This document shows positions 1-55,541 of a stretch of DNA of 55,541 bases, one piece after another; the first letter of the stretch is position 1, and every line of letters starts with the position of its first letter. Made by a program: the position numbers and the translations under genes. Origin of the DNA: Phycisphaerales bacterium (GTDB lineage Bacteria; Planctomycetota; Phycisphaerae; Tepidisphaerales; Tepidisphaeraceae); assembly GCA_020853095.1 (NCBI GenBank), contig JADYZN010000037.1, forward strand, positions 1 to 55,541, in the 5' to 3' direction. The notes below the pieces were generated by a model. That model was not told the origin of the DNA. It was given only the letters and a program-made list of their open reading frames with translations, and searched no databases.

Positions 1-496
1 CGGTGTTGATGTCGGAATCATCCGAAATGGCGTAGCTGCCGCTGTTGTTGAGCGTTGCGGCGTTTTGCAGGTACGGGCCGTAGCCATTGATGCCGGACTG
101 GGTGGTGTTGCCCTGCAGGTTGAGCGTTCGGCCATAGAGAGATAAGTAGCCATTATTGGCATTGACCGTGGCGTCACCCGTGACGGTGGTCGATCCGTTG
201 TCGCTCATGTTGCCGTAGGTCCAGTTGAGGGTGTTGGCGGTGAGGTTGAAGGTCCCATCGATCGCGCCGCCGGTGAGATTCAGCGTACCGATGCCGTAGG
301 AGGCGTCGAGCGTGACGGTGCCGCCGGTGATAAAGGCGTTTTCGCCTGTTGTGTCTGGCACGCCTGTGGGGGTCCAATGGGCCTGGTCACCCCAGATGTT
401 GGTGGTTCCATCCCAAATGTGGTCCTGTGCCCGTGTCATGCCGGACAGGGCGGCCGCGGCGGCCGCGGCCAAAATGAGCAGTGTTTTTCTGGACAT
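1..496 (-). CDS. Secreted beta-strand-repeat surface protein, N-terminal part
   Basis: The gene runs off the left edge, so only about 165 N-terminal residues are seen. The start ATG at 496 follows an AGGGAG ribosome site. A Sec signal peptide comes first (MSRKTLLIL, an alanine run, then a cut near TRAQ-D). Next is WDGTTNIWGDQAHW, the Trp-rich opening typical of autotransporter-like and PEP-CTERM beta-strand repeat proteins. The rest is low in charge and rich in Gly, Thr, Asn and Leu (ITGGTVTLD, LNLTGGAIDG), as expected of a parallel beta-helix. It is likely an exported surface or matrix protein; a PEP-CTERM tail is probable but lies outside the window. It is the last gene of a minus-strand run after a PEP-CTERM gene, and shares that gene's 103-bp upstream element. 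Confidence 0.75.
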   Translation of the reverse strand, partial: MSRKTLLILAAAAAAALSGMTRAQDHIWDGTTNIWGDQAHWTPTGVPDTTGENAFITGGTVTLDASYGIGTLNLTGGAIDGTFNLTANTLNWTYGNMSDNGSTTVTGDATVNANNGYLSLYGRTLNLQGNTTQSGINGYGPYLQNAATLNNSGSYAISDDSDINT

Positions 497-532
497 GATG
501 AAGACTCCCTCTTCCGGACTGTTGGCCTTGGC

Positions 533-635
533 GCCGGATACGCCTGATGGATGCTCCCGTCCGCCATGAAATTGGCGAAATAATGCGGGAACATGGCCAA
601 GAAACCCGCCGACCGGCGATTAACCGGACGGCGAG
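533..635 (-). repeat. 103-bp upstream element, copy A
   Basis: This is nearly identical to 1481-1583, with two differences in 103 positions by eye. It begins 10 bases after the stop of the PEP-CTERM gene and ends 37 bases before the start of the next gene. Read on the minus strand it holds a 9-7-9 inverted repeat with one central mismatch (positions 608-632, arms GCCGtCCGG and CCGGtCGGC), then a GG-N10-GC pair (GG at 598-597, GC at 586-585, context TTGGC...CGCAT) that fits the spacing of a sigma-54 -24/-12 promoter, then a CGCCA...TGGCG hairpin. The likely role is a promoter/leader unit driving exoprotein genes. That role is inferred; the repeat itself is directly visible. Confidence 0.75.
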
Positions 636-644
636 TAAATTTTC

Positions 645-1442
645 TCACCTTCGATTTCTCCGCCGGCGCAGCAACGACAGGCCGGCCATAGCCAGGACAC
701 AAAGCGTTCCCGGTTCGGGGACGGGGGTAAGTGAGAATTGGATGTCGAACCCAGCGCCGGCGTGAGGCGGAATCCACACCGCTCCGACGTAGCTCTGGTC
801 GGCCATCGCTGACAGTTCCAGGACGTAGCTACCCGGAGCGAGCGTTCCGCTGGTACTGATGGGCGTTGAAGGCACAACGGCTCCGAAGTCCTCAATGGAT
901 GGGGCGCCGCCGACCGGTGTCATCGTCAAGCCTGCGGCGGCATTGCCTCCAAATTGGTTGGCGAACACCATGGACAGATTGCCGGAGAGGGCGTAGGTGT
1001 AGGACTGGCCCGTGAGCGTGAAAACGAGCGTATAGGTGCTTTCAGAATGGGCGTTGAAAGTTTGCCCGTCATCTCCCTGTGCGGTTGCGCCCGCGGCTCC
1101 TGAGGCATCCAGTGACAGGCTGTTGACACCTTGAAAGACCGTGAAAGAGGCGTTTGATTGTGCGTTGGCGCCGGGCAGAAATGCGATGTTGGAAGGGCTT
1201 GGCGGCGCCCCATGACTGAAATTTGGATTCGGCACCAGTGGGTCGCCGCTGCTGGCACTGACCGTCGAAGGGCCTGTGCCGCTGTCGCCGTGGATGTCCG
1301 CATCTGGCATTGACATGGTCGGGCCGGCATCGGCCATTGTGCTTGATTCGCTGGAGTCCATAACAATTGCCGCGCGGGCCAGGCTCGCCCCGGCCGTCAC
1401 GACGACGGCGGCCAAACCGAGTTGTACGTTCCTGCGTAACAT
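645..1442 (-). CDS. PEP-CTERM sorting-domain exoprotein
   Basis: A 265-residue secreted protein. The start at 1442 is chosen because an AGAAGGAG ribosome site sits just upstream and a signal peptide follows at once (MLRRNVQLGLAAVVV, cut near ARA-A). An upstream in-frame ATG at 1598 would put non-signal sequence first. The C-terminus is a textbook PEP-CTERM tail: VPEPGT, a hydrophobic segment ending in AGLSLL, then RRRRNRR. In this family the tail is cut and the protein transferred to the surface by an exosortase (EpsH/XrtA type); no exosortase gene is in this window. The body is Ser/Thr/Gly-rich with no recognised catalytic domain. It lies between a 54-residue ORF and another surface protein gene, and carries copy B of the 103-bp element upstream. 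Confidence 0.85.
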   Translation of the reverse strand: MLRRNVQLGLAAVVVTAGASLARAAIVMDSSESSTMADAGPTMSMPDADIHGDSGTGPSTVSASSGDPLVPNPNFSHGAPPSPSNIAFLPGANAQSNASFTVFQGVNSLSLDASGAAGATAQGDDGQTFNAHSESTYTLVFTLTGQSYTYALSGNLSMVFANQFGGNAAAGLTMTPVGGAPSIEDFGAVVPSTPISTSGTLAPGSYVLELSAMADQSYVGAVWIPPHAGAGFDIQFSLTPVPEPGTLCVLAMAGLSLLRRRRNRR

Positions 1443-1480
1443 GACCAACTCCTTCTCTATCCAGACTCTGGGCCGCAGGT

Positions 1481-1583
1481 GCCGGATACGCCTGATGGAT
1501 GCTCCCGTCCGCCATGAAATTGGCGAAATAATGCGGGAACATGGCCGCGAAACCCGCCGACCGGCGATTAACCGGACGGCGAG
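1481..1583 (-). repeat. 103-bp upstream element, copy B
   Basis: Second copy of the element at 533-635. It begins 15 bases after the stop of the 54-residue ORF and ends 38 bases before the start of the PEP-CTERM gene, the same placement as copy A. The 9-7-9 inverted repeat is at 1556-1580. The GG-N10-GC pair on the minus strand has GG at 1546-1545 and GC at 1534-1533. The only differences from copy A are two bases next to the -24 half. Identity over a non-coding stretch, with unrelated coding sequence beyond it, argues for a duplicated regulatory cassette rather than simple tandem gene duplication. Confidence 0.75.
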
Positions 1584-1598
1584 GCATGGCATTGGCAA

Positions 1599-1763
1599 TC
1601 ATCGCCGCCGCCTTTTGCGGAAGGGCAGAAGATCGGTCCATCGCCAGCGACGGAACTGGGGTATCTCCCCGATCTCCAGCTCCGAAAGTGCGGATTCATT
1701 TGGTTTGTATTGTGTTTGTCGTATTTGAAATGACTTGTGGCTGTTTGTCCGCTTTGGTTTCAT
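1599..1763 (-). CDS. 54-residue basic small protein, unknown function
   Basis: A short ORF easily missed because of its size. It starts at ATG 1763, preceded by a strong AAGGAGGAGA ribosome site 10 bases upstream, and begins only 21 bases after the stop of the LuxR-type gene, so the two are probably co-transcribed. The peptide starts MKPKRTNSHKSFQIRQ, has an acidic middle (SELEIGEIPQF) and ends in LLPFRKRRRR. There is no signal peptide or membrane segment, and I recognise no family. The basic ends suggest nucleic-acid or membrane-surface binding, but that is a guess. The ribosome site and operon position are the main evidence that it is real. Confidence 0.5.
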   Translation of the reverse strand: MKPKRTNSHKSFQIRQTQYKPNESALSELEIGEIPQFRRWRWTDLLPFRKRRRR

Positions 1764-1784
1764 GTTGTTCTCTCCTCCTTCAAA

Positions 1785-2126
1785 TCATGTCGCGGGCGAT
1801 GGTTTGACGCCGCGCGGCGTCCGACTTTGCGGTTTGCCACCGGTCGACACATGGGCTGAGATGGGGCATTTTCCGGTGGTTTGCGGGTGTCGCAGCATCT
1901 GGGACAGCAGTTGCACCCGGCCGCGCACTCCAAAATGCTGGTAAATTTCCTGGACGTACTTGTGAACCGAGTTGAACGAGATGCCCAGCCTGGCGGCGAT
2001 TTCCCGTTGGGTCATGCCGCCGCGCAGCAGTTGCAGTGTGCGTGAGAGGTGGGTCGGCAGATGCGTGCCGCCCCCCCGCGAGGGCAAATCCTGATCGGGG
2101 CGGAAGCTGGAGAGTTGTTTCATCAT
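1785..2126 (-). CDS. LuxR-type HTH regulator, short form
   Basis: A small DNA-binding protein of about 113 residues made almost only of a LuxR/GerE helix-turn-helix: the core reads MTQREIAARLGISFNSVHKY, then VQEIYQHFGVRGRVQLL. An in-frame ATG at 2198 would add 24 residues whose codons are AT-rich and unlike the rest, so I prefer the Met pair at 2126-2121; neither start has a good ribosome site. No receiver or ligand domain is present. It is divergent from a longer LuxR-type gene with a similar HTH, and heads a minus-strand run with a 54-residue ORF and two surface proteins. It may control these neighbours; this is inferred from position. Confidence 0.75.
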   Translation of the reverse strand: MMKQLSSFRPDQDLPSRGGGTHLPTHLSRTLQLLRGGMTQREIAARLGISFNSVHKYVQEIYQHFGVRGRVQLLSQMLRHPQTTGKCPISAHVSTGGKPQSRTPRGVKPSPAT

Positions 2127-2472
2127 GGCGATCGAAATGAATGCAAAATGCACATGGTTTTCAAAAATCGAGCACGATGAATTGATAATTGCCCGCATCC
2201 GCCGCCGTGACAGCGATGACTTGATTCATGATTCCACATCCCGTTGACATCGCGGGACAAAATACGCTTTGCGTCTCTGTCCATTCAACCCCCCTAAAAT
2301 GAGGGATGTAACATCATGCGAACATCCAAACGACCGCATCAAGGATTACTTGATATTGAAGTGGATTGCCGATTTGATGTGATGATTCAGCCGAGGATAT
2401 TTTACACCACTCCGAAATTATGATACAAACTTGGCACGAGGCTCAAGTCCATAGCTACAAACGGGAGGAACA

Positions 2473-3318
2473 ATGGGACGGTCCAATCGATACACCGATG
2501 CCGAGGTGCGCGGGATGTTGCGTCTGGCCAGGGAATTGGCGGAGATGCCGAGCGATCGGGATGTTCGAACGACGCACATGCTTACGGGTTTGTGCGGGCT
2601 GGTGGGGGCCAAGGGGAGCAGCAGTTTTCTGGCCCGGCACGAAGTGGTTCAGCGTAAGCGGAAGGTGACGGTGCTGTCGGGTCAGTCGGAGGGATTGCAG
2701 GACAGGTCGGCCCAGGAGGCGATTCAGCAGTATTTGTCTACCATGGTGCCGACCGATCCGCTGGCCGAGCCGTTGTATAGTGCGCCGGGCCGGCAGGTGA
2801 CGATGGGGCGTGAGCAGATCATGGATCGCCCCCAATGGCATTATTCGGAGCATTTTAATGAGGTGCGTTGCGCGATCGGCATCGACGACTGCATCGCCAC
2901 GAAGATCGTGCTGGGGTCGGGTCTTCATGTGATGACGGTGTGTGTGCATCGGGCGCCGGGGGAACGGCCTTTTACGCGGCGGCAGTGGGAGATATTGGAC
3001 CTGTTTCACAGCGAAATGTACCGGCTGTTGGATGTGAGGTCGGCCAAGCCGATGATGGCGCTATCGCCGCGGATGAGGCAGGTGCTGGAGTGCATGCAGA
3101 GGGGGGACGGGCCAAAGCAAATTGCGATCAAGCTGGGTTTAAGTGTTTATACGGTGCGGGATTATGTCAAAAAGCTGTATGAACGGTTTAATGTGAGCGG
3201 GCAGAGGGAATTGCTGGGGTGTTTTGTGCGGCAGCCGGGAGAAGCGGTTGCGGAGGATCAGGCTCAGGCCGGGGAAGAGGTGCCATCTGGCCCGGCGACG
3301 ACAGAGGCCCTACAATAA
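2473..3318 (+). CDS. LuxR-type transcriptional regulator
   Basis: A 281-residue regulator with a GGGAGGA ribosome site just before ATG 2473. The N-terminal two thirds (about residues 1-185) have a GAF-like feel (HYSEHFNEVRCAIGIDD, VLGSGLHVMTVCVHR) but no clear signature. The C-terminus is a LuxR/GerE HTH: LSPRMRQVLECMQRGDGPKQ, then KLGLSVYTVRDYVKKLYERF. It resembles the short LuxR-type gene on the other side of the 346-bp divergent intergenic region, so the two may be relatives reading related sites. The bactofilin-like gene starts 5 bases after its stop, suggesting co-transcription. The signal it senses is unknown. Confidence 0.85.
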   Translation: MGRSNRYTDAEVRGMLRLARELAEMPSDRDVRTTHMLTGLCGLVGAKGSSSFLARHEVVQRKRKVTVLSGQSEGLQDRSAQEAIQQYLSTMVPTDPLAEPLYSAPGRQVTMGREQIMDRPQWHYSEHFNEVRCAIGIDDCIATKIVLGSGLHVMTVCVHRAPGERPFTRRQWEILDLFHSEMYRLLDVRSAKPMMALSPRMRQVLECMQRGDGPKQIAIKLGLSVYTVRDYVKKLYERFNVSGQRELLGCFVRQPGEAVAEDQAQAGEEVPSGPATTEALQ

Positions 3319-3323
3319 TCTCC

Positions 3324-3758
3324 ATGCGGGAAGAACGTGGACAGATCAAAGGGGATGTGGTGGTCTATGAAGCGTTCACGCTTTGGGGATCGGTGGCCGG
3401 CGACGTGAAGGTCATCAAGGGGGGCAAGATGTATCTGCGAGGGGCGATATACGGCAACCTGACGGTCGAGCCGGGGGGGCGGGTGCATATCCTGGGGAAC
3501 GTATCGGGAGACCTGATTGTATCGCCCAAGTCCAAAGTGATTCATTCGGGGATCATCGGCGGCGATGCGATCAACGAAGGGGGCCGGCTTTACATCGATG
3601 CCACGGCTCGCATCCTGGGCAAGACCCGAACCTATTCGGGAGACACCGAGGTCAAAAAACAGGTGGCATTCGGCGACCCCATCCCCGATGATGATGCCCG
3701 CCGGAAAATGTGGCGGATTGACGATGACATCGATCATCGCAAACGGCTGCAAAAATAA
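3324..3758 (+). CDS. Bactofilin-like polymer-forming protein
   Basis: A 144-residue protein with the repeating Gly-hydrophobic pattern of bactofilins (DUF583, right-handed beta-helix filament formers): IKGDVVVYEAFTLWGSVAGD, LRGAIYGNLTVEPGGRVHIL, GNVSGDLIVSPKSKVIHSG. Bactofilins assemble without nucleotides into cytoskeletal filaments or scaffolds near the membrane. The ATG at 3324 is the first sensible start, because upstream in-frame sequence overlaps the LuxR-type gene and reads as a shadow; it has no strong ribosome site. The charged tail (DDDARRKMWRIDDDIDHRK) lies outside the helix. It likely shares a transcript with the upstream regulator. Confidence 0.8.
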   Translation: MREERGQIKGDVVVYEAFTLWGSVAGDVKVIKGGKMYLRGAIYGNLTVEPGGRVHILGNVSGDLIVSPKSKVIHSGIIGGDAINEGGRLYIDATARILGKTRTYSGDTEVKKQVAFGDPIPDDDARRKMWRIDDDIDHRKRLQK

Positions 3759-3867
3759 ACCTCGACGGCTGTTGCGGGTGGAGGTTGCTCCGATTGTAAT
3801 TTGTCACGGAGCAGGCCGAAGAACAAATGCGATCACATAAGACAAATCATTTGGCAGAGGTACAGTC

Positions 3868-6183
3868 ATGAACACGCAGGATCAAGACGGCCAATGCGCG
3901 GTTGTTGATGCGACAAACATTGTTCCCGCCAAGCTCGATTACAGCCTGACCGGCGAAAATGCCGCGCGCGCCATCGAACGCGGGCTGGCCGAGGCGGATT
4001 GGTATCAATGCCCGATCCCGCGACAGGAGATGCGACAACTGCTGGTTAGGCGGAATGGTCCGGCCATTCGGGACACGATCCTGTGGTTCGCATTGATTTT
4101 CGGTTCGGCATACGCCACTTATGCGCTGTGGGGTTCATGGTGGGCGGCCATTCCCTATCTGATCTACGCGGTGTTGTACGCTTCCACATCCGACTCTCGC
4201 TGGCATGAAACCAGTCACGGCACGGCGTTCAAAACCGACTGGATGAACAACGTGCTGTACGAAATCGCCTCCTTCATGGTGATGCGAGAATCGACCGTGT
4301 GGCGATGGAGCCATACGCGACACCACAGTGACACGATCATCGTCGGACGCGACCCGGAGATCTCCGTGCCGCGGCCGCCCGATATCCGCAAGATGGTGTT
4401 GAAGTTCGTCGGCCTGCCCCTGTACTGGCCCTATTTCTCCTCGATCGTCCGTCATTCGCTGGGCGGGATGACCGGTGCGGAGAAGACGTTCATTCCTCCG
4501 GAAGAATTCGGCAAGATTCACTTTCGCGCCCGGATTTATCTGCTGATTTACGCGGCGGTCATCGCACTGGCGGTTTATACGAGAAGCATTCTGCCTTTGA
4601 TGTTCATCGGGTTGCCGCACATTTTTGGAACCTGGTTGATGCTGCTCTACGGCTGGACGCAGCACGCCGGCCTGGCCGAGAACGTGCTGGATCACCGGCT
4701 GAACTGTCGAACCGTCTACATGTGCTGGGTTCATCGTTATCTGTATTGGAACATGAACTACCACGTTGAACACCACATGTTCCCGTTGGTTCCCTACCAT
4801 GCGCTGCCGAGATTGCACGCGGCGGTCAAGGATGACATGCCCGTGCCGTATCCGTCTTTGCTGGCCGCATGGAAGGAGATCGTGCCGTCGGTTCTTCGAC
4901 AGGTGAAAGACCCCGCGTATTACGTCAAACGCCGGCTTCCGGAGTCCAAGGCCCAGCGGCCGGCCGGGAACAATGGCCCCTCGGAGGTGAAACCGGACGC
5001 CGAAGGATGGCTCGAAATCTGCGCGGCCGCGGACCTGAACCGGCAGGATGTGATCCGATTCGATCACGGCCGCAAGACGTTCGCCCTGTATCGCGACGAA
5101 ACCGGCAATCTTTATGCCACCGATGGCATCTGCACGCATGCCAACACGCACCTGGCCGATGGGCTGGTGAAAGGGACCCAGATCGAATGCCCGAAACACA
5201 ACGGCCGGTTCAACCTCGCGGATGGATCGCCCGCCAGGCCGCCAATCTGCCGGGCGATCGTAACCTACCCGATTGAAGAACGCGCCGGCCGGTTGTGGTT
5301 GAACGTCGTGCGGGCCGGCGGGGCCGGCGCCCGCGAACAAAAAACCTTCACGTTTCGCGTGGTCAGCAATCGCAGCGTCGCGACGTTCATCAAGGAGCTT
5401 GTCCTCGAACCGGCCGATTCCGACCAATCCATCGAATTCACGCCCGGCGATTACCTTCAGTTCGACATCCCCGCCTATGAGCAGATCCGTTTTCGTGATT
5501 TTGACATTCCCGAACCGTACGCATCGGTCTGGGAACGCCAGCACGTCTTTGATCTGGTCGCTCAAAACCCCTGCGGTTCCAATCGACGCAACAACTACTC
5601 GCTGGCATCAAACCCCGACACCGAACGTTCATCGTTGCGTTTCAACGTGCGGATCGCCACGCCGCCGCCGGGGCAGGATTGCCCTCCGGGTGTCGGATCG
5701 GCGTACGTGTTCAATCTGAAACCGGGAGACCAGGTGACCGCCATCGGGCCGTTCGGTGATTTCCATATCATGCCGACGCAGCGAGAGATGGTCTATGTCG
5801 GCGGCGGCGCGGGGATGGCGCCATTGCGCAGCCATCTTTCACAACTGTTCGGCGCCGAACCAACGCAACGCAAAGTCAGCTTCTGGTATGGCGCCCGTTC
5901 GCGGCAGGAGATTTTTTACGCCGATTATTTTGAAGCGATGGCGGCAAAGCATTCCAACTTCACGTTTAACCTGGCGTTGTCATCGCCGCTGCCGGATGAC
6001 AATTGGTCGGGGCATACCGGGTTGATTCACGATGTGCTACTTCGGAAACATCTGAGCAACCATCCCAGCCCCGAGTCCGTTGAATATTATCTGTGCGGGC
6101 CGCCCATGATGATCAAGGCGTGCACCAAAATGCTCGCGGAGCTGAACGTGCCCATTTCGCGCATTGCTTATGATGAATTCTGA
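3868..6183 (+). CDS. Desaturase-Rieske-NqrF-type reductase triple fusion
   Basis: A 771-residue chain with three redox modules. Residues about 65-350 are a membrane di-iron fatty acid desaturase/hydroxylase with its three histidine boxes, HETSHG (113-118), HTRHH (149-153) and HVEHH (299-303), and several membrane spans. Residues about 380-485 are a Rieske [2Fe-2S] domain with Cys422-x-His424 and Cys441-x2-His444 (CTHANTHL, CPKHNGRF). Residues about 493-771 are an FAD/NAD reductase like the C-terminal part of NqrF: RNNYSLAS, GGGAGMAPLRS and YYLCGPPMM. Electrons would flow NADH, FAD, Rieske, di-iron site within one protein. The order matches separate mocD/mocE/mocF genes known from rhizopine breakdown. 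The substrate is unknown: a lipid, alkane or small amine ether are all possible. It converges on the next gene with no spacer. Confidence 0.9.
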   Translation: MNTQDQDGQCAVVDATNIVPAKLDYSLTGENAARAIERGLAEADWYQCPIPRQEMRQLLVRRNGPAIRDTILWFALIFGSAYATYALWGSWWAAIPYLIYAVLYASTSDSRWHETSHGTAFKTDWMNNVLYEIASFMVMRESTVWRWSHTRHHSDTIIVGRDPEISVPRPPDIRKMVLKFVGLPLYWPYFSSIVRHSLGGMTGAEKTFIPPEEFGKIHFRARIYLLIYAAVIALAVYTRSILPLMFIGLPHIFGTWLMLLYGWTQHAGLAENVLDHRLNCRTVYMCWVHRYLYWNMNYHVEHHMFPLVPYHALPRLHAAVKDDMPVPYPSLLAAWKEIVPSVLRQVKDPAYYVKRRLPESKAQRPAGNNGPSEVKPDAEGWLEICAAADLNRQDVIRFDHGRKTFALYRDETGNLYATDGICTHANTHLADGLVKGTQIECPKHNGRFNLADGSPARPPICRAIVTYPIEERAGRLWLNVVRAGGAGAREQKTFTFRVVSNRSVATFIKELVLEPADSDQSIEFTPGDYLQFDIPAYEQIRFRDFDIPEPYASVWERQHVFDLVAQNPCGSNRRNNYSLASNPDTERSSLRFNVRIATPPPGQDCPPGVGSAYVFNLKPGDQVTAIGPFGDFHIMPTQREMVYVGGGAGMAPLRSHLSQLFGAEPTQRKVSFWYGARSRQEIFYADYFEAMAAKHSNFTFNLALSSPLPDDNWSGHTGLIHDVLLRKHLSNHPSPESVEYYLCGPPMMIKACTKMLAELNVPISRIAYDEF

Positions 6184-6741
6184 TCATTGCCAGCGAATGG
6201 AAGCGATGGCCTGAACGAAGGCCGCGCGGGCCGTGGATTGGTGGGCTAAATCACTGGTTGATCGAATCAAAAAGACATCCCCCTTGTGGATCAGCAGCAG
6301 GACGGTTTCGCCATAAGATCGGCCATCCGCGGTCCACGCGGTTCGCACCAGCCGGCCGGTGGCATCATCGACCGGGTGGGGTTGGTCTTCGATGATCTTC
6401 AGATCGGGGGCTTTTTTTCGCAGGTCTTCAATATAGCCATCCTTGATCATGCCCATGCGAATCATGCCCGGCAGATGGGGTGGCAGGTCGGGGATGTCCA
6501 GCGACAGGGAACAGTTTTGCGGCCGGTCCACTCCGGGGGGCATCAACAACAGCACATAATCTTCACTGGGATGGACGGTCCAGCTTGATGGATAACTGAG
6601 ATGGATGCCATGCTGGGTGCTGACGAATTGCGTCAAACCGGATGGGGAGGGCAATGTCGCGGGGTTGTTGTTCAGCGTATGGCGGCGATGGCACCCCCCC
6701 ACCATCAACAGAATCACAAACCAGCGAATCGGCCGATTCAT
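6184..6741 (-). CDS. Putative lipoprotein, PsbP/DUF1795-like
   Basis: A 185-residue protein with a lipoprotein signal: a hydrophobic stretch WFVILLM followed by the lipobox VGGC. The mature part reads like the PsbP/DUF1795 group seen in many exported proteins (HGIHLSYPSSWTV, GETVLLLIHKGDVFLI, and a terminal helix AFVQAIASIRWQ). Its role is unknown; members often accompany envelope functions. The stop codon abuts that of the convergent desaturase gene (TGA at 6181-6183, TCA at 6184-6186), so no terminator separates them. It starts 20 bases after the minus-strand SPOR-lipoprotein gene ends, so the two may form an operon. Confidence 0.7.
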   Translation of the reverse strand: MNRPIRWFVILLMVGGCHRRHTLNNNPATLPSPSGLTQFVSTQHGIHLSYPSSWTVHPSEDYVLLLMPPGVDRPQNCSLSLDIPDLPPHLPGMIRMGMIKDGYIEDLRKKAPDLKIIEDQPHPVDDATGRLVRTAWTADGRSYGETVLLLIHKGDVFLIRSTSDLAHQSTARAAFVQAIASIRWQ

Positions 6742-6761
6742 CGTATGACCATTGTACCGGA

Positions 6762-7583
6762 TCAGGGGTTGATCAGGGCATCGGGATATTCGGAGGTGAA
6801 GCGCGACCGCACGGAGTTGGCCTGTTGAAACGAAGCGTAGGGTCCGATCCGCAGGATGTGCTGGGATGCGGAGTTGGACGTCACGATGGGCGTGATCCCC
6901 ATCCGACGAACGGCGTCGGCGGCACGGCCGGCGCTGGAGGCGGAATTGAACGTGGCCAGTTGGACGTAAAATTGCCGCTGGCCCTGGGCTTCGCGGGACA
7001 GTTGCGCCGGCGTGGAGCCGGGATATTGCTTCTGGACGGCGATGAAAGTCCGGTCGGCCTGGTCAAATTGACCAAGACGCTGGAGACTTCGACCGATCTT
7101 GTAAAGAACCCACGCTTGAAGATCTTTGTTTTCAAGCCGTTCATAGGCGGCCGACCATTGCTGGTAAGCGGTCTGGTAGTCATCCTGAAAATAGGCGACG
7201 TTCGCCAGGCTGGTGCGGATGTAGGCTTCCAGCGGCTGGCGAGGCTCCAGTTGCAGCGCCTGAACGTAGGCGACACGGGCGGCCTGAAGATTGGCCTTGG
7301 ATTCGGCCTCATTGGATGCGACACGGGCGGCCAACGCGCGGCCGCGAAGGTACAGTGCCTCGGCCGAGGCGGGGCCGTGGGGTGTTCGGGCCAGATACGC
7401 ATCGGCGGACGCCAGGGCGGAATCGATTTGTTGCAGCCCCAGCGCCTGATATCCACCGGCCAGGTCGTTGTTGACGCGCGGATTTGAGTTGGAGGCGCAG
7501 CCTCCGGCCAGTAAAATCATCGCCAGCGACGCGAGCGTCGTCAGGGTTAATTTGGACGTCCATCTCCATTGCGTGCGCGCCAT
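6762..7583 (-). CDS. TPR lipoprotein with C-terminal SPOR domain
   Basis: About 273 residues. The start at 7583 gives a signal (MARTQWRWTSKLTLTTLASL) ending in a lipobox AGGC; an earlier in-frame ATG at 7646 would overlap the divergent acyl-CoA synthetase gene. The middle carries helical tetratricopeptide-like units (EAYIRTSLANVAYFQDDYQT, YKIGRSLQRLGQFDQADRTF). The C-terminus is a SPOR domain (FYVQLATFNSASSAGRAADA, then HILRIGPYASFQQANSVRSR), which in known proteins binds denuded peptidoglycan at division sites. The likely role is an envelope or division-site lipoprotein. It is divergent from the synthetase with only 36 bases between the starts. Confidence 0.8.
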   Translation of the reverse strand: MARTQWRWTSKLTLTTLASLAMILLAGGCASNSNPRVNNDLAGGYQALGLQQIDSALASADAYLARTPHGPASAEALYLRGRALAARVASNEAESKANLQAARVAYVQALQLEPRQPLEAYIRTSLANVAYFQDDYQTAYQQWSAAYERLENKDLQAWVLYKIGRSLQRLGQFDQADRTFIAVQKQYPGSTPAQLSREAQGQRQFYVQLATFNSASSAGRAADAVRRMGITPIVTSNSASQHILRIGPYASFQQANSVRSRFTSEYPDALINP

Positions 7584-7619
7584 CCATGCCTCGCTTTGGC
7601 TTAGAACCAGGAATCTGCC

Positions 7620-9092
7620 ATGCTCTTTGAACCGCTCTTTGACCATGCCGCATCACAACCGCAGTCGATCGCCATCCAGGATGATCGCGGCACTTATACG
7701 TACCAGCAACTGGGTGCGATGGCGGCGGGACTTGGGATTTACCTGTCCGCCCAGTCAAAAAAGCCGAACATCGGCCTGCTGTTGCCCGCCGGTGCGGGTT
7801 TCGTCGCCAGTTTCTACGGAACCCTGCTGGCTGGCAAGAGCGTGGTGCCGTTGAATTTTCTGCTGGGCGACCGGGAAATCGCCCACATGATCCAGGACAG
7901 CGGCATCGACACGGTCGTGACCATCCCGCAACTGGCCCGGCGTTTGAAGGATCATCCATTGAAGGTGGTGGACCTGACCCAGTTGCCAACCACCCCGCCG
8001 GCGGCGTTGAAGCCCAAGTTCCCATCGCCCAAGGCCGATGACCTGGCGGTGCTTCTATACACCAGCGGCACCAGCGGCAGCCCCAAAGGGGTCATGCTGA
8101 CCCATGGCAATCTGCAAAGCGACGTGGATGGGGCCATCGAATCGGCGCAACTCAAACATCAGCACCGGTTCCTGGGCGTCATTCCGTTGTTTCATGCGTT
8201 TGGGTTCACGGCGATGATGCTCGCTCCGATTCAACTGGGGGCGACGATTCATTACATCGCACGATTCAGCGCGGTGGCCACGGTACAGGCGATCCGCGAA
8301 CACCAGGCGTCGCTGCTGTTTGGCGTGCCGAGCATGTTCGGGGCGATGTTGCATTTGAAAAACGCCTCGGCGGAGGATTTTCGCTCGATTTACGCGATCA
8401 TCAGCGGCGGCGAACCATTGCCCAGGGCGCTGGCCGATGCGTTTGAACAGCGATTCGGCGTGCCGTTGTACGAAGGGTATGGATTGTCTGAAACCAGCCC
8501 GGTGGTGGCGCTCAATTCGCCGCGCGAACATCGCGCGGGAAGCGTGGGCAAGCCGCTGTCGTCCGTGCAGGTGAAGATTACCGATGAAGCGGGCAACGCC
8601 CTGTCGACAGATGAGATCGGCGAAGTCTGGCTCAAGGGTCCGATGATCATGAAGGGGTATTTCAACCTGCCCAGGGAGACCGCCGCCGCCTTGACGGCCG
8701 ATGGATATCTCAGGACCGGCGATCTTGGCAGGCTGGATCGGGATGGTTTTTTATACATCACCGGCCGAAAAAAGGAGATGATCAGCATCGCGGGAGAGAA
8801 GGTGTATCCGCGCGAAATTGAAGACATCCTGCTGAAACACCCGGAGATCGCCGAGGCGGTGGTGTTGGGCAAAAAAGATGCCGCGCGGGGCGAGGTGATC
8901 GTCGCATTCGTTCGTCCCAAGCCGGAACAGGCCATCAAGCCGGACCAGGTGAGGGATTTTTGCCGCCAGCAGGGGCTGGCCCAGTGGAAATGTCCGCGCG
9001 AAGTGATCGTGATGGACGATTTTCCGCGATCGGCCACAGGAAAAGTGTTGAAGCGGGCGTTGTTGGATCAGTGTGAATCAGCGCCGTCATAG
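7620..9092 (+). CDS. AMP-forming acyl-CoA synthetase (class I adenylate-forming)
   Basis: A 490-residue ANL-superfamily ligase that would activate a carboxylic acid, probably a fatty acid, to its acyl-AMP and then the CoA or ACP thioester. Core motifs are complete: YTSGTSGSPKGVMLTHGN (A3), LYEGYGLSETSPVV (A5), YLRTGDLGRLDRDGF (A7), ITGRKKEMISIAGEKVYP (A8) and SATGKVLKR with the A10 lysine. Its length is at the short end of the family. An AGGAA site precedes ATG 7620. The substrate is not readable from sequence. Its position near the desaturase fusion could point to fatty-acid use, but the two genes are not in one operon. Confidence 0.9.
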   Translation: MLFEPLFDHAASQPQSIAIQDDRGTYTYQQLGAMAAGLGIYLSAQSKKPNIGLLLPAGAGFVASFYGTLLAGKSVVPLNFLLGDREIAHMIQDSGIDTVVTIPQLARRLKDHPLKVVDLTQLPTTPPAALKPKFPSPKADDLAVLLYTSGTSGSPKGVMLTHGNLQSDVDGAIESAQLKHQHRFLGVIPLFHAFGFTAMMLAPIQLGATIHYIARFSAVATVQAIREHQASLLFGVPSMFGAMLHLKNASAEDFRSIYAIISGGEPLPRALADAFEQRFGVPLYEGYGLSETSPVVALNSPREHRAGSVGKPLSSVQVKITDEAGNALSTDEIGEVWLKGPMIMKGYFNLPRETAAALTADGYLRTGDLGRLDRDGFLYITGRKKEMISIAGEKVYPREIEDILLKHPEIAEAVVLGKKDAARGEVIVAFVRPKPEQAIKPDQVRDFCRQQGLAQWKCPREVIVMDDFPRSATGKVLKRALLDQCESAPS

Positions 9093-9133
9093 CGGACTGG
9101 CCTGACTATTGGATTGTTGCTCGACCGATCAAA

Positions 9134-10066
9134 TCAGGCGGCCCGGCGGCGTTTGGCAAGCAACAGCCCGGCCAGGCCGAGCAGCGACAACCCGGCCGGT
9201 TCGGGCACGACCACGGTCACCTGCTCGGTGGTGTTGGGATCCAGTTGAAGCATCCGGGCATTGAGCTGGTTGATGTAATAGGGGATGAACGAATCGCCCG
9301 AATAATCGCCATCGACGGCGGGCGGGTCGGTGTGGGTCAGGTCGGAATTGAAATAGTGCGTGCCCACCAGCGCCAACTGGCCGCCGATGGACATGAACGA
9401 GGGACCGCCGGAATCTCCGCCGTGCAGATAAGCTTCATCGCCTCCGATCAGAAGGGGCGCTGGATCGTTGTATTCATAGATCATCGACCGCGTGCGTTTG
9501 ATGACGACATCGTTGATGTCTTTCTCGTCGGCGTTGTCGATATCGGTCACCTGATTTCGTCCCAAGCGATGCGGCTTGCCATAAACGAAAATGGGAAGAT
9601 TGTTGTAGTCATTCTCGTTGGGCAGTTGCACGATCGAATAGGTGGCGATGTTGTCGGCCGGGTTGATGGGCGCGGTCAGTTTTCCCAGCCACAGATCCGA
9701 TGGCAGCCCGCCGGGCGTCCCGTCGATGGTCATTCCCACGCCGCTTTGCACGGTATAGGTATGGCTGGGGCCTGAAGGGTCGTTGTTTTCAAAAAAGGTG
9801 ATCGATGCGCCGTTGCCCGGATGATAGTGGGAGGCACTGACAAAAAAACTGGGGGAGATCATCGTCGCCCAGGTTCCATTGCCGGCCAGACCCGCGGTGT
9901 TGCCAACGCCTGAAAAATCATATCCCTGACCAAGAAAGGCTTTGTCGAGACCAACGTAAAACCGGTCGTTGCGGGCATCATCGTAAGACTGGACCTGCAA
10001 ATCCGCCCATGCGGGTGCGATCAAAAATGCAGGCAACAAAACCCCCAGCGCGAAACGACCCTTCAT
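9134..10066 (-). CDS. Secreted trypsin-like protease with PEP-CTERM tail
   Basis: A 310-residue exported protein: signal peptide (FALGVLLPAFLIAPAWA), a chymotrypsin-fold protease body, then a PEP-CTERM tail (VVPEPAG, a hydrophobic stretch, KRRRAA). The serine motif GGDSGGPSF places the nucleophile at Ser219. The likely histidine lies in FVSASHYH (His80 or His82) and the aspartate in SDLWLGKL (Asp124), so a catalytic triad can be assembled. The unusual HYH in place of the common AAHC lacks the disulfide cysteine. It would be surface-anchored through exosortase. A GAAGGGAA ribosome site and a -24/-12-like promoter sit upstream, so it is probably transcribed apart from the GNAT and suf genes on the same strand. 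Confidence 0.88.
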   Translation of the reverse strand: MKGRFALGVLLPAFLIAPAWADLQVQSYDDARNDRFYVGLDKAFLGQGYDFSGVGNTAGLAGNGTWATMISPSFFVSASHYHPGNGASITFFENNDPSGPSHTYTVQSGVGMTIDGTPGGLPSDLWLGKLTAPINPADNIATYSIVQLPNENDYNNLPIFVYGKPHRLGRNQVTDIDNADEKDINDVVIKRTRSMIYEYNDPAPLLIGGDEAYLHGGDSGGPSFMSIGGQLALVGTHYFNSDLTHTDPPAVDGDYSGDSFIPYYINQLNARMLQLDPNTTEQVTVVVPEPAGLSLLGLAGLLLAKRRRAA

Positions 10067-10091
10067 AAGTTGTTCCCTTCCAATGGTTTAG

Positions 10092-10107
10092 GCCTTAAGA
10101 GTACCAA
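10092..10107 (-). promoter_or_regulatory. Candidate sigma-54 (-24/-12) promoter of PEP-CTERM protease
   Basis: The minus strand reads TTGGTAC with GG at 10105-10104, ten bases, then GC at 10093-10092. The -24 half matches the YTGGYAC consensus; the -12 half (AAGGC) keeps only the key GC. The predicted transcript start near 10080 leaves a short leader holding the ribosome site. The same spacing occurs in the 103-bp elements before the other two surface-protein genes. PEP-CTERM genes in several bacteria have been linked to sigma-54 control through PrsK/PrsR. GG-N10-GC is common by chance in GC-rich DNA, so this stays tentative. Confidence 0.4.
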
Positions 10108-10127
10108 TTTGCCCCTGATTGATGCAA

Positions 10128-10955
10128 TCAAAATCCGGTTCGTCGATAAATCGGTATCTCTCCGGATTCCATAAATCCAATGCCAACAAGAAGTTGAGTG
10201 ACATCGCGTTGATCGGGCCAGGTTGCGGTTAAAACCTGCTGAAAGACCGATCTGGCGCAAATCTCCAGTGTTCGGGAGATCATCGTCCGCCCGATGCCCC
10301 GGCGGCGATGGGAAGGGACAACGTAAATCTGATCCAGCCGGCCGATGTCGCCGACGGACAAGACGCCGGCAATCGCCACGGCATCGGGACCATCCAACGC
10401 CAGGATCGAATCCCAGTTGGGATCGTCCAGGTGCAGCAACATGGACTGGGCGATGTCGGGCCGACCAAGCTCGGCCGCAGCGATCTGGGCCAGTTGTTGC
10501 GCATGTCGATGGCTGGCGCGGGCGGGAATGATCTTCAGCCCCCCCACCTCGGCGATTTGACCTGGCGCGCCGAGCATATGCATCACCCGCATCGAATGTC
10601 GCTGATAGCCATTGGCCAGAAGATGTTCAACCAGCGGCTGAACGTGATGGGTGGGCGAACCGTGATTCATCAACCACTGGCCGCAACAGGAACGATGGGC
10701 GGCAAAATGCTCCTCGACCTGTCGCAATGCCTGCTCCGGCGGCTGATTGTCGGCCAGGGCCGCCTGAATCACGAAATTCGCATCGGCCAGCTCAGGCAGA
10801 TCGGGATTGACGATGGCCGTCCCCACGTCCAATTCGGTCTGTTCACCCAGCGCCTGCCCCCAATGCAGTTGTGTGCGAAGGAACAGACGAAGACGATCTT
10901 CATCCGAAGGTGAGACGGGGGTGGTTTGTATAACCGGCAGGTGCATGGATGACAC
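10128..10955 (-). CDS. GNAT-family N-acetyltransferase
   Basis: A 275-residue protein whose C-terminal half is a GNAT fold: the acetyl-CoA-binding loop is IYVVPSHRRRGIGRTMISRT (motif A, R/Q-x-x-G-x-G/A form), preceded by the strand AIAGVLSVGDIGRLDQ. The N-terminal half (about 1-130) has no clear motif and could be a degenerate second GNAT domain. The acyl acceptor is unknown. It starts 8 bases after the stop of the SufS-SufE-SufT gene, so it is probably the last gene of the suf operon. That position suggests, without proving, a link to Fe-S or sulfur metabolism or stress. Confidence 0.8.
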   Translation of the reverse strand: MSSMHLPVIQTTPVSPSDEDRLRLFLRTQLHWGQALGEQTELDVGTAIVNPDLPELADANFVIQAALADNQPPEQALRQVEEHFAAHRSCCGQWLMNHGSPTHHVQPLVEHLLANGYQRHSMRVMHMLGAPGQIAEVGGLKIIPARASHRHAQQLAQIAAAELGRPDIAQSMLLHLDDPNWDSILALDGPDAVAIAGVLSVGDIGRLDQIYVVPSHRRRGIGRTMISRTLEICARSVFQQVLTATWPDQRDVTQLLVGIGFMESGEIPIYRRTGF

Positions 10956-10963
10956 CGGGATCG

Positions 10964-13246
10964 TTATACCAGGCCCAGCTCAAGCAGCGCGGTTTCGGAC
11001 ATGCGGTCGCGGCTCCATGGTGGGTCCCAGACCAGTTCCACCTCGGCGGATTTGACTTCACGGAGCACTTCGATGCATTTTTGCACTTCGCCGGGGAGCG
11101 TTCCGGCCACGGGGCAGGCCGGCGCGGTCAAGGTCATTTTGACGTAGACGGAATTGTCTTCCCGAACGTCGATTTCGTAAATCAGGCCCAGGTCGTAGAT
11201 GTTGACCGGAATTTCAGGATCGAACACGGTGCGCAAAGCCTCGATCACCTTGCCTTCGAGCAGCTTGCGTTCGATGGAATTGGAAACATGGCCATCGGCC
11301 GGCGCGGTTGGTTGCGGCCTGGGTGCGGCGGGTTTGGGCGCGGGCGGTGGTGGCGGCGGCGGTGCGGCCGCGGGTGGTTCCGGCGGAGGCGCGATGTTCA
11401 TCGGGTTGGCATACAACGGCTGCTGGTCGGTTTTTTTGCCGGATTGACGCAATCCGGCCGTCTCATCAATTTTGGTGGCCAGGCCGCGAATCCGCCCGAC
11501 CATGGCGCTGAGGCCGTTGCGGCGGCCCATGCTTAAGTGCTGGTCCAGGCCGACCTTACGGAAAAAAGAATCCACGTCGAATCGGAGGATTTGTCCGGCG
11601 CGCTGGCCTGCATAGACCCGTTCCAGCAGGGCGATCAGGCCGCGAACCAGGTGGGCGTCGCTGTCGGCGACAAAATCGAGCACATCGACTGAATCAGGAC
11701 GCAGCCGGGCGGACAAAAAGACCGTACTCTGGCAGCCATGCACGCGGTTGGGGCCGGTGCGTTCGGAATCGGGGAATGCGGGGATTTTTGCGCCCAATTC
11801 CATGATGTATTGGTGGCGGGCTTCCCAGTCGTCGAGGAATTCAAACGCCTCGATGAGTTCGGCCGCGGCCGCTTCGGGGGATTCGGCATAGGGGCCGGGA
11901 TATTGAGTTTCGCCGGTGGTTGTAGCCGGGGCGGCCGAGGGTGGCGTGGGGCTGGCGGCGGCATGGCCGCGGCCGCGCGCCTCCTTGACCACTTTCATCA
12001 TTCCATCGACCAGCCGGTCAACGTCTTCGGTGGTGTTGTACAGCGTGAACGATGCGCGGGTTGTGGCGGGGATGTTGAGGCGATCCATCACCGGCTGGCA
12101 GCAATGGTGTCCGGTGCGGACGGCGATGCCTTCGCCATCGAGCCGGGTGCCGACATCCAGCGCGGCGATCGTCGGGTTTTCCATGACGAAGGAGATGACA
12201 CTCCCTTTTCGCCGGGCGGTTCCGATGATGCGCAGGCCGGGAATCTGATTCAGGCGGTCGGTGGCGTATCGCAGCAGGTGTTCTTCATGTTCGATCAGTT
12301 GTTTGAAATCGAACTGACTGAGCCATTGCACCGCCGCGCCCAGGCCGATCGCGCCGGCGATGTGGGGCGTGCCCGCTTCGTATTTGTTGGGCAGGTCAGC
12401 GTAAATGGTCTTCTCGAACGTGACCGAGGCGATCATGTCGCCGCCACCTTGATATGGGGGCATCCGATCGAGCAGGTCGCGTTTGCCGTACAGGACGCCG
12501 ATGCCGGTGGGTCCGAACAGTTTATGGCCGGAAAATGCGTAGAAATCCGCGTCCAGCGTCTGCACGTCCGTGGGATAATGCGCCACCCATTGCGCGCCGT
12601 CGATCAGCGCCTTGGCGCCGACCTGGTGGGCGAACTGGATGATGGCGGCGACGTCGTTGATGGTCCCCAGCGCGTTGGAAAGATGCGTGATCGCCACCAT
12701 CTTCGTGCGTTCGTTGAGCAGCTTGAGATATTGATCGAGCTGCAACTCCCCATTGTCGTTCATGGGGATGACCTTGAGCTTGGCGCCCATGTTGTGACAG
12801 ATCATCTGCCAGGGGACGATGTTGGAATGGTGTTCCATCGCCGAAACGATGACTTCATCGCCGGATCGCAGGTTGCCCCGGCCCCAGGCGGCGGCGACGA
12901 GGTTGATCGACTCGGTGGCGCCGCGGGTGAAGATGATCTCCTGGGAATGTTTGGCGTTGATGAAACGCTGGATGGAGTGGCGGGCCTGGTCGTAGGCGCG
13001 GGTGGCCTCCTCGCTCAGCTCGTACACGCCGCGATGGATGTTGGCGTTGGTGTTTTCGTAATATTGCACCAGCCGGTCGATGACGGCGCGGGGTTTTTGC
13101 GTGGTGGCGCTGTTGTCGAGATAGACCAGCGGCTTGCCGTGCGCCAGGGAGTCCAGGATGGGGAACTGGGCGCGGATCGCCTTCACATCCAGCGGATTGG
13201 ATGCGGGCGGCGTCGAGGCATTCTTCGGTTCATCGTGCGGCTTCAT
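10964..13246 (-). CDS. sufS: SufS-SufE-SufT triple-fusion cysteine desulfurase
   Basis: A 760-residue protein combining three sulfur/Fe-S factors. Residues about 20-425 are a group II cysteine desulfurase: the PLP lysine is Lys242 in FSGHKLFGPTGIG, and the persulfide cysteine is in TGHHCCQPVM (Cys382, next to a second Cys383). Residues about 455-600 are SufE, the sulfur acceptor that boosts SufS, with its active cysteine Cys505 in RVHGCQSTVF. A proline-rich linker (about 618-648) leads to a SufT/MIP18 (DUF59) domain, about 655-750, with VFDPEIPVNIYDLGLIYEI and Cys710 in TLTAPACP. The start at 13246 overlaps the sufD end by 17 bases and excludes upstream shadow sequence. The fusion would fix a 1:1:1 ratio and deliver sulfur from SufS to SufE in cis. 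Confidence 0.93.
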   Translation of the reverse strand: MKPHDEPKNASTPPASNPLDVKAIRAQFPILDSLAHGKPLVYLDNSATTQKPRAVIDRLVQYYENTNANIHRGVYELSEEATRAYDQARHSIQRFINAKHSQEIIFTRGATESINLVAAAWGRGNLRSGDEVIVSAMEHHSNIVPWQMICHNMGAKLKVIPMNDNGELQLDQYLKLLNERTKMVAITHLSNALGTINDVAAIIQFAHQVGAKALIDGAQWVAHYPTDVQTLDADFYAFSGHKLFGPTGIGVLYGKRDLLDRMPPYQGGGDMIASVTFEKTIYADLPNKYEAGTPHIAGAIGLGAAVQWLSQFDFKQLIEHEEHLLRYATDRLNQIPGLRIIGTARRKGSVISFVMENPTIAALDVGTRLDGEGIAVRTGHHCCQPVMDRLNIPATTRASFTLYNTTEDVDRLVDGMMKVVKEARGRGHAAASPTPPSAAPATTTGETQYPGPYAESPEAAAAELIEAFEFLDDWEARHQYIMELGAKIPAFPDSERTGPNRVHGCQSTVFLSARLRPDSVDVLDFVADSDAHLVRGLIALLERVYAGQRAGQILRFDVDSFFRKVGLDQHLSMGRRNGLSAMVGRIRGLATKIDETAGLRQSGKKTDQQPLYANPMNIAPPPEPPAAAPPPPPPPAPKPAAPRPQPTAPADGHVSNSIERKLLEGKVIEALRTVFDPEIPVNIYDLGLIYEIDVREDNSVYVKMTLTAPACPVAGTLPGEVQKCIEVLREVKSAEVELVWDPPWSRDRMSETALLELGLV

Positions 13247-14597
13247 CGTGCGACCCCAGGTCCGTGATGCGCAAATCCTGCGGCAGCCCATGCTGGGCGG
13301 CCATGAAATCCTCCAGGCGTCGGCGCACCGGCACGACCTTGATCCGGCGGGTGATGTCGGCCGCGAAGGCGTAGGTCAGCAGGTGGCGGGCCGCGTCCAG
13401 CCCGACGCCGCGCGTGCGGAGGTAAAACACCATGTCCTCGTCCACCGGTCCGGTGGTCGAGCCGTGGGTGCATTTTACGTCATCGGCGTAGATTTCAAGC
13501 GCGGGCATCGCGTTGATCCGGGCATCATCCGACAGCAGCAGCGACTTGCTGTTCTGCTTGGCGTTGGTTTTCTGGGCATCCTGCTGGACGAAAATCTTGC
13601 CGCGGAAGACGCCGGTGGCCCGGTCGTCAAGCACGTACTTGTACAATTCGTGGCTGGGGCAGTTCGCCTTTTCGTGATGCAGCAGCGTGTGATTGTCCAC
13701 GTGCTGGTCGCCGCCGATGACCACCAGGCCGTTGAGCGTGGACTCGGCGTATTCGCCGTTGAGGATCACGTTCAGGTCGTTGCGCGTCAGCTTTCCACCC
13801 AACGTGGCGGCCTGCGAGATAACGTTGCTGGCCTCATCCTGCACCACCTGCATCGTGGCGACGTGAAACGCCTCCAGCGATTCCTGTTGCAGCCGGCAAT
13901 GGTCGATCCGCGAATCCCTGGCGGCGACGATCTCCGTCACGGCATTGGTGAAATAACGCCCGCCCGGCGTGCCGACGTAGCTTTCCACGATCTGCGAATC
14001 CGAGCCTTCCCCGGCGACGATCAACACGCGCGGATGCGAGACGGTGGATTGCGAAGCGGCATCCGACACGAAAATCAGGTGGATCGGCCCGGAGACGCGC
14101 ACGCCCCGCCCGATCCGCACGAACGCCCCATCGCGCAAAAACCCGCTGTTGAGCGCCACGAACGGATTGCCATCGATTCGGGCGTGGCGGGTCAGATGCT
14201 GGCGAACTTCCGGCACATCCTCCTCGATGGCGGCCTCCAGGCTGCCGATGCGAACGCCGGACCCCAGTTTCCCGGCGCGTGACAATTCCGGCTGATAGAT
14301 GCCATTGATGAAAACCAGCTCGGCCGCCGCTTCAATGCCAAAACCATATTGTTCGGACACCTGGCGCGCCGATTCGGTCAACGCGCCTTCTCCCAGCGCG
14401 AACGTTGATTGTGCTATCGGGGAGACGTTGGTAAAGCGCCAGGCTTCCTCCTTCACCGAAGGAAAGCCGACTTTTTCAAAACGTTCGATCGCGCCGCGGC
14501 GAACCTCGTCGATCCACGGCCGTTGGCGTCCATCGCCGCGCGAAAGCCGCGATAAATTCGACAGGTTCATCATGGTCTGTTCTTCAAGCTGGGTCAT
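13230..14597 (-). CDS. sufD: Fe-S cluster assembly scaffold subunit SufD
   Basis: About 455 residues of the SufB/SufD beta-helix family. With SufB and the ATPase SufC it forms the SufBC2D scaffold on which clusters are built. The family signature is in the C-terminal part: NLNVILN-like core strands, CTHGSTTGPVDEDMVFYLRT and RGVGLDAARHLLTYAFAADI. The histidine of KCTHGST corresponds to the conserved SufD His near the cluster-assembly site. An ATG at 14615 is possible, but the one at 14597 has a GGAG ribosome site six bases upstream, so I chose it. Its end overlaps the start of the SufS fusion, implying translational coupling. Confidence 0.92.
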   Translation of the reverse strand: MTQLEEQTMMNLSNLSRLSRGDGRQRPWIDEVRRGAIERFEKVGFPSVKEEAWRFTNVSPIAQSTFALGEGALTESARQVSEQYGFGIEAAAELVFINGIYQPELSRAGKLGSGVRIGSLEAAIEEDVPEVRQHLTRHARIDGNPFVALNSGFLRDGAFVRIGRGVRVSGPIHLIFVSDAASQSTVSHPRVLIVAGEGSDSQIVESYVGTPGGRYFTNAVTEIVAARDSRIDHCRLQQESLEAFHVATMQVVQDEASNVISQAATLGGKLTRNDLNVILNGEYAESTLNGLVVIGGDQHVDNHTLLHHEKANCPSHELYKYVLDDRATGVFRGKIFVQQDAQKTNAKQNSKSLLLSDDARINAMPALEIYADDVKCTHGSTTGPVDEDMVFYLRTRGVGLDAARHLLTYAFAADITRRIKVVPVRRRLEDFMAAQHGLPQDLRITDLGSHDEAAR

Positions 14598-14627
14598 CTT
14601 CACTCCATTGCTCATCGCAACCGCTCA

Positions 14628-15407
14628 TCAAGCCGGTTGGCTCGCCTCTGCTTCCAGCCACTCGTACCCCTGATCTTCCAGCTTCAACGCCAGGTCCTTG
14701 CCGCCGGATTTGACGATCCGGCCGTCGATCATCACGTGGACGAAATCGGGTACGACGTAATTCAACAGCCGCTGGTAGTGCGTCACCAGCAAAATCGCCC
14801 GGTCCTTGTCCTGCTGATGCAGCTTGTTGACGCCGTTGGCGACGACTTTCAGCGCGTCGATGTCCAGGCCGCTGTCGGTTTCATCCAGCAGCCCCAGCAT
14901 CGGGTTGACCACCGCCATCTGGAACACCTCGTTGCGCTTCTTTTCGCCGCCGGAAAACCCTTCGTTGACGGCGCGGTTCATGAAGCTCTGTTCGATGCCC
15001 AGCAGGGCCTGCTTTTCCTTCACCAGCTTCAGGAACTGCATCGCGTCGAGTTCCTGTTCGCCGCGGTGCTTGCGAATGGCGTTGACGGCGGCCTTGAGAA
15101 AGTAGCTGGTGCTGACGCCGGGGATTTCAACCGGATATTGAAACGCCAGGAAGATGCCATCCCGCGCCCGTTCCTCGGCCGATTCCTCCAGCAGGTCCCT
15201 GCCGTTGTAGGTGACGGTCCCCTGGGTCACTTCGTAGGTTTCACGGCCGGCCAGCACCTGGCACAGCGTGCTTTTCCCCGAACCGTTTTTGCCCATGATG
15301 GCGTGAACTTCGCCGCGGCCGATCGACAGATTCACGCCTTTGAGAATCTCCCGGCCCCCCGCCGCCGCCACCCGTGCATGAAGATTTTGAATTTCAAGCA
15401 ATGCCAT
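14628..15407 (-). CDS. sufC: Fe-S assembly ATPase SufC
   Basis: A 259-residue ABC-type ATPase that powers SufBCD. Visible motifs: Walker A GKNGSGKST, ABC signature FSGGEKKRNEV (the GEKKRN form special to SufC), and Walker B/D-loop LLDETDSGLDIDA. The C-terminus has THYQRLLNYVVPDFVHVM with the switch histidine. Length is normal for the family. It lies between sufB (20-base gap) and sufD (30-base gap), in the conserved sufBCD order. It is cytosolic and soluble, unlike transport ABC ATPases. Confidence 0.96.
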   Translation of the reverse strand: MALLEIQNLHARVAAAGGREILKGVNLSIGRGEVHAIMGKNGSGKSTLCQVLAGRETYEVTQGTVTYNGRDLLEESAEERARDGIFLAFQYPVEIPGVSTSYFLKAAVNAIRKHRGEQELDAMQFLKLVKEKQALLGIEQSFMNRAVNEGFSGGEKKRNEVFQMAVVNPMLGLLDETDSGLDIDALKVVANGVNKLHQQDKDRAILLVTHYQRLLNYVVPDFVHVMIDGRIVKSGGKDLALKLEDQGYEWLEAEASQPA

Positions 15408-15427
15408 GATATCGATGTCCTTCGTAT

Positions 15428-16870
<1,443 letters not shown>

Positions 16871-16973
16871 TCCCTAATCCTCAAATCAACGTATCCGGCC
16901 ATTGCGCACGTTGTCCGCTTCTGCATGATCCATGCCACGCAGCGGCTGAAATTGCCATTGCCCAACGGAAACT

Positions 16974-17309
16974 TTAGGCGGTAAAGCTGCTGCCGCAGCC
17001 GCAGGTGCTGGTGGCGTTGGGGTTCTTGAATACGAAGCCCTTGCCCATCACCTCGTCCTTGAAGTCAATCTCCACGCCGTTCAGGTAAAGATTGCTTTTC
17101 ATGTCCACCAGGATCTTCACCCCGTGGCTTTCCATCTCTTCATCCATGTCGGACTTGGGTTCTTCAGTCAGGTCCAACATGTAGCTGAAACCGCTGCACC
17201 CGCCGCCTTTGACTCCGACCCGCAGGCGCGTCTCGGCCGTGGGCAGGCCCTGCTGCTCGATGATCGACTTGATCTCGGTCGCGGCCCGTTCGGTCAACGT
17301 AATTGCCAT
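16974..17309 (-). CDS. sufA: A-type Fe-S carrier (SufA/IscA/ErpA family)
   Basis: A 111-residue A-type carrier with the three conserved cysteines: one in GGGCSGFSYML and two in the C-terminal CGCGSSF. A-type proteins accept a cluster from the scaffold and pass it to target apo-proteins. The first gene of the suf operon, it is preceded by the only convincing promoter of the run. SufA is the natural name given its neighbours, but IscA and ErpA cannot be told apart by motif alone. Its acidic insertion EEPKSDMDEEMESHG is common in this family. Confidence 0.92.
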   Translation of the reverse strand: MAITLTERAATEIKSIIEQQGLPTAETRLRVGVKGGGCSGFSYMLDLTEEPKSDMDEEMESHGVKILVDMKSNLYLNGVEIDFKDEVMGKGFVFKNPNATSTCGCGSSFTA

Positions 17310-17337
17310 GTCTACTCCCTATAATAATACATTTTAA

Positions 17338-17391
17338 TCTTATTACTAAGACTTCTGCCTATTATATAGCACCCAGCCAGTACCATATCAA
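17338..17391 (-). promoter_or_regulatory. suf operon promoter with palindromic operator candidate
   Basis: On the minus strand, TTGATA (17391-17386) is followed by TATATA 17 bases on (17368-17363), overlapping TATAAT at 17366-17361 (spacing 19), giving a good vegetative promoter with a start near 17353. Just downstream lies a perfect inverted repeat TCTTA-gtaa-TAAGA (17351-17338), placed where a repressor would block initiation. The region is strikingly AT-rich next to its neighbours. Suf operons are often controlled by Rrf2-type (IscR, SufR-like) or Fur-type regulators sensing Fe-S status or iron. Which one applies here is not known, and none is encoded nearby. Confidence 0.6.
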
Positions 17392-17418
17392 GCAGGGAAA
17401 CTTTTTTCTTTGGATGAT

Positions 17419-18444
17419 TTACTGAATCGGGCGGGTGGAGGGGTTGATTGGCGGGATTTTCAGCACTCCGGACCCCTTCTCTCCAAACCATGCGATTTCC
17501 CGATGCAGCAGGTCGATTTCGATCATCTGGTGCGGATCCACATCACTGACTTTCCATGTCAAAGGAATTTCCACCTTTTGGCCCGGCTGTAATGCCCGGC
17601 CCAAGGGTTCGCCGGCCAGGATTTTCTTTGGGCCGTTTGGCTGGGGTTGATAGGTCGTCACCTCGATGGGATGGCCTCCATCCATGGGGAAAGGCGTACG
17701 GCTTATATTGGTCACTGTCACGACCGCCTGCACCACCTGTGGATCACCCGGCGGTTGCCAGTGGCGAATTTCCAGTTTCGCATCGTAAAAGCCCGGCCGG
17801 TACGATTCGATCAGATACCGCTTAAATTCGGCCCATCCGCCGGTCGATACGCCGCGAGCCTGGCAGTCGGATTGGTATTGATCCAGAATCTCATCCACAT
17901 CCTCCCCCCAGACGCCGACATGCAGATACCGCACGGAAAGCTGCTGTTTGACGGCCTGATCAAAGGATTGGCCCTGCATCATGGCGACCATCACCGCGGC
18001 CAGGCCGGTGCGGTCGGCGCCGGCGTTGCAATGAATCAAGACCGGCCGGGGGGCGGATTCGATGGCCTCCAGCAGGTTGATCATCTCCTGGTGGGATGGC
18101 AGCCGGTGCATCGCCATCGGCAGGTAAATCATCTCGATGCCCAATTGCGATGCGATCGATTCCTCCTGGCCGCTGCGCGAGCCGGCATTGCGGCTGTTGA
18201 GCTTGATAATGCTCCTGAGGCCATCGTCTTTGACCAGCCGTCGCAACAAATCCTCATCCGGCTGGGCCGAGCGATAGACCTGCGTCCCGTCGATCCGGTG
18301 CAGATTCAGCCACACAAATCGCTGGATCAGGAAATATCCAAGGCAAAACAGCCCCGCCAGGAGAATGCAAATCAGGACTCCCCGCGCGAGCCATCCGGTG
18401 GGATGTTTGTTTCGGACGGGTTGTGGGGTCGTCGATTCCGGCAT
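17419..18444 (-). CDS. Membrane-anchored tyrosine/dual-specificity phosphatase-like protein
   Basis: A 341-residue protein. One N-terminal membrane segment (about 20-42, VLICILLAGLFCLGYFLI) is followed by a PTP-fold domain with the CX5R loop HCNAGADRTG (Cys139, Arg145) and upstream elements LHRIDGTQVYRSAQ and GLRSIIKLNSRNAG that fit the DSP/Siw14-like group. The C-terminal ~130 residues (LEIRHWQPPGDPQVVQAVVT, then LQPGQKVEIPLTWKVSDV) look like a beta-sandwich of unknown role. It likely dephosphorylates a phospho-protein, inositol phosphate or lipid at the membrane. It is divergent from the FabZ-like gene, 100 bases apart, and not part of suf. Confidence 0.8.
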   Translation of the reverse strand: MPESTTPQPVRNKHPTGWLARGVLICILLAGLFCLGYFLIQRFVWLNLHRIDGTQVYRSAQPDEDLLRRLVKDDGLRSIIKLNSRNAGSRSGQEESIASQLGIEMIYLPMAMHRLPSHQEMINLLEAIESAPRPVLIHCNAGADRTGLAAVMVAMMQGQSFDQAVKQQLSVRYLHVGVWGEDVDEILDQYQSDCQARGVSTGGWAEFKRYLIESYRPGFYDAKLEIRHWQPPGDPQVVQAVVTVTNISRTPFPMDGGHPIEVTTYQPQPNGPKKILAGEPLGRALQPGQKVEIPLTWKVSDVDPHQMIEIDLLHREIAWFGEKGSGVLKIPPINPSTRPIQ

Positions 18445-18544
18445 GGATCAGGCCATTGTGTTCCATCGGCCGGCATGAATCAATTGCGTCAAAACGCCGT
18501 TGCGCCCTTGAAAACCTCTTGTTCCACCGATACAAACCCTGCGC

Positions 18545-19042
18545 GTGAAATTCAACCTCATCGACAAAATCGAGCGGATCAGCGACGAACGGGTCGTCGC
18601 GGTGAAATACGTCAGTTTGGCCGAGGAATATCTGGCGGACCATTTCCCGACGTTTCCGGTGTTGCCGGGCGTGATGATGCTCGAAGCCGCCACGCAGGCG
18701 GCCGGCTGGTTGATGCACCATCGCAGCGATTTCGCCTGTTCCATGGCGGTTTTGAAGGAAGTTAGAAACATCAAATACGGCAATTTTGTCGCCCCGGGCC
18801 ATTTTCTGAGGCTTGAGCTGGAATGGTTCAAACCCACCGACACGGGCGGGGTATTCAAACTGACCGGACAGGTCGGCCAGGCCACGGCGGTTGCCGGAAG
18901 GCTTGAATTGGCCTACTTTAATCTCGCAGACAAGCAGCCGGAGCTGGCGTCGCTCGACGCCCCGCTGCGACAACACAACCGCCAGCGCTATGCGCTGGTC
19001 GCCCCGGCCCATGCCGCGGCAAATCCGATATTGAATTCATAA
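18545..19042 (+). CDS. FabZ/FabA-like 3-hydroxyacyl-ACP dehydratase
   Basis: A 165-residue hot-dog-fold protein. The active-site helix is present: DHFPTFPVLPGVMMLEAATQ, with the catalytic His before FP and the Glu in LEA. It also has KEVRNIKYGNFVAPG, as in FabZ. It would dehydrate 3-hydroxyacyl-ACP during acyl-chain elongation. The start is GTG at 18545; no ATG precedes the catalytic region and the ribosome site is weak. The acyl carrier protein gene follows after 25 bases, so they are probably one unit. It may be a specialised lipid or polyketide-like enzyme rather than the housekeeping FabZ. Confidence 0.82.
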   Translation: MKFNLIDKIERISDERVVAVKYVSLAEEYLADHFPTFPVLPGVMMLEAATQAAGWLMHHRSDFACSMAVLKEVRNIKYGNFVAPGHFLRLELEWFKPTDTGGVFKLTGQVGQATAVAGRLELAYFNLADKQPELASLDAPLRQHNRQRYALVAPAHAAANPILNS

Positions 19043-19067
19043 AACACCCACACTCTCGGAGTCACTT

Positions 19068-19451
19068 ATGGCCATGTCCCGCGACGAAATTTACAAGAAA
19101 GTTCAAGGCGTCCTGGTCGATGCGCTGGGCGTCGATGAAGAAGATGTCACCCCGGACGCCACCCTGCGCGGCGACCTGGGGGCTGAGTCGATCGACTTTC
19201 TGGACATCGTGTTCCGCCTCGAAAAAGCCTTCGGCATCAAGATTCCCCGCGGCGAGATGTTCCCCGAGGACATCTTCAACAACGCCGCCTACGTCCAGAA
19301 CGGCCGGGTCACCCCTGAAGGTTTGGTCGAGCTGAAGAAGCGCATGCCGCACATGGATTTCACCACCTTCGAAAAAGACCCGGACATCAACAAAATGCAG
19401 TTCACCGTCGATACGATTGTGAATTACATTGAAGGCAAAATGAAAGGATAA
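19068..19451 (+). CDS. Acyl carrier protein, C-terminally extended
   Basis: A 127-residue carrier protein with the phosphopantetheine site DLGAESIDFLD (Ser41) and the usual four-helix start (DEIYKKVQGVLVDALGVDEE). Ordinary ACPs have about 77 residues. Here the segment after FGIKIPRGEMFPEDIF carries an insertion (NNAAYVQNGRVTPEGLVELK) and an extra DINKMQFTVDTIVNYIEGK end, a plan known from stand-alone ACPs of special pathways. A GGAG site precedes ATG 19068. It lies directly behind the FabZ-like gene, so it is a likely partner of that dehydratase and perhaps of the nearby dehydrogenase-like protein only by proximity. Confidence 0.88.
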   Translation: MAMSRDEIYKKVQGVLVDALGVDEEDVTPDATLRGDLGAESIDFLDIVFRLEKAFGIKIPRGEMFPEDIFNNAAYVQNGRVTPEGLVELKKRMPHMDFTTFEKDPDINKMQFTVDTIVNYIEGKMKG

Positions 19452-19470
19452 TTTTACGGAACATCCAACC

Positions 19471-20640
19471 ATGCACCCGCGCAATCCAATCGGACCAGCC
19501 GCCATGGGGCTGGGTTTGTTGGCCTCCTTGTCGATGGCCGCACCGCCGGCCGGGACGGTCGGGCCGGGGGTGCCGGGGTTTGTCGTTCGGCCGGGGTATC
19601 GGGTGATGTTGGCGGCCGAAGACCTGCCCGAATGCCGGTTTATCGAAGTCGGCGACCAGGGCGAGTTGTTCGTCTCCATGCCCGGCGCGGGGACCATCTT
19701 GGAACTGCGCGACACCGATGGGGATGGAACATTCGACCAGCGAAGCGAATTTGTCACCGACAAAAAAACCGTGCACGGGATGCAGTATTTCGACGGGTGG
19801 CTCTGGTTTTCAACCTCCGGCGCGATCCACAAGGCCCGCGACACCAACGCCGACGGCAAGGCCGACGAGGTGGTCACGGTGCTGGATGGGCTGGTCTCCG
19901 GCGGCGGGCACTGGTTTCGATCGATCCTGGTGACGCCCGATGGCTTTTACACTTCGATCGGCGATGCGGGAAACATCGAAGACCCGGCCCAGACCGACCG
20001 CCAGAAAATCTGGCATTACACGCTGGATGGCAAAAACAAATCGCTGTTCGCATCCGGATTGCGCAACACCGAAAAACTGAGGCTTCGACCGGGAACCGAT
20101 GAGGTGTGGGGCGTGGATCATGGATCGGACAATTACGGCAGGGAACTGGGCGAAAATCGCGATCACCAACCGTTTACGGACATGAACCCGCCCGATGAAT
20201 TCAACCATTACATCCAGGGCGGTTTTTATGGCCACCCCTTCATCACCGGCAACCGCGTGCCGCGATTTGAATACATCAAACGGCCGGACATCGTCGAGCT
20301 GGGCGAAAAGACCATTCCCCCCGCCTGGGCCAACGGCGCGCACTGGGCGAACAACGGCTTTACGTTTTTAAGCCGGGACTATTTCCCCGACCACCAGGGG
20401 GATGCGCTGATCGCGTTCCATGGTTCGTGGAACAGCTCCCGGCCGGTGGGGTATTGCATCGGCCGAATCCTGTTCGACGACGTGACCGGCAACCCTTATG
20501 GGCAGTTGAAGATCGTCGATTGCCTGAGCAAAGACGGACAGGTGCTGGCCCGGCCGGTGGATTGCGCGGAAGCATCCGATGGCACAGTGCTGTTTTCGTG
20601 CGACCAGCCCCGCGCGATCTACCGCATCAGCCGGGAATAA
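19471..20640 (+). CDS. Exported sorbosone/PQQ-type dehydrogenase-like beta-propeller
   Basis: A 389-residue protein with a probable signal peptide (AMGLGLLASLSMAAPPAG). The body is a six-bladed propeller of the soluble glucose/L-sorbosone dehydrogenase and PVC membrane-bound dehydrogenase group: VRPGYRVMLAAEDLPECRFI, LRDTDGDGTFDQRSEF, RDTNADGKADEVVTVLDGL, then GLRNTEKLRLRPGTDEVWGV. The DTDGDG and DTNADG loops look calcium-binding. It would oxidise a sugar in the periplasm if PQQ-loaded. No heme c motif or PQQ synthesis gene is seen here. It starts 19 bases after the ACP gene and converges on tsf with a 12-base gap. Confidence 0.75.
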   Translation: MHPRNPIGPAAMGLGLLASLSMAAPPAGTVGPGVPGFVVRPGYRVMLAAEDLPECRFIEVGDQGELFVSMPGAGTILELRDTDGDGTFDQRSEFVTDKKTVHGMQYFDGWLWFSTSGAIHKARDTNADGKADEVVTVLDGLVSGGGHWFRSILVTPDGFYTSIGDAGNIEDPAQTDRQKIWHYTLDGKNKSLFASGLRNTEKLRLRPGTDEVWGVDHGSDNYGRELGENRDHQPFTDMNPPDEFNHYIQGGFYGHPFITGNRVPRFEYIKRPDIVELGEKTIPPAWANGAHWANNGFTFLSRDYFPDHQGDALIAFHGSWNSSRPVGYCIGRILFDDVTGNPYGQLKIVDCLSKDGQVLARPVDCAEASDGTVLFSCDQPRAIYRISRE

Positions 20641-20652
20641 GGCATCGCCCGT

Positions 20653-21468
20653 TCACTGGCCGACTTCGATGCGGGTGTACGCTTCGAGGGTGACGTTGTT
20701 CTTCTTGAGCAACTCTGTGATCGACCCCTTGAACTTGTCGGGGTTGATGAACGCCTGATCGAGCAGCACCCGTTCCTCGTAGAACGTTCGCATCTTTCCT
20801 TCGGCGATTTTTTCGGCGATGTTCTGCGGTTTGCCGCTGGCCTTGGCCTGTTCGATGGCCAGGTCGCGTTCCTTGGCCACCACGTCCGCCGGCAACTGTT
20901 CGCGCGTCAGGGAGAGCGCCAATGGCTTGGCGGCGGTGATGTGGATGCACAGGTCGCGGATCAGCTCGTCGGTGGCATTGGCCGATACCGACACGATCAC
21001 GCCGATTTTCCCGGTGATGGTGTACAGGTACAAGCCGACCTTGCCGGCGGGGTTGGACAACGCCGCCGTCCGGCCGACGCGGACGTTTTCGCCGGTCTGC
21101 TGGGCCACTTCGGTGATGTTCGCCTTGACCGCGTCGGCCTGGCTGACATCCGCCTGCGGGTTTTTCAGCAGCAGTTGGGCGGCATTGGTCGCCAGTTGCC
21201 GCACCGGATCGCTCTTGGCGGTGAAATCCGTGTTGCAGTTCACCTCGACCAGCGCCGCGGTTTTGCCATCATCCGACTGCACGCCGACCACGCGCCCTTC
21301 GCTGGCGGCGCGTTCGGTGATGGAGGTCTTGATCCCCTTCTTGCGGAATCCGTCGATCGCCTTTTCGATGTCGCCGTCGGTCTCGGTCAACATGCGCTTG
21401 CATTCCATCATGCCCTGACCGGTCTTGGCACGAAGTTCATTCACCAGTGATGCGGTAATAGCGGCCAT
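20653..21468 (-). CDS. tsf: Translation elongation factor Ts
   Basis: A 271-residue EF-Ts, the nucleotide exchange factor that recharges EF-Tu with GTP. The N-terminal UBA-like module (ASLVNELRAKTGQGMMECKR) is typical. The core has the conserved VEVNCNTDFTAKSDPVRQLA, whose TDF loop contacts EF-Tu. Length fits the family. It follows rpsB on the same strand, the usual bacterial pairing, though here a nested inverted-repeat element separates the two genes. Confidence 0.97.
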   Translation of the reverse strand: MAAITASLVNELRAKTGQGMMECKRMLTETDGDIEKAIDGFRKKGIKTSITERAASEGRVVGVQSDDGKTAALVEVNCNTDFTAKSDPVRQLATNAAQLLLKNPQADVSQADAVKANITEVAQQTGENVRVGRTAALSNPAGKVGLYLYTITGKIGVIVSVSANATDELIRDLCIHITAAKPLALSLTREQLPADVVAKERDLAIEQAKASGKPQNIAEKIAEGKMRTFYEERVLLDQAFINPDKFKGSITELLKKNNVTLEAYTRIEVGQ

Positions 21469-21495
21469 TGCGTGTCTCCAATTCTGAAATCAATT

Positions 21496-21655
21496 GGCCA
21501 CAGAGACACAGAGAACACAGAGATGAAAATCAGTTTTAGCCACGGATGGGGCACGGATGCGAACAGATGAAATTAATAATCTGTGTCAATCTGTGCCCCA
21601 TCTGTGGCAAAATCGTATTTGTCTTTCTCAGTGGTCTCTGTGTCTCTGTGGCAAA
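21496..21655. repeat. Nested inverted-repeat element between rpsB and tsf
   Basis: A palindromic element of about 160 bp. Outer arms: GGCCACAGAGACACAGAG from 21497 against CTCTGTGTCTCTGTGGC near 21636-21652. Inner arms: GCCACGGATGGGGCACGGAT from 21539 against ATCTGTGCCCCATCTGTGGC ending at 21608. The composition differs from the flanks and neither arm is coding. Such CACAGAGACACAGAG/GGCACGGATG arrays occur as dispersed intergenic repeats in several bacterial phyla. As RNA it could form a long cruciform-like hairpin in the rpsB-tsf message and alter their ratio. Origin and effect are inferred. Confidence 0.75.
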
Positions 21656-21667
21656 ATTATTTTATTC

Positions 21668-22522
21668 TTACTGTCCGGCCGCCACTGTTTCTGGCGACGA
21701 TTGTTCTGCGGGAGTTTCGACTGCCGGGGCGGATTCCTCGGCTCCTTCGCGGGCGGATTCGGCACGGAACGCGGCCCGGCTGGATCGTTTACGCGGCGTG
21801 GCGGCGGCATCGGAATCGGCCTTGTCCACGCGGCCCTGCTTGCCGTCGATCGCCGAGTCGGCCAGTTCCTTGCAGATGATCTCGATCGCCCGCATGGCGT
21901 CATCGTTTCCGGGGATCGGCAGGTCGATCAGTTCCGGATCGCTGTCGGTGTCGATCAGCGCGATGGTCGGAACGCCCATCTTGCGGGCTTCCTTCACGGC
22001 GATGTGTTCGCGTCGGGTGTCCACGATGAACATGACGCCCGGCATGCGTTCCATCTTGCGGATGCCTTCCAGGTTGGCCTTGATCTTGTCCATCTCACGC
22101 TGGAGCGTGGATTTCATCTTTTTGGAATACGATTCGATCTGGCCGGTCGCGAACAGTTTTTCAAGTTCTTCCAGGCGGTTCAAGCGGGCGCGAATGGTGC
22201 GGAAGTTGGTCAGCGTGCCACCCAGCCAGCGCTCGGAGACGTAGTGCATTCCCGAACGCTTTGCTTCTTCCTCGACCGCGAAGCGGGCCTGCCGCTTGGT
22301 GCCGACGAACAGGATGTCCTTGCCGGAGCCAACCATGTTCTGAACCAGCTTCTTGGCGCGAAGCAACCCCTTGAGGGTCTCCTTCACGTCAATGATGTGG
22401 ATCATGTTGCGCTTGCCGTGAATGTACGGCTCCATTTTGGGATTCCACCGACTGACGCGGTGTCCAAAATGCACGCCGGCATCCACCAGACCTTTAACCA
22501 GTTCCGCTTGTGACTGAGCCAT
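21668..22522 (-). CDS. rpsB: 30S ribosomal protein S2
   Basis: A 284-residue S2. The start at 22522 (MAQSQAELVKGLVDAGVHFG) has GGAG upstream; earlier in-frame codons read as leader. Signature parts: VHFGHRVSRWNPKMEPYIHG, ERWLGGTLTNFRTIRARLNR, and IDTDSDPELIDLPIPGNDDA. The last ~50 residues (after IDGKQGRVDKADSDAAATP) form a low-complexity Ala/Glu-rich tail beyond the usual family end, common in planctomycetes. It precedes tsf. Confidence 0.97.
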   Translation of the reverse strand: MAQSQAELVKGLVDAGVHFGHRVSRWNPKMEPYIHGKRNMIHIIDVKETLKGLLRAKKLVQNMVGSGKDILFVGTKRQARFAVEEEAKRSGMHYVSERWLGGTLTNFRTIRARLNRLEELEKLFATGQIESYSKKMKSTLQREMDKIKANLEGIRKMERMPGVMFIVDTRREHIAVKEARKMGVPTIALIDTDSDPELIDLPIPGNDDAMRAIEIICKELADSAIDGKQGRVDKADSDAAATPRKRSSRAAFRAESAREGAEESAPAVETPAEQSSPETVAAGQ

Positions 22523-22634
22523 AATGAAACTCCATCGCGACGCTTTGGTCGCCAGCCCGTGCGACGCCGACCGCCAAGACGCCGGCACCACAATGGGGCT
22601 TGTCTGTTAATCGAGATTGTAAAACAACAAAGAA

Positions 22635-22675
22635 CCGTGCCGAGTCCCAATCCCCTTGCGGGCAGACCGGCACGG
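22635..22675 (-). promoter_or_regulatory. Hairpin in the rpsB upstream region
   Basis: An 8-bp perfect stem, CCGTGCCG (22635-22642) against CGGCACGG (22668-22675), encloses a smaller CCC/GGG hairpin. On the minus strand it is followed by TTCTTTGTTGTTTT, so it looks like an attenuator or terminator about 115 bases before rpsB. A second small palindrome, CTTGG-CAGG-CCAAG, lies at 22682-22695. The whole 22523-22879 gap has no ORF worth calling. It must contain the divergent promoters of rpsB and rpmI and possibly an S2 leader. Confidence 0.4.
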
Positions 22676-22879
22676 CTGGCCCTTGGCAGGCCAAGAGATA
22701 CAATTTAATCCATCCCCATTCGCAATTCAAGCACAGCCATGGATTTAATTGCCCAAAATCTTCATCATTTTCATCCGTGACAATTCATGCCGCGCAGGTG
22801 TGGACTTGGCCGTGCCGGGCGGTTATGATCCCCGCCCCCGCTGCCAGCGGGGTGGATTTCTTTTTGACCAAGGATCGTC

Positions 22880-23155
22880 ATGGCCTATAAGTTCAAGCCG
22901 AACAAGAGCGTACTGAAGCGCTTCCGCGTGTCCAAAACCGGCAAAGTCAAGCGTGGACATTCCTTTCGTTCGCACCTGTTGAGCGGACGAAGTTCCAAGA
23001 AAAAGCGTCATCTTCGCCGTTCGGCCATTCTTTTCGAGGGTCATGCCCGCAACATGCGTGAGATGATCGGCATGTCCGGGCGTCGGCCCAACCAGATCGC
23101 CCATGAGCGGGCGCTGGATGCGAAAAATCAGGCCGAAAACACCCAAGCCGAGTAA
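22880..23155 (+). CDS. rpmI: 50S ribosomal protein L35
   Basis: A 91-residue L35. The conserved part is residues about 1-65: KPNKSVLKRFRVSKTGKVKR, GHSFRSHLLSGRSSKKKRHL and RRSAILFEGHARNMREMIGM. It runs about 25 residues longer than typical L35 through RRPNQIAHERALDAKNQAEN. An AAGGA site precedes the ATG. rplT follows, as usual, but infC, normally first in this operon, is about 29 kb away. Confidence 0.93.
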   Translation: MAYKFKPNKSVLKRFRVSKTGKVKRGHSFRSHLLSGRSSKKKRHLRRSAILFEGHARNMREMIGMSGRRPNQIAHERALDAKNQAENTQAE

Positions 23156-23173
23156 AGACAACAGCTTACAAGA

Positions 23174-23224
23174 GCCTGTCATTATGACGGGCCTAAAACA
23201 AAAGCAAAGGCGCGTTGCCTTTGC
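23174..23224 (+). promoter_or_regulatory. Paired hairpins between rpmI and rplT (L20 leader candidate)
   Basis: Two stems stand in the 131-base gap: GCCTGTCA/TGACGGGC (23174-23192, one G-U pair) and GCAAAGGC/GCCTTTGC (23204-23224, perfect 8 bp, loop GCGTT). L20 is known to repress its own operon by binding leader RNA structures that mimic its rRNA site. A structured intercistronic gap just before rplT fits that idea. Neither stem is followed by a U-run, so they are not terminators. Confidence 0.4.
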
Positions 23225-23286
23225 AGCCATGCCGCCCGAAGTTGGGAATTGTGCCTCTGGCTCCACCTGTTTGAAAGGATTGCATC

Positions 23287-23658
23287 ATGCCTCGCGTTAC
23301 CCGTGGGACGGTTCACGCCCGCAAACGCAAACGGATTCTGAAGCGCGCCAGTGGCTTTCGTGCCGCTCCGGGCGTGCAATATCGTCAGGCCCTCGAATTT
23401 ACGCGAAAGGCGGACGTTTACGCCTATCGTGACCGCCGCCAGAAAAAACGGCATTTCCGCACCCTTTGGATCACCCGCCTGTCGGCGGCGTTGCGGGAAC
23501 GCGGGATCAGCTACAGCCGGTTTATCCCCGCGTTGATCGCGGCGGGCATTGAATTAAACCGGAAGATGCTCAGCGAACTGGCCATCTGCGACCCGGCCGC
23601 CTTTGATGCGGTCGTCGAGCAGGCCCGCCCGCATCTGCACGTGCCGGCGACCGCTTAA
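23287..23658 (+). CDS. rplT: 50S ribosomal protein L20
   Basis: A 123-residue L20, normal length. Signature: MPRVTRGTVHARKRKRILKR, ASGFRAAPGVQYRQALEFTR, YAYRDRRQKKRHFRTLWITR and RERGISYSRFIPALIAAGIE. It is an early-assembly 23S rRNA binder and an operon autoregulator in studied bacteria. An AAAGGA ribosome site lies upstream and a clear terminator follows. Confidence 0.97.
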   Translation: MPRVTRGTVHARKRKRILKRASGFRAAPGVQYRQALEFTRKADVYAYRDRRQKKRHFRTLWITRLSAALRERGISYSRFIPALIAAGIELNRKMLSELAICDPAAFDAVVEQARPHLHVPATA

Positions 23659-23689
23659 GTGCTTGTAAACCAACAAGTTGGGATTGTTA

Positions 23690-23723
23690 AAAAGACGCGG
23701 CCATTCGGTCGCGTTCTTTTTTT
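23690..23723. terminator. Bidirectional intrinsic terminator after rplT
   Basis: Stem ACGCGGCC/GGTCGCGT with loop ATTC (one G-U pair), flanked by a run of A on the left and TTCTTTTTTT on the right. It therefore works for rplT on the plus strand and for the convergent MCE gene (ending at 23733) on the minus strand. Confidence 0.85.
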
Positions 23724-23732
23724 GCGCCTGAA

Positions 23733-24719
23733 CTATTTGTTCAACTTGAGGGTCATCCCTTCCTGTTCCCACTGTTCCACGAGGCGTTTGAGGTCGAACA
23801 TGGTAGCGCTGAGTTGCTGGGAAATTTCAACCAATCCCTGGTAGAGCTTGGGATCGTTGAGCAGCAGGCCGGCGGTTCCCTGGCCTGTGTTGACCTTGTC
23901 GGCGATGGATTGAAAGGTTTCCAGCAATTTGGCGACCTGTTCGATCCGGCCGCTGACATCCTTGGCAAGCTGATCAATGTGCCCTTCGGTCTTTTGGATG
24001 GTTCCCTGGGCCTGGGTGGTCAGGTCGTTGAGTTTGGCGCTGGTCTGTTCGAGGGTGGCGCCGATGCGGTTGGCGGTTTCGGTGGCGGTGCGGACGTTGG
24101 CGACGGCGACGCGGATGTTGTCCCGCATTGTTTCATCACCGACGATGGTTTGAACGTTGTCGAGAATCTGCCCGACCTTGACCAGTTGCTGTTGGACGGT
24201 CTGAACCGCCTGATCGAGATGGATCACGAGGTTGGATTCGCGAAACTGCTTGCTGGTCAATTTCAAATCGGCGGCCAGTTCGGTGAACGCGGGCGGCAAA
24301 ACGTCCAGCCCGACAAAGGTGGCGTGCAACTGCTGGTTGTCGGCCAGGTGTGGGCCGGATGGCTCGTTGGTTTCCAAGACCAGTGCCGCGCCCGAACCGA
24401 TCAGCCCCTGGGTGCGGATGACGGCCGAGACGTTGCCGGGGATGGGCCATTTCTGGTCGATGCGGGCGTCGATAATGATGTCGCGTTGATTGTCGGCGAT
24501 GGTGACGGCGGAGACCCGGCCGACGTTGACGCCGCGATAAAGGACCGGAGAGCCGGCGTTGATCCCATCCGCCCGGTCGGCGATGATGCGGATGGTGAAC
24601 TGGGGTTCGACGAACAGGCGGGCCGGCGCATCGCCGAATTTCAGGATCATCACGCCCAACAGGATCAGCGATCCAAGGACCGTGATCCCCACGATGAGGT
24701 TTTTCTTGTAGGAAGACAT
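23733..24719 (-). CDS. MlaD/MCE-family lipid-transport substrate-binding protein
   Basis: A 328-residue protein with an N-terminal membrane anchor (NLIVGITVLGSLILLGVMIL) and an MCE domain (about 38-120: FTIRIIADRADGINAGSPVL, YRGVNVGRVSAVTI, TQGLIGSGAALVLE). A long helical region follows (NVRTATETANRIGATLEQTS, then DVSGRIEQVAKLLETFQSI), probably a coiled coil forming the needle or barrel seen in MCE assemblies. It would move phospholipid between membranes as part of an Mla-like ABC system, but no mlaE or mlaF gene is adjacent. It is convergent with rplT and divergent from the DUF1570-like gene. Confidence 0.85.
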   Translation of the reverse strand: MSSYKKNLIVGITVLGSLILLGVMILKFGDAPARLFVEPQFTIRIIADRADGINAGSPVLYRGVNVGRVSAVTIADNQRDIIIDARIDQKWPIPGNVSAVIRTQGLIGSGAALVLETNEPSGPHLADNQQLHATFVGLDVLPPAFTELAADLKLTSKQFRESNLVIHLDQAVQTVQQQLVKVGQILDNVQTIVGDETMRDNIRVAVANVRTATETANRIGATLEQTSAKLNDLTTQAQGTIQKTEGHIDQLAKDVSGRIEQVAKLLETFQSIADKVNTGQGTAGLLLNDPKLYQGLVEISQQLSATMFDLKRLVEQWEQEGMTLKLNK

Positions 24720-24821
24720 TGGGGGCCTGTTCGGGATTTTTCGGCGGATGGCACGATAAAATGAGCCTCCGCCGCACGCAAGCGACGCGGGTCAACTGTA
24801 ACGGTTGGATTGTGGATTGTC

Positions 24822-25913
24822 ATGGGATCGAAGCCGATTCAATTTCTGCTGGCGCTGTTGACGCTGACCCTGACGGCGCGGGGGGCGGATGGGCTGCGGG
24901 CCTATACCACGAAATATTACACCATCCACACCAACGCCAATGCGGAGATGGTGCGCGAGGCCGAGGTTCGACTGACGGGCATGGCGGAGGAATATCAACG
25001 GCGGACGAGAGATTATTCGGCCGGCGTGGCGGGACGATTGCCTTTTTATCTTTACGGCGATCAACAATCTTATCTTGATGCCGGAGGCCGGCCGGGGACC
25101 GCGGGGATGTTCACCGGCCAAAAGTTGATGGCGGTGGCCGGCGATGAATGGACCGCGGCCACCTGGCACGTCGTTCAGCATGAAGGTTTTCACCAGTACG
25201 CCCATGAACGCATCGGCCCGCTGCCGATCTGGGTCGAGGAGGGGTTGGCGGATTATTTTGGCGAGGCGGTTTTCACCGGCGACCGGTTCATTTTCGGCAT
25301 CATCCCGCCGTGGCGGTTGCAGCGCGTGCAACAGATGATCCGGGGAAACCGGTATCGGCCGATGGAAGACATCATGGGGTACGGTTACGAGGATTGGAAT
25401 CGGGACATCACGATTGAAAATTACGACCAGGCGTGGTCGATGGTGCAGTTTCTGGCACAGGGAAAAGAAGGGAAACTGCAAAAGCCGTTTGAGGATTATG
25501 TCAGGCAGGTCAGCCACGGCCGGGCGGCCAAGCAGGCGTGGCGGGAGACGTTCGGGCCGATTCAGGATTTTCAGGAGGCATGGCGTCAATACTGGATCAA
25601 ACAGGATGATGCGCCCTCGGCCAAGCTGTACGCCAGGGCGGCGGCGGAGATTTTCGCCAGTTTTCTGGCCCGTGCCCAGGAGCGGGGACAGCGGTTTGAC
25701 ACGTTTGGCGATTTTGAGAAAGCGGCCGGCAAGGGGGAGCTTCGCTGCCGCGATGATTTGTGGCTCCCGCCGGGATTATTGAAGGAGACGCTGGAAGCAC
25801 AGCTTGAATCGCAAACCCGCTGGGAGCTTCAAAAAGAGGCGAATGGCGCGATTAGGGTCGTTGCCATCCTGCCCGATGACCGGCGGATCATGGTCAAAGT
25901 CGCCCTTCCATAA
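24822..25913 (+). CDS. Exported DUF1570-like metalloprotease
   Basis: About 363 residues with a signal peptide (PIQFLLALLTLTLTARG). The zinc motif HEGFH (in VVQHEGFHQYAHERIGPLP), followed about 17 residues on by WVEEGLADYFGE, has the HExxH...E layout of gluzincins and matches the PVC-enriched DUF1570/peptidase-MA group. Before it come the N-terminal strand YTTKYYTIHTNANAEMVREA and the helix typical of that group. The ATG at 24822 is chosen; a TTG four codons earlier is possible. The substrate is unknown. It is divergent from the MCE gene by about 100 bases. Confidence 0.75.
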   Translation: MGSKPIQFLLALLTLTLTARGADGLRAYTTKYYTIHTNANAEMVREAEVRLTGMAEEYQRRTRDYSAGVAGRLPFYLYGDQQSYLDAGGRPGTAGMFTGQKLMAVAGDEWTAATWHVVQHEGFHQYAHERIGPLPIWVEEGLADYFGEAVFTGDRFIFGIIPPWRLQRVQQMIRGNRYRPMEDIMGYGYEDWNRDITIENYDQAWSMVQFLAQGKEGKLQKPFEDYVRQVSHGRAAKQAWRETFGPIQDFQEAWRQYWIKQDDAPSAKLYARAAAEIFASFLARAQERGQRFDTFGDFEKAAGKGELRCRDDLWLPPGLLKETLEAQLESQTRWELQKEANGAIRVVAILPDDRRIMVKVALP

Positions 25914-25977
25914 GCGGGTGTTATTTGCCGGACGAATTTGAGTATGATGGCCAGACCAACTTGCAGGAGCATCGAGT

Positions 25978-27999
25978 ATGGCAGGACGTCTGGCGTGGGG
26001 CATATTGGGGGCGGGAAGCATCGCGCGGACATTCGCCCGTGCGATGACCCAATCCACCACCGGAAAGCTGGTGGCGATCGGATCCAGAAGTCAGTCGTCG
26101 GCCGACCGGTTCGCAGATGAGTTTCAGATTCCGGTTCGACATGGGTCGTACCAGGCGCTGTTGGACGATCCGGCCGTGCAGGCGGTGTATATCGCAACGC
26201 CCCATCCGGTGCATGCCCAATGGGCGATCAAGGCGGCCGGGGCTGGAAAGCACATCCTCTGCGAGAAACCGCTGGGCATCAATCACGCCGAGGCGATGGC
26301 GATCATCGAGGCCGCCAGGGAACACGATATCTTCCTGATGGAAGCGTTCATGTATCGCTGCCACCCGCAGACGGCGAAGCTGATCGAACTGATTCAATCC
26401 GGCGCGATCGGCGAGGTTCGGCTGATCGAGGCCAGTTTCGCCTACAACTCATCGTTCGATCCCGACAGCCGAATTTATGAAAATGAGCTGGCCGGAGGTG
26501 GAATCCTGGATGTGGGGTGTTATCCGGCCTCCATGGCCCGGCTGGTCGCGGGAGCGGCGACGGGAAAACCGTTCGCCGATCCGGTTGAATTTCACGCCAT
26601 CGGGCACGTCGGCAAGACCGGCGTGGATGAATACACCGCCGCCCTGTGCAAATTCCCCGGCCAGATCATGGCGCAACTGGTGACGGCCGTCTCCATGAAC
26701 TGCGACAACCAGGTGCGCATCTACGGCAACAAGGGGCACATCATCATCCCCGAACCCTGGGTTCCGCAGCGGGATGGAGGCGTTTGCAAAGTCATCGTTT
26801 CACGCGATGGCCGGCCGAGCGAAGAAATTCAGATCGAAGCCGAACCGCTGTACGTTTATGAAATCGACCTGGTGGCCCGATCGCTGTCCGATCGACAGGC
26901 CAAATCACCGGCCATGAGCTGGGCGGATACGCTGTCCAACATGCGCCTGCTGGATCAGTGGCGCGAATCGATCGGGCTGCTCTACGATCAGGAAAAGATG
27001 GATGCCCCCCGCCAGCAACAACCGCTGTCCGGGAAGGCGTTGACGGTTCGGCCGGATCACAAGATGACCTATGGCCATGTCGATGGATTGGATAAACCAT
27101 TGTCCCGGCTGGTTTTAGGCGTGGACAACCAGAAACAGATGCCGCAGATGGCGGTGATGGCGGATGATTATTTTGGCCGTGGCGGCAATGCGTTCGACAC
27201 CGCGTACATCTACGGCGGCGGAAAAAACAGCCCCGGATGCGAGCGATTGTTGGGCCAGTGGGTCAAAAGCCGCAGCGTGCGCCAACAGGTGGTCATCATC
27301 GAAAAAGGGGCGCACACCCCCCACTGCAATCCGGACGACCTGACCCGGCAACTTTTGATCAGCCTGGACCGGCTGGGGATGGATTACGTCGATATTTACA
27401 TGATGCACCGCGACAACCCGCAGGTTCCGGTGGGGGAATTTATCGACGTTCTGAACGAACATCACAAGGCGGGACGAATCCGGTTGTTTGGCGGTTCCAA
27501 TTGGACGATCGAACGCATCGACCAGGCCAATGCGTATGCCCGCGGCAAAGGTTTGAAGGGGATGGGCGTGTTGAGCAACAATTTTTCGCTGGCGCGGATG
27601 ATCGAGCCGATCTGGCCGGGGTGCATCAGCTCATCGGACCCCGAATCCCGCGCCTGGCTGGAACAATCGCGGATACCGCTGCTTCCATGGTCCAGCCAGT
27701 CACAGGGGTTTTTCACGGGCCGATCCGCACCAGACAAAAAGGAGGATGCGGGCTTCGTCCGCTCGTGGTACAGCGATGACAATTTCGCCCGCAAGGATCG
27801 TGCGGTTGAACTGGCCCGGCAGTTGAACGTGGAGCCGACGGCGATCGCGCTGGCGTACACCCTTCATCAGCCGTTTGAGGTTTACCCGTTGATCGGCCCG
27901 CGCACGCTCGATGAGACCCTAAGCAGCATGGCGGCCTTGTCGATCAAGCTGACGAGCCGGCAGGTGCGGTGGTTGAATCTGGAATCGGATCGCCCGTAA
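25978..27999 (+). CDS. Gfo/Idh/MocA oxidoreductase-aldo/keto reductase fusion
   Basis: A 673-residue protein with two NAD(P)-dependent enzymes in one chain. Residues about 1-330 are Gfo/Idh/MocA: Rossmann GILGAGSIARTFA and the catalytic-lysine motif CEKPLG, then the GGGILDVGCYPASM substrate lobe. Residues about 345-670 are an aldo/keto reductase with its full tetrad: Asp and Tyr in FDTAYIYGGG, Lys in VVIIEKGAH, His in YMMHRDNP, and the cofactor end TLHQPFEVYPLIGPRTLDET. The pair could interconvert sugar or cyclitol ketones, with one domain feeding the other or recycling cofactor. The substrate is unknown. It stands before the sugar genes up to 32.3 kb. Confidence 0.9.
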   Translation: MAGRLAWGILGAGSIARTFARAMTQSTTGKLVAIGSRSQSSADRFADEFQIPVRHGSYQALLDDPAVQAVYIATPHPVHAQWAIKAAGAGKHILCEKPLGINHAEAMAIIEAAREHDIFLMEAFMYRCHPQTAKLIELIQSGAIGEVRLIEASFAYNSSFDPDSRIYENELAGGGILDVGCYPASMARLVAGAATGKPFADPVEFHAIGHVGKTGVDEYTAALCKFPGQIMAQLVTAVSMNCDNQVRIYGNKGHIIIPEPWVPQRDGGVCKVIVSRDGRPSEEIQIEAEPLYVYEIDLVARSLSDRQAKSPAMSWADTLSNMRLLDQWRESIGLLYDQEKMDAPRQQQPLSGKALTVRPDHKMTYGHVDGLDKPLSRLVLGVDNQKQMPQMAVMADDYFGRGGNAFDTAYIYGGGKNSPGCERLLGQWVKSRSVRQQVVIIEKGAHTPHCNPDDLTRQLLISLDRLGMDYVDIYMMHRDNPQVPVGEFIDVLNEHHKAGRIRLFGGSNWTIERIDQANAYARGKGLKGMGVLSNNFSLARMIEPIWPGCISSSDPESRAWLEQSRIPLLPWSSQSQGFFTGRSAPDKKEDAGFVRSWYSDDNFARKDRAVELARQLNVEPTAIALAYTLHQPFEVYPLIGPRTLDETLSSMAALSIKLTSRQVRWLNLESDRP

Positions 28000-28016
28000 C
28001 GGCCGGTCGCGAATCG

Positions 28017-28748
28017 TCACAGAGCCGGGTGCTTGAGGGCTTCGCGGTAGATGCCTTTGAGGGGTTCGGAGGCGATGTTGACCCCGCCGTTGGATTCGAT
28101 GGTGAGGGTGTAGAGCCGGTCGGGTTCAAACGGCCCCCAGACCCCTTGTCCGTTGGCGACGCGGACGCCTTTGGACTGGCGATACGCCTCATCCTCGGCC
28201 AATTTCCAGAAGTTTTTCCACAAATCCAGTTCAAACTCGCTGATGGCCGGGTCGGTGCCGCGATAAAAATCGGGAACCTGCCCGGGCGTGTCGATGGTGG
28301 CGGCCTGCCCCGGCTGGTCGTATTCGCCGTAGATGCGGGTGAACAGCGCGATGCTGTGGCCGCGCAACGGGTCGTTTTTGGCCACCAGGTCGTTGTCGAA
28401 TTTCACCACCAGGGCGTCGATGTGAGCGATGTTTCCGCGAATGGTGAAGCGTTTGGGGGGCAGCGTGGTGGACCCATCGCGGGAATATTCGACGAACAAA
28501 AGGGTCGTTTGTAGCTCCCCGTTGACGGTTTTCTGATCCGTGACCAACACCTCGGCCACGCGGCGTTCATCGGTCAGTCGCTGGACAATCTGCTGAAGCT
28601 GGCGTTTTTCCTCCTCCAGCTTGCGAATCTGACGATCGGTGGAGAAATAGCCGTGATACAGCATCACGCCGGCCGTCCCGCCGGCCAACAAAAGCGCCAA
28701 TGCCATGATTTTGGCGATGCCACGCATCATCGGTTTTGCTCCATCCAT
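28017..28748 (-). CDS. Single-pass membrane protein with coiled coil, unknown function
   Basis: A 243-residue protein. The start at 28748 (MDGAKPMMRG) is followed by one membrane segment (about 13-35, IMALALLLAGGTAGVMLYHG) and a coiled coil (IRKLEEEKRQLQQIVQRLTD). The outer part is a compact mixed domain (TLPPKRFTIRGNIAHIDAL, IALFTRIYGEYDQPG, WKNFWKLAEDEAYRQSKGVR) I cannot assign. Longer upstream ORF sequence overlaps the divergent gene and is shadow. It is convergent with the Gfo/Idh-AKR fusion. Confidence 0.7.
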   Translation of the reverse strand: MDGAKPMMRGIAKIMALALLLAGGTAGVMLYHGYFSTDRQIRKLEEEKRQLQQIVQRLTDERRVAEVLVTDQKTVNGELQTTLLFVEYSRDGSTTLPPKRFTIRGNIAHIDALVVKFDNDLVAKNDPLRGHSIALFTRIYGEYDQPGQAATIDTPGQVPDFYRGTDPAISEFELDLWKNFWKLAEDEAYRQSKGVRVANGQGVWGPFEPDRLYTLTIESNGGVNIASEPLKGIYREALKHPAL

Positions 28749-28796
28749 ATTATCGGTCGATTGATGTTCGGGATAAAGGAAAATACAGTACGGGGC

Positions 28797-29861
28797 ATGG
28801 CACAACAAGAATTCGACATCGGCAAATTCATCAATCCCGCGCAGGCGGGCGGGATCGAAAGTTATACGCTGGAGGATGGGGCCGGGCGCGGAGTGAGGGC
28901 ATTGTGCATCAACACCGGAGGCGGGTTGCGCTATCGCATCCTGGTGGATCGCGGGCTGGACATCGACCAGGCGTTTTTCAACCAGCACAGCCTGACCTTC
29001 CTGACCCATCGGGGCGTCACCCGCCCGACGCGCGGGCTGGATACAGGAATTCGATGGCTCAAGGGGTTTCCCGGAGGGTTGCTGACCAGTTGCGGACCGT
29101 TCAACATCGGCAGCCCCACCAACGACCAGGGGGAGGAACTCGGCCAGCACGGAGAGCATTCCAACACGGCCGCATCGCTTGAATCGATTGTGCAGCCGGA
29201 CCCGCACCGCGGCAGGGATGAGATGAGCCTCAGCGGGGTCGTTCGATATGGTGCGTTTTACGGCCCTTGCCTGGAGTTGCGGCGGACGATCCGGTCAAAG
29301 CTGGGCCAGAACCGCATCGACATCGAGGATGATTTTTACAACGTCGGCAACAAGATCGTTTCCCATGCGTGGCTGCTGCACATCAATTTCGGCTATCCGC
29401 TGGTGGATGAGGGTTCGGAATTGTGCATCTGTGAAACCAAGGTCGAACCGATGGACAACGAGGATTCGATCAAATTTTTCGCCAAGGGTCGAAACTACAA
29501 GCGTTTAAGCAAACCGGCGCCCGAATGCAAAGGCGCCTCGGTGGTGGCGCACTTTTATCCCAGGCCGGCGCGCAATGGATCGGCGACGGTGGGGATCGTC
29601 AACCGCAGGCTCAATCTGGGCGTGGCGGTGCATTACAACACGCGGGAATTCGGCCGCTGCGGCAACTGGCAGAGCCTTTTGACGCGCGAATACGTCACGG
29701 CGCTGGAACCGATGACCGGCAAGGTCGGCGGCCGGCATCTGGACCGGGCCGAGGGCCTGGTCATCGAACTGCAACCGGGCCAGCGGCGGAGCTATCGCTA
29801 CAGCATCGAAGTCGTCAACGACAAGCCGGCCATTGATGCGCTGCGTGCGTTGAACCGCTGA
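28797..29861 (+). CDS. DUF4432 aldose-1-epimerase-like protein
   Basis: A 354-residue galactose-mutarotase-fold protein. Recognisable pieces are CINTGGGLRYRILVDRGLDI near the N-terminus, LKGFPGGLLTSCGPFNIGSP, and the central HAWLLHINFGYPLVDEGSEL with the histidine typical of aldose epimerases; the end reads TALEPMTGKVGGRHLDRAEG. DUF4432 members are thought to act on sugars or sugar acids. The start MAQQEF at 28797 is preferred; ATG 28764 is an in-frame alternative. It faces the GH4 gene tail to tail, 36 bases apart, within a sugar-related region. Confidence 0.8.
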   Translation: MAQQEFDIGKFINPAQAGGIESYTLEDGAGRGVRALCINTGGGLRYRILVDRGLDIDQAFFNQHSLTFLTHRGVTRPTRGLDTGIRWLKGFPGGLLTSCGPFNIGSPTNDQGEELGQHGEHSNTAASLESIVQPDPHRGRDEMSLSGVVRYGAFYGPCLELRRTIRSKLGQNRIDIEDDFYNVGNKIVSHAWLLHINFGYPLVDEGSELCICETKVEPMDNEDSIKFFAKGRNYKRLSKPAPECKGASVVAHFYPRPARNGSATVGIVNRRLNLGVAVHYNTREFGRCGNWQSLLTREYVTALEPMTGKVGGRHLDRAEGLVIELQPGQRRSYRYSIEVVNDKPAIDALRALNR

Positions 29862-29897
29862 GCCATCGCGGGTGGGCGCATTAGACAGAGCCTAGCC

Positions 29898-31301
29898 TCA
29901 ACGGGTCTTGGCCTTGTGCGCATCATCCCAGCTTTGCCGCAGGGAAGCGGCCGTGGGCGGGCTGTAGGTTCGTCCGCTGGTGGGAACCAGCGTCTTTTTG
30001 GCGTCCAGATTCGGTAGAAAACCACCTTGGGATTCAAACCCGTGGGCGGCGATCAACTCATCGCACATCTGGACGATCTGGTCCAGCGTGAGCGTGGCGG
30101 CGGTGAGCGGGTCGAACATGGCGGCCTGATAAACGTGGTCGCGCCGGCCTTCCAGCGCCGCGCGGATGAACAACTCGTGCTGCTGAACGTGGGGCATGAC
30201 GTAGGCCAGCAGTTGGGGGGGCAATTCGCCGATGGTGGTCAATTGCAGGCCCGCGCGATCCACCAGCGTGGGGACTTCGGCGATGGCGGTGGCGGGTAGA
30301 TTGGCGATCGCGCCCCGGTTGGGCATGTTGCCGTAAACCACCGCCGGCGTGCCGGTGACCATCGCGTGAAGGATGGTCGATCCATATTCGTGGCTGCGTT
30401 GAACTTCGATTTTTTCGGCGGTTTTGCTGAAGGATTTCAAGCGATCGAATTCATTGACGATGGTGTCGCAGCGATAAAGGTATTCATCAATCGGCACGTC
30501 GTACCGGCCATAATGTTTTTCGCCGTGCGGGATGAAATAGGGGTTGTACTCGGCGTTGTGCTCGGATGATTCGGTGATGAAATATCCCAGCCGTTTCATC
30601 AGTTCAAAACGCACCTTGTTTTTTTCGTAGGTTTTGGGATCGTTCATGGCTTCAAAGAGTCGCGGGTAAAGGTCCCGACCCTCTTTTTCCAGCTTCAGAT
30701 AAAACGCCATGTGGTTGATGCCGGCGCAGATGAACGCCACCTCCGACGGTTTGACGCCGATGTACGAGGTGATCTGGTCCAGCGTCCCCTGCACGCTGTG
30801 ACACAGTCCCACCGCGTGGATGTCACTGGTGCGGTAGATCGTCTGCATGTTCATCGACATGGGGTTGGAATAGTTCAACAGCGTCGCCCTGGGGCACAGC
30901 TCCATCATGTCGCGGCACAGCCCGCTGAGCATGGGAAACGTGCGCAGGGCGCGAAACAACCCGCCGGGGCCGGTGGTGTCGGCGATGGTGAAATTCAGGC
31001 CGTACTTGCGGGGGATTTCAAAATCGACCAGCGTCGAATCAAACCCGCCGATCTGCACCATGTTGATGACGAAATCCGCGTCGCGAAGCGCCTCGCGGCG
31101 GTCGAGCGTCGATTGGATGGTGGGATTGGCCCCCAGCGCATCGGCCACCTTCCGGCAGAGGTCGGCGCCGACCTCAAGACGATCCCGATCGATATCCATG
31201 TAACACAAGGTGGCATCTTTGAATTCAGGATAGCCGAGGATGTCGCCGGTCAGATTCTTGGAAAAGACAATGCTGCCGGCCCCGATCATCGCGATTTTCA
31301 T
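29898..31301 (-). CDS. Glycoside hydrolase family 4 (alpha-galactosidase/glucosidase-like)
   Basis: A 467-residue GH4 enzyme. These use NAD and a divalent metal to cut glycosidic bonds by oxidation-elimination. It has the N-terminal Rossmann motif IGAGSIVFSKNLTGDIL, the substrate/metal region NYSNPMSMNMQTIYRT and GLCHSVQGTLDQITSYIG (metal-binding Cys and His), and INHMAFYL. The overall pattern is closest to alpha-galactosidase MelA, but GH4 specificity is hard to read, so no symbol is given. GGAG lies nine bases before the start. It is divergent from an AraC-type regulator. Confidence 0.9.
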   Translation of the reverse strand: MKIAMIGAGSIVFSKNLTGDILGYPEFKDATLCYMDIDRDRLEVGADLCRKVADALGANPTIQSTLDRREALRDADFVINMVQIGGFDSTLVDFEIPRKYGLNFTIADTTGPGGLFRALRTFPMLSGLCRDMMELCPRATLLNYSNPMSMNMQTIYRTSDIHAVGLCHSVQGTLDQITSYIGVKPSEVAFICAGINHMAFYLKLEKEGRDLYPRLFEAMNDPKTYEKNKVRFELMKRLGYFITESSEHNAEYNPYFIPHGEKHYGRYDVPIDEYLYRCDTIVNEFDRLKSFSKTAEKIEVQRSHEYGSTILHAMVTGTPAVVYGNMPNRGAIANLPATAIAEVPTLVDRAGLQLTTIGELPPQLLAYVMPHVQQHELFIRAALEGRRDHVYQAAMFDPLTAATLTLDQIVQMCDELIAAHGFESQGGFLPNLDAKKTLVPTSGRTYSPPTAASLRQSWDDAHKAKTR

Positions 31302-31405
31302 CTATTGAATCTCCGCAAGAGTAAATACAACAATAGTGAGCAATGTATCAATTCATTATCTTTTAACAAATAGTACAGTGGAGATATTTATAGTATATTT
31401 GTGAC
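31302..31405. promoter_or_regulatory. Divergent regulatory region, GH4 and AraC genes
   Basis: A 104-bp AT-rich gap. A -10 candidate TATAGT at 31389-31394 points right and lies only 11 bases before ATG 31406 with no ribosome site, so the AraC-type transcript may be nearly leaderless. Two AATAGT words in the same orientation, at 31332 and 31369, about 37 bp apart, could be AraC half-sites. GGAG for the GH4 gene is at the left edge. Confidence 0.4.
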
Positions 31406-32299
31406 ATGGCAGGATCGTTGCCACTGGAACCGTGGGTGCGGACCGATGAGCCGTTGTTGTGGTTGCGGAGCGTCGGCCACGAGTGGATCGACTCATCGGC
31501 GTACTATTATGATGCCCGACAGCGGAAAGACCCGCTGCACATTTGTTTGCAGTTGACGATATCCGGCGGCGGGTTTTATCAGGATGCGGCCGGTCGGCGC
31601 GTGCTGCGGGCCGGCATGGCTTTTTTGCACGAACTGCCGGGCGAGTTTGAATATGGATACGCCCCCGAAGTGGGCGGGGTCTATCAGCAGGTGTGGGTTG
31701 CGATCAGCGGGCCGCCGGCACAATCTTGGGCCGGACGGATCATCGATTCCTTCGGACACGTGCTGGATTTTGGAACCGCTAACGCGGTGGAACCCCTGAT
31801 GCTGGCCATCGCCGGCGTTCGCGATGGAGGCGAACAGGACCGTTACCTGCAATCCTCGCAGTTGTATCAATTGTTCATGACGATGCTGAGCATCCTGAAT
31901 CAATCCCGCGCCCGCGGGCCGCGAATGACGGCGGCGGTCTCACAGATCGTATCCAGGGCCGCGGATGCCAAATTCAACGTCGAGGAATTGTCCCGGTCGC
32001 TGGATATTTCACGCGAACACCTGACCCGTCAATTTCGAGCCGCGACGGGGGTCAGTCCATCGGAATTTCTGATGCAGCATCGGCTTCGGCTGGTGGCGCG
32101 TGAATTGCGCGACAGCGATGACAAGCTGGATCGCATCGCCCGGCGGTGTGGGTTTTCAGGGGCCAATTACCTGTGCAGGGCGTTCCGACAGGGGATGGGG
32201 TTGACGCCGGCGCAATATCGACGAAATCCCACCGATGCGATGCCGCTCGGCCGGCCGCCCCGGATGCATCGACTTGCCGGGCACGACGGGCCGGGATAG
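31406..32299 (+). CDS. AraC-family transcriptional regulator
   Basis: A 297-residue regulator. The N-terminal half is a cupin-like sugar-sensing domain ([37 protein letters not shown]). The C-terminal half has the double AraC helix-turn-helix: [20 protein letters not shown] and [19 protein letters not shown], then [20 protein letters not shown] and [11 protein letters not shown]. Divergent placement and shared intergenic DNA make it the likely local activator of the GH4 gene, by analogy to MelR. Confidence 0.88.
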
Positions 32300-32330
32300 G
32301 CTTGAACGATCTTATTTAATGGAGAATCGC

Positions 32331-32897
32331 ATGAGTCGAATGTTCTGGATCGCTGTGGTGCTGGTGGGCGTGCAGTTGGCGTGGGTGGGGCTTGGCCGGG
32401 CGGAACAGGCCAGTGAGCGCAAGCAGTACGACAAGCCGCCGGAAATGACCATCGACGTGAACAAAACCTACGTCGCCACGTTCGAGACCGCGCGGGGAAA
32501 GATCGTCTGCGAGCTGTTCGCCAAGGATGCGCCCAAGACGGTCAACAACTTCGTCTTTCTGGCCCGCGAGGGGTTTTATGACGGGACGACGTTTCATCGC
32601 GTCATCCAGGATTTCATGGTCCAGGGAGGCGACCCCAACGCCACCGGCCGGGGTGGCCCGGGATACAAGTTTGACGACGAAATCGACGGCAACCCCCACC
32701 GCTTTCAGGTCGGCTCGCTGGCGATGGCCAACGCCGGCCCCAACACCAACGGCTCCCAGTTTTTCATCACGCGCGTGGTGACGGACTGGCTGGATGGTAA
32801 ACACACCATCTTCGGCCAGGTGCTGGAAGGTCAGGATGTGGTGGAAGACATCCGCCAGCGGGATGTGCTGAAACACGTCACGATTGAGGAAAAGTAA
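32331..32897 (+). CDS. Exported cyclophilin-type peptidyl-prolyl isomerase
   Basis: A 188-residue protein: signal peptide ([19 protein letters not shown]), then a cyclophilin domain with [40 protein letters not shown] and [19 protein letters not shown]. The catalytic Arg (in FHRVI), Phe and Gln positions are present. It speeds proline isomerisation of exported proteins. GGAG lies eight bases before ATG 32331; ATG 32319 is an alternative. The c-type cytochrome gene follows 49 bases later. Confidence 0.9.
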
Positions 32898-32946
32898 TCC
32901 CGGTTTCCGATCCGGCGGATCCGGCTCAATTCATGGAGCGATGTTA

Positions 32947-33510
32947 ATGAAAAAGCCGTCGCGTTGGTTGGGATGGCCGGTGACGGGTTTGGCCGCGCTG
33001 GGCGGCGTGGTTGTGCTGGGATTGGCCCGGCCGACGCCCGCCACATCCCCCGGCACACAGCCGGCCGCCGCGACACAGCCTGCGCTGAGGTTGTCTCCCA
33101 GCCATTTCGGCCCCATCGGATATTTTGAAACCAACTGTTCCCGCTGCCATGGGCCATATGGATCATTTTCCGGTCCGAATTTCGCAAAATTACCCCCCGA
33201 CAAACTCCGCGAAATGGTCCTTTACATGACCCAGGGGCCGGGCAATGCGCCGCTGGATGAGACACAGCGCAACCTGCTGATCGAGTATCTTCAGAATCTG
33301 GCGGCCAAACGACCCTTCATCACGCTGGTGGATGTTCAACGCACCAAGACCGGCGTGCAACTGCAAGGGGAAGTTACCCCGGGAACCCGTGTTCTAGTCA
33401 ACACCCCCAATCGCCCCACCGCCGCCACGGTCAAGGAATACAAATGGAGCGCCGACCTGCCGGCCGATGTGCCGGACAATGGGATTGATGTGGTGATCCT
33501 GCCACCGTGA
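32947..33510 (+). CDS. Exported mono-heme cytochrome c-like protein
   Basis: A 187-residue protein with an N-terminal hydrophobic segment (WPVTGLAALGGVVVLGLA) and one heme-attachment motif CSRCH in FETNCSRCHGPYGSFSG, with LPPDKLREMVLYMTQGPG providing a possible Met ligand. The C-terminal ~70 residues (FITLVDVQRTKTGVQLQGEV, TPGTRVLVNTPNRPTAATVK) look like a beta domain not usual in small cytochromes. It is probably a periplasmic electron carrier or heme sensor. The ATG at 32947 is preferred over 32941 for ribosome-site spacing. Confidence 0.78.
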   Translation: MKKPSRWLGWPVTGLAALGGVVVLGLARPTPATSPGTQPAAATQPALRLSPSHFGPIGYFETNCSRCHGPYGSFSGPNFAKLPPDKLREMVLYMTQGPGNAPLDETQRNLLIEYLQNLAAKRPFITLVDVQRTKTGVQLQGEVTPGTRVLVNTPNRPTAATVKEYKWSADLPADVPDNGIDVVILPP

Positions 33511-33522
33511 GCGATTGATAAT

Positions 33523-34770
33523 TTAATTGGCTCCCAAGCGATCCCGGATCACCTTCCAGGCGGCCGGTTCGCGGCCGTGGATGGATTGATACAGGGCGGA
33601 ATGGTCGGCCGGCAGAATCACCACGTCGCCGACGCCGGTCAGTTGACTGCTTTGCAGCGAGACGGGGCCATCATCGTCGCTGGTTTGGGAGGACAACCAG
33701 TTCGAGGCCCTGTCGAGAGCTTCCGTGCAGGATTGGGCCGCCCACCAGGACATCGCTTGTTGTGGCATGAGTTGTCCGGCATCCTTGACCAGATCCGCCG
33801 CGATGCGGGGTGCGAACGATTGATTTCCCGCGATGATCGTATATCGCACGCCCGCCCGTCGCGGCCGGGCATTCAAGGCGGCCAGAAATTCCGAATCGGG
33901 CTTCAAATCCACCCCCGCCTCCCCCAGGCCATCGGTGATCATCCACGTCCAATGCCAGTCGGGATTGTTGCGCCACAGGAAAAAATGTTCCTGGGCCTCG
34001 GCCAGCAGTCGATAACTCGCCCAGCTCGACCCCTGGTTGGGCGGGGCGATCAAAATCAGATGGTCAATCCCGCCGGCGTATTGGTCCCCTTCGACATAAT
34101 CCCGGCAGACCAGGCCGCCCATGCTGTGACCGATCAGGTTCACGCGCAAAGAAGGAAATGCCTGCCGCAGGGCAATCATGTGCTGTGCGAGAAGGTGCGC
34201 CCCCTGATCGATCGGCTCGTCGCTGGGGTAGCTGAAATATCCCACCTGGTATCCCGCATCCTGCAACAACCGGGACATGCCCTGCCAGTTCTGGCGATTG
34301 CAATCCAGGCCATGCACCAGCACCACCAGCGTGCGGTCGGGTTTCATGTCGGCGGGCAACAACAACCCCCAGGTCCGCCGTTGCTCGGCCGTGGCATCGG
34401 GGGCGGCCGTCTCGGTGAAAATCCGGACGGCCGACTTGGCCTGACGAAACGTACGTGGGAGTTTTTGCGGGTCGGCCATGATGATCAGGGCGTCCGGCTG
34501 AATCTGCACGTCAAATCCATCGCCCAAGGCTTGATCCAGCGCCTTGACGAATAAATTGCCCGCGATGCCGGTCATGGGGATCGAACCGGCCGGCATCCAG
34601 CCGGGCAGAGCCGGCAGGTGCATTTTTTGCAACAACGCATCGGACAATTCGGCCGCCGACAACTGTCCATCGTGCAGCGGGATGCGAATTTGATGCATCG
34701 CCGCCGACGCCGGAACCGCCGTCAGGCCGATCAACCCCCAGAAGATGCCAGCCAAAATCCATCGCAGCAT
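33523..34770 (-). CDS. Exported alpha/beta-hydrolase (lipase-like)
   Basis: About 415 residues. An AGGAG site six bases before ATG 34770 and a signal peptide (WILAGIFWGLIGLTAVPASA) fix the start. The hydrolase domain has the oxyanion segment LVVLVHGLDCNRQNW and the nucleophile elbow NLIGHSMGGLVCRDYVEG; the late His is probably in LPADHSALYQ. The pattern resembles PGAP1/LipA-type lipases. The N-terminal ~120 residues (HDGQLSAAELSDALLQKMHL, LIIMADPQKLPRTFRQAKSA) form an extra domain of unknown role. Lipid or ester hydrolysis in the periplasm is likely. Confidence 0.85.
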   Translation of the reverse strand: MLRWILAGIFWGLIGLTAVPASAAMHQIRIPLHDGQLSAAELSDALLQKMHLPALPGWMPAGSIPMTGIAGNLFVKALDQALGDGFDVQIQPDALIIMADPQKLPRTFRQAKSAVRIFTETAAPDATAEQRRTWGLLLPADMKPDRTLVVLVHGLDCNRQNWQGMSRLLQDAGYQVGYFSYPSDEPIDQGAHLLAQHMIALRQAFPSLRVNLIGHSMGGLVCRDYVEGDQYAGGIDHLILIAPPNQGSSWASYRLLAEAQEHFFLWRNNPDWHWTWMITDGLGEAGVDLKPDSEFLAALNARPRRAGVRYTIIAGNQSFAPRIAADLVKDAGQLMPQQAMSWWAAQSCTEALDRASNWLSSQTSDDDGPVSLQSSQLTGVGDVVILPADHSALYQSIHGREPAAWKVIRDRLGAN

Positions 34771-34979
34771 GAAATTCTCCTGCTTCGGATCAATTTTCAA
34801 TCGTAAACAATGATACCATCGTCAGTTAGTGTCACGCTCGCAAATAATTATAAAAAACGTCATCGGCTTGAATTGCAAGGGCCGATAAATAGAGTAATCT
34901 AGCCAACGTAAGAGCCGATGGGCCTTTGGTCGGGCCTGCCGGGGGGACTATAACAGGGTAATGGATCGATGGAGCGTGG

Positions 34980-34995
34980 CATCATTCTCATGATG
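34980..34995. promoter_or_regulatory. Inverted repeat before the GntR-type gene
   Basis: Perfect CATCAT-TCTC-ATGATG, 25 bases before the regulator start. Its size and spacing fit an autoregulatory GntR operator. The rest of the 34771-35020 gap shows a further ATCGGC...GCCGAT pair at 34862-34886 and no gene. Confidence 0.4.
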
Positions 34996-35020
34996 TCGTC
35001 GCAGGCAGTGAGGGTCTGGC

Positions 35021-36115
35021 ATGGATGAAGCAACATCGCTGACACTTCGAGAGGATCGCAAGACGAGAAAGGAAAAGGGGCTTAGTTATAAATTTCAACG
35101 GTTGCGAGAGCGTCTTCGCAAGGCCATCGAGAGCGGTGAATTGTCCGGCAAATTGCCCGGTGAACGCACGTTGGCCAGGCGGTTTCATGCCAACGCCAAA
35201 ACCTTGAGCAAGGCGTTGACCGATCTGGCGGCCGATGGGTTGCTGGATCGAAGCATTGGCCGGGGACCGTACGTCAAAGGAACGGCCCCAACGGCGAAAC
35301 TTCAACGGCCATGGCTGCTGCTGTGCGATCCCGGCATGGAGCAATCCCCGCTGGCCAGGTTGATTCTGGAGTCCAACCCATCCGCCCAGACGATCAGCGA
35401 ACTGTCCGCACTGCGGCCGAGTTTCATCAATTCATTCTGTGCCGTGATCGATCTGGCGAAATCCACGCCGGATGCGATCCACCGCAACCTGATCATTCGG
35501 AACATCCCATTGATCACCGTCGGGCGCGAACCACAAACCTATTCGTGCCATTGCATCATGCAGGACCGGGTGGTGGGCGTTGTACACCTGGCGCGCGCAT
35601 TGCTGTTATCGGGTCATTTAAGCATCGCCGTCATTGATCAGCACGACAACACCGAGGTCCACGAGGTTTTACGCAAGACCGCCGCGTACTGCGCGCCCAA
35701 TGCCACGGTCGTTCGCGGCGTCATCGAAGACCTGCGGGAGTTGGCGCAAAACGGCGTCACGGCCATGGTCTGCGGTTCGGCGGATTGCGCTCAGCAGGTC
35801 CGCCAGAAGCTGACGGACCTGAATCTGTCGGTTCCACAACAGGTCTGCCTGGTGGCCGTCGGTTCCATTGAACAGGAAGCCCCCTGTTCCGGATATTTCA
35901 CCAATATCCAGGAGGAGGCCCGGACGATTCTTCAAACCCTCCAGGACATCCATCAGCGCCGCCCCGCCACCCTCTGGATGATCGGCAAATACGTCGATCG
36001 CGGCACCTGCGACAGTCCGGAATTTCAGACGACCTCCGCCTCGATGACCGTGTCGTCGGATGTGTTGTATAGAAATCAAACTCCGCTGCCGCTATCTTCG
36101 ATCATATGTCCATAG
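35021..36115 (+). CDS. GntR-type regulator with LacI-like ligand domain
   Basis: A 364-residue regulator. The N-terminal winged helix reads ERLRKAIESGELSGKLPGER, TLARRFHANAKTLSKALTDL and AADGLLDRSIGRGPYVKG, a GntR fold. The remaining ~260 residues resemble periplasmic-binding/LacI-type ligand domains (LLLSGHLSIAVIDQHDNTEV, NGVTAMVCGSADCAQQVRQK, VPQQVCLVAVGSIE). The ligand is unknown. Its last 10 bases overlap the hisA start, so hisA is translationally coupled to it. Confidence 0.82.
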   Translation: MDEATSLTLREDRKTRKEKGLSYKFQRLRERLRKAIESGELSGKLPGERTLARRFHANAKTLSKALTDLAADGLLDRSIGRGPYVKGTAPTAKLQRPWLLLCDPGMEQSPLARLILESNPSAQTISELSALRPSFINSFCAVIDLAKSTPDAIHRNLIIRNIPLITVGREPQTYSCHCIMQDRVVGVVHLARALLLSGHLSIAVIDQHDNTEVHEVLRKTAAYCAPNATVVRGVIEDLRELAQNGVTAMVCGSADCAQQVRQKLTDLNLSVPQQVCLVAVGSIEQEAPCSGYFTNIQEEARTILQTLQDIHQRRPATLWMIGKYVDRGTCDSPEFQTTSASMTVSSDVLYRNQTPLPLSSIICP

Positions 36116-36837
36116 AGGTGATACCTTCCACGGATTTGCGAGGCGGCCAGGTCGTTCGACTGCAACAGGGGGATTATGACCGGCAAATCGGCTACTCAGC
36201 CGACCCGATCTTGACGGCCCGGTCGTTCGCGGACGCCGGTGCCAACTGGATGCACATCGTCGATCTGGATGGGGCCAAATCAGGTCAAATCGAACAGACG
36301 GGATTGATCCGGAAAATGATCGAAGCCTCCGGCCTGCGTGTGCAGGTTGGCGGAGGCGTGCGCGGGACGGCGGATATCGAGAAATTGCTCTCCATCGGCG
36401 CAGCGCGCGTGGTCGTGGGGACCAAGGCGCTGGAAGACTGGCATTGGTTTGAGCAACTGATCCGCCGGGCAGACATGGACCAAAAGATCGTGCTGGCGAT
36501 CGACGCCCGCGATGGAGTCATCGCCACGCGCGGCTGGACGGCATCATCGGGAAGAACGGCCATCGAAATCGCTCAACTCGTTCGCGGCTGGCCGCTGGCG
36601 GGATTGCTGTACACGGACGTCGCCAAGGATGGGATGCTCAGCGGGCCGAACATGGATCAGACTCGTCGGCTGGCCGAATCAACCGACGTGCCGGTGATCG
36701 CATCGGGCGGCGTTGGAAACCTGGAACACATCCGGCAATTGACCCATCTGCCGATCTGGGGGGTGATCGTCGGCCGGTCACTGTATGAGGGGAAAGTGCA
36801 ACTGTCCGAAGCATTGTCCCTGGTGCGCGGCGCTTAA
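36106..36837 (+). CDS. hisA: Phosphoribosyl isomerase HisA
   Basis: A 243-residue TIM-barrel enzyme that opens ProFAR to PRFAR in histidine synthesis. Conserved parts: PSTDLRGGQVVRLQQGDYDR with the first catalytic Asp, MHIVDLDGAKSG, VQVGGGVRGTADIEKLLSIG, LLYTDVAKDGMLSGPNMDQT with the second, and VIASGGVGNLEHI. Length is normal. No other his gene is nearby. It overlaps the end of the GntR-type gene, an unusual partner. Confidence 0.93.
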   Translation: MSIEVIPSTDLRGGQVVRLQQGDYDRQIGYSADPILTARSFADAGANWMHIVDLDGAKSGQIEQTGLIRKMIEASGLRVQVGGGVRGTADIEKLLSIGAARVVVGTKALEDWHWFEQLIRRADMDQKIVLAIDARDGVIATRGWTASSGRTAIEIAQLVRGWPLAGLLYTDVAKDGMLSGPNMDQTRRLAESTDVPVIASGGVGNLEHIRQLTHLPIWGVIVGRSLYEGKVQLSEALSLVRGA

Positions 36838-36917
36838 ATCTCCATGTCGATTTTTTTGCCACTGGAATATAACATGCCTTTGTCTTATACTCCGTTCGCC
36901 AAGCTCAAGGATGGCGT

Positions 36918-37385
36918 ATGCGATGGCTGCCGATCAGTGGACTGGCTTTCATCATAGCGATCGTTCTTGGCGTGGTGTTGGGGCTGGGGGCGTTCACGTT
37001 CGATTATGGGGAGGGGCTGAGTTATTTTTCCACCGATCCCAAGGCGTGCGTCAACTGCCACATCATGCGCAGCGAATATGATTCGTGGCAAAAGAGCAGC
37101 CATCACGCCTCGGCGCGCTGCGTGGATTGTCATCTGCCCCACGAGCTGATTCCCAAGTTCATCGCCAAGGCCGACAACGGCTATCGCCATTCGGCCCGTT
37201 TCACGTTCAACGATTTTCACGAGCCGATCATGATCACGCCGCGAAATGCGCGGATTTTGCAGGACAACTGCCTCAAATGTCATGGAGATTTCGTTCACGA
37301 GATCGTTCGCGGCAGCACCACCGCGAAGGATGCGGTCAAATGCGTGCATTGTCACTCCAGCGTTGGGCACGGACCGATGAAATGA
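36918..37385 (+). CDS. nrfH: Cytochrome c nitrite reductase small subunit NrfH
   Basis: A 155-residue NapC/NirT-family quinol dehydrogenase: one N-terminal membrane helix ([20 protein letters not shown]) and four heme c motifs, CVNCH, CVDCH, CLKCH and CVHCH. It takes electrons from menaquinol and hands them to NrfA. The typical [15 protein letters not shown] and [14 protein letters not shown] are present. nrfA starts 22 bases after its stop. A -10-like TATACT lies at 36888-36893. Confidence 0.93.
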
Positions 37386-37407
37386 ACGTCCACCCAGGAG
37401 AGGTTTT

Positions 37408-38952
37408 ATGAGCAACGTGGAACCCGCCAACCCGCCGGCCTCATCGCCAAAACGTCGCGGCCGAATTTTCGCGTTCGTGCTGACGGTGTTCATCACGGCC
37501 GCGCTGTGCGTGGCCATCACGGCGCTGCTGATGAACATTTTTCAGCACAAGCAGGAGGCGAAAAACCCCTACCTGCGATTCGTCGACGTCACCGAGGAAA
37601 CCACCGACCCGGCGGAATGGGGCAAAAACTGGCCGCGCGAATACGACAGTTATCTGCGCACGGTGGATGCCACCCGCACCCGCTACGGCGGCAGCGAGGC
37701 GATGCCCGAACAGAAACTCGACCGCGATCCGTGGTTGAAGCGGATGTTCGCCGGTTACGCCTTTTCCATCGACTATCGCGACCGCCGCGGCCATGCGTAC
37801 ATGCTCTTTGACCAGGAACAGACCGATCGGGTCACCAAGCGCCCGCAGCCGGGCGCGTGCCTGCATTGCCACGCCTCGGTGATCCCGACGTATCGGCGCA
37901 TCGGGGATGGGGACGTGATGAAGGGTTTCGCCGAGGTTTGCGCCATGACCTACCCGCAGGCGCTGGCGGAGATGAAAAAGACCCCCGATGGAACGCCCAA
38001 CACCGAACCCAACGCCCACCCGGTTTCGTGCGTCGATTGTCACGACCCCAAAACGATGGAATTGCGCGTAACCCGGCCCGGGTTCATCAACGGCATCCGC
38101 GCGCTGGCCGAATCCGATGCGCCGACGCCGCATCTGCCGAGCATCGAAAGATGGCGCAAAGGCGGCCACGCTCAGCCGTATGATCCCAATCGGGATGCCA
38201 CCCGCCAGGAGATGCGCAGTTTCGCCTGCGGGCAATGCCACGTGGAATACTATTTCAAGGGGGATGGCAAACTGCTGACCTTCCCTTGGTTTAACGGCCT
38301 GAAGGTTGAACAGATCGAAGCCTATTACGACAAGGCCGGCTTTACCGACTGGAAACACGGTGAAACCGGCGCCGGCGTGCTCAAGGCGCAACACCCCGAA
38401 TTTGAAACCTGGAGCCAGGGCGTTCACGCCCGCAGCGGCGTGGCCTGCGCCGATTGCCACATGCCTTACATCCGCGAGGGGGCGATGAAGGTTTCCGATC
38501 ATCACATCCGCAGCCCGCTGTTGATGGTCAATCGCTCCTGCCAGGTCTGTCATCATTTTCCGGAGGAAGAGCTGCTTTCGCGCGTCGCGACCATCCAGGA
38601 CCGCACGCATGGCTTGACGCAGCGGGCCGGCGAATCGCTGACGCAGATGCTGGACGCCATCCGCAACGCCAGGGCGGCCGGCGTCTCCGATGAACAGCTC
38701 AAAGGGGTCTACGACCTGCAACGCAAGGCCCAGTGGCGGCTGGATTTCAGTTACGCGGAAAATTCGATGGGATTTCATGCGCCGCAGGAATCAGCGCGGA
38801 TACTGGCCGAGGCGATTGATTACGCACGCCAGGGGCAGACGGCCGCGATTCGGCTGCGTGCCCCCGCCCCGCCGCCGACGACAAAACCGGCCGACGACAT
38901 CGAAGGGATCATCCCGGCCGACAAGGCCCCGCCCGGCTCGGATGTTCGATGA
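37408..38952 (+). CDS. nrfA: Pentaheme ammonia-forming nitrite reductase NrfA, CxxCH form
   Basis: A 514-residue NrfA that reduces nitrite to ammonium with six electrons. Five heme motifs: CLHCH (151-155), CVDCH (208-212), CGQCH (274-278), CADCH (347-351) and CQVCH (378-382); spacing of the last three is close to E. coli NrfA. The catalytic-heme motif is CxxCH (His155), not the usual CxxCK. Other active-site parts remain: YRDRRGHAY (Arg), [12 protein letters not shown] (Tyr) and SQGVHARSG (His340). The N-terminus is a membrane anchor ([20 protein letters not shown]), and the end is a Pro-rich tail. Together with NrfH it gives dissimilatory nitrite ammonification on the periplasmic side. Confidence 0.94.
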
Positions 38953-38955
38953 GAA

Positions 38956-40056
38956 TCACGTTGCCGGCACACTGGATTGCTGGCGCAACAGGTCGCGGGA
39001 GGCGTTGAAAACCATCGCCGGCGTGACGCGGGTCATGCAGCGGTGGTCCAGCGGGCAGTATTTTTTCTGGCACGGGCCACAGAAGACCTTGACCGAGACT
39101 TTGCGCTCATGGGCGAAGTTGATTTCGGTCCATTGCGGGTCGGTGGGGCCGAAGATCGTCACCACGGGCGTTTGCATCGCGGCGGCGACGTGGCGGGCGC
39201 CGGTGTCGTTGGTGACGACCAGGTCGCAACGGCGGGTGATCTCCTTTAATGAACCCAAATCCAGGTCGGCGTCGATCAGGTCGGCCACCGATCCCTTGAT
39301 CTTCCGGCGGACGGCTTGAATGATCGGGCGTTCGCGCGGCGCGCCGGCCAGAAGGATCGTCGCCCCCAATTCCTCCATCATCCGGTCGGCCAGCTCGGCA
39401 AAATACTCCGGCAGCCAGCATTTGGCCTCGCCATGGGCCGCCCCGGGATTAAACAGCACCAGCGGCCCCCGGCCGGCGGCGCCGGGACGGTGGATGGATG
39501 GATCAATTCCCGCTCGATTCAGAACCTGCGCGGCCGCGCGACGTTCGGGATCGGTGATGAACAATTGTAGCGACAGATCGCGTGCCGACGACCCCAGGTA
39601 CCGGGCCAACCCCATGTAATATCGAACCAGCGGCGTGGGGATGAACTTGCCGGCCTGTTTGACCGGCAGCAACTTGTCGGTCAGCAGAAACGACCGCCCA
39701 TCGCGATCGTAACCGACCACCTGTTCGATCTTGGCCAGCTTGCAGACCAGCGCGCTCTTGAACGAATTGGGCAGCAGGACCGCCAGATCGAACCGGGCCG
39801 ATCTCAATCGGCCGGCCAGATCGAGCAATCCCCGCCCGGCCCGGGCCTTGGTCCGGCCGGTGCGATAGGTGATCAACTGGTCGGCCCAGGGCATCCCCGC
39901 GTACAACGGCTTGACGTACCGCCGCATGAGATAAGCGATGTGCGCCTGTGGATACAGCTCGCGCATCGCCCGCAACATCGGCGTGGCCATGACCGCATCG
40001 CCCACCCATGAGGGCTGGACGATTAAAATTTTTGAAATCTTGGAAGGTTCGGACAT
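38956..40056 (-). CDS. Glycosyltransferase family 9 (heptosyltransferase-like)
   Basis: About 366 residues of the GT9 family, which adds ADP-heptose or a related sugar to the LPS core. Motifs: ILIVQPSWVGDAVMATPMLR at the N-terminus, FNPGAAHGEAKCWLPEYFAE, and VVTNDTGARHVAAAMQTPVV with TIFGPTDPQWTEI. The start at 40056 (MSEPSKISKILIV) is preferred because sequence before it overlaps the divergent gene. The donor and acceptor are uncertain in a planctomycete. It is convergent with nrfA, three bases between stops. Confidence 0.88.
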   Translation of the reverse strand: MSEPSKISKILIVQPSWVGDAVMATPMLRAMRELYPQAHIAYLMRRYVKPLYAGMPWADQLITYRTGRTKARAGRGLLDLAGRLRSARFDLAVLLPNSFKSALVCKLAKIEQVVGYDRDGRSFLLTDKLLPVKQAGKFIPTPLVRYYMGLARYLGSSARDLSLQLFITDPERRAAAQVLNRAGIDPSIHRPGAAGRGPLVLFNPGAAHGEAKCWLPEYFAELADRMMEELGATILLAGAPRERPIIQAVRRKIKGSVADLIDADLDLGSLKEITRRCDLVVTNDTGARHVAAAMQTPVVTIFGPTDPQWTEINFAHERKVSVKVFCGPCQKKYCPLDHRCMTRVTPAMVFNASRDLLRQQSSVPAT

Positions 40057-40165
40057 CGGTTCGGCAGTATATCCGCCCGCGTGCCGCCGCCAAAGAGGTT
40101 GCGACAATCCAGTCGCGTCATCGCGCTTGGCGAATGCCGGCCATTGGAATATGGTGGGATGCCTC

Positions 40166-40687
40166 ATGAAACTGGACGTGTTGTCAGATGAAAAGGATCA
40201 AGGCCCCTGGTATCGCACGGGGCTGAGTTTCACCTGCACGCAATGCGGCAACTGCTGCACGGGCGGGCCGGGATACGTCTGGATCAGCGACGTGGAGATC
40301 GATCGACTGGCGGAATTTCTGCATCTGACCCCCGCCAAGGTGATTGAACAATATTGTCGCAAAATCAATGACCGGTACAGCCTGACCGAGCGGGTCAATC
40401 GCGGCAACTACGATTGCATATTCTTGCGGGAAGTGCCCTCCCAGCGGGTCGTCGAAGGACAAACCATCCGCACCACCCAGCGGGTTTGCTCGATCTATCC
40501 GGTTCGCCCGCTGCAATGCCGCACCTGGCCCTTTTGGGATTCGACGCTGGCCTCGGAACAATCCTGGAAACAGGGAACGCAACGCTGCCCGGGGGTCAAC
40601 CACGGCAAAAAATATTCGTTCAAACAAATCGAGTCGATCCGCACTGCCAAAGACTGGCCCAGGCAGGGACCGGGAAGCGACAGGTAA
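40166..40687 (+). CDS. YkgJ-family cysteine-cluster protein
   Basis: A 173-residue protein of the YkgJ/Fe-S-Zn family with the CxxCxxCC cluster in FTCTQCGNCCTG (Cys24, 27, 30, 31) and further cysteines in YDCIFL and RVCSIYPVRPLQCRTWPFW. These bind zinc or Fe-S; the function is unclear, with proposed roles in flagellin methylation or metal handling in relatives. ATG 40151 is an alternative start. Confidence 0.85.
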   Translation: MKLDVLSDEKDQGPWYRTGLSFTCTQCGNCCTGGPGYVWISDVEIDRLAEFLHLTPAKVIEQYCRKINDRYSLTERVNRGNYDCIFLREVPSQRVVEGQTIRTTQRVCSIYPVRPLQCRTWPFWDSTLASEQSWKQGTQRCPGVNHGKKYSFKQIESIRTAKDWPRQGPGSDR

Positions 40688-40757
40688 TCCAGTTCGCTTG
40701 CGGGAGCGAACGCGGCAACTTAGGATGCCGACAGGACTTGCGAATAGAAGGAGCGGC

Positions 40758-42785
40758 ATGATCTTGAAGCGATGGATGCTGGCAATCCTGGCGATGGGGT
40801 GGTTGGCGCTGCCGGGGTTGGCGCAACAACAAACGGCCTTTGATCCTCAACGGCACATGAGGATCGCGGAAGTCCATCCCGGCATGACCGGATATGGCCT
40901 GTCGGTTTTTTACGGGACAAAAATCGAACGATTTGAGGTGGAGGTCGTCTCGATCCTGCGGAATTTCAACCCGCAGGGGGATGTCATCCTGATTCGTTGC
41001 AGCGGGGCGAATCTGGAACACACCGGCCCGATCGCGGGGATGAGCGGTTCACCGATATATTTGAAGGATGATGACGGAAAATTTCGGCTGGTCGGGGCGT
41101 TCGCCTATGGCTGGCCGATGATGAAAGACCCGCTGGCGGGGGTTCAGCCGATCGAATACATGATGAAGCTGAACACCACCCCGCCGTCCACCCAGCCGGC
41201 CACCAGCGCCAACCCGGCGCCGATCCCGGACCATGCGCGGTCGGTGTCGCCGGTGCGCTGGTCGATTGGAGACATCGTATGGCCGGCGGGAACGAAACCG
41301 ACGGATCACGCGATGCCGTTCGCACATTGGAATATCGCCCCCGATCCGCAATTGGGCGGCGGACTGGCCGATGCGGCGCAACTGCGCCCTCTTTCCACGC
41401 CGCTGATGACCGCCGGCATGCCCGCCTCGGCGCTGGGCCGGCTGGAGTCGATCTTCAAGGCGTACGGGATGATTCCGCTGCAATCGGGCGGCGGCGCATC
41501 CGCCGAATCGGCGGCCACCCAACCGGCCGTCGAGTTGGAACCGGGGTCCGTGCTGGCGGTTCCCCTGTTGACCGGCGACGTGGACATGACCGCCGTCGGC
41601 ACCTGCACCGAGGTGCTGGGGGAGCGGGTTTACGGATTTGGGCATTATTTCAACAACGAAGGACAGGTTTGCTGGCCCATGGGAAGCGGGCGGGTCAACG
41701 CGGTGATCGCCAGCATGATGAGCAGTTTCAAGATCGGCGAGCTGTCGCAGGTTCGCGGCACGCTGCGCGCCGATCAGATGGTGGGTGTGGCGGGCGTGAT
41801 GGGCGATTCTCCGCCGACCGTGCCGATCGATCTGCACCTGGTCTACACCGATGGGTCGATGGAGCGGGATTATCATTTTAACGCCGCCATCCATCCGAAG
41901 TTCACCCCGCTGCTGGCCGGGGCGGCGATCAGCGCGGCCGTCAGCAGCGCCCGCGAACTGCCTCAATATCACACGCTGGATTATGACCTGAAGCTGGATT
42001 TCGTCGATGGCCAGACCATCGAGGTGCGCAACACGGCCGTCAACAGCAGCGCCAACGAGGTGTTTTCGGACATCGGCCTGCCGATCATGGCCGCGGCGGA
42101 AAATCCGTTTCGGCAGGTGATGGTCCAAAAGATTTCCGGAACGTTGAAGGTGACGCCCAAGGCTCGCGAAGCCAGCCTGTTGTCGGTCAATCTGCCCCGG
42201 TTGAAATATCAGCCCGGGCAGACACTCAAGGCGTTCGTCACCTATCGGCCGTTTCGCGCGGCCGAGGAGATCATGCCGGTGGAGATGGAGTTGCCGCGCG
42301 ACCTGCCGGAGGGAACGTATCAACTGGTCATCTCCGACTGGCAGCGATTCCTGCAGGATGAGATCAGCAGCAAGCCGTTTCGCTTCACGGCGGAAAACAT
42401 TCAGCAGGTGTTCGACGTGTTGAACGACTACACGTCCATCCGCCGCGATGCGCTCTATCTGAGGCTGTTGCGTCAGCCCGACGGGGTGGCGATCGGGCGG
42501 GTGGCGATGCCGCATCTGCCCTCGTCACGTCGACAAATCCTGATGGACGCCGGCCGCAGCAACACCACGCCGTTTGTCAGTTCCACCGTCAAAATCATCC
42601 AGACGCCGCTGGTGATGAGCGGGGCCGCCGAATTTCAGATCACCATCGACCAGTACGCCAAGGTTGAAGTCGCCGGCAAACAGCCCAAACCTGAGCCTGC
42701 CCAGCCGCCGGCGCCCAAACCGGAACACAAATCCACGCCCAAGGCCGAACCCACCGTGCCGGGAGAGACCGAGCCGGGAAATTGA
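40758..42785 (+). CDS. Exported SpoIVB/S55-like serine peptidase-related protein
   Basis: A 675-residue protein. AAGGAG before ATG 40758 and a signal peptide (MLAILAMGWLALPGLAQQQ) set the start. The N-terminal region matches S55-domain proteins of planctomycetes and acidobacteria: EVHPGMTGYGLSVFYGTKIE, FNPQGDVILIRCSGANLEHT and the Ser motif GPIAGMSGSPIYL; GERVYGFGHYFNNEG is a second conserved block. The rest is beta-rich with a Pro/Lys tail (KPEPAQPPAPKPEHKS). Whether it is an active peptidase or a binding protein is open. A beta-propeller gene follows after 20 bases, so they are likely co-expressed. Confidence 0.8.
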   Translation: MILKRWMLAILAMGWLALPGLAQQQTAFDPQRHMRIAEVHPGMTGYGLSVFYGTKIERFEVEVVSILRNFNPQGDVILIRCSGANLEHTGPIAGMSGSPIYLKDDDGKFRLVGAFAYGWPMMKDPLAGVQPIEYMMKLNTTPPSTQPATSANPAPIPDHARSVSPVRWSIGDIVWPAGTKPTDHAMPFAHWNIAPDPQLGGGLADAAQLRPLSTPLMTAGMPASALGRLESIFKAYGMIPLQSGGGASAESAATQPAVELEPGSVLAVPLLTGDVDMTAVGTCTEVLGERVYGFGHYFNNEGQVCWPMGSGRVNAVIASMMSSFKIGELSQVRGTLRADQMVGVAGVMGDSPPTVPIDLHLVYTDGSMERDYHFNAAIHPKFTPLLAGAAISAAVSSARELPQYHTLDYDLKLDFVDGQTIEVRNTAVNSSANEVFSDIGLPIMAAAENPFRQVMVQKISGTLKVTPKAREASLLSVNLPRLKYQPGQTLKAFVTYRPFRAAEEIMPVEMELPRDLPEGTYQLVISDWQRFLQDEISSKPFRFTAENIQQVFDVLNDYTSIRRDALYLRLLRQPDGVAIGRVAMPHLPSSRRQILMDAGRSNTTPFVSSTVKIIQTPLVMSGAAEFQITIDQYAKVEVAGKQPKPEPAQPPAPKPEHKSTPKAEPTVPGETEPGN

Positions 42786-42805
42786 AACTGTCTTTCGGAG
42801 AATCC

Positions 42806-45112
42806 ATGAACCGACTGATCGCCCTGTTGATCTGCACGTTGACGATGCCCGCGCTGGCCGTCAACACTTCGCATTGGGTCCACACCAGCGAGGCCGATTT
42901 CAAGGCCGGAAAGTTTGAAAACACCGTCGCCACCAACCTGGGCGACGTGAAACTTTCGCGCGCGTTGAAAACCCTGCTGGAACAGGACCCCCACGTCAGC
43001 AGCGTTTATTGCATGGTCGAGGCGCCCGACAAGACCATCTACGCCGGCACCGGCCCGGATGGCATCATCCTCCAGATCAAGGATGACAAGGTCAGCACCT
43101 TCGCCAACCTGGAGGGTTCGGCAACCGTATTCAGCCTGCTGATCGACAAGGAGGGCCATCTTCTAGCCGGCACCGGCGGAGACAAAGGGCGAATCCTGCG
43201 GTTTGAAAAAGCGGGCGAGGCGCCCAAGGAATTGTTTTCCGCCAAAGAGGTGCAGTACATCTGGGCCATGCGACAGATGAGCGATGGCGCGATCGTCGCC
43301 GCCACCGGACCGAATGGCCAGCTTTTTGAAATTTCCCCCGATGGCAAATCCCGCCTGCTGTTTGATTCCGACGAGCGGAATCTCATGAGCATGACCTCCG
43401 ATGGGAGCGATGTGTTGTACGTCGGCACCGACCCCAACGGCTTGGTCTACCGCATCAACCGCAAAACCGGCGAGGCGTTTGTGTTGTACGATGCGGCCGA
43501 AACCGAAATCTCGGCCCTGGCGCTGGATGGCAACGGCATTTTATATGCCGCCACCGCCCAGGCCATCCCATTGCCCAACGGGGCTGAAAACCCCGGCATG
43601 ACCGAACAGGTTGGCCGGCCGGAATCTTCCCCCGGCGCGCCGATCCCATCCCAACCACCGGGCAACCCCAATCCTCCGGCACTGCCCGATCCCAATCCGG
43701 GAGAACCGGAGCCGATCCCAAAACAATCCTCCAATTCCACCCGCACCCCGTTGCACATGGACATCCTGCCGGAAGACGATGGGCAAGCCCCACCCGAACA
43801 GGCCGCCCCGCCCCAGGCTGTCACTCAGGAGGCCGAACAACCCCAACCGGCGGCCCAACCATCATTGGCCCCCAACCCCAACGGCAATGCCATCTACCGC
43901 ATCGACCGCGATGGGTTTGTCAACGAAATCTTCCGTCAACCGGCCACCGTCCTGGCGATGCTGGAACAAAACGGCATCCTGCTGGTGGGAACCGGCGACG
44001 AGGGCAGAATCTATCAGGTCAACCCGCAGGCCGAGGAGACCACCGTTTTGGCCAAGGTCGATCCCAAACAGGTGGTCAGCCTGCTGGCGGCCTCCGATGG
44101 GCGGATTTTCATGGGTCTGGCCAACGTCGGCGGCATCGCGGCCATGAGCGGCGGATTTGCCGAACAGGGAACCTATACCAGTGCCGTGCTGGATGCCACG
44201 CAGATCAGCCGACTGGGCAAAATCCAGCTTCGCGGGACGTTGCCCAAATCAACCACGCTCCAGGTGCAAACCCGCAGCGGGAACGTGCATGAGCCGGGGT
44301 CCGGCGGATGGTCGGATTGGTCACAACCCGTTTCCGCACAAATGTTTGTGAAAATTTCCTCACCCACCGCGAGGTTTTTCCAATATCGCCTGCTCTTCGG
44401 CAGCGAAAATGGCAAGGAATCGCCCGTGGTGGATTCGGTGGATGTTTCGTATCAGATCCCAAACCTTGCGCCACACGTGAGTTCCGTGCGATCCACCTCT
44501 TCTTCCGCATCCAATTCGGCTTCGATCGCCCCATCGAGCAACAATGGCCGTATCCAGGTGACATGGGAGGCGACCGATCCCAATTCCGATTCGCTGCAAT
44601 TTTCGCTCTATTTCCGTCTAAACATCAATGGTCCGTGGATATTGCTCAAGGACAAAATGTCGCAGTCCTCGTATGAATGGGACACCCGACAGGTGGCCGA
44701 TGGGCGTTATTGGCTGAAAATCGAGGCTTCGGATGTGGCCGCCAACGAGCCGGGGGCCGGTCGGACCTCCAGCCGGGTCAGCGATCCGATTCAGGTGGAC
44801 AATACCGCGCCGATGATCGGGGATTTGAAATGGCTCAAGCAGCCCGGCGGGGTCAAAGTGACGTTTCGCGTGGTGGATCACACCAGCACGGTCGCCTCGG
44901 CCGAATTTTCGGTTGATTCGAGCGACAACTGGCAAGCGGTCTTTCCTTCGGATAATATCTTCGACAGTCCCGATGAGGCCGTGGAAATGACGGCCAAAGG
45001 GATGGGCGTTGGGCCGCACCAGATCACGGTCCGGGCCACCGATTCCCACGGGAATACCGTGTACGAGAATGTCCTGGTGACGGTGGATAAACCCGCCGAC
45101 AATGGCCGCTGA
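42806..45112 (+). CDS. Exported beta-propeller protein with Pro-rich insert and C-terminal sandwich domain
   Basis: A 768-residue secreted protein. CGGAG before ATG 42806 and a signal (NRLIALLICTLTMPALA) support this start over a TTG at 42782. Residues about 60-260 are propeller blades (KTIYAGTGPDGIILQIKDD, HLLAGTGGDKGRILRFEK, ALDGNGILYAATAQ). A long Pro/Gln/Asn-rich stretch (about 262-365) interrupts the propeller, which resumes at GNAIYRIDRDGFVNEIFRQP. The end holds Fn3/Ig-like elements (GRIQVTWEATDPNSDSLQFS, SVDSSDNWQAVFPSD). It is probably a surface or periplasmic binding protein. It partners the S55-like gene by position. Confidence 0.75.
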   Translation: MNRLIALLICTLTMPALAVNTSHWVHTSEADFKAGKFENTVATNLGDVKLSRALKTLLEQDPHVSSVYCMVEAPDKTIYAGTGPDGIILQIKDDKVSTFANLEGSATVFSLLIDKEGHLLAGTGGDKGRILRFEKAGEAPKELFSAKEVQYIWAMRQMSDGAIVAATGPNGQLFEISPDGKSRLLFDSDERNLMSMTSDGSDVLYVGTDPNGLVYRINRKTGEAFVLYDAAETEISALALDGNGILYAATAQAIPLPNGAENPGMTEQVGRPESSPGAPIPSQPPGNPNPPALPDPNPGEPEPIPKQSSNSTRTPLHMDILPEDDGQAPPEQAAPPQAVTQEAEQPQPAAQPSLAPNPNGNAIYRIDRDGFVNEIFRQPATVLAMLEQNGILLVGTGDEGRIYQVNPQAEETTVLAKVDPKQVVSLLAASDGRIFMGLANVGGIAAMSGGFAEQGTYTSAVLDATQISRLGKIQLRGTLPKSTTLQVQTRSGNVHEPGSGGWSDWSQPVSAQMFVKISSPTARFFQYRLLFGSENGKESPVVDSVDVSYQIPNLAPHVSSVRSTSSSASNSASIAPSSNNGRIQVTWEATDPNSDSLQFSLYFRLNINGPWILLKDKMSQSSYEWDTRQVADGRYWLKIEASDVAANEPGAGRTSSRVSDPIQVDNTAPMIGDLKWLKQPGGVKVTFRVVDHTSTVASAEFSVDSSDNWQAVFPSDNIFDSPDEAVEMTAKGMGVGPHQITVRATDSHGNTVYENVLVTVDKPADNGR

Positions 45113-45144
45113 TCGGGCCGGAAGTATGATTGGAAAGATAAAAA

Positions 45145-45279
45145 ATGCATTACCCACATAAAATCAGCAAGGTCAAGCGGGCACGCAAGATCGGTTTTCG
45201 CGCGCGCATGAAGACCAGCAACGGCCGAAAAACCATCAACCGCAAGCGCCGGGTCGGCCGCGCGGTGCAGGTGGTTTGA
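45145..45279 (+). CDS. rpmH: 50S ribosomal protein L34
   Basis: A 44-residue protein, the normal L34 length. The core KVKRARKIGFRARMKTSNGR, followed by KTINRKRRVGR, is the L34 pattern (family form: RxxGFRxRMxTxxGRxxLxRRRxKGR). GGAAAG precedes the ATG. It is small enough to be missed by length-limited gene finding. rpmH usually sits beside rnpA and near dnaA; here it lies alone between the propeller gene and a sensor kinase. Confidence 0.9.
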   Translation: MHYPHKISKVKRARKIGFRARMKTSNGRKTINRKRRVGRAVQVV

Positions 45280-45327
45280 TTTCACTGTCCGCCTGCCCGC
45301 ATCCAGCCGGTATGAACGGGCCACCTC

Positions 45328-47277
45328 ATGCGCCTGGGCATTCGCGCCAAGCTCGTTGTCACACTGATACTGTCGGGGTTGTTGCCGCTATTGCTGTTGC
45401 TGGGCGTGATCCTTGTGACGGTGATCGGCCAGCGCACGCGCGGAATCGGGCTGGCGTTGCGAATCCAGGCCAACCAGCAGGCGAACCATCTTTCCGCATT
45501 GTTGGCCGAACAGGTTCGATTTGTTGAACTGATCACGGCGTTGCCGCAAAACGTGCCCACGTTGCAGGTGGCCAACGCGGCCGCGCCATTGTCGGCCGAA
45601 CAAATCCAGCGGATCGAGCAGCGCTGGCCGAAGATGACCGAATCGGATGAGCCGCTGCGGAGCATTCTGAACAATCCTATCGCGCTGTTGTGGCAATCGA
45701 TCCAGTTTGAACAGCCTCGATATGCTGAGACGATCGTGACGGACGCCACGGGCCGGCTGATCGCGGCGACCAACAAAACCACCGATTATTATCAGGCCGA
45801 CGAAACCTGGTGGCGGGAATGTTATGCCGGCGGCGCGGGCAAGGTGGTGTTGATGGGGGTGGCGTTCGATGAATCGGCAAGATCGTTGAACGGAGATCGG
45901 GGGGCCGTGGTCTGGCAGCTTTGCCTGCCGATCTATACGCCAGGACCGCCGGCCGATCGTCAGGTGGCCGGGGTTCTCAAGGTGCTGATCAACGCGCGCT
46001 GGCTGGGGGAGCAGCTTCAACAATCCGACAGCGGAGACCTGACCACCCGCATGTGGTTGTCGCGTGCCAGCGGCGAGCCGGTCAGTTTCACGTCGCAACC
46101 GGCCGATCTGCCAAAACTGCCCGACCCGACGGTGAAATTGTTGCACGGCAGCGAGAGCGGTTGGACGAAAATGAGCCATGTCCCTGGCCACGAGTTGATG
46201 GGCTTCGCCATCGTGCCGGCCCCCACCGACAGCGCGATGGTCAATTTCGACTGGTTCGTGCTGGTCTCCACCAACCGCGCGGCGGCGATGGAGCCGATTT
46301 ATCTGCTGGGGGTCGTCATCCTCGTCGGCGGCATCGGATTCATCACGCTATTTTTCCTGCTGGGATGGCTGATCGCCCGGCGCGAAATCGTTCAACCACT
46401 GCTGGCGCTGGGAAGGGGCGCCAAGGAACTGGAGCGCGGCAACCTGGCTTATCGGCTGCCGCAGCCGGGCACGCCCCAATCGGCTTTTCGAGAGGATGAA
46501 CTGGGATCGCTGGCGAACGAATTCAACCGGATGGCCGAGGAATTGTCCCGCAACGTACGCCAATTGAAGGAAGCCGATGCGCTCAAGCAGCAGTTCATCG
46601 ACCTGGCCAGCCACGAGCTGCGAACGCCGGTAACGTACATCCAGGGTGTCACACAACTGGCCCAACGCCAGCCGGGCGAACATTCGCCGGTGCTGGACAA
46701 AATCGCCATTCGAGCGGCCCGGTTAAACCGGATCGTGGAGAACATGTTCAAGCTGCTTCAGGGCGCGGCGGTGGAAATCCGGCTGCGCCTGTCCACGGTG
46801 GATCTGCGTCAACTGATCGAACTCGTCCGCCGCGAACTGGAGCCTTTTTTGTCTGAACGCCGCCAGACGTGCGACGTCAAAATCGACCCGCAAACGCCGG
46901 CGATTCAGGCCGATGCGGAAAAAATCACCGACGTGCTGATGAACCTCCTCGCCAACGCCATCCGATTTTCCCCCGATGGTTCCACGGTCACGATCAGCGC
47001 CGCCCCGGCAAACGATGGCGTTGAGATCGTCGTCAGCGACACCGGGCCGGGGATCGACCCATCGGATTTGGCGCATTTGTTCGAGCCGTTTTACACCGGC
47101 TCCACCACGATGGCCCATCACGGCAGCGGCGATTACGCCTACCAGTCGCGCGGCATCGGGCTGGGATTGAGCGTCGTCAAACGATTCGTCGAAATGCACG
47201 GCGGGCGGGTCTGGGCGCACAGCGCTCCGCAAAACACGCGGATGCACGTTGTTTTGCCCTTGCGGCCGGAACGCTGA
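45328..47277 (+). CDS. Orphan sensor histidine kinase
   Basis: A 649-residue membrane kinase: first membrane helix (about 9-33, LVVTLILSGLLPLLLLLGVI), a large periplasmic sensor of double-Cache type (about 35-325), a second helix (LLGVVILVGGIGFITLFFLL), HAMP (REIVQPLLALGRGAKELERG), HisKA with the H-box ASHELRTPVTY (His429), and HATPase with N box LLANAIRFSPDG, G1 DTGPGID and G2 GIGLGLSVVKRFVEMHGG. No response regulator is adjacent, so its partner is elsewhere. The signal is unknown. Confidence 0.93.
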   Translation: MRLGIRAKLVVTLILSGLLPLLLLLGVILVTVIGQRTRGIGLALRIQANQQANHLSALLAEQVRFVELITALPQNVPTLQVANAAAPLSAEQIQRIEQRWPKMTESDEPLRSILNNPIALLWQSIQFEQPRYAETIVTDATGRLIAATNKTTDYYQADETWWRECYAGGAGKVVLMGVAFDESARSLNGDRGAVVWQLCLPIYTPGPPADRQVAGVLKVLINARWLGEQLQQSDSGDLTTRMWLSRASGEPVSFTSQPADLPKLPDPTVKLLHGSESGWTKMSHVPGHELMGFAIVPAPTDSAMVNFDWFVLVSTNRAAAMEPIYLLGVVILVGGIGFITLFFLLGWLIARREIVQPLLALGRGAKELERGNLAYRLPQPGTPQSAFREDELGSLANEFNRMAEELSRNVRQLKEADALKQQFIDLASHELRTPVTYIQGVTQLAQRQPGEHSPVLDKIAIRAARLNRIVENMFKLLQGAAVEIRLRLSTVDLRQLIELVRRELEPFLSERRQTCDVKIDPQTPAIQADAEKITDVLMNLLANAIRFSPDGSTVTISAAPANDGVEIVVSDTGPGIDPSDLAHLFEPFYTGSTTMAHHGSGDYAYQSRGIGLGLSVVKRFVEMHGGRVWAHSAPQNTRMHVVLPLRPER

Positions 47278-47308
47278 CCCCGCGCACGCCAGACCCAAAA
47301 CCGATTGA

Positions 47309-48382
47309 TCAGGAAACGGTCAACTCCGGAGTCGGGGTGCTCAGGTTCCTTAAACTGACCTGTCCGGCCAGGTTTCGCACCATGGATTCAAGGGCCGCCG
47401 ACAGCTTGGGATTGCCGGTGAAATTCGCGTGGGGGTTGCCGGCGTCGCTGTTGATGCGCAGTTCGGTGAACATTGGGATCGAGCCTAAAAATGGCAACCC
47501 AAGGCTCTGGGCCGCCCGTTCCGCCCCGCCGCGGCCGAAGATGTCGTGTTCGGTCCCATCCGGGGCGACGAAATAGCTCATGTTCTCGACCACTCCCAGC
47601 ACGGGCGTTTCCAGTTGCAGGAACATCCGCGCCGCCCGGATCGCATCGTCCAGCGCCACCTGCTGCGGCGTCGCCACCACCACCGCGCCGGTCAACGGCA
47701 ACAACTGGCACAGCGTCAACGGCACATCCCCCGTCCCCGGCGGCAGATCCACCACCAGGTAATCCAGCTCCGGCCAATCGGTGTTGTCGGCGAACAGTTG
47801 TTTGAACGCCCCGTGCGCCATCGGCCCCCGCCAGATCAACGGCTTGTCCTGTTCCACCAGCGAACCGATCGTGATCGCGTGGATGCCATGAACGTTGTGC
47901 GGCATGATCTTCGGCCCGCGCGCCCGCGCCGGCACGCCGCGAAGCCCCAGCATTGTCGGCATCGACGGCCCGTAAATGTCGCCATCCATCAGCCCCACCT
48001 GCGCCCCGCTGCGCGCCAACCCCACCGCCAGATTCACCGACACCGTGCTCTTGCCCACGCCCCCTTTGCCCGCGCCCACCGCGATCACGTTCTTCACCTG
48101 TGGAAGCAGGTTGCTGTTGCGCGCAATCGCCGCGCCGCGCGTCTTGGCGCTCAGTTCCAGGTCCACCTGCTCGGCGCCGATCTTCTTCAACGCCTCCTCC
48201 ACGTCCTTCTTGATGACGTCTTTCAGCGGGCATGCCGGCGTCGTCAGTTCCACGTGAACCCACACCTTGCGGCCATCCACCCGAACCTCCTTCACCATGT
48301 TCAAGGCGACAATATCCTTGAACAATTCCGGGTCGTTCACCGTCTTCAAGGCCGACATCACCTGCTCTTGCGTCAGATCCAT
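47309..48382 (-). CDS. mrp: Mrp/ApbC P-loop Fe-S carrier ATPase
   Basis: A 357-residue Mrp/NBP35-type protein that carries Fe-S clusters to targets. An N-terminal MIP18/DUF59 domain (TVNDPELFKDIVALNMVKEV, ELTTPACPLKDVIKKDVEEA) leads into the ATPase: deviant Walker A GKGGVGKSTVSVNLAVGLA, DGDIYGPSMPTMLG, and DYLVVDLPPGTGDVPLTLCQ. The usual CxxC cluster-binding pair is replaced: the ENMSYF stretch reads VENMSYFVAPDGTEHDIFG with no cysteines, a form seen in part of the family. The start at 48382 has an AAAGGG site. It complements the suf operon 31 kb away. Confidence 0.9.
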   Translation of the reverse strand: MDLTQEQVMSALKTVNDPELFKDIVALNMVKEVRVDGRKVWVHVELTTPACPLKDVIKKDVEEALKKIGAEQVDLELSAKTRGAAIARNSNLLPQVKNVIAVGAGKGGVGKSTVSVNLAVGLARSGAQVGLMDGDIYGPSMPTMLGLRGVPARARGPKIMPHNVHGIHAITIGSLVEQDKPLIWRGPMAHGAFKQLFADNTDWPELDYLVVDLPPGTGDVPLTLCQLLPLTGAVVVATPQQVALDDAIRAARMFLQLETPVLGVVENMSYFVAPDGTEHDIFGRGGAERAAQSLGLPFLGSIPMFTELRINSDAGNPHANFTGNPKLSAALESMVRNLAGQVSLRNLSTPTPELTVS

Positions 48383-48493
48383 GATCCCTTTCACGTAAAA
48401 TTTTCGGGATTGTAGGCATTGATTTGTCGTCAGGCCAATCGGATGAGAAAATCTTATCGAAGGCTTCGATGGTTTTATTTTTTCTTGCTCCAT

Positions 48494-48522
48494 TTGGCGC
48501 TGCGGTCGCCGGTGGGTATAGT
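48494..48522 (+). promoter_or_regulatory. Candidate sigma-70-type promoter of rpmE
   Basis: TTGGCG (48494-48499), 17 bases, TATAGT (48517-48522), predicting a start near 48530 and a leader of about 100 bases before rpmE, room for a regulatory leader. Confidence 0.55.
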
Positions 48523-48629
48523 ACCTGACTTTCCGCAAACCGGGTGGCCGGTGGCGGCGTAATCAATATGTCCGGCTGACGTTGAGGCCGATTGACCCGA
48601 CGCACGACGGACAAGAGGAGTTTTGGACC

Positions 48630-48866
48630 ATGAAAGCGAAGATTCATCCGCGATATCAGAATTGTTCCGTGCATTGCGCCTGCGGCAACACGTTCACCAC
48701 CCGCAGCACGCTGGGCCGGATCAACGTCGATATCTGCAGCGCCTGCCATCCGTTTTTCACCGGCAAACAGAAATTCGTGGACACCGCCGGCCGGCTGGAG
48801 CGATTCAGCAAGAAATTCGGCGGAACCTACAGCTTCCAGAAGACCGCCACGGCGGCTTCCAAGTAA
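48630..48866 (+). CDS. rpmE: 50S ribosomal protein L31 (zinc form)
   Basis: A 78-residue L31. [20 protein letters not shown] starts with the family's opening, and the cysteines of CACG plus [12 protein letters not shown] give the zinc-binding (C+) form. [11 protein letters not shown] is the conserved end. An AGGAG site precedes the ATG. The zinc-free paralogue is not in the window. Terminator follows. Confidence 0.94.
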
Positions 48867-48895
48867 TCGGCCTGTCATGCCGGGTCGCACAATTC

Positions 48896-48922
48896 AGCCC
48901 AGGGAACTCCCTGGGCTTTATA
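48896..48922 (+). terminator. Intrinsic terminator after rpmE
   Basis: Perfect stem AGCCCAGG/CCTGGGCT with a GAACTC loop, followed by TTTATAAT. The T-run is short, so efficiency may be moderate, but the stem is strong and lies just after the gene. Confidence 0.65.
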
Positions 48923-48944
48923 ATGCGCCGGGACAACAATCAGC

Positions 48945-49517
48945 ATGAAGCCAAACCCGGGGAGACTGTTGATCGCTCTGATGCTGGCGGCGGCGTTGGC
49001 CGGTTGTCAAAGCCCCACCCGGCGAACGATCGCCGCCACCGGCCCTTCCATGGTGGGGTTGTCCAGCCCGCGGGAGGTTGATCCGGTTGAGGCGATCTGC
49101 ACCCCGCCGCTGGGATGGAAACCCGAACCGCTGAAACATTCCGGCCGGCATGACCACCAGGTCTGGCTCAGCCCCAGCGGGCATACGGCCTACGGCGTCA
49201 TTCATTTTTCGCTTCCCCTGCCGGTCAACGCCGATTTCGTATTGCCTTTTTTTCTTCGTGAGATGAAAAAATCCGAAGGTGAGGCGATCCTGCTCAGCAA
49301 GGAAGCGGACGCGGCCCTGCCCGGCGTGCGATTCGTGGCCGAAGGAGGGTTGTACAAGATGCGTAGCAACCTGATTGTCCGGGGGTGGCAGGGGTGGGCG
49401 ATTTACGCCGGCACGTTGCGCAAGGAGGCGATCAATCCATCCGAGCTGGAACTGGCCGAACGGGCCAGGGACAATACGCGCATCGGCACGGCACAGGAAA
49501 CATCCGGCGTAGAATAA
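48945..49517 (+). CDS. Putative lipoprotein, unknown function
   Basis: A 190-residue protein with a lipoprotein signal (LLIALMLAAALAGC, lipobox LAGC). The mature part (CTPPLGWKPEPLKHSGRHDH, SGHTAYGVIHFSLPLPVNAD, LYKMRSNLIVRGWQGWAIYA) reminds one of the PsbP/DUF1795-like protein at 6184-6741, but I cannot show common descent. It lies 25 bases before an aldo/keto reductase gene. Confidence 0.7.
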   Translation: MKPNPGRLLIALMLAAALAGCQSPTRRTIAATGPSMVGLSSPREVDPVEAICTPPLGWKPEPLKHSGRHDHQVWLSPSGHTAYGVIHFSLPLPVNADFVLPFFLREMKKSEGEAILLSKEADAALPGVRFVAEGGLYKMRSNLIVRGWQGWAIYAGTLRKEAINPSELELAERARDNTRIGTAQETSGVE

Positions 49518-49542
49518 AGTACAAAACGAAGGAGATTGAATC

Positions 49543-50529
49543 ATGCCAACTCGTGAACTGGGAAAAAGCGGACTGCGCGTGTCGGAACAGGGACTGGGGT
49601 GCATGGGGATGTCCGAATTTTATGGCCCATTCGATGAGAACGAATCGATCCGGGTGATTCATCGGGCGCTGGAACTTGGGGTCAATTTTCTGGACACCGC
49701 GGACATGTACGGCAGCGGCCACAACGAGCAGTTGGTGGGCCGGGCGATCAAAGATCGGCGAAAACAGGTTGTTCTGGCGACCAAGTTCGGCAACATGCGC
49801 GGCCCCGGCGGATCGTTTCTGGGCGTCAACGGCGCACCCGATTACGTTCGCAGCGCCTGCGAGGCGAGTTTGAAACGGCTGGGCGTGGACGTAATCGATT
49901 TGTATTACCAGCACCGCGTCGATCCGAAGACCCCCATCGAGGAGACCGTCGGCGCGATGGCCGCGCTGGTCAAGCAGGGAAAGGTTCGATATCTGGGCCT
50001 GTCCGAAGCGTCAGCGCAGACCATCCGGCGGGCGGCCAAGGTGCATCCGATCGCCGCGTTGCAGACGGAATATTCGCTGTGGACGCGGGATGTGGAGGCG
50101 GAGATTTTGCCCGTCTGCCGGGAATTGGGGATCGGATTTGTCGCGTACAGCCCGCTGGGGCGAGGGTTTTTGAGCGGAACGATTCGCGGCAAGCAGGATT
50201 TGGCTCCTGATGACTGGCGTCGCAACGGCCCGCGATTTCAGGAACAGAATCTCCAGCAGAATCTGAAGCTGGTTGAAGGGGTTGAACGCATCGCGAAGAA
50301 AAAAGGATGTACGGCCTCGCAGGTGGCGTTGGCGTGGGTTTTGTCGCGCGGCGCGGATGTGGTGCCGATCCCCGGAACCAAACGAATCAACTATCTCGAG
50401 CTGAACGCCGCCTCCGGCAAGGTTCAACTTGATGAACAGACTTTGCGCGAATTGGATGAATTGACAAGGAACAACTTGGTCGCCGGCGAACGATATTCCG
50501 AACAGGGAATGAAGGCGGTCAATCTTTGA
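49543..50529 (+). CDS. Aldo/keto reductase
   Basis: A 328-residue AKR of the YajO/AKR13-like group ([20 protein letters not shown]). Catalytic tetrad: Asp and Tyr in [11 protein letters not shown], Lys in LATKFGN, His in LYYQHRVDP. The NADPH-binding end [19 protein letters not shown] is intact. It is cytosolic and the substrate is unknown. AAGGAG precedes the ATG. Its stop abuts that of miaA. Confidence 0.9.
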
Positions 50530-51444
50530 TCAGGGTTGCGCGGGCCATGCTTTCAAAACGCGGCCGACCTTTTGTTCCAATGGTTCGTCAACGTCCAGCC
50601 ACATCACGCCTTCAAACCGCCGAAACCATTTGATCTGTCGGCGGGCCAGTTGGCGGGTCAGGATCTTGATCTGTTCGGCGGTCTCCTGCAACGATGATTT
50701 GCCCTGGAGATGGTCGATGATCTGGTTGTAACCGGCGGCTTCGGCGGCCGTGGGGGAAAGGGCGCCATATTGTTCCACCAGATGACGAACTTCATCGACC
50801 CATCCCGCTTCGAGCATTTGTTTGACCCGCTGATTGATCCGGCGGTTGAGTTTTTCGCGGTCGGTGGTCAACCCCACCCAGACGGCCTGATGTCGCGTTG
50901 GCTCTCCCTGCCAGTGGGTTTGCAGGGTCGAGATCGGCTGGCCGGTCAGTTCATAAACTTCCAATGCCCGGACCAATCGCTTGCTGTCATTGGGATGAAT
51001 CCGGCCGGCCGCCGCGAGGTCAACCTGTCGTAGTTGCTGATACAACTCGGCCGGATCGCGTTCCCGAAGCCGCCGCCGCAACGATTCATCCGCCCCCGGC
51101 CCCTCGAACAGCCCTTGGAACAAGGCCTTGTAATAAAGCGGCGTGCCCCCCACCGCTATCAATCGAACCCCTCGCTTCTGGCAGTCGGCGATCACCTGAT
51201 CCGCCTCCTGGACAAACCTGGCCACGGTATGGTTTTGATTCGGCTCCACCACATCCAGAAGGTGATGAGGAATTTCCGCCCGCTCGGCCGGCGATGCCTT
51301 GGCGGTGCCGATGTCCATGCCGCGATAAACCTGCATGGAATCGACGTTCAACAGCTCAGCCCCCCGATGGCGAGCGACCTCCAATGCCAACTCGGTTTTA
51401 CCCGAGGCCGTCGGACCCAGAATGACCAGCAATGGAGGATTCAT
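50530..51444 (-). CDS. miaA: tRNA dimethylallyltransferase MiaA
   Basis: About 304 residues. It adds a dimethylallyl group to A37 of tRNAs reading U-starting codons. Motifs: P-loop GPTASGKTELAL, DSMQVYRGMDIGTAKASPAE, HHLLDVVEPNQNHTVARFV, AVGGTPLYYKAL, and the tRNA-binding AAGYNQIIDHL and TRQLARRQIKWFR. ATG 51462 is an alternative start six codons earlier. Confidence 0.94.
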   Translation of the reverse strand: MNPPLLVILGPTASGKTELALEVARHRGAELLNVDSMQVYRGMDIGTAKASPAERAEIPHHLLDVVEPNQNHTVARFVQEADQVIADCQKRGVRLIAVGGTPLYYKALFQGLFEGPGADESLRRRLRERDPAELYQQLRQVDLAAAGRIHPNDSKRLVRALEVYELTGQPISTLQTHWQGEPTRHQAVWVGLTTDREKLNRRINQRVKQMLEAGWVDEVRHLVEQYGALSPTAAEAAGYNQIIDHLQGKSSLQETAEQIKILTRQLARRQIKWFRRFEGVMWLDVDEPLEQKVGRVLKAWPAQP

Positions 51445-51554
51445 GACGCACCCGACTGCCATATTGGCAGTTTTGACATTTGGACACCAATCCCATGATT
51501 ATCGTAACTCATTTTAAGTAATGAATTTACGTCATGTCGTCTTAGATACATCAT

Positions 51555-51570
51555 TGGCACGGGTTTTGTT
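51555..51570 (+). promoter_or_regulatory. Near-consensus -24/-12 site before hsp20
   Basis: TGGCACG matches the sigma-54 -24 half exactly; ten bases after its GG comes GT (TTGTT) in place of the usual GC. The predicted start near 51582 leaves a 48-base leader. Most hsp20 genes use heat-shock or HrcA control, so this is only a candidate. Confidence 0.35.
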
Positions 51571-51629
51571 GTATGTCCAGTGTGGTTTTAGATCGAATGT
51601 TTTACAAACTTTTTGAAAGGAGGCCTATC

Positions 51630-52094
51630 ATGGCATTACCTACACGAGTGAATCGTTCGACGCAAATGGATCCGTGGGAAGTCGCACAGCGCGACTTCGA
51701 CACCATGCTTGGCCGGCTGTTCAGCGGCCGGCAGTATGATGGTGCGGGCCTTGCACCATATGGTGTGGACATCCGCGAGGATGCCGACCACTTCTATGTT
51801 GAGGCCGAATTACCCGGCTTCAGGAAAGAAGATGTGAACATCACGCTGGAAAACCAGACGCTGACGATCTCCGCCGAGCGGACCGAACAAAGCGGCGAGG
51901 CGAAAAAGGATCAGCCCAAGCCACCGGGCCAGTTGCTCTTAAACGAGCGGCGGTATTCGAAGTTTCTTCGCAGTTTTACGCTGCCGCCGACCGTGGATGA
52001 ACGGATGGTGGACGCCAAGCTCAACGATGGCGTGCTGCGGATCACGCTGAACAAGCGTGAGGAAACCAAGCCGCGAAAGATAACGGTCAGTTGA
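51630..52094 (+). CDS. Small heat-shock protein (Hsp20/alpha-crystallin)
   Basis: A 154-residue holding chaperone. AAAGGAGG gives the ATG at 51630 a very strong ribosome site. The alpha-crystallin domain runs about 45-150: YGVDIREDADHFYVEAELPG, FRKEDVNITLENQTLTISAE and FTLPPTVDERMVDAKLNDGV with LRITLNKRE. The end PRKITVS supplies an I-x-V type tail. It protects unfolding proteins. A strong terminator follows. Confidence 0.92.
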   Translation: MALPTRVNRSTQMDPWEVAQRDFDTMLGRLFSGRQYDGAGLAPYGVDIREDADHFYVEAELPGFRKEDVNITLENQTLTISAERTEQSGEAKKDQPKPPGQLLLNERRYSKFLRSFTLPPTVDERMVDAKLNDGVLRITLNKREETKPRKITVS

Positions 52095-52117
52095 GTTCGA
52101 CAGTTGAAGCATGGAAC

Positions 52118-52157
52118 GAAGCGGGAGCGTCCGGATGGCGCTCCCGCTTCTATTTTT
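52118..52157 (+). terminator. Intrinsic terminator after hsp20
   Basis: Stem GAAGCGGGAGCG/CGCTCCCGCTTC with a short loop, then TATTTTT. It ends the hsp20 transcript 18 bases before the stop of the convergent infC. Confidence 0.9.
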
Positions 52158-52175
52158 CATTGGTTTTCAAGGATT

Positions 52176-52781
52176 TTACGATCCAACGGCCACGGCGACC
52201 GGACGGGCGGGGATGTTTAATCGTTCGCCGGCGCCCGATGGGGTCGTGGGCTTGGTGGTGGCCGCGGTCTTGTGGTCCGGTTGCAGAACCAAGGTCATCC
52301 GGCGGCCTTCCATTTTGGAATCCCGTTCGATCTTGCTGACCAGGAACAGCTCATCCTTGACCTTTTTCATGATGTCACGGCCGAGGTCGATGTGAGCCAT
52401 TTCCCGGCCGCGAAATTGGAGGGTGAACTGAACTTTGTTCCCCTCTTTCAGGAATTCGCGGGCGCGGTTGATCTTGATCATCAGGTCGTGATCGCCGATC
52501 TTGACGGTCTTGAATTTCAATTCCTTGAGCTGGCCGGCACGGCTGCTGGCGCGGCTTTTGTCTTCTTTCTTTTGTTGTTGATATCGCCATTTGCCGTAAT
52601 CCATGATTCGGCAGACGGGTGGGCGGGCGGTGGGGGCGACTTCAACCAGGTCCATGCCGGCTTCGCGGGCCATGCGAAGCGCTTCGTTGGTGGACACGAT
52701 GCCGACTTGCTCATCCTTATCGTTGATCAGGCGGATCGGTGAGATCCGGATCTGTTCGTTGTGGCGGAAATTCGTAGAAAT
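52176..52781 (-). CDS. infC: Translation initiation factor IF-3, probable ATT start
   Basis: About 201 residues. IF-3 blocks premature 50S joining and checks the start codon. Core: INDKDEQVGIVSTNEALRMA, DLVEVAPTARPPVCRIMDYG, QKKEDKSRASSRAGQLKELK, KIGDHDLMIKINRAREFLKE, GNKVQFTLQFRGREMAHIDL. No ATG lies before the conserved N-terminus. The best start is ATT at 52781, nine bases after AGGAG, giving a family-like beginning (STNFRHNEQIRISPIRLIND). IF-3 genes starting with AUU are known, and IF-3 itself represses them. A TTG at 52799 is in frame but has no ribosome site. The C-terminal TTKPTTPSGAGERLNIPARP is extra. Confidence 0.92.
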   Translation of the reverse strand: MSTNFRHNEQIRISPIRLINDKDEQVGIVSTNEALRMAREAGMDLVEVAPTARPPVCRIMDYGKWRYQQQKKEDKSRASSRAGQLKELKFKTVKIGDHDLMIKINRAREFLKEGNKVQFTLQFRGREMAHIDLGRDIMKKVKDELFLVSKIERDSKMEGRRMTLVLQPDHKTAATTKPTTPSGAGERLNIPARPVAVAVGS

Positions 52782-52813
52782 GGCGTTCTTCTCCTGCAAA
52801 AAGGTCCAACCGC

Positions 52814-52832
52814 CGGGAAAAACACTTTCCCG
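52814..52832 (-). promoter_or_regulatory. Hairpin in the infC leader
   Basis: Perfect 7-bp stem CGGGAAA/TTTCCCG, 18 bases upstream of the infC ribosome site on the minus strand. It may influence IF-3 autoregulation. The rest of 52833-53054 shows no gene, only AT-rich stretches that could hold the infC promoter. Confidence 0.4.
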
Positions 52833-53054
52833 TTAAGCGGAATGGAACGCAAAAATCAAGCCAAAAGGGGAAAATCCCAACCTGTTTTGAAGGTTATCTC
52901 CCCGAAGCTATACGTCAAAATGCCATGCCGGTGCGGCCGGTCAGAGCCAACCTGGCGCCAGCATGACCACATTATGAGACATAATCGGCTTATTTGCAAG
53001 CGTTTCCTGACAGAATATGCAAAAGTCCGTGGCCGTACCCCCCTCCGAATAAGT

Positions 53055-53081
53055 AAAAAACCCGCCCAAAGGGACGGGTTT
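53055..53081 (-). terminator. Intrinsic terminator after tRNA-Leu
   Basis: On the minus strand AACCCG-t-CCC, TTT loop, GGG-CGGGTT, then a T-run. It lies directly downstream of the tRNA. Confidence 0.85.
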
Positions 53082-53085
53082 GATC

Positions 53086-53167
53086 TGCCCAGGACAGGAT
53101 TTGAACCTGCACGCCTTGCGGCGCTACCACCTCAAAGTAGTGCGTCTGCCAATTCCGCCACCTGGGC
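53086..53167 (-). tRNA. tRNA-Leu(GAG)
   Basis: An 82-base class II tRNA. Acceptor GCCCAGG pairs with CCTGGGC; the D-arm has GCGGAATTGGCAGACGC; the anticodon loop is TTGAGGT with GAG, closed by CTACT/GGTAG; a long variable arm and a GGTTCAAATCC T-arm follow. The discriminator is A; CCA is not encoded. It reads CUC/CUU leucine codons. Confidence 0.95.
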
Positions 53168-53209
53168 TTGAGTGGGGCATTATATCGGCCCAACCCATGG
53201 TGTCGAGGA

Positions 53210-54142
53210 TCATCGAGGGGTGGATTTCCATGCCTGGGGATGGTCGTCGCGGACCAGGTCCAAGTCTGCGGCGGCCGCGTTGGAACGGACCTGAGTTGGG
53301 TTTTTGCATCCCGGAATGACCGTTGTCACGGCCGGATGTTGCAGCACCCAGGCCAAGGCCCAGGTCGCCATCGGCACGCCGGTCGGCACTTCGGACTGTT
53401 CGATTTGTCTCACCTCGCGCAGGCGTTTTTCGACATCTTCGGGTTTGTAGCCGCTGCGGACATCATCCGATGCGAACCGGTCGCCCGGCCTGTATTTGCC
53501 GCTTAGAAAGCCGCTGGCCAGGGGGACGCGGGCCAGCACGCCCAGGTCCTGCCGCCGGCATGAGTCAAACACCCCTTGTTCGGGCTTGCGATCCAACCGA
53601 TTGTAAAGCACCTGGATCGTCTCCACCTGCGCGGCGGTCGAGAGGTCGGTCTGATGCAGGTTGTCGTTGGGCGCGATGGAATTGCCGATGTGGCGGACTT
53701 TTCCCTGTTCCTTGAGGCGGATCAGGGTCTGCTGCAATTCCCGCTGGTCGAACTCCTCGTTGCGAATTGAATGATATTGCAGGATGTCAACGTAGTCCGT
53801 CTTCAGCGCCCGCAGCGAATCTTCGAGCTGCCGCACCGCATCCCGTGGGGTGCGTTCATCGGTGCGTTTTAAGAATCCTTCAAAGCGGTGGCCGAATTTG
53901 GTTGCGATGATCCATTGGTCGCGGTTGCGATGAATGGCATTGCCGATCAGCGATTCGGAGGTGTGGTCGCCGTAACATTCGGCGGTGTCGATCAGGTTCA
54001 TGCCCAGATCGCGGGCGGTGTTGAGAATGTCACCGGCATCGTTCTGTGAAAAGTCCCTGGCCCATTCGCCGCCGAATTGCCACGTTCCCACCCCCACCAC
54101 CGACACGCGGATGTTGGTCTTTCCCAGCCTGCGATATTTCAT
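53210..54142 (-). CDS. Aldo/keto reductase
   Basis: A 310-residue AKR (KYRRLGKTNIRVSVVGVGTW). Tetrad: Asp and Tyr in LIDTAECYGD, Lys in IIATKFGH, His in ILQYHSIRN. The cofactor end TTVIPGCKNPTQVRSNAAAA is intact. An AAGGAG site lies before 54142; upstream in-frame codons are leader. It is the third AKR domain in the window and unrelated in position to the others. The substrate is unknown. Confidence 0.9.
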   Translation of the reverse strand: MKYRRLGKTNIRVSVVGVGTWQFGGEWARDFSQNDAGDILNTARDLGMNLIDTAECYGDHTSESLIGNAIHRNRDQWIIATKFGHRFEGFLKRTDERTPRDAVRQLEDSLRALKTDYVDILQYHSIRNEEFDQRELQQTLIRLKEQGKVRHIGNSIAPNDNLHQTDLSTAAQVETIQVLYNRLDRKPEQGVFDSCRRQDLGVLARVPLASGFLSGKYRPGDRFASDDVRSGYKPEDVEKRLREVRQIEQSEVPTGVPMATWALAWVLQHPAVTTVIPGCKNPTQVRSNAAAADLDLVRDDHPQAWKSTPR

Positions 54143-54303
54143 TTTGGTCGATCTCCTTGTGGCTTGATTGTAGGCCGACAAAATAACGTCAGTCGCGCGA
54201 AATCCAATAAGGCATGTGCCGATATTTGAACCGGAGGGACACTTGTGGCACAATTCCGAGCCGTTCGTCGTTTTCGTATCATCGCCGACAGGGTAATGGC
54301 CGC

Positions 54304-54777
54304 ATGTTATTGCAAACCAACAGTTACATCGTCCCCAAGGAAAAACGCGCCGAGCACACGCGGCTGATCCGCCGGTTTCGTCAGACGCTCAACCGTCTTG
54401 GTTGCGACAACTTTGAAATCTATGAGCAGGTCGGTCACAACTGGTCCAGCGGGGAAACATCCGGCCGGTTCGTCCAGATCATGCGGTTTCGCGATCGACG
54501 GCACCAGTTGTCCGTCCAAAGCGCCGAACGCACCGACGCCACCGCCCAGGCGTTGATCGCGGAATTCTGCGAGCTGATCAATTTTCCCTATCAGCAGCAG
54601 CAGGGGTTGTTCGCGGTCGGTTTTTATCAGGGCGTGCTGCCCACATCCCTGTCCCGATCCGAAACCCTCGACGATGAAGATCCGCTGCCCGAAGAAGTGA
54701 TCCCCGCCGATGAGGTGGTCGTGGAAAACGCTCCGGCCGATCCTCCCGAAACAGCGCCCCAAGAAGGCCCTTCGTAA
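54304..54777 (+). CDS. Conserved-looking hypothetical protein
   Basis: A 157-residue soluble protein (YIVPKEKRAEHTRLIRRFRQ, FEIYEQVGHNWSSGETSGRF, VQIMRFRDRRHQLSVQSAER) with a Glu/Pro-rich tail. The start block and layout recall small alpha/beta-barrel dimer proteins such as antibiotic-biosynthesis-monooxygenase folds, but I cannot name a family. GC codon use fits its neighbours. The ribosome site is weak. Confidence 0.6.
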   Translation: MLLQTNSYIVPKEKRAEHTRLIRRFRQTLNRLGCDNFEIYEQVGHNWSSGETSGRFVQIMRFRDRRHQLSVQSAERTDATAQALIAEFCELINFPYQQQQGLFAVGFYQGVLPTSLSRSETLDDEDPLPEEVIPADEVVVENAPADPPETAPQEGPS

Positions 54778-54960
54778 CGGGATTGGACCGGCGGCAATCG
54801 CACGCATCACTGTCAATCATCGCTCGATTATCAGACCCTGCGCTCCTACAATCCATACGAACGATGCGACCTTCGCCCGAAGTCGTCATTTTTCGGCGAA
54901 ACCGCTTGCTTTGTTTCGATTTAACTTCTCAAGGGGGTCGATGTTGAAAAGGAGGGAAAC

Positions 54961-55371
54961 ATGAAAACCATCATTCGACTGATCGTTCTTGTCCTGATCG
55001 TGGGCGGCTGGGGCCTGGCGGCCGCGGCGTTGCACGTGGTCCGCACACCTTCCACCATTACCGTGGTCCCAAAGAATCGGCTGGGTTTGCGTGACACCTA
55101 CGTGGACACCCGCTCCTGGACGATGGAGGATGTGGTCAAACACGCGGATGTCACCCGCCGGTTGATCGCGTTGGGCAAGGCCGATCTGCTGGGCAATGTC
55201 GCCAACCCGAAGGATGGCCAGCCATTGCAAGAGCAACTCCACGAAGCCCTGGACCGTGCCCAGCCACCGGCCGATGCCACCCAACCCGCCACGCGCACCG
55301 CATCACGCGATGGATTGACCGTCGCCAAGGCGATCAGCCAACTGGACATTGTCTGGGGCGAGGCGCGCTGA
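54961..55371 (+). CDS. Single-pass membrane protein, unknown function
   Basis: A 136-residue protein with AAGGAGG before ATG 54961. The N-terminus is a membrane segment (IIRLIVLVLIVGGWGLAAAA), followed by a polar domain (DVTRRLIALGKADLLGNVAN, then TVAKAISQLDIVWGEAR). No family is recognised. The 54778-54960 gap before it holds no other gene. Confidence 0.7.
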   Translation: MKTIIRLIVLVLIVGGWGLAAAALHVVRTPSTITVVPKNRLGLRDTYVDTRSWTMEDVVKHADVTRRLIALGKADLLGNVANPKDGQPLQEQLHEALDRAQPPADATQPATRTASRDGLTVAKAISQLDIVWGEAR

Positions 55372-55407
55372 AGTGCTGAATCGCTCGTTTGAAAACAGTG
55401 CCTGACA

Positions 55408-55437
55408 CAAAAAGGGTCCGCACGGGGTGCGGACCCT
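55408..55437 (-). terminator. Intrinsic terminator of a minus-strand unit beyond the window
   Basis: Perfect 11-bp stem AGGGTCCGCAC/GTGCGGACCCT with a GGG loop. The T-run lies on the minus strand (five A before it on the plus strand), so it ends transcription coming from the right edge. The adjoining 55438-55541 holds no ORF I can support; a TATACT at 55500-55505 could be a plus-strand -10. Confidence 0.7.
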
Positions 55438-55541
55438 ATCCATGAAAGGCATTTCGTTGTCAAGACCGATTTTTTCCCAATACAAAACCGTCCGCGCGTT
55501 ATACTTCTCGCGCCGCCTCGGAGGATAGGGCTCCGCAGGAG

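Follow-up and report, generated by a model that had tools for sequence, protein, structure and literature searches.

Shared junction sequences in a small tandem array of PEP-CTERM genes from a Phycisphaerales bacterium and their probable upkeep by recombination

Genes at the locus and the repeat at their junctions

The window analysed here is contig C37 (55,541 nt) of a Phycisphaerales bacterium with a genome of 3.6 Mb. At its start lie two neighbouring minus-strand genes for proteins with signal peptides. Gene 2 (645-1442, minus strand) encodes a PEP-CTERM protein of 265 amino acids, which comprises a signal peptide, a body of unknown family and a PEP-CTERM tail matched by TIGR02595 over the cut-off at 654-722 and by PF07589 with an E-value of 0.00078, just below the cut-off. 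Gene 1 is represented by its 5' part (1-496, minus strand) with the signal peptide and the start of the body, while the remainder probably lies on contig C48. Joining C48 and C37 over an in-frame overlap of 9 bp gives a frame for a 374-aa protein with signal peptide and PEP-CTERM tail. The contig order is supported by synteny with the sister species G001, since on its contig C125 the orthologs of the C48 genes run directly into the ortholog of the bactofilin gene at 3307-3758 of the window. The PEP-CTERM gene on C48 ends outside the window, and its 3' end most likely belongs to gene 1 itself.

Upstream of gene 2 we find a 54-aa ORF (1599-1763, minus strand) with a strong Shine-Dalgarno sequence, no Pfam family and an arginine-rich C-terminus. 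This is followed by the gene for a small protein with a LuxR-type HTH (1785-2198, minus strand; PF00196, E = 7.9e-8) and that for a LuxR-type regulator (2473-3318, plus strand; PF00196, E = 1.7e-10). Gene 1, gene 2, the 54-aa ORF and both LuxR-type genes belong to a stretch of about 4.07 kb (window 1-3306 plus C48 2618-3393, L055) that is missing at an intact site on C125 of G001, the only same-genus genome for comparison, and synteny places the second LuxR-type gene at the far edge of this stretch. The ends of the stretch bear the near-repeat CA(C/G)AGGCCCT. The last codons of the LuxR-type gene at the edge (ALQ, stop) are the same as those of a membrane-protein gene in G001. In the outgroup G006, examined for insertion versus deletion of the stretch, no bactofilin gene adjoins FlgM. 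Further along the window, a single ORF (3868-6183, plus strand) looks by sequence like a fusion of a fatty-acid desaturase with Rieske and ferredoxin-reductase-like parts; among 20 relatives searched, close relatives of it occur in G001 and G008 only.

Upstream of genes 1 and 2, respectively, lie two direct repeats of 106 bp each (530-635 and 1478-1583, minus strand) that are 97% identical. An earlier note had described this pair as 103 bp with about two differences; the likeness is real and far beyond chance (E = 1e-45 in the own genome), and the copies differ at three sites, with TT/GC at positions 36-37 of the element and G/A at position 104. From the ends of the copies to their start codons there are 33 and 35 nt, so that the distance from the start is the same within 2 nt, as had been proposed. 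A weaker likeness continues via the 5'UTR into the signal-peptide codons (451-635 versus 1391-1583, 82%). Within this match, the signal-peptide codons of gene 1 (451-496, minus strand) are weakly similar to those of gene 2 (1391-1442), with 61% identity over the first 66 nt.

The repeat had been taken for a promoter/leader cassette, which holds for most of its length but not for its upstream edge. Over its first ~31 nt the repeat folds into a strong hairpin of about -22 kcal/mol, and the remaining ~71 nt, together with 33-35 nt of less conserved sequence, make up the leader of the next gene. In copy 1, the hairpin (601-635, minus strand; -22.2 kcal/mol) lies ~10 nt past the stop codon of gene 2, and element positions 36-106 (530-600, minus strand) form the promoter/5'UTR part that ends 33 nt before the ATG of gene 1 at 496. 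In copy 2, the same hairpin (1549-1583, minus strand) lies ~15 nt past the stop of the 54-aa ORF and the leader part (element positions 36-106; 1478-1548, minus strand) stops 35 nt short of the ATG of gene 2 at 1442. The 106-bp repeat is therefore the 3' hairpin of the preceding gene plus the leader of the next PEP-CTERM gene, rather than a pure promoter cassette.

The likeness between the two genes is not confined to their leaders. The PEP-CTERM tail, stop codon and hairpin of gene 2 (594-724, minus strand) are 92.4% identical over 131 bp to C48:2706-2835, i.e. to the 3' end assigned to gene 1. Comparison of the two bodies gives likeness at the level of low-complexity noise only. The view that the two genes share no obvious sequence thus describes their bodies and misses their ends, which are alike both in the leader (97% over 106 bp) and in the tail with stop and hairpin (92% over 131 bp). 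A search for homologs of gene 2 in 100 relatives returned one weak match, in G045. AlphaFold models computed from single sequences for gene 2 and the gene 1 fragment have a mean pLDDT of 40-43 and were left out of the evidence.

As the window begins at a contig end within gene 1 and the overlap of C48 with C37 is 9 bp only, the repeat could in principle reflect misassembly at the contig end. We consider such an artefact very improbable. Within a single contig the two copies are set apart by three differences and by their unique flanks, the contig order is backed by the sister-species synteny, and the same pattern is seen again inside C32 and C54 as well as in other genomes.

Copy number, promoter motifs and folding of the repeat

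Full copies of the element are limited to the two adjacent ones in this genome, and next in rank is a match of 34 bp on C48. Searches of 100 relatives and of plasmids, phages, GTDB genome contigs and viral contigs gave no copy. The relatives contain short partial matches (e.g. L020, L024), and the pieces inspected look coding or due to chance. The many dispersed copies expected of a mobile (MITE/REP-like) repeat are thus absent from these collections, and the proposal of a mobile 106-bp element is not borne out.

Nor is there support for the regulon of exoproteins that the earlier note had suggested. The genome contains 87 TIGR02595 matches over the cut-off, and of about 88 PEP-CTERM genes 2 have the element in front of them. 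Likeness between leaders is nearly limited to neighbours: 15 of 3741 leader pairs are similar and 12 of these 15 are adjacent, compared to 22 adjacent pairs among the 3741 in all. The window pair comes in addition to these 15, since the start and the tail of gene 1 are on different contigs. End-sharing is not strictly limited to neighbours, as the non-adjacent PEP-CTERM genes C3:22123 and C52:16170 have leaders with 83.5% identity over 158 nt and signal peptides that are alike, with largely different bodies.

In the note's own reading, exoproteins are brought into one regulon by a mobile or gene-converted regulatory cassette that bears a sigma-54 promoter. The GG-N10-GC (-24/-12) pair on which it draws is present within the element and matches 6 of 12 specified sigma-54 positions. 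RpoN is encoded in the genome (TIGR02395, 390 bits, over the cut-off), and in some Proteobacteria PEP-CTERM genes depend on RpoN (PMC9850573; PMC1569441). However, -24/-12 sites are not enriched in 85 PEP-CTERM leaders (27 observed versus 31.5 in shuffles, at ≥6 matches), where sigma-70-like promoter pairs are enriched instead (9 versus 1.8 expected, at 10/12 matches). No protein reaches the cut-off for PrsR, the best match to TIGR02915 scoring 380.8 bits against 502.6, and the published sigma-54 site of PEP-CTERM genes was found in Proteobacteria only (PMC1569441). Together with the presence of two full copies only, these data make a sigma-54 cassette very improbable.

We then consider the folding of the element. 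The inverted repeat, described as 9-7-9, is present as a stem of 7+5 bp with an internal mismatch and a loop of 5. A related hairpin follows the PEP-CTERM gene on C48, in which a G-C pair replaces the T-T mismatch, and hairpins past the stop codon are common in this genome (42 of 87 PEP-CTERM genes with z below -2). The upstream-edge hairpin is therefore best read as the 3' end of the preceding gene. It probably acts as a terminator, judging from its stability and its position shortly past the stop of gene 2, as in intrinsic terminators. The U-tract after the hairpin is weak (GTTTC), and a terminator scan reports 606-627 as a site, with 3 sites found versus 1.6 expected.

Alternatively, the element could be a structured, cis-regulatory leader RNA selected before both genes. 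Both leaders fold well, with z values of -3.1 and -5.6 when the 3' hairpin is included, and the leaders of the C32 array and its G001 counterpart have a common invariant GAGGCG...CGCCU stem and a variable hairpin. Yet the window element owes most of its folding energy to the preceding gene's 3' hairpin, and the leaders of the 87 PEP-CTERM genes overall are not unusually folded. An Rfam search of the region gives a chance snoRNA match alone (16 bits versus a gathering score of 90). The check for RNA covariation that had been proposed yields nothing from two copies at 97% identity and a term near zero (-0.12) for the C32 set. We thus regard a selected leader RNA as an improbable origin of the window repeat.

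In the C32 and G001 leaders themselves (L086 1879-5433, L153) the invariant stem lies just upstream of the Shine-Dalgarno sequence, and it is the second hairpin that varies in sequence. These leaders are a possible leader RNA, for which the covariation is too weak to support a claim.

Arrays with alike ends and different bodies

The arrangement of near-identical ends around a different body recurs, with array-specific sequence, in this genome (arrays C32 and C54) and in two further genomes of the class. Array C32 comprises five PEP-CTERM genes whose leaders are 75-91% identical and whose signal peptides, tails and 3' hairpins are mostly alike, while the bodies are without credible similarity; its junction sequence differs from that of the window. 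The members of the C54 pair agree at 158 of the 160 nt upstream of the ATG and are 97% identical over the last ~120 nt, with a body of 48% protein identity in between. In genomes from other families of the class, array C79 of G035 has a leader identity of 0.94 and a tail identity of 0.91 with unrelated bodies, and array C65 of G029 shows the same arrangement. Pfam searches leave most array bodies without a domain.

For array C32 the sister species G001 has an orthologous array, which allows orthologs and paralogs to be compared. The first gene, C32g1, is orthologous to G1g2 in its body (75% DNA identity), tail (73%) and 3' flank (83%), while the leaders of the two are ~50% identical, where identities for related pairs come from alignment with penalised ends or from counts of ungapped columns. 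The leaders of G1g1 and G1g2 have a common insertion and form a clade with 100/99 support. A leader tree with a clade of C32g1 and G1g2 is rejected (p-AU 3.4e-7), based on 8 short sequences with an alignment uncertain in parts and on a pair picked by body orthology, yet after the leader identities had been seen. The bodies of the C32 neighbours are not common to the two species. Since the ortholog leader clade is rejected and the neighbours' bodies differ between the species, the leaders have recombined relative to the bodies. Within-genome paralogs are here more alike than between-species orthologs, as in concerted evolution. This decisive comparison comes from array C32 only, because the window stretch is missing in G001.

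The most favoured account is that recombination, either gene conversion or unequal exchange, homogenises the ends of array genes while the bodies diverge or are exchanged, and that the window pair is the shared junction of a small tandem PEP-CTERM array. We hold this to be probable, because the arrangement recurs in several arrays and the G1g2 leader of the sister species groups with that of its array neighbour rather than with that of its ortholog. An array unit would run from leader and signal peptide through the body to the PEP-CTERM tail with its 3' hairpin. Homologous recombination between neighbouring units, as gene conversion or as unequal crossing over, would exchange sequence between their ends and keep these alike, whereas the bodies would be too dissimilar to pair and would diverge, be replaced or be lost. 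The likely outcome would be neighbouring surface proteins with common expression and sorting signals and different bodies, and the window genes would be co-expressed. For the window pair itself, the note's term 'gene-converted' gains support by analogy, from the sister-species test at C32, the C54 pair and the other arrays, which suggest the same origin for this pair.

The main rival remains ordinary tandem duplication followed by very fast divergence of the bodies or diversifying selection, in which purifying selection would preserve promoter, signal peptide, tail and terminator without any gene conversion. This would fit with the C54 bodies, which are still homologous (48% protein identity) and both have HpiC1-like domains, and with the borders of high identity, which coincide with functional borders, sharply so at the start codon. 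Purifying selection on the leader, however, predicts the opposite of what is seen at C32, where ortholog leaders are ~50% identical next to ortholog bodies at 75%, and non-homologous neighbours have leaders at 75-91%. The window bodies are also without credible similarity. We therefore consider duplication with selection on the ends unlikely as the whole explanation. Selection on common regulatory ends with fast divergence of the bodies could nevertheless give part of the pattern, and two observations speak against homogenisation by recombination, as the adjacent PEP-CTERM sets C3, C43 and C46 have no common leader and the hairpins are without a strong U-tract.

Relation to known systems and possible meaning

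In layout the array resembles the emm/mrp/enn genes of Group A Streptococcus, adjacent surface-protein genes with alike signal peptides and cell-wall sorting ends, unalignable middles and recombination chimeras (PMC6952200). Common secretion and anchor ends with variable middles are found here as well. The anchor there is of the sortase/LPXTG type, while both window proteins end in a PEP-CTERM signal for the exosortase system, and the window array is therefore not a member of that family. In addition, the non-coding leader and the 3' hairpin are also common here, and the bodies appear non-homologous.

The PrsK/PrsR sigma-54 regulon (Haft et al. 2006) resembles the locus in that PEP-CTERM genes have non-coding leaders, and the element contains a GG-N10-GC pair. 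In that regulon the site is genome-wide in Proteobacteria, whereas the present leader is specific to its array, the motif shows no enrichment and no protein passes the PrsR cut-off.

The arrays resemble tandem paralogs under concerted evolution in that, over tracts, likeness is greater among the paralogs of one genome than between the orthologs of two species. Concerted evolution by gene conversion usually concerns whole genes or coding parts; here homogenisation affects the ends, non-coding leader and 3' hairpin included, and spares the coding middle. Typical integron cassettes are unlike the units described here, which bring their own leader and signal peptide. A limited literature search found no paper joining 'PEP-CTERM' and 'gene conversion', and novelty is for this reason provisional.

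PEP-CTERM proteins are numerous in this group (the 87 matches noted above in a 3.6-Mb genome), and most of the array bodies tested are without known domain. If the proposed upkeep of the ends is true, recombination-kept ends together with body turnover would provide a route by which PEP-CTERM proteins could grow in number and variety while drawing on ready-made signals for expression and sorting. Going one step further, PEP-CTERM arrays in the class may, tentatively, be regarded as a body-exchange system, in which the conserved ends would serve as standing recombination substrates for capturing, swapping and deleting bodies and would allow fast turnover of the exoproteome. For the reading of such loci in general, near-identical upstream regions of adjacent genes do not necessarily imply a regulon.

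A minor observation concerns the second gene of array C32. C32g2 (L086 3046-3324) is a PEP-CTERM gene of 92 amino acids with little beyond signal peptide and tail. As its tail matches that of a gene with a 313-aa frame in the sister species (L153), C32g2 may be a body-deletion remnant.
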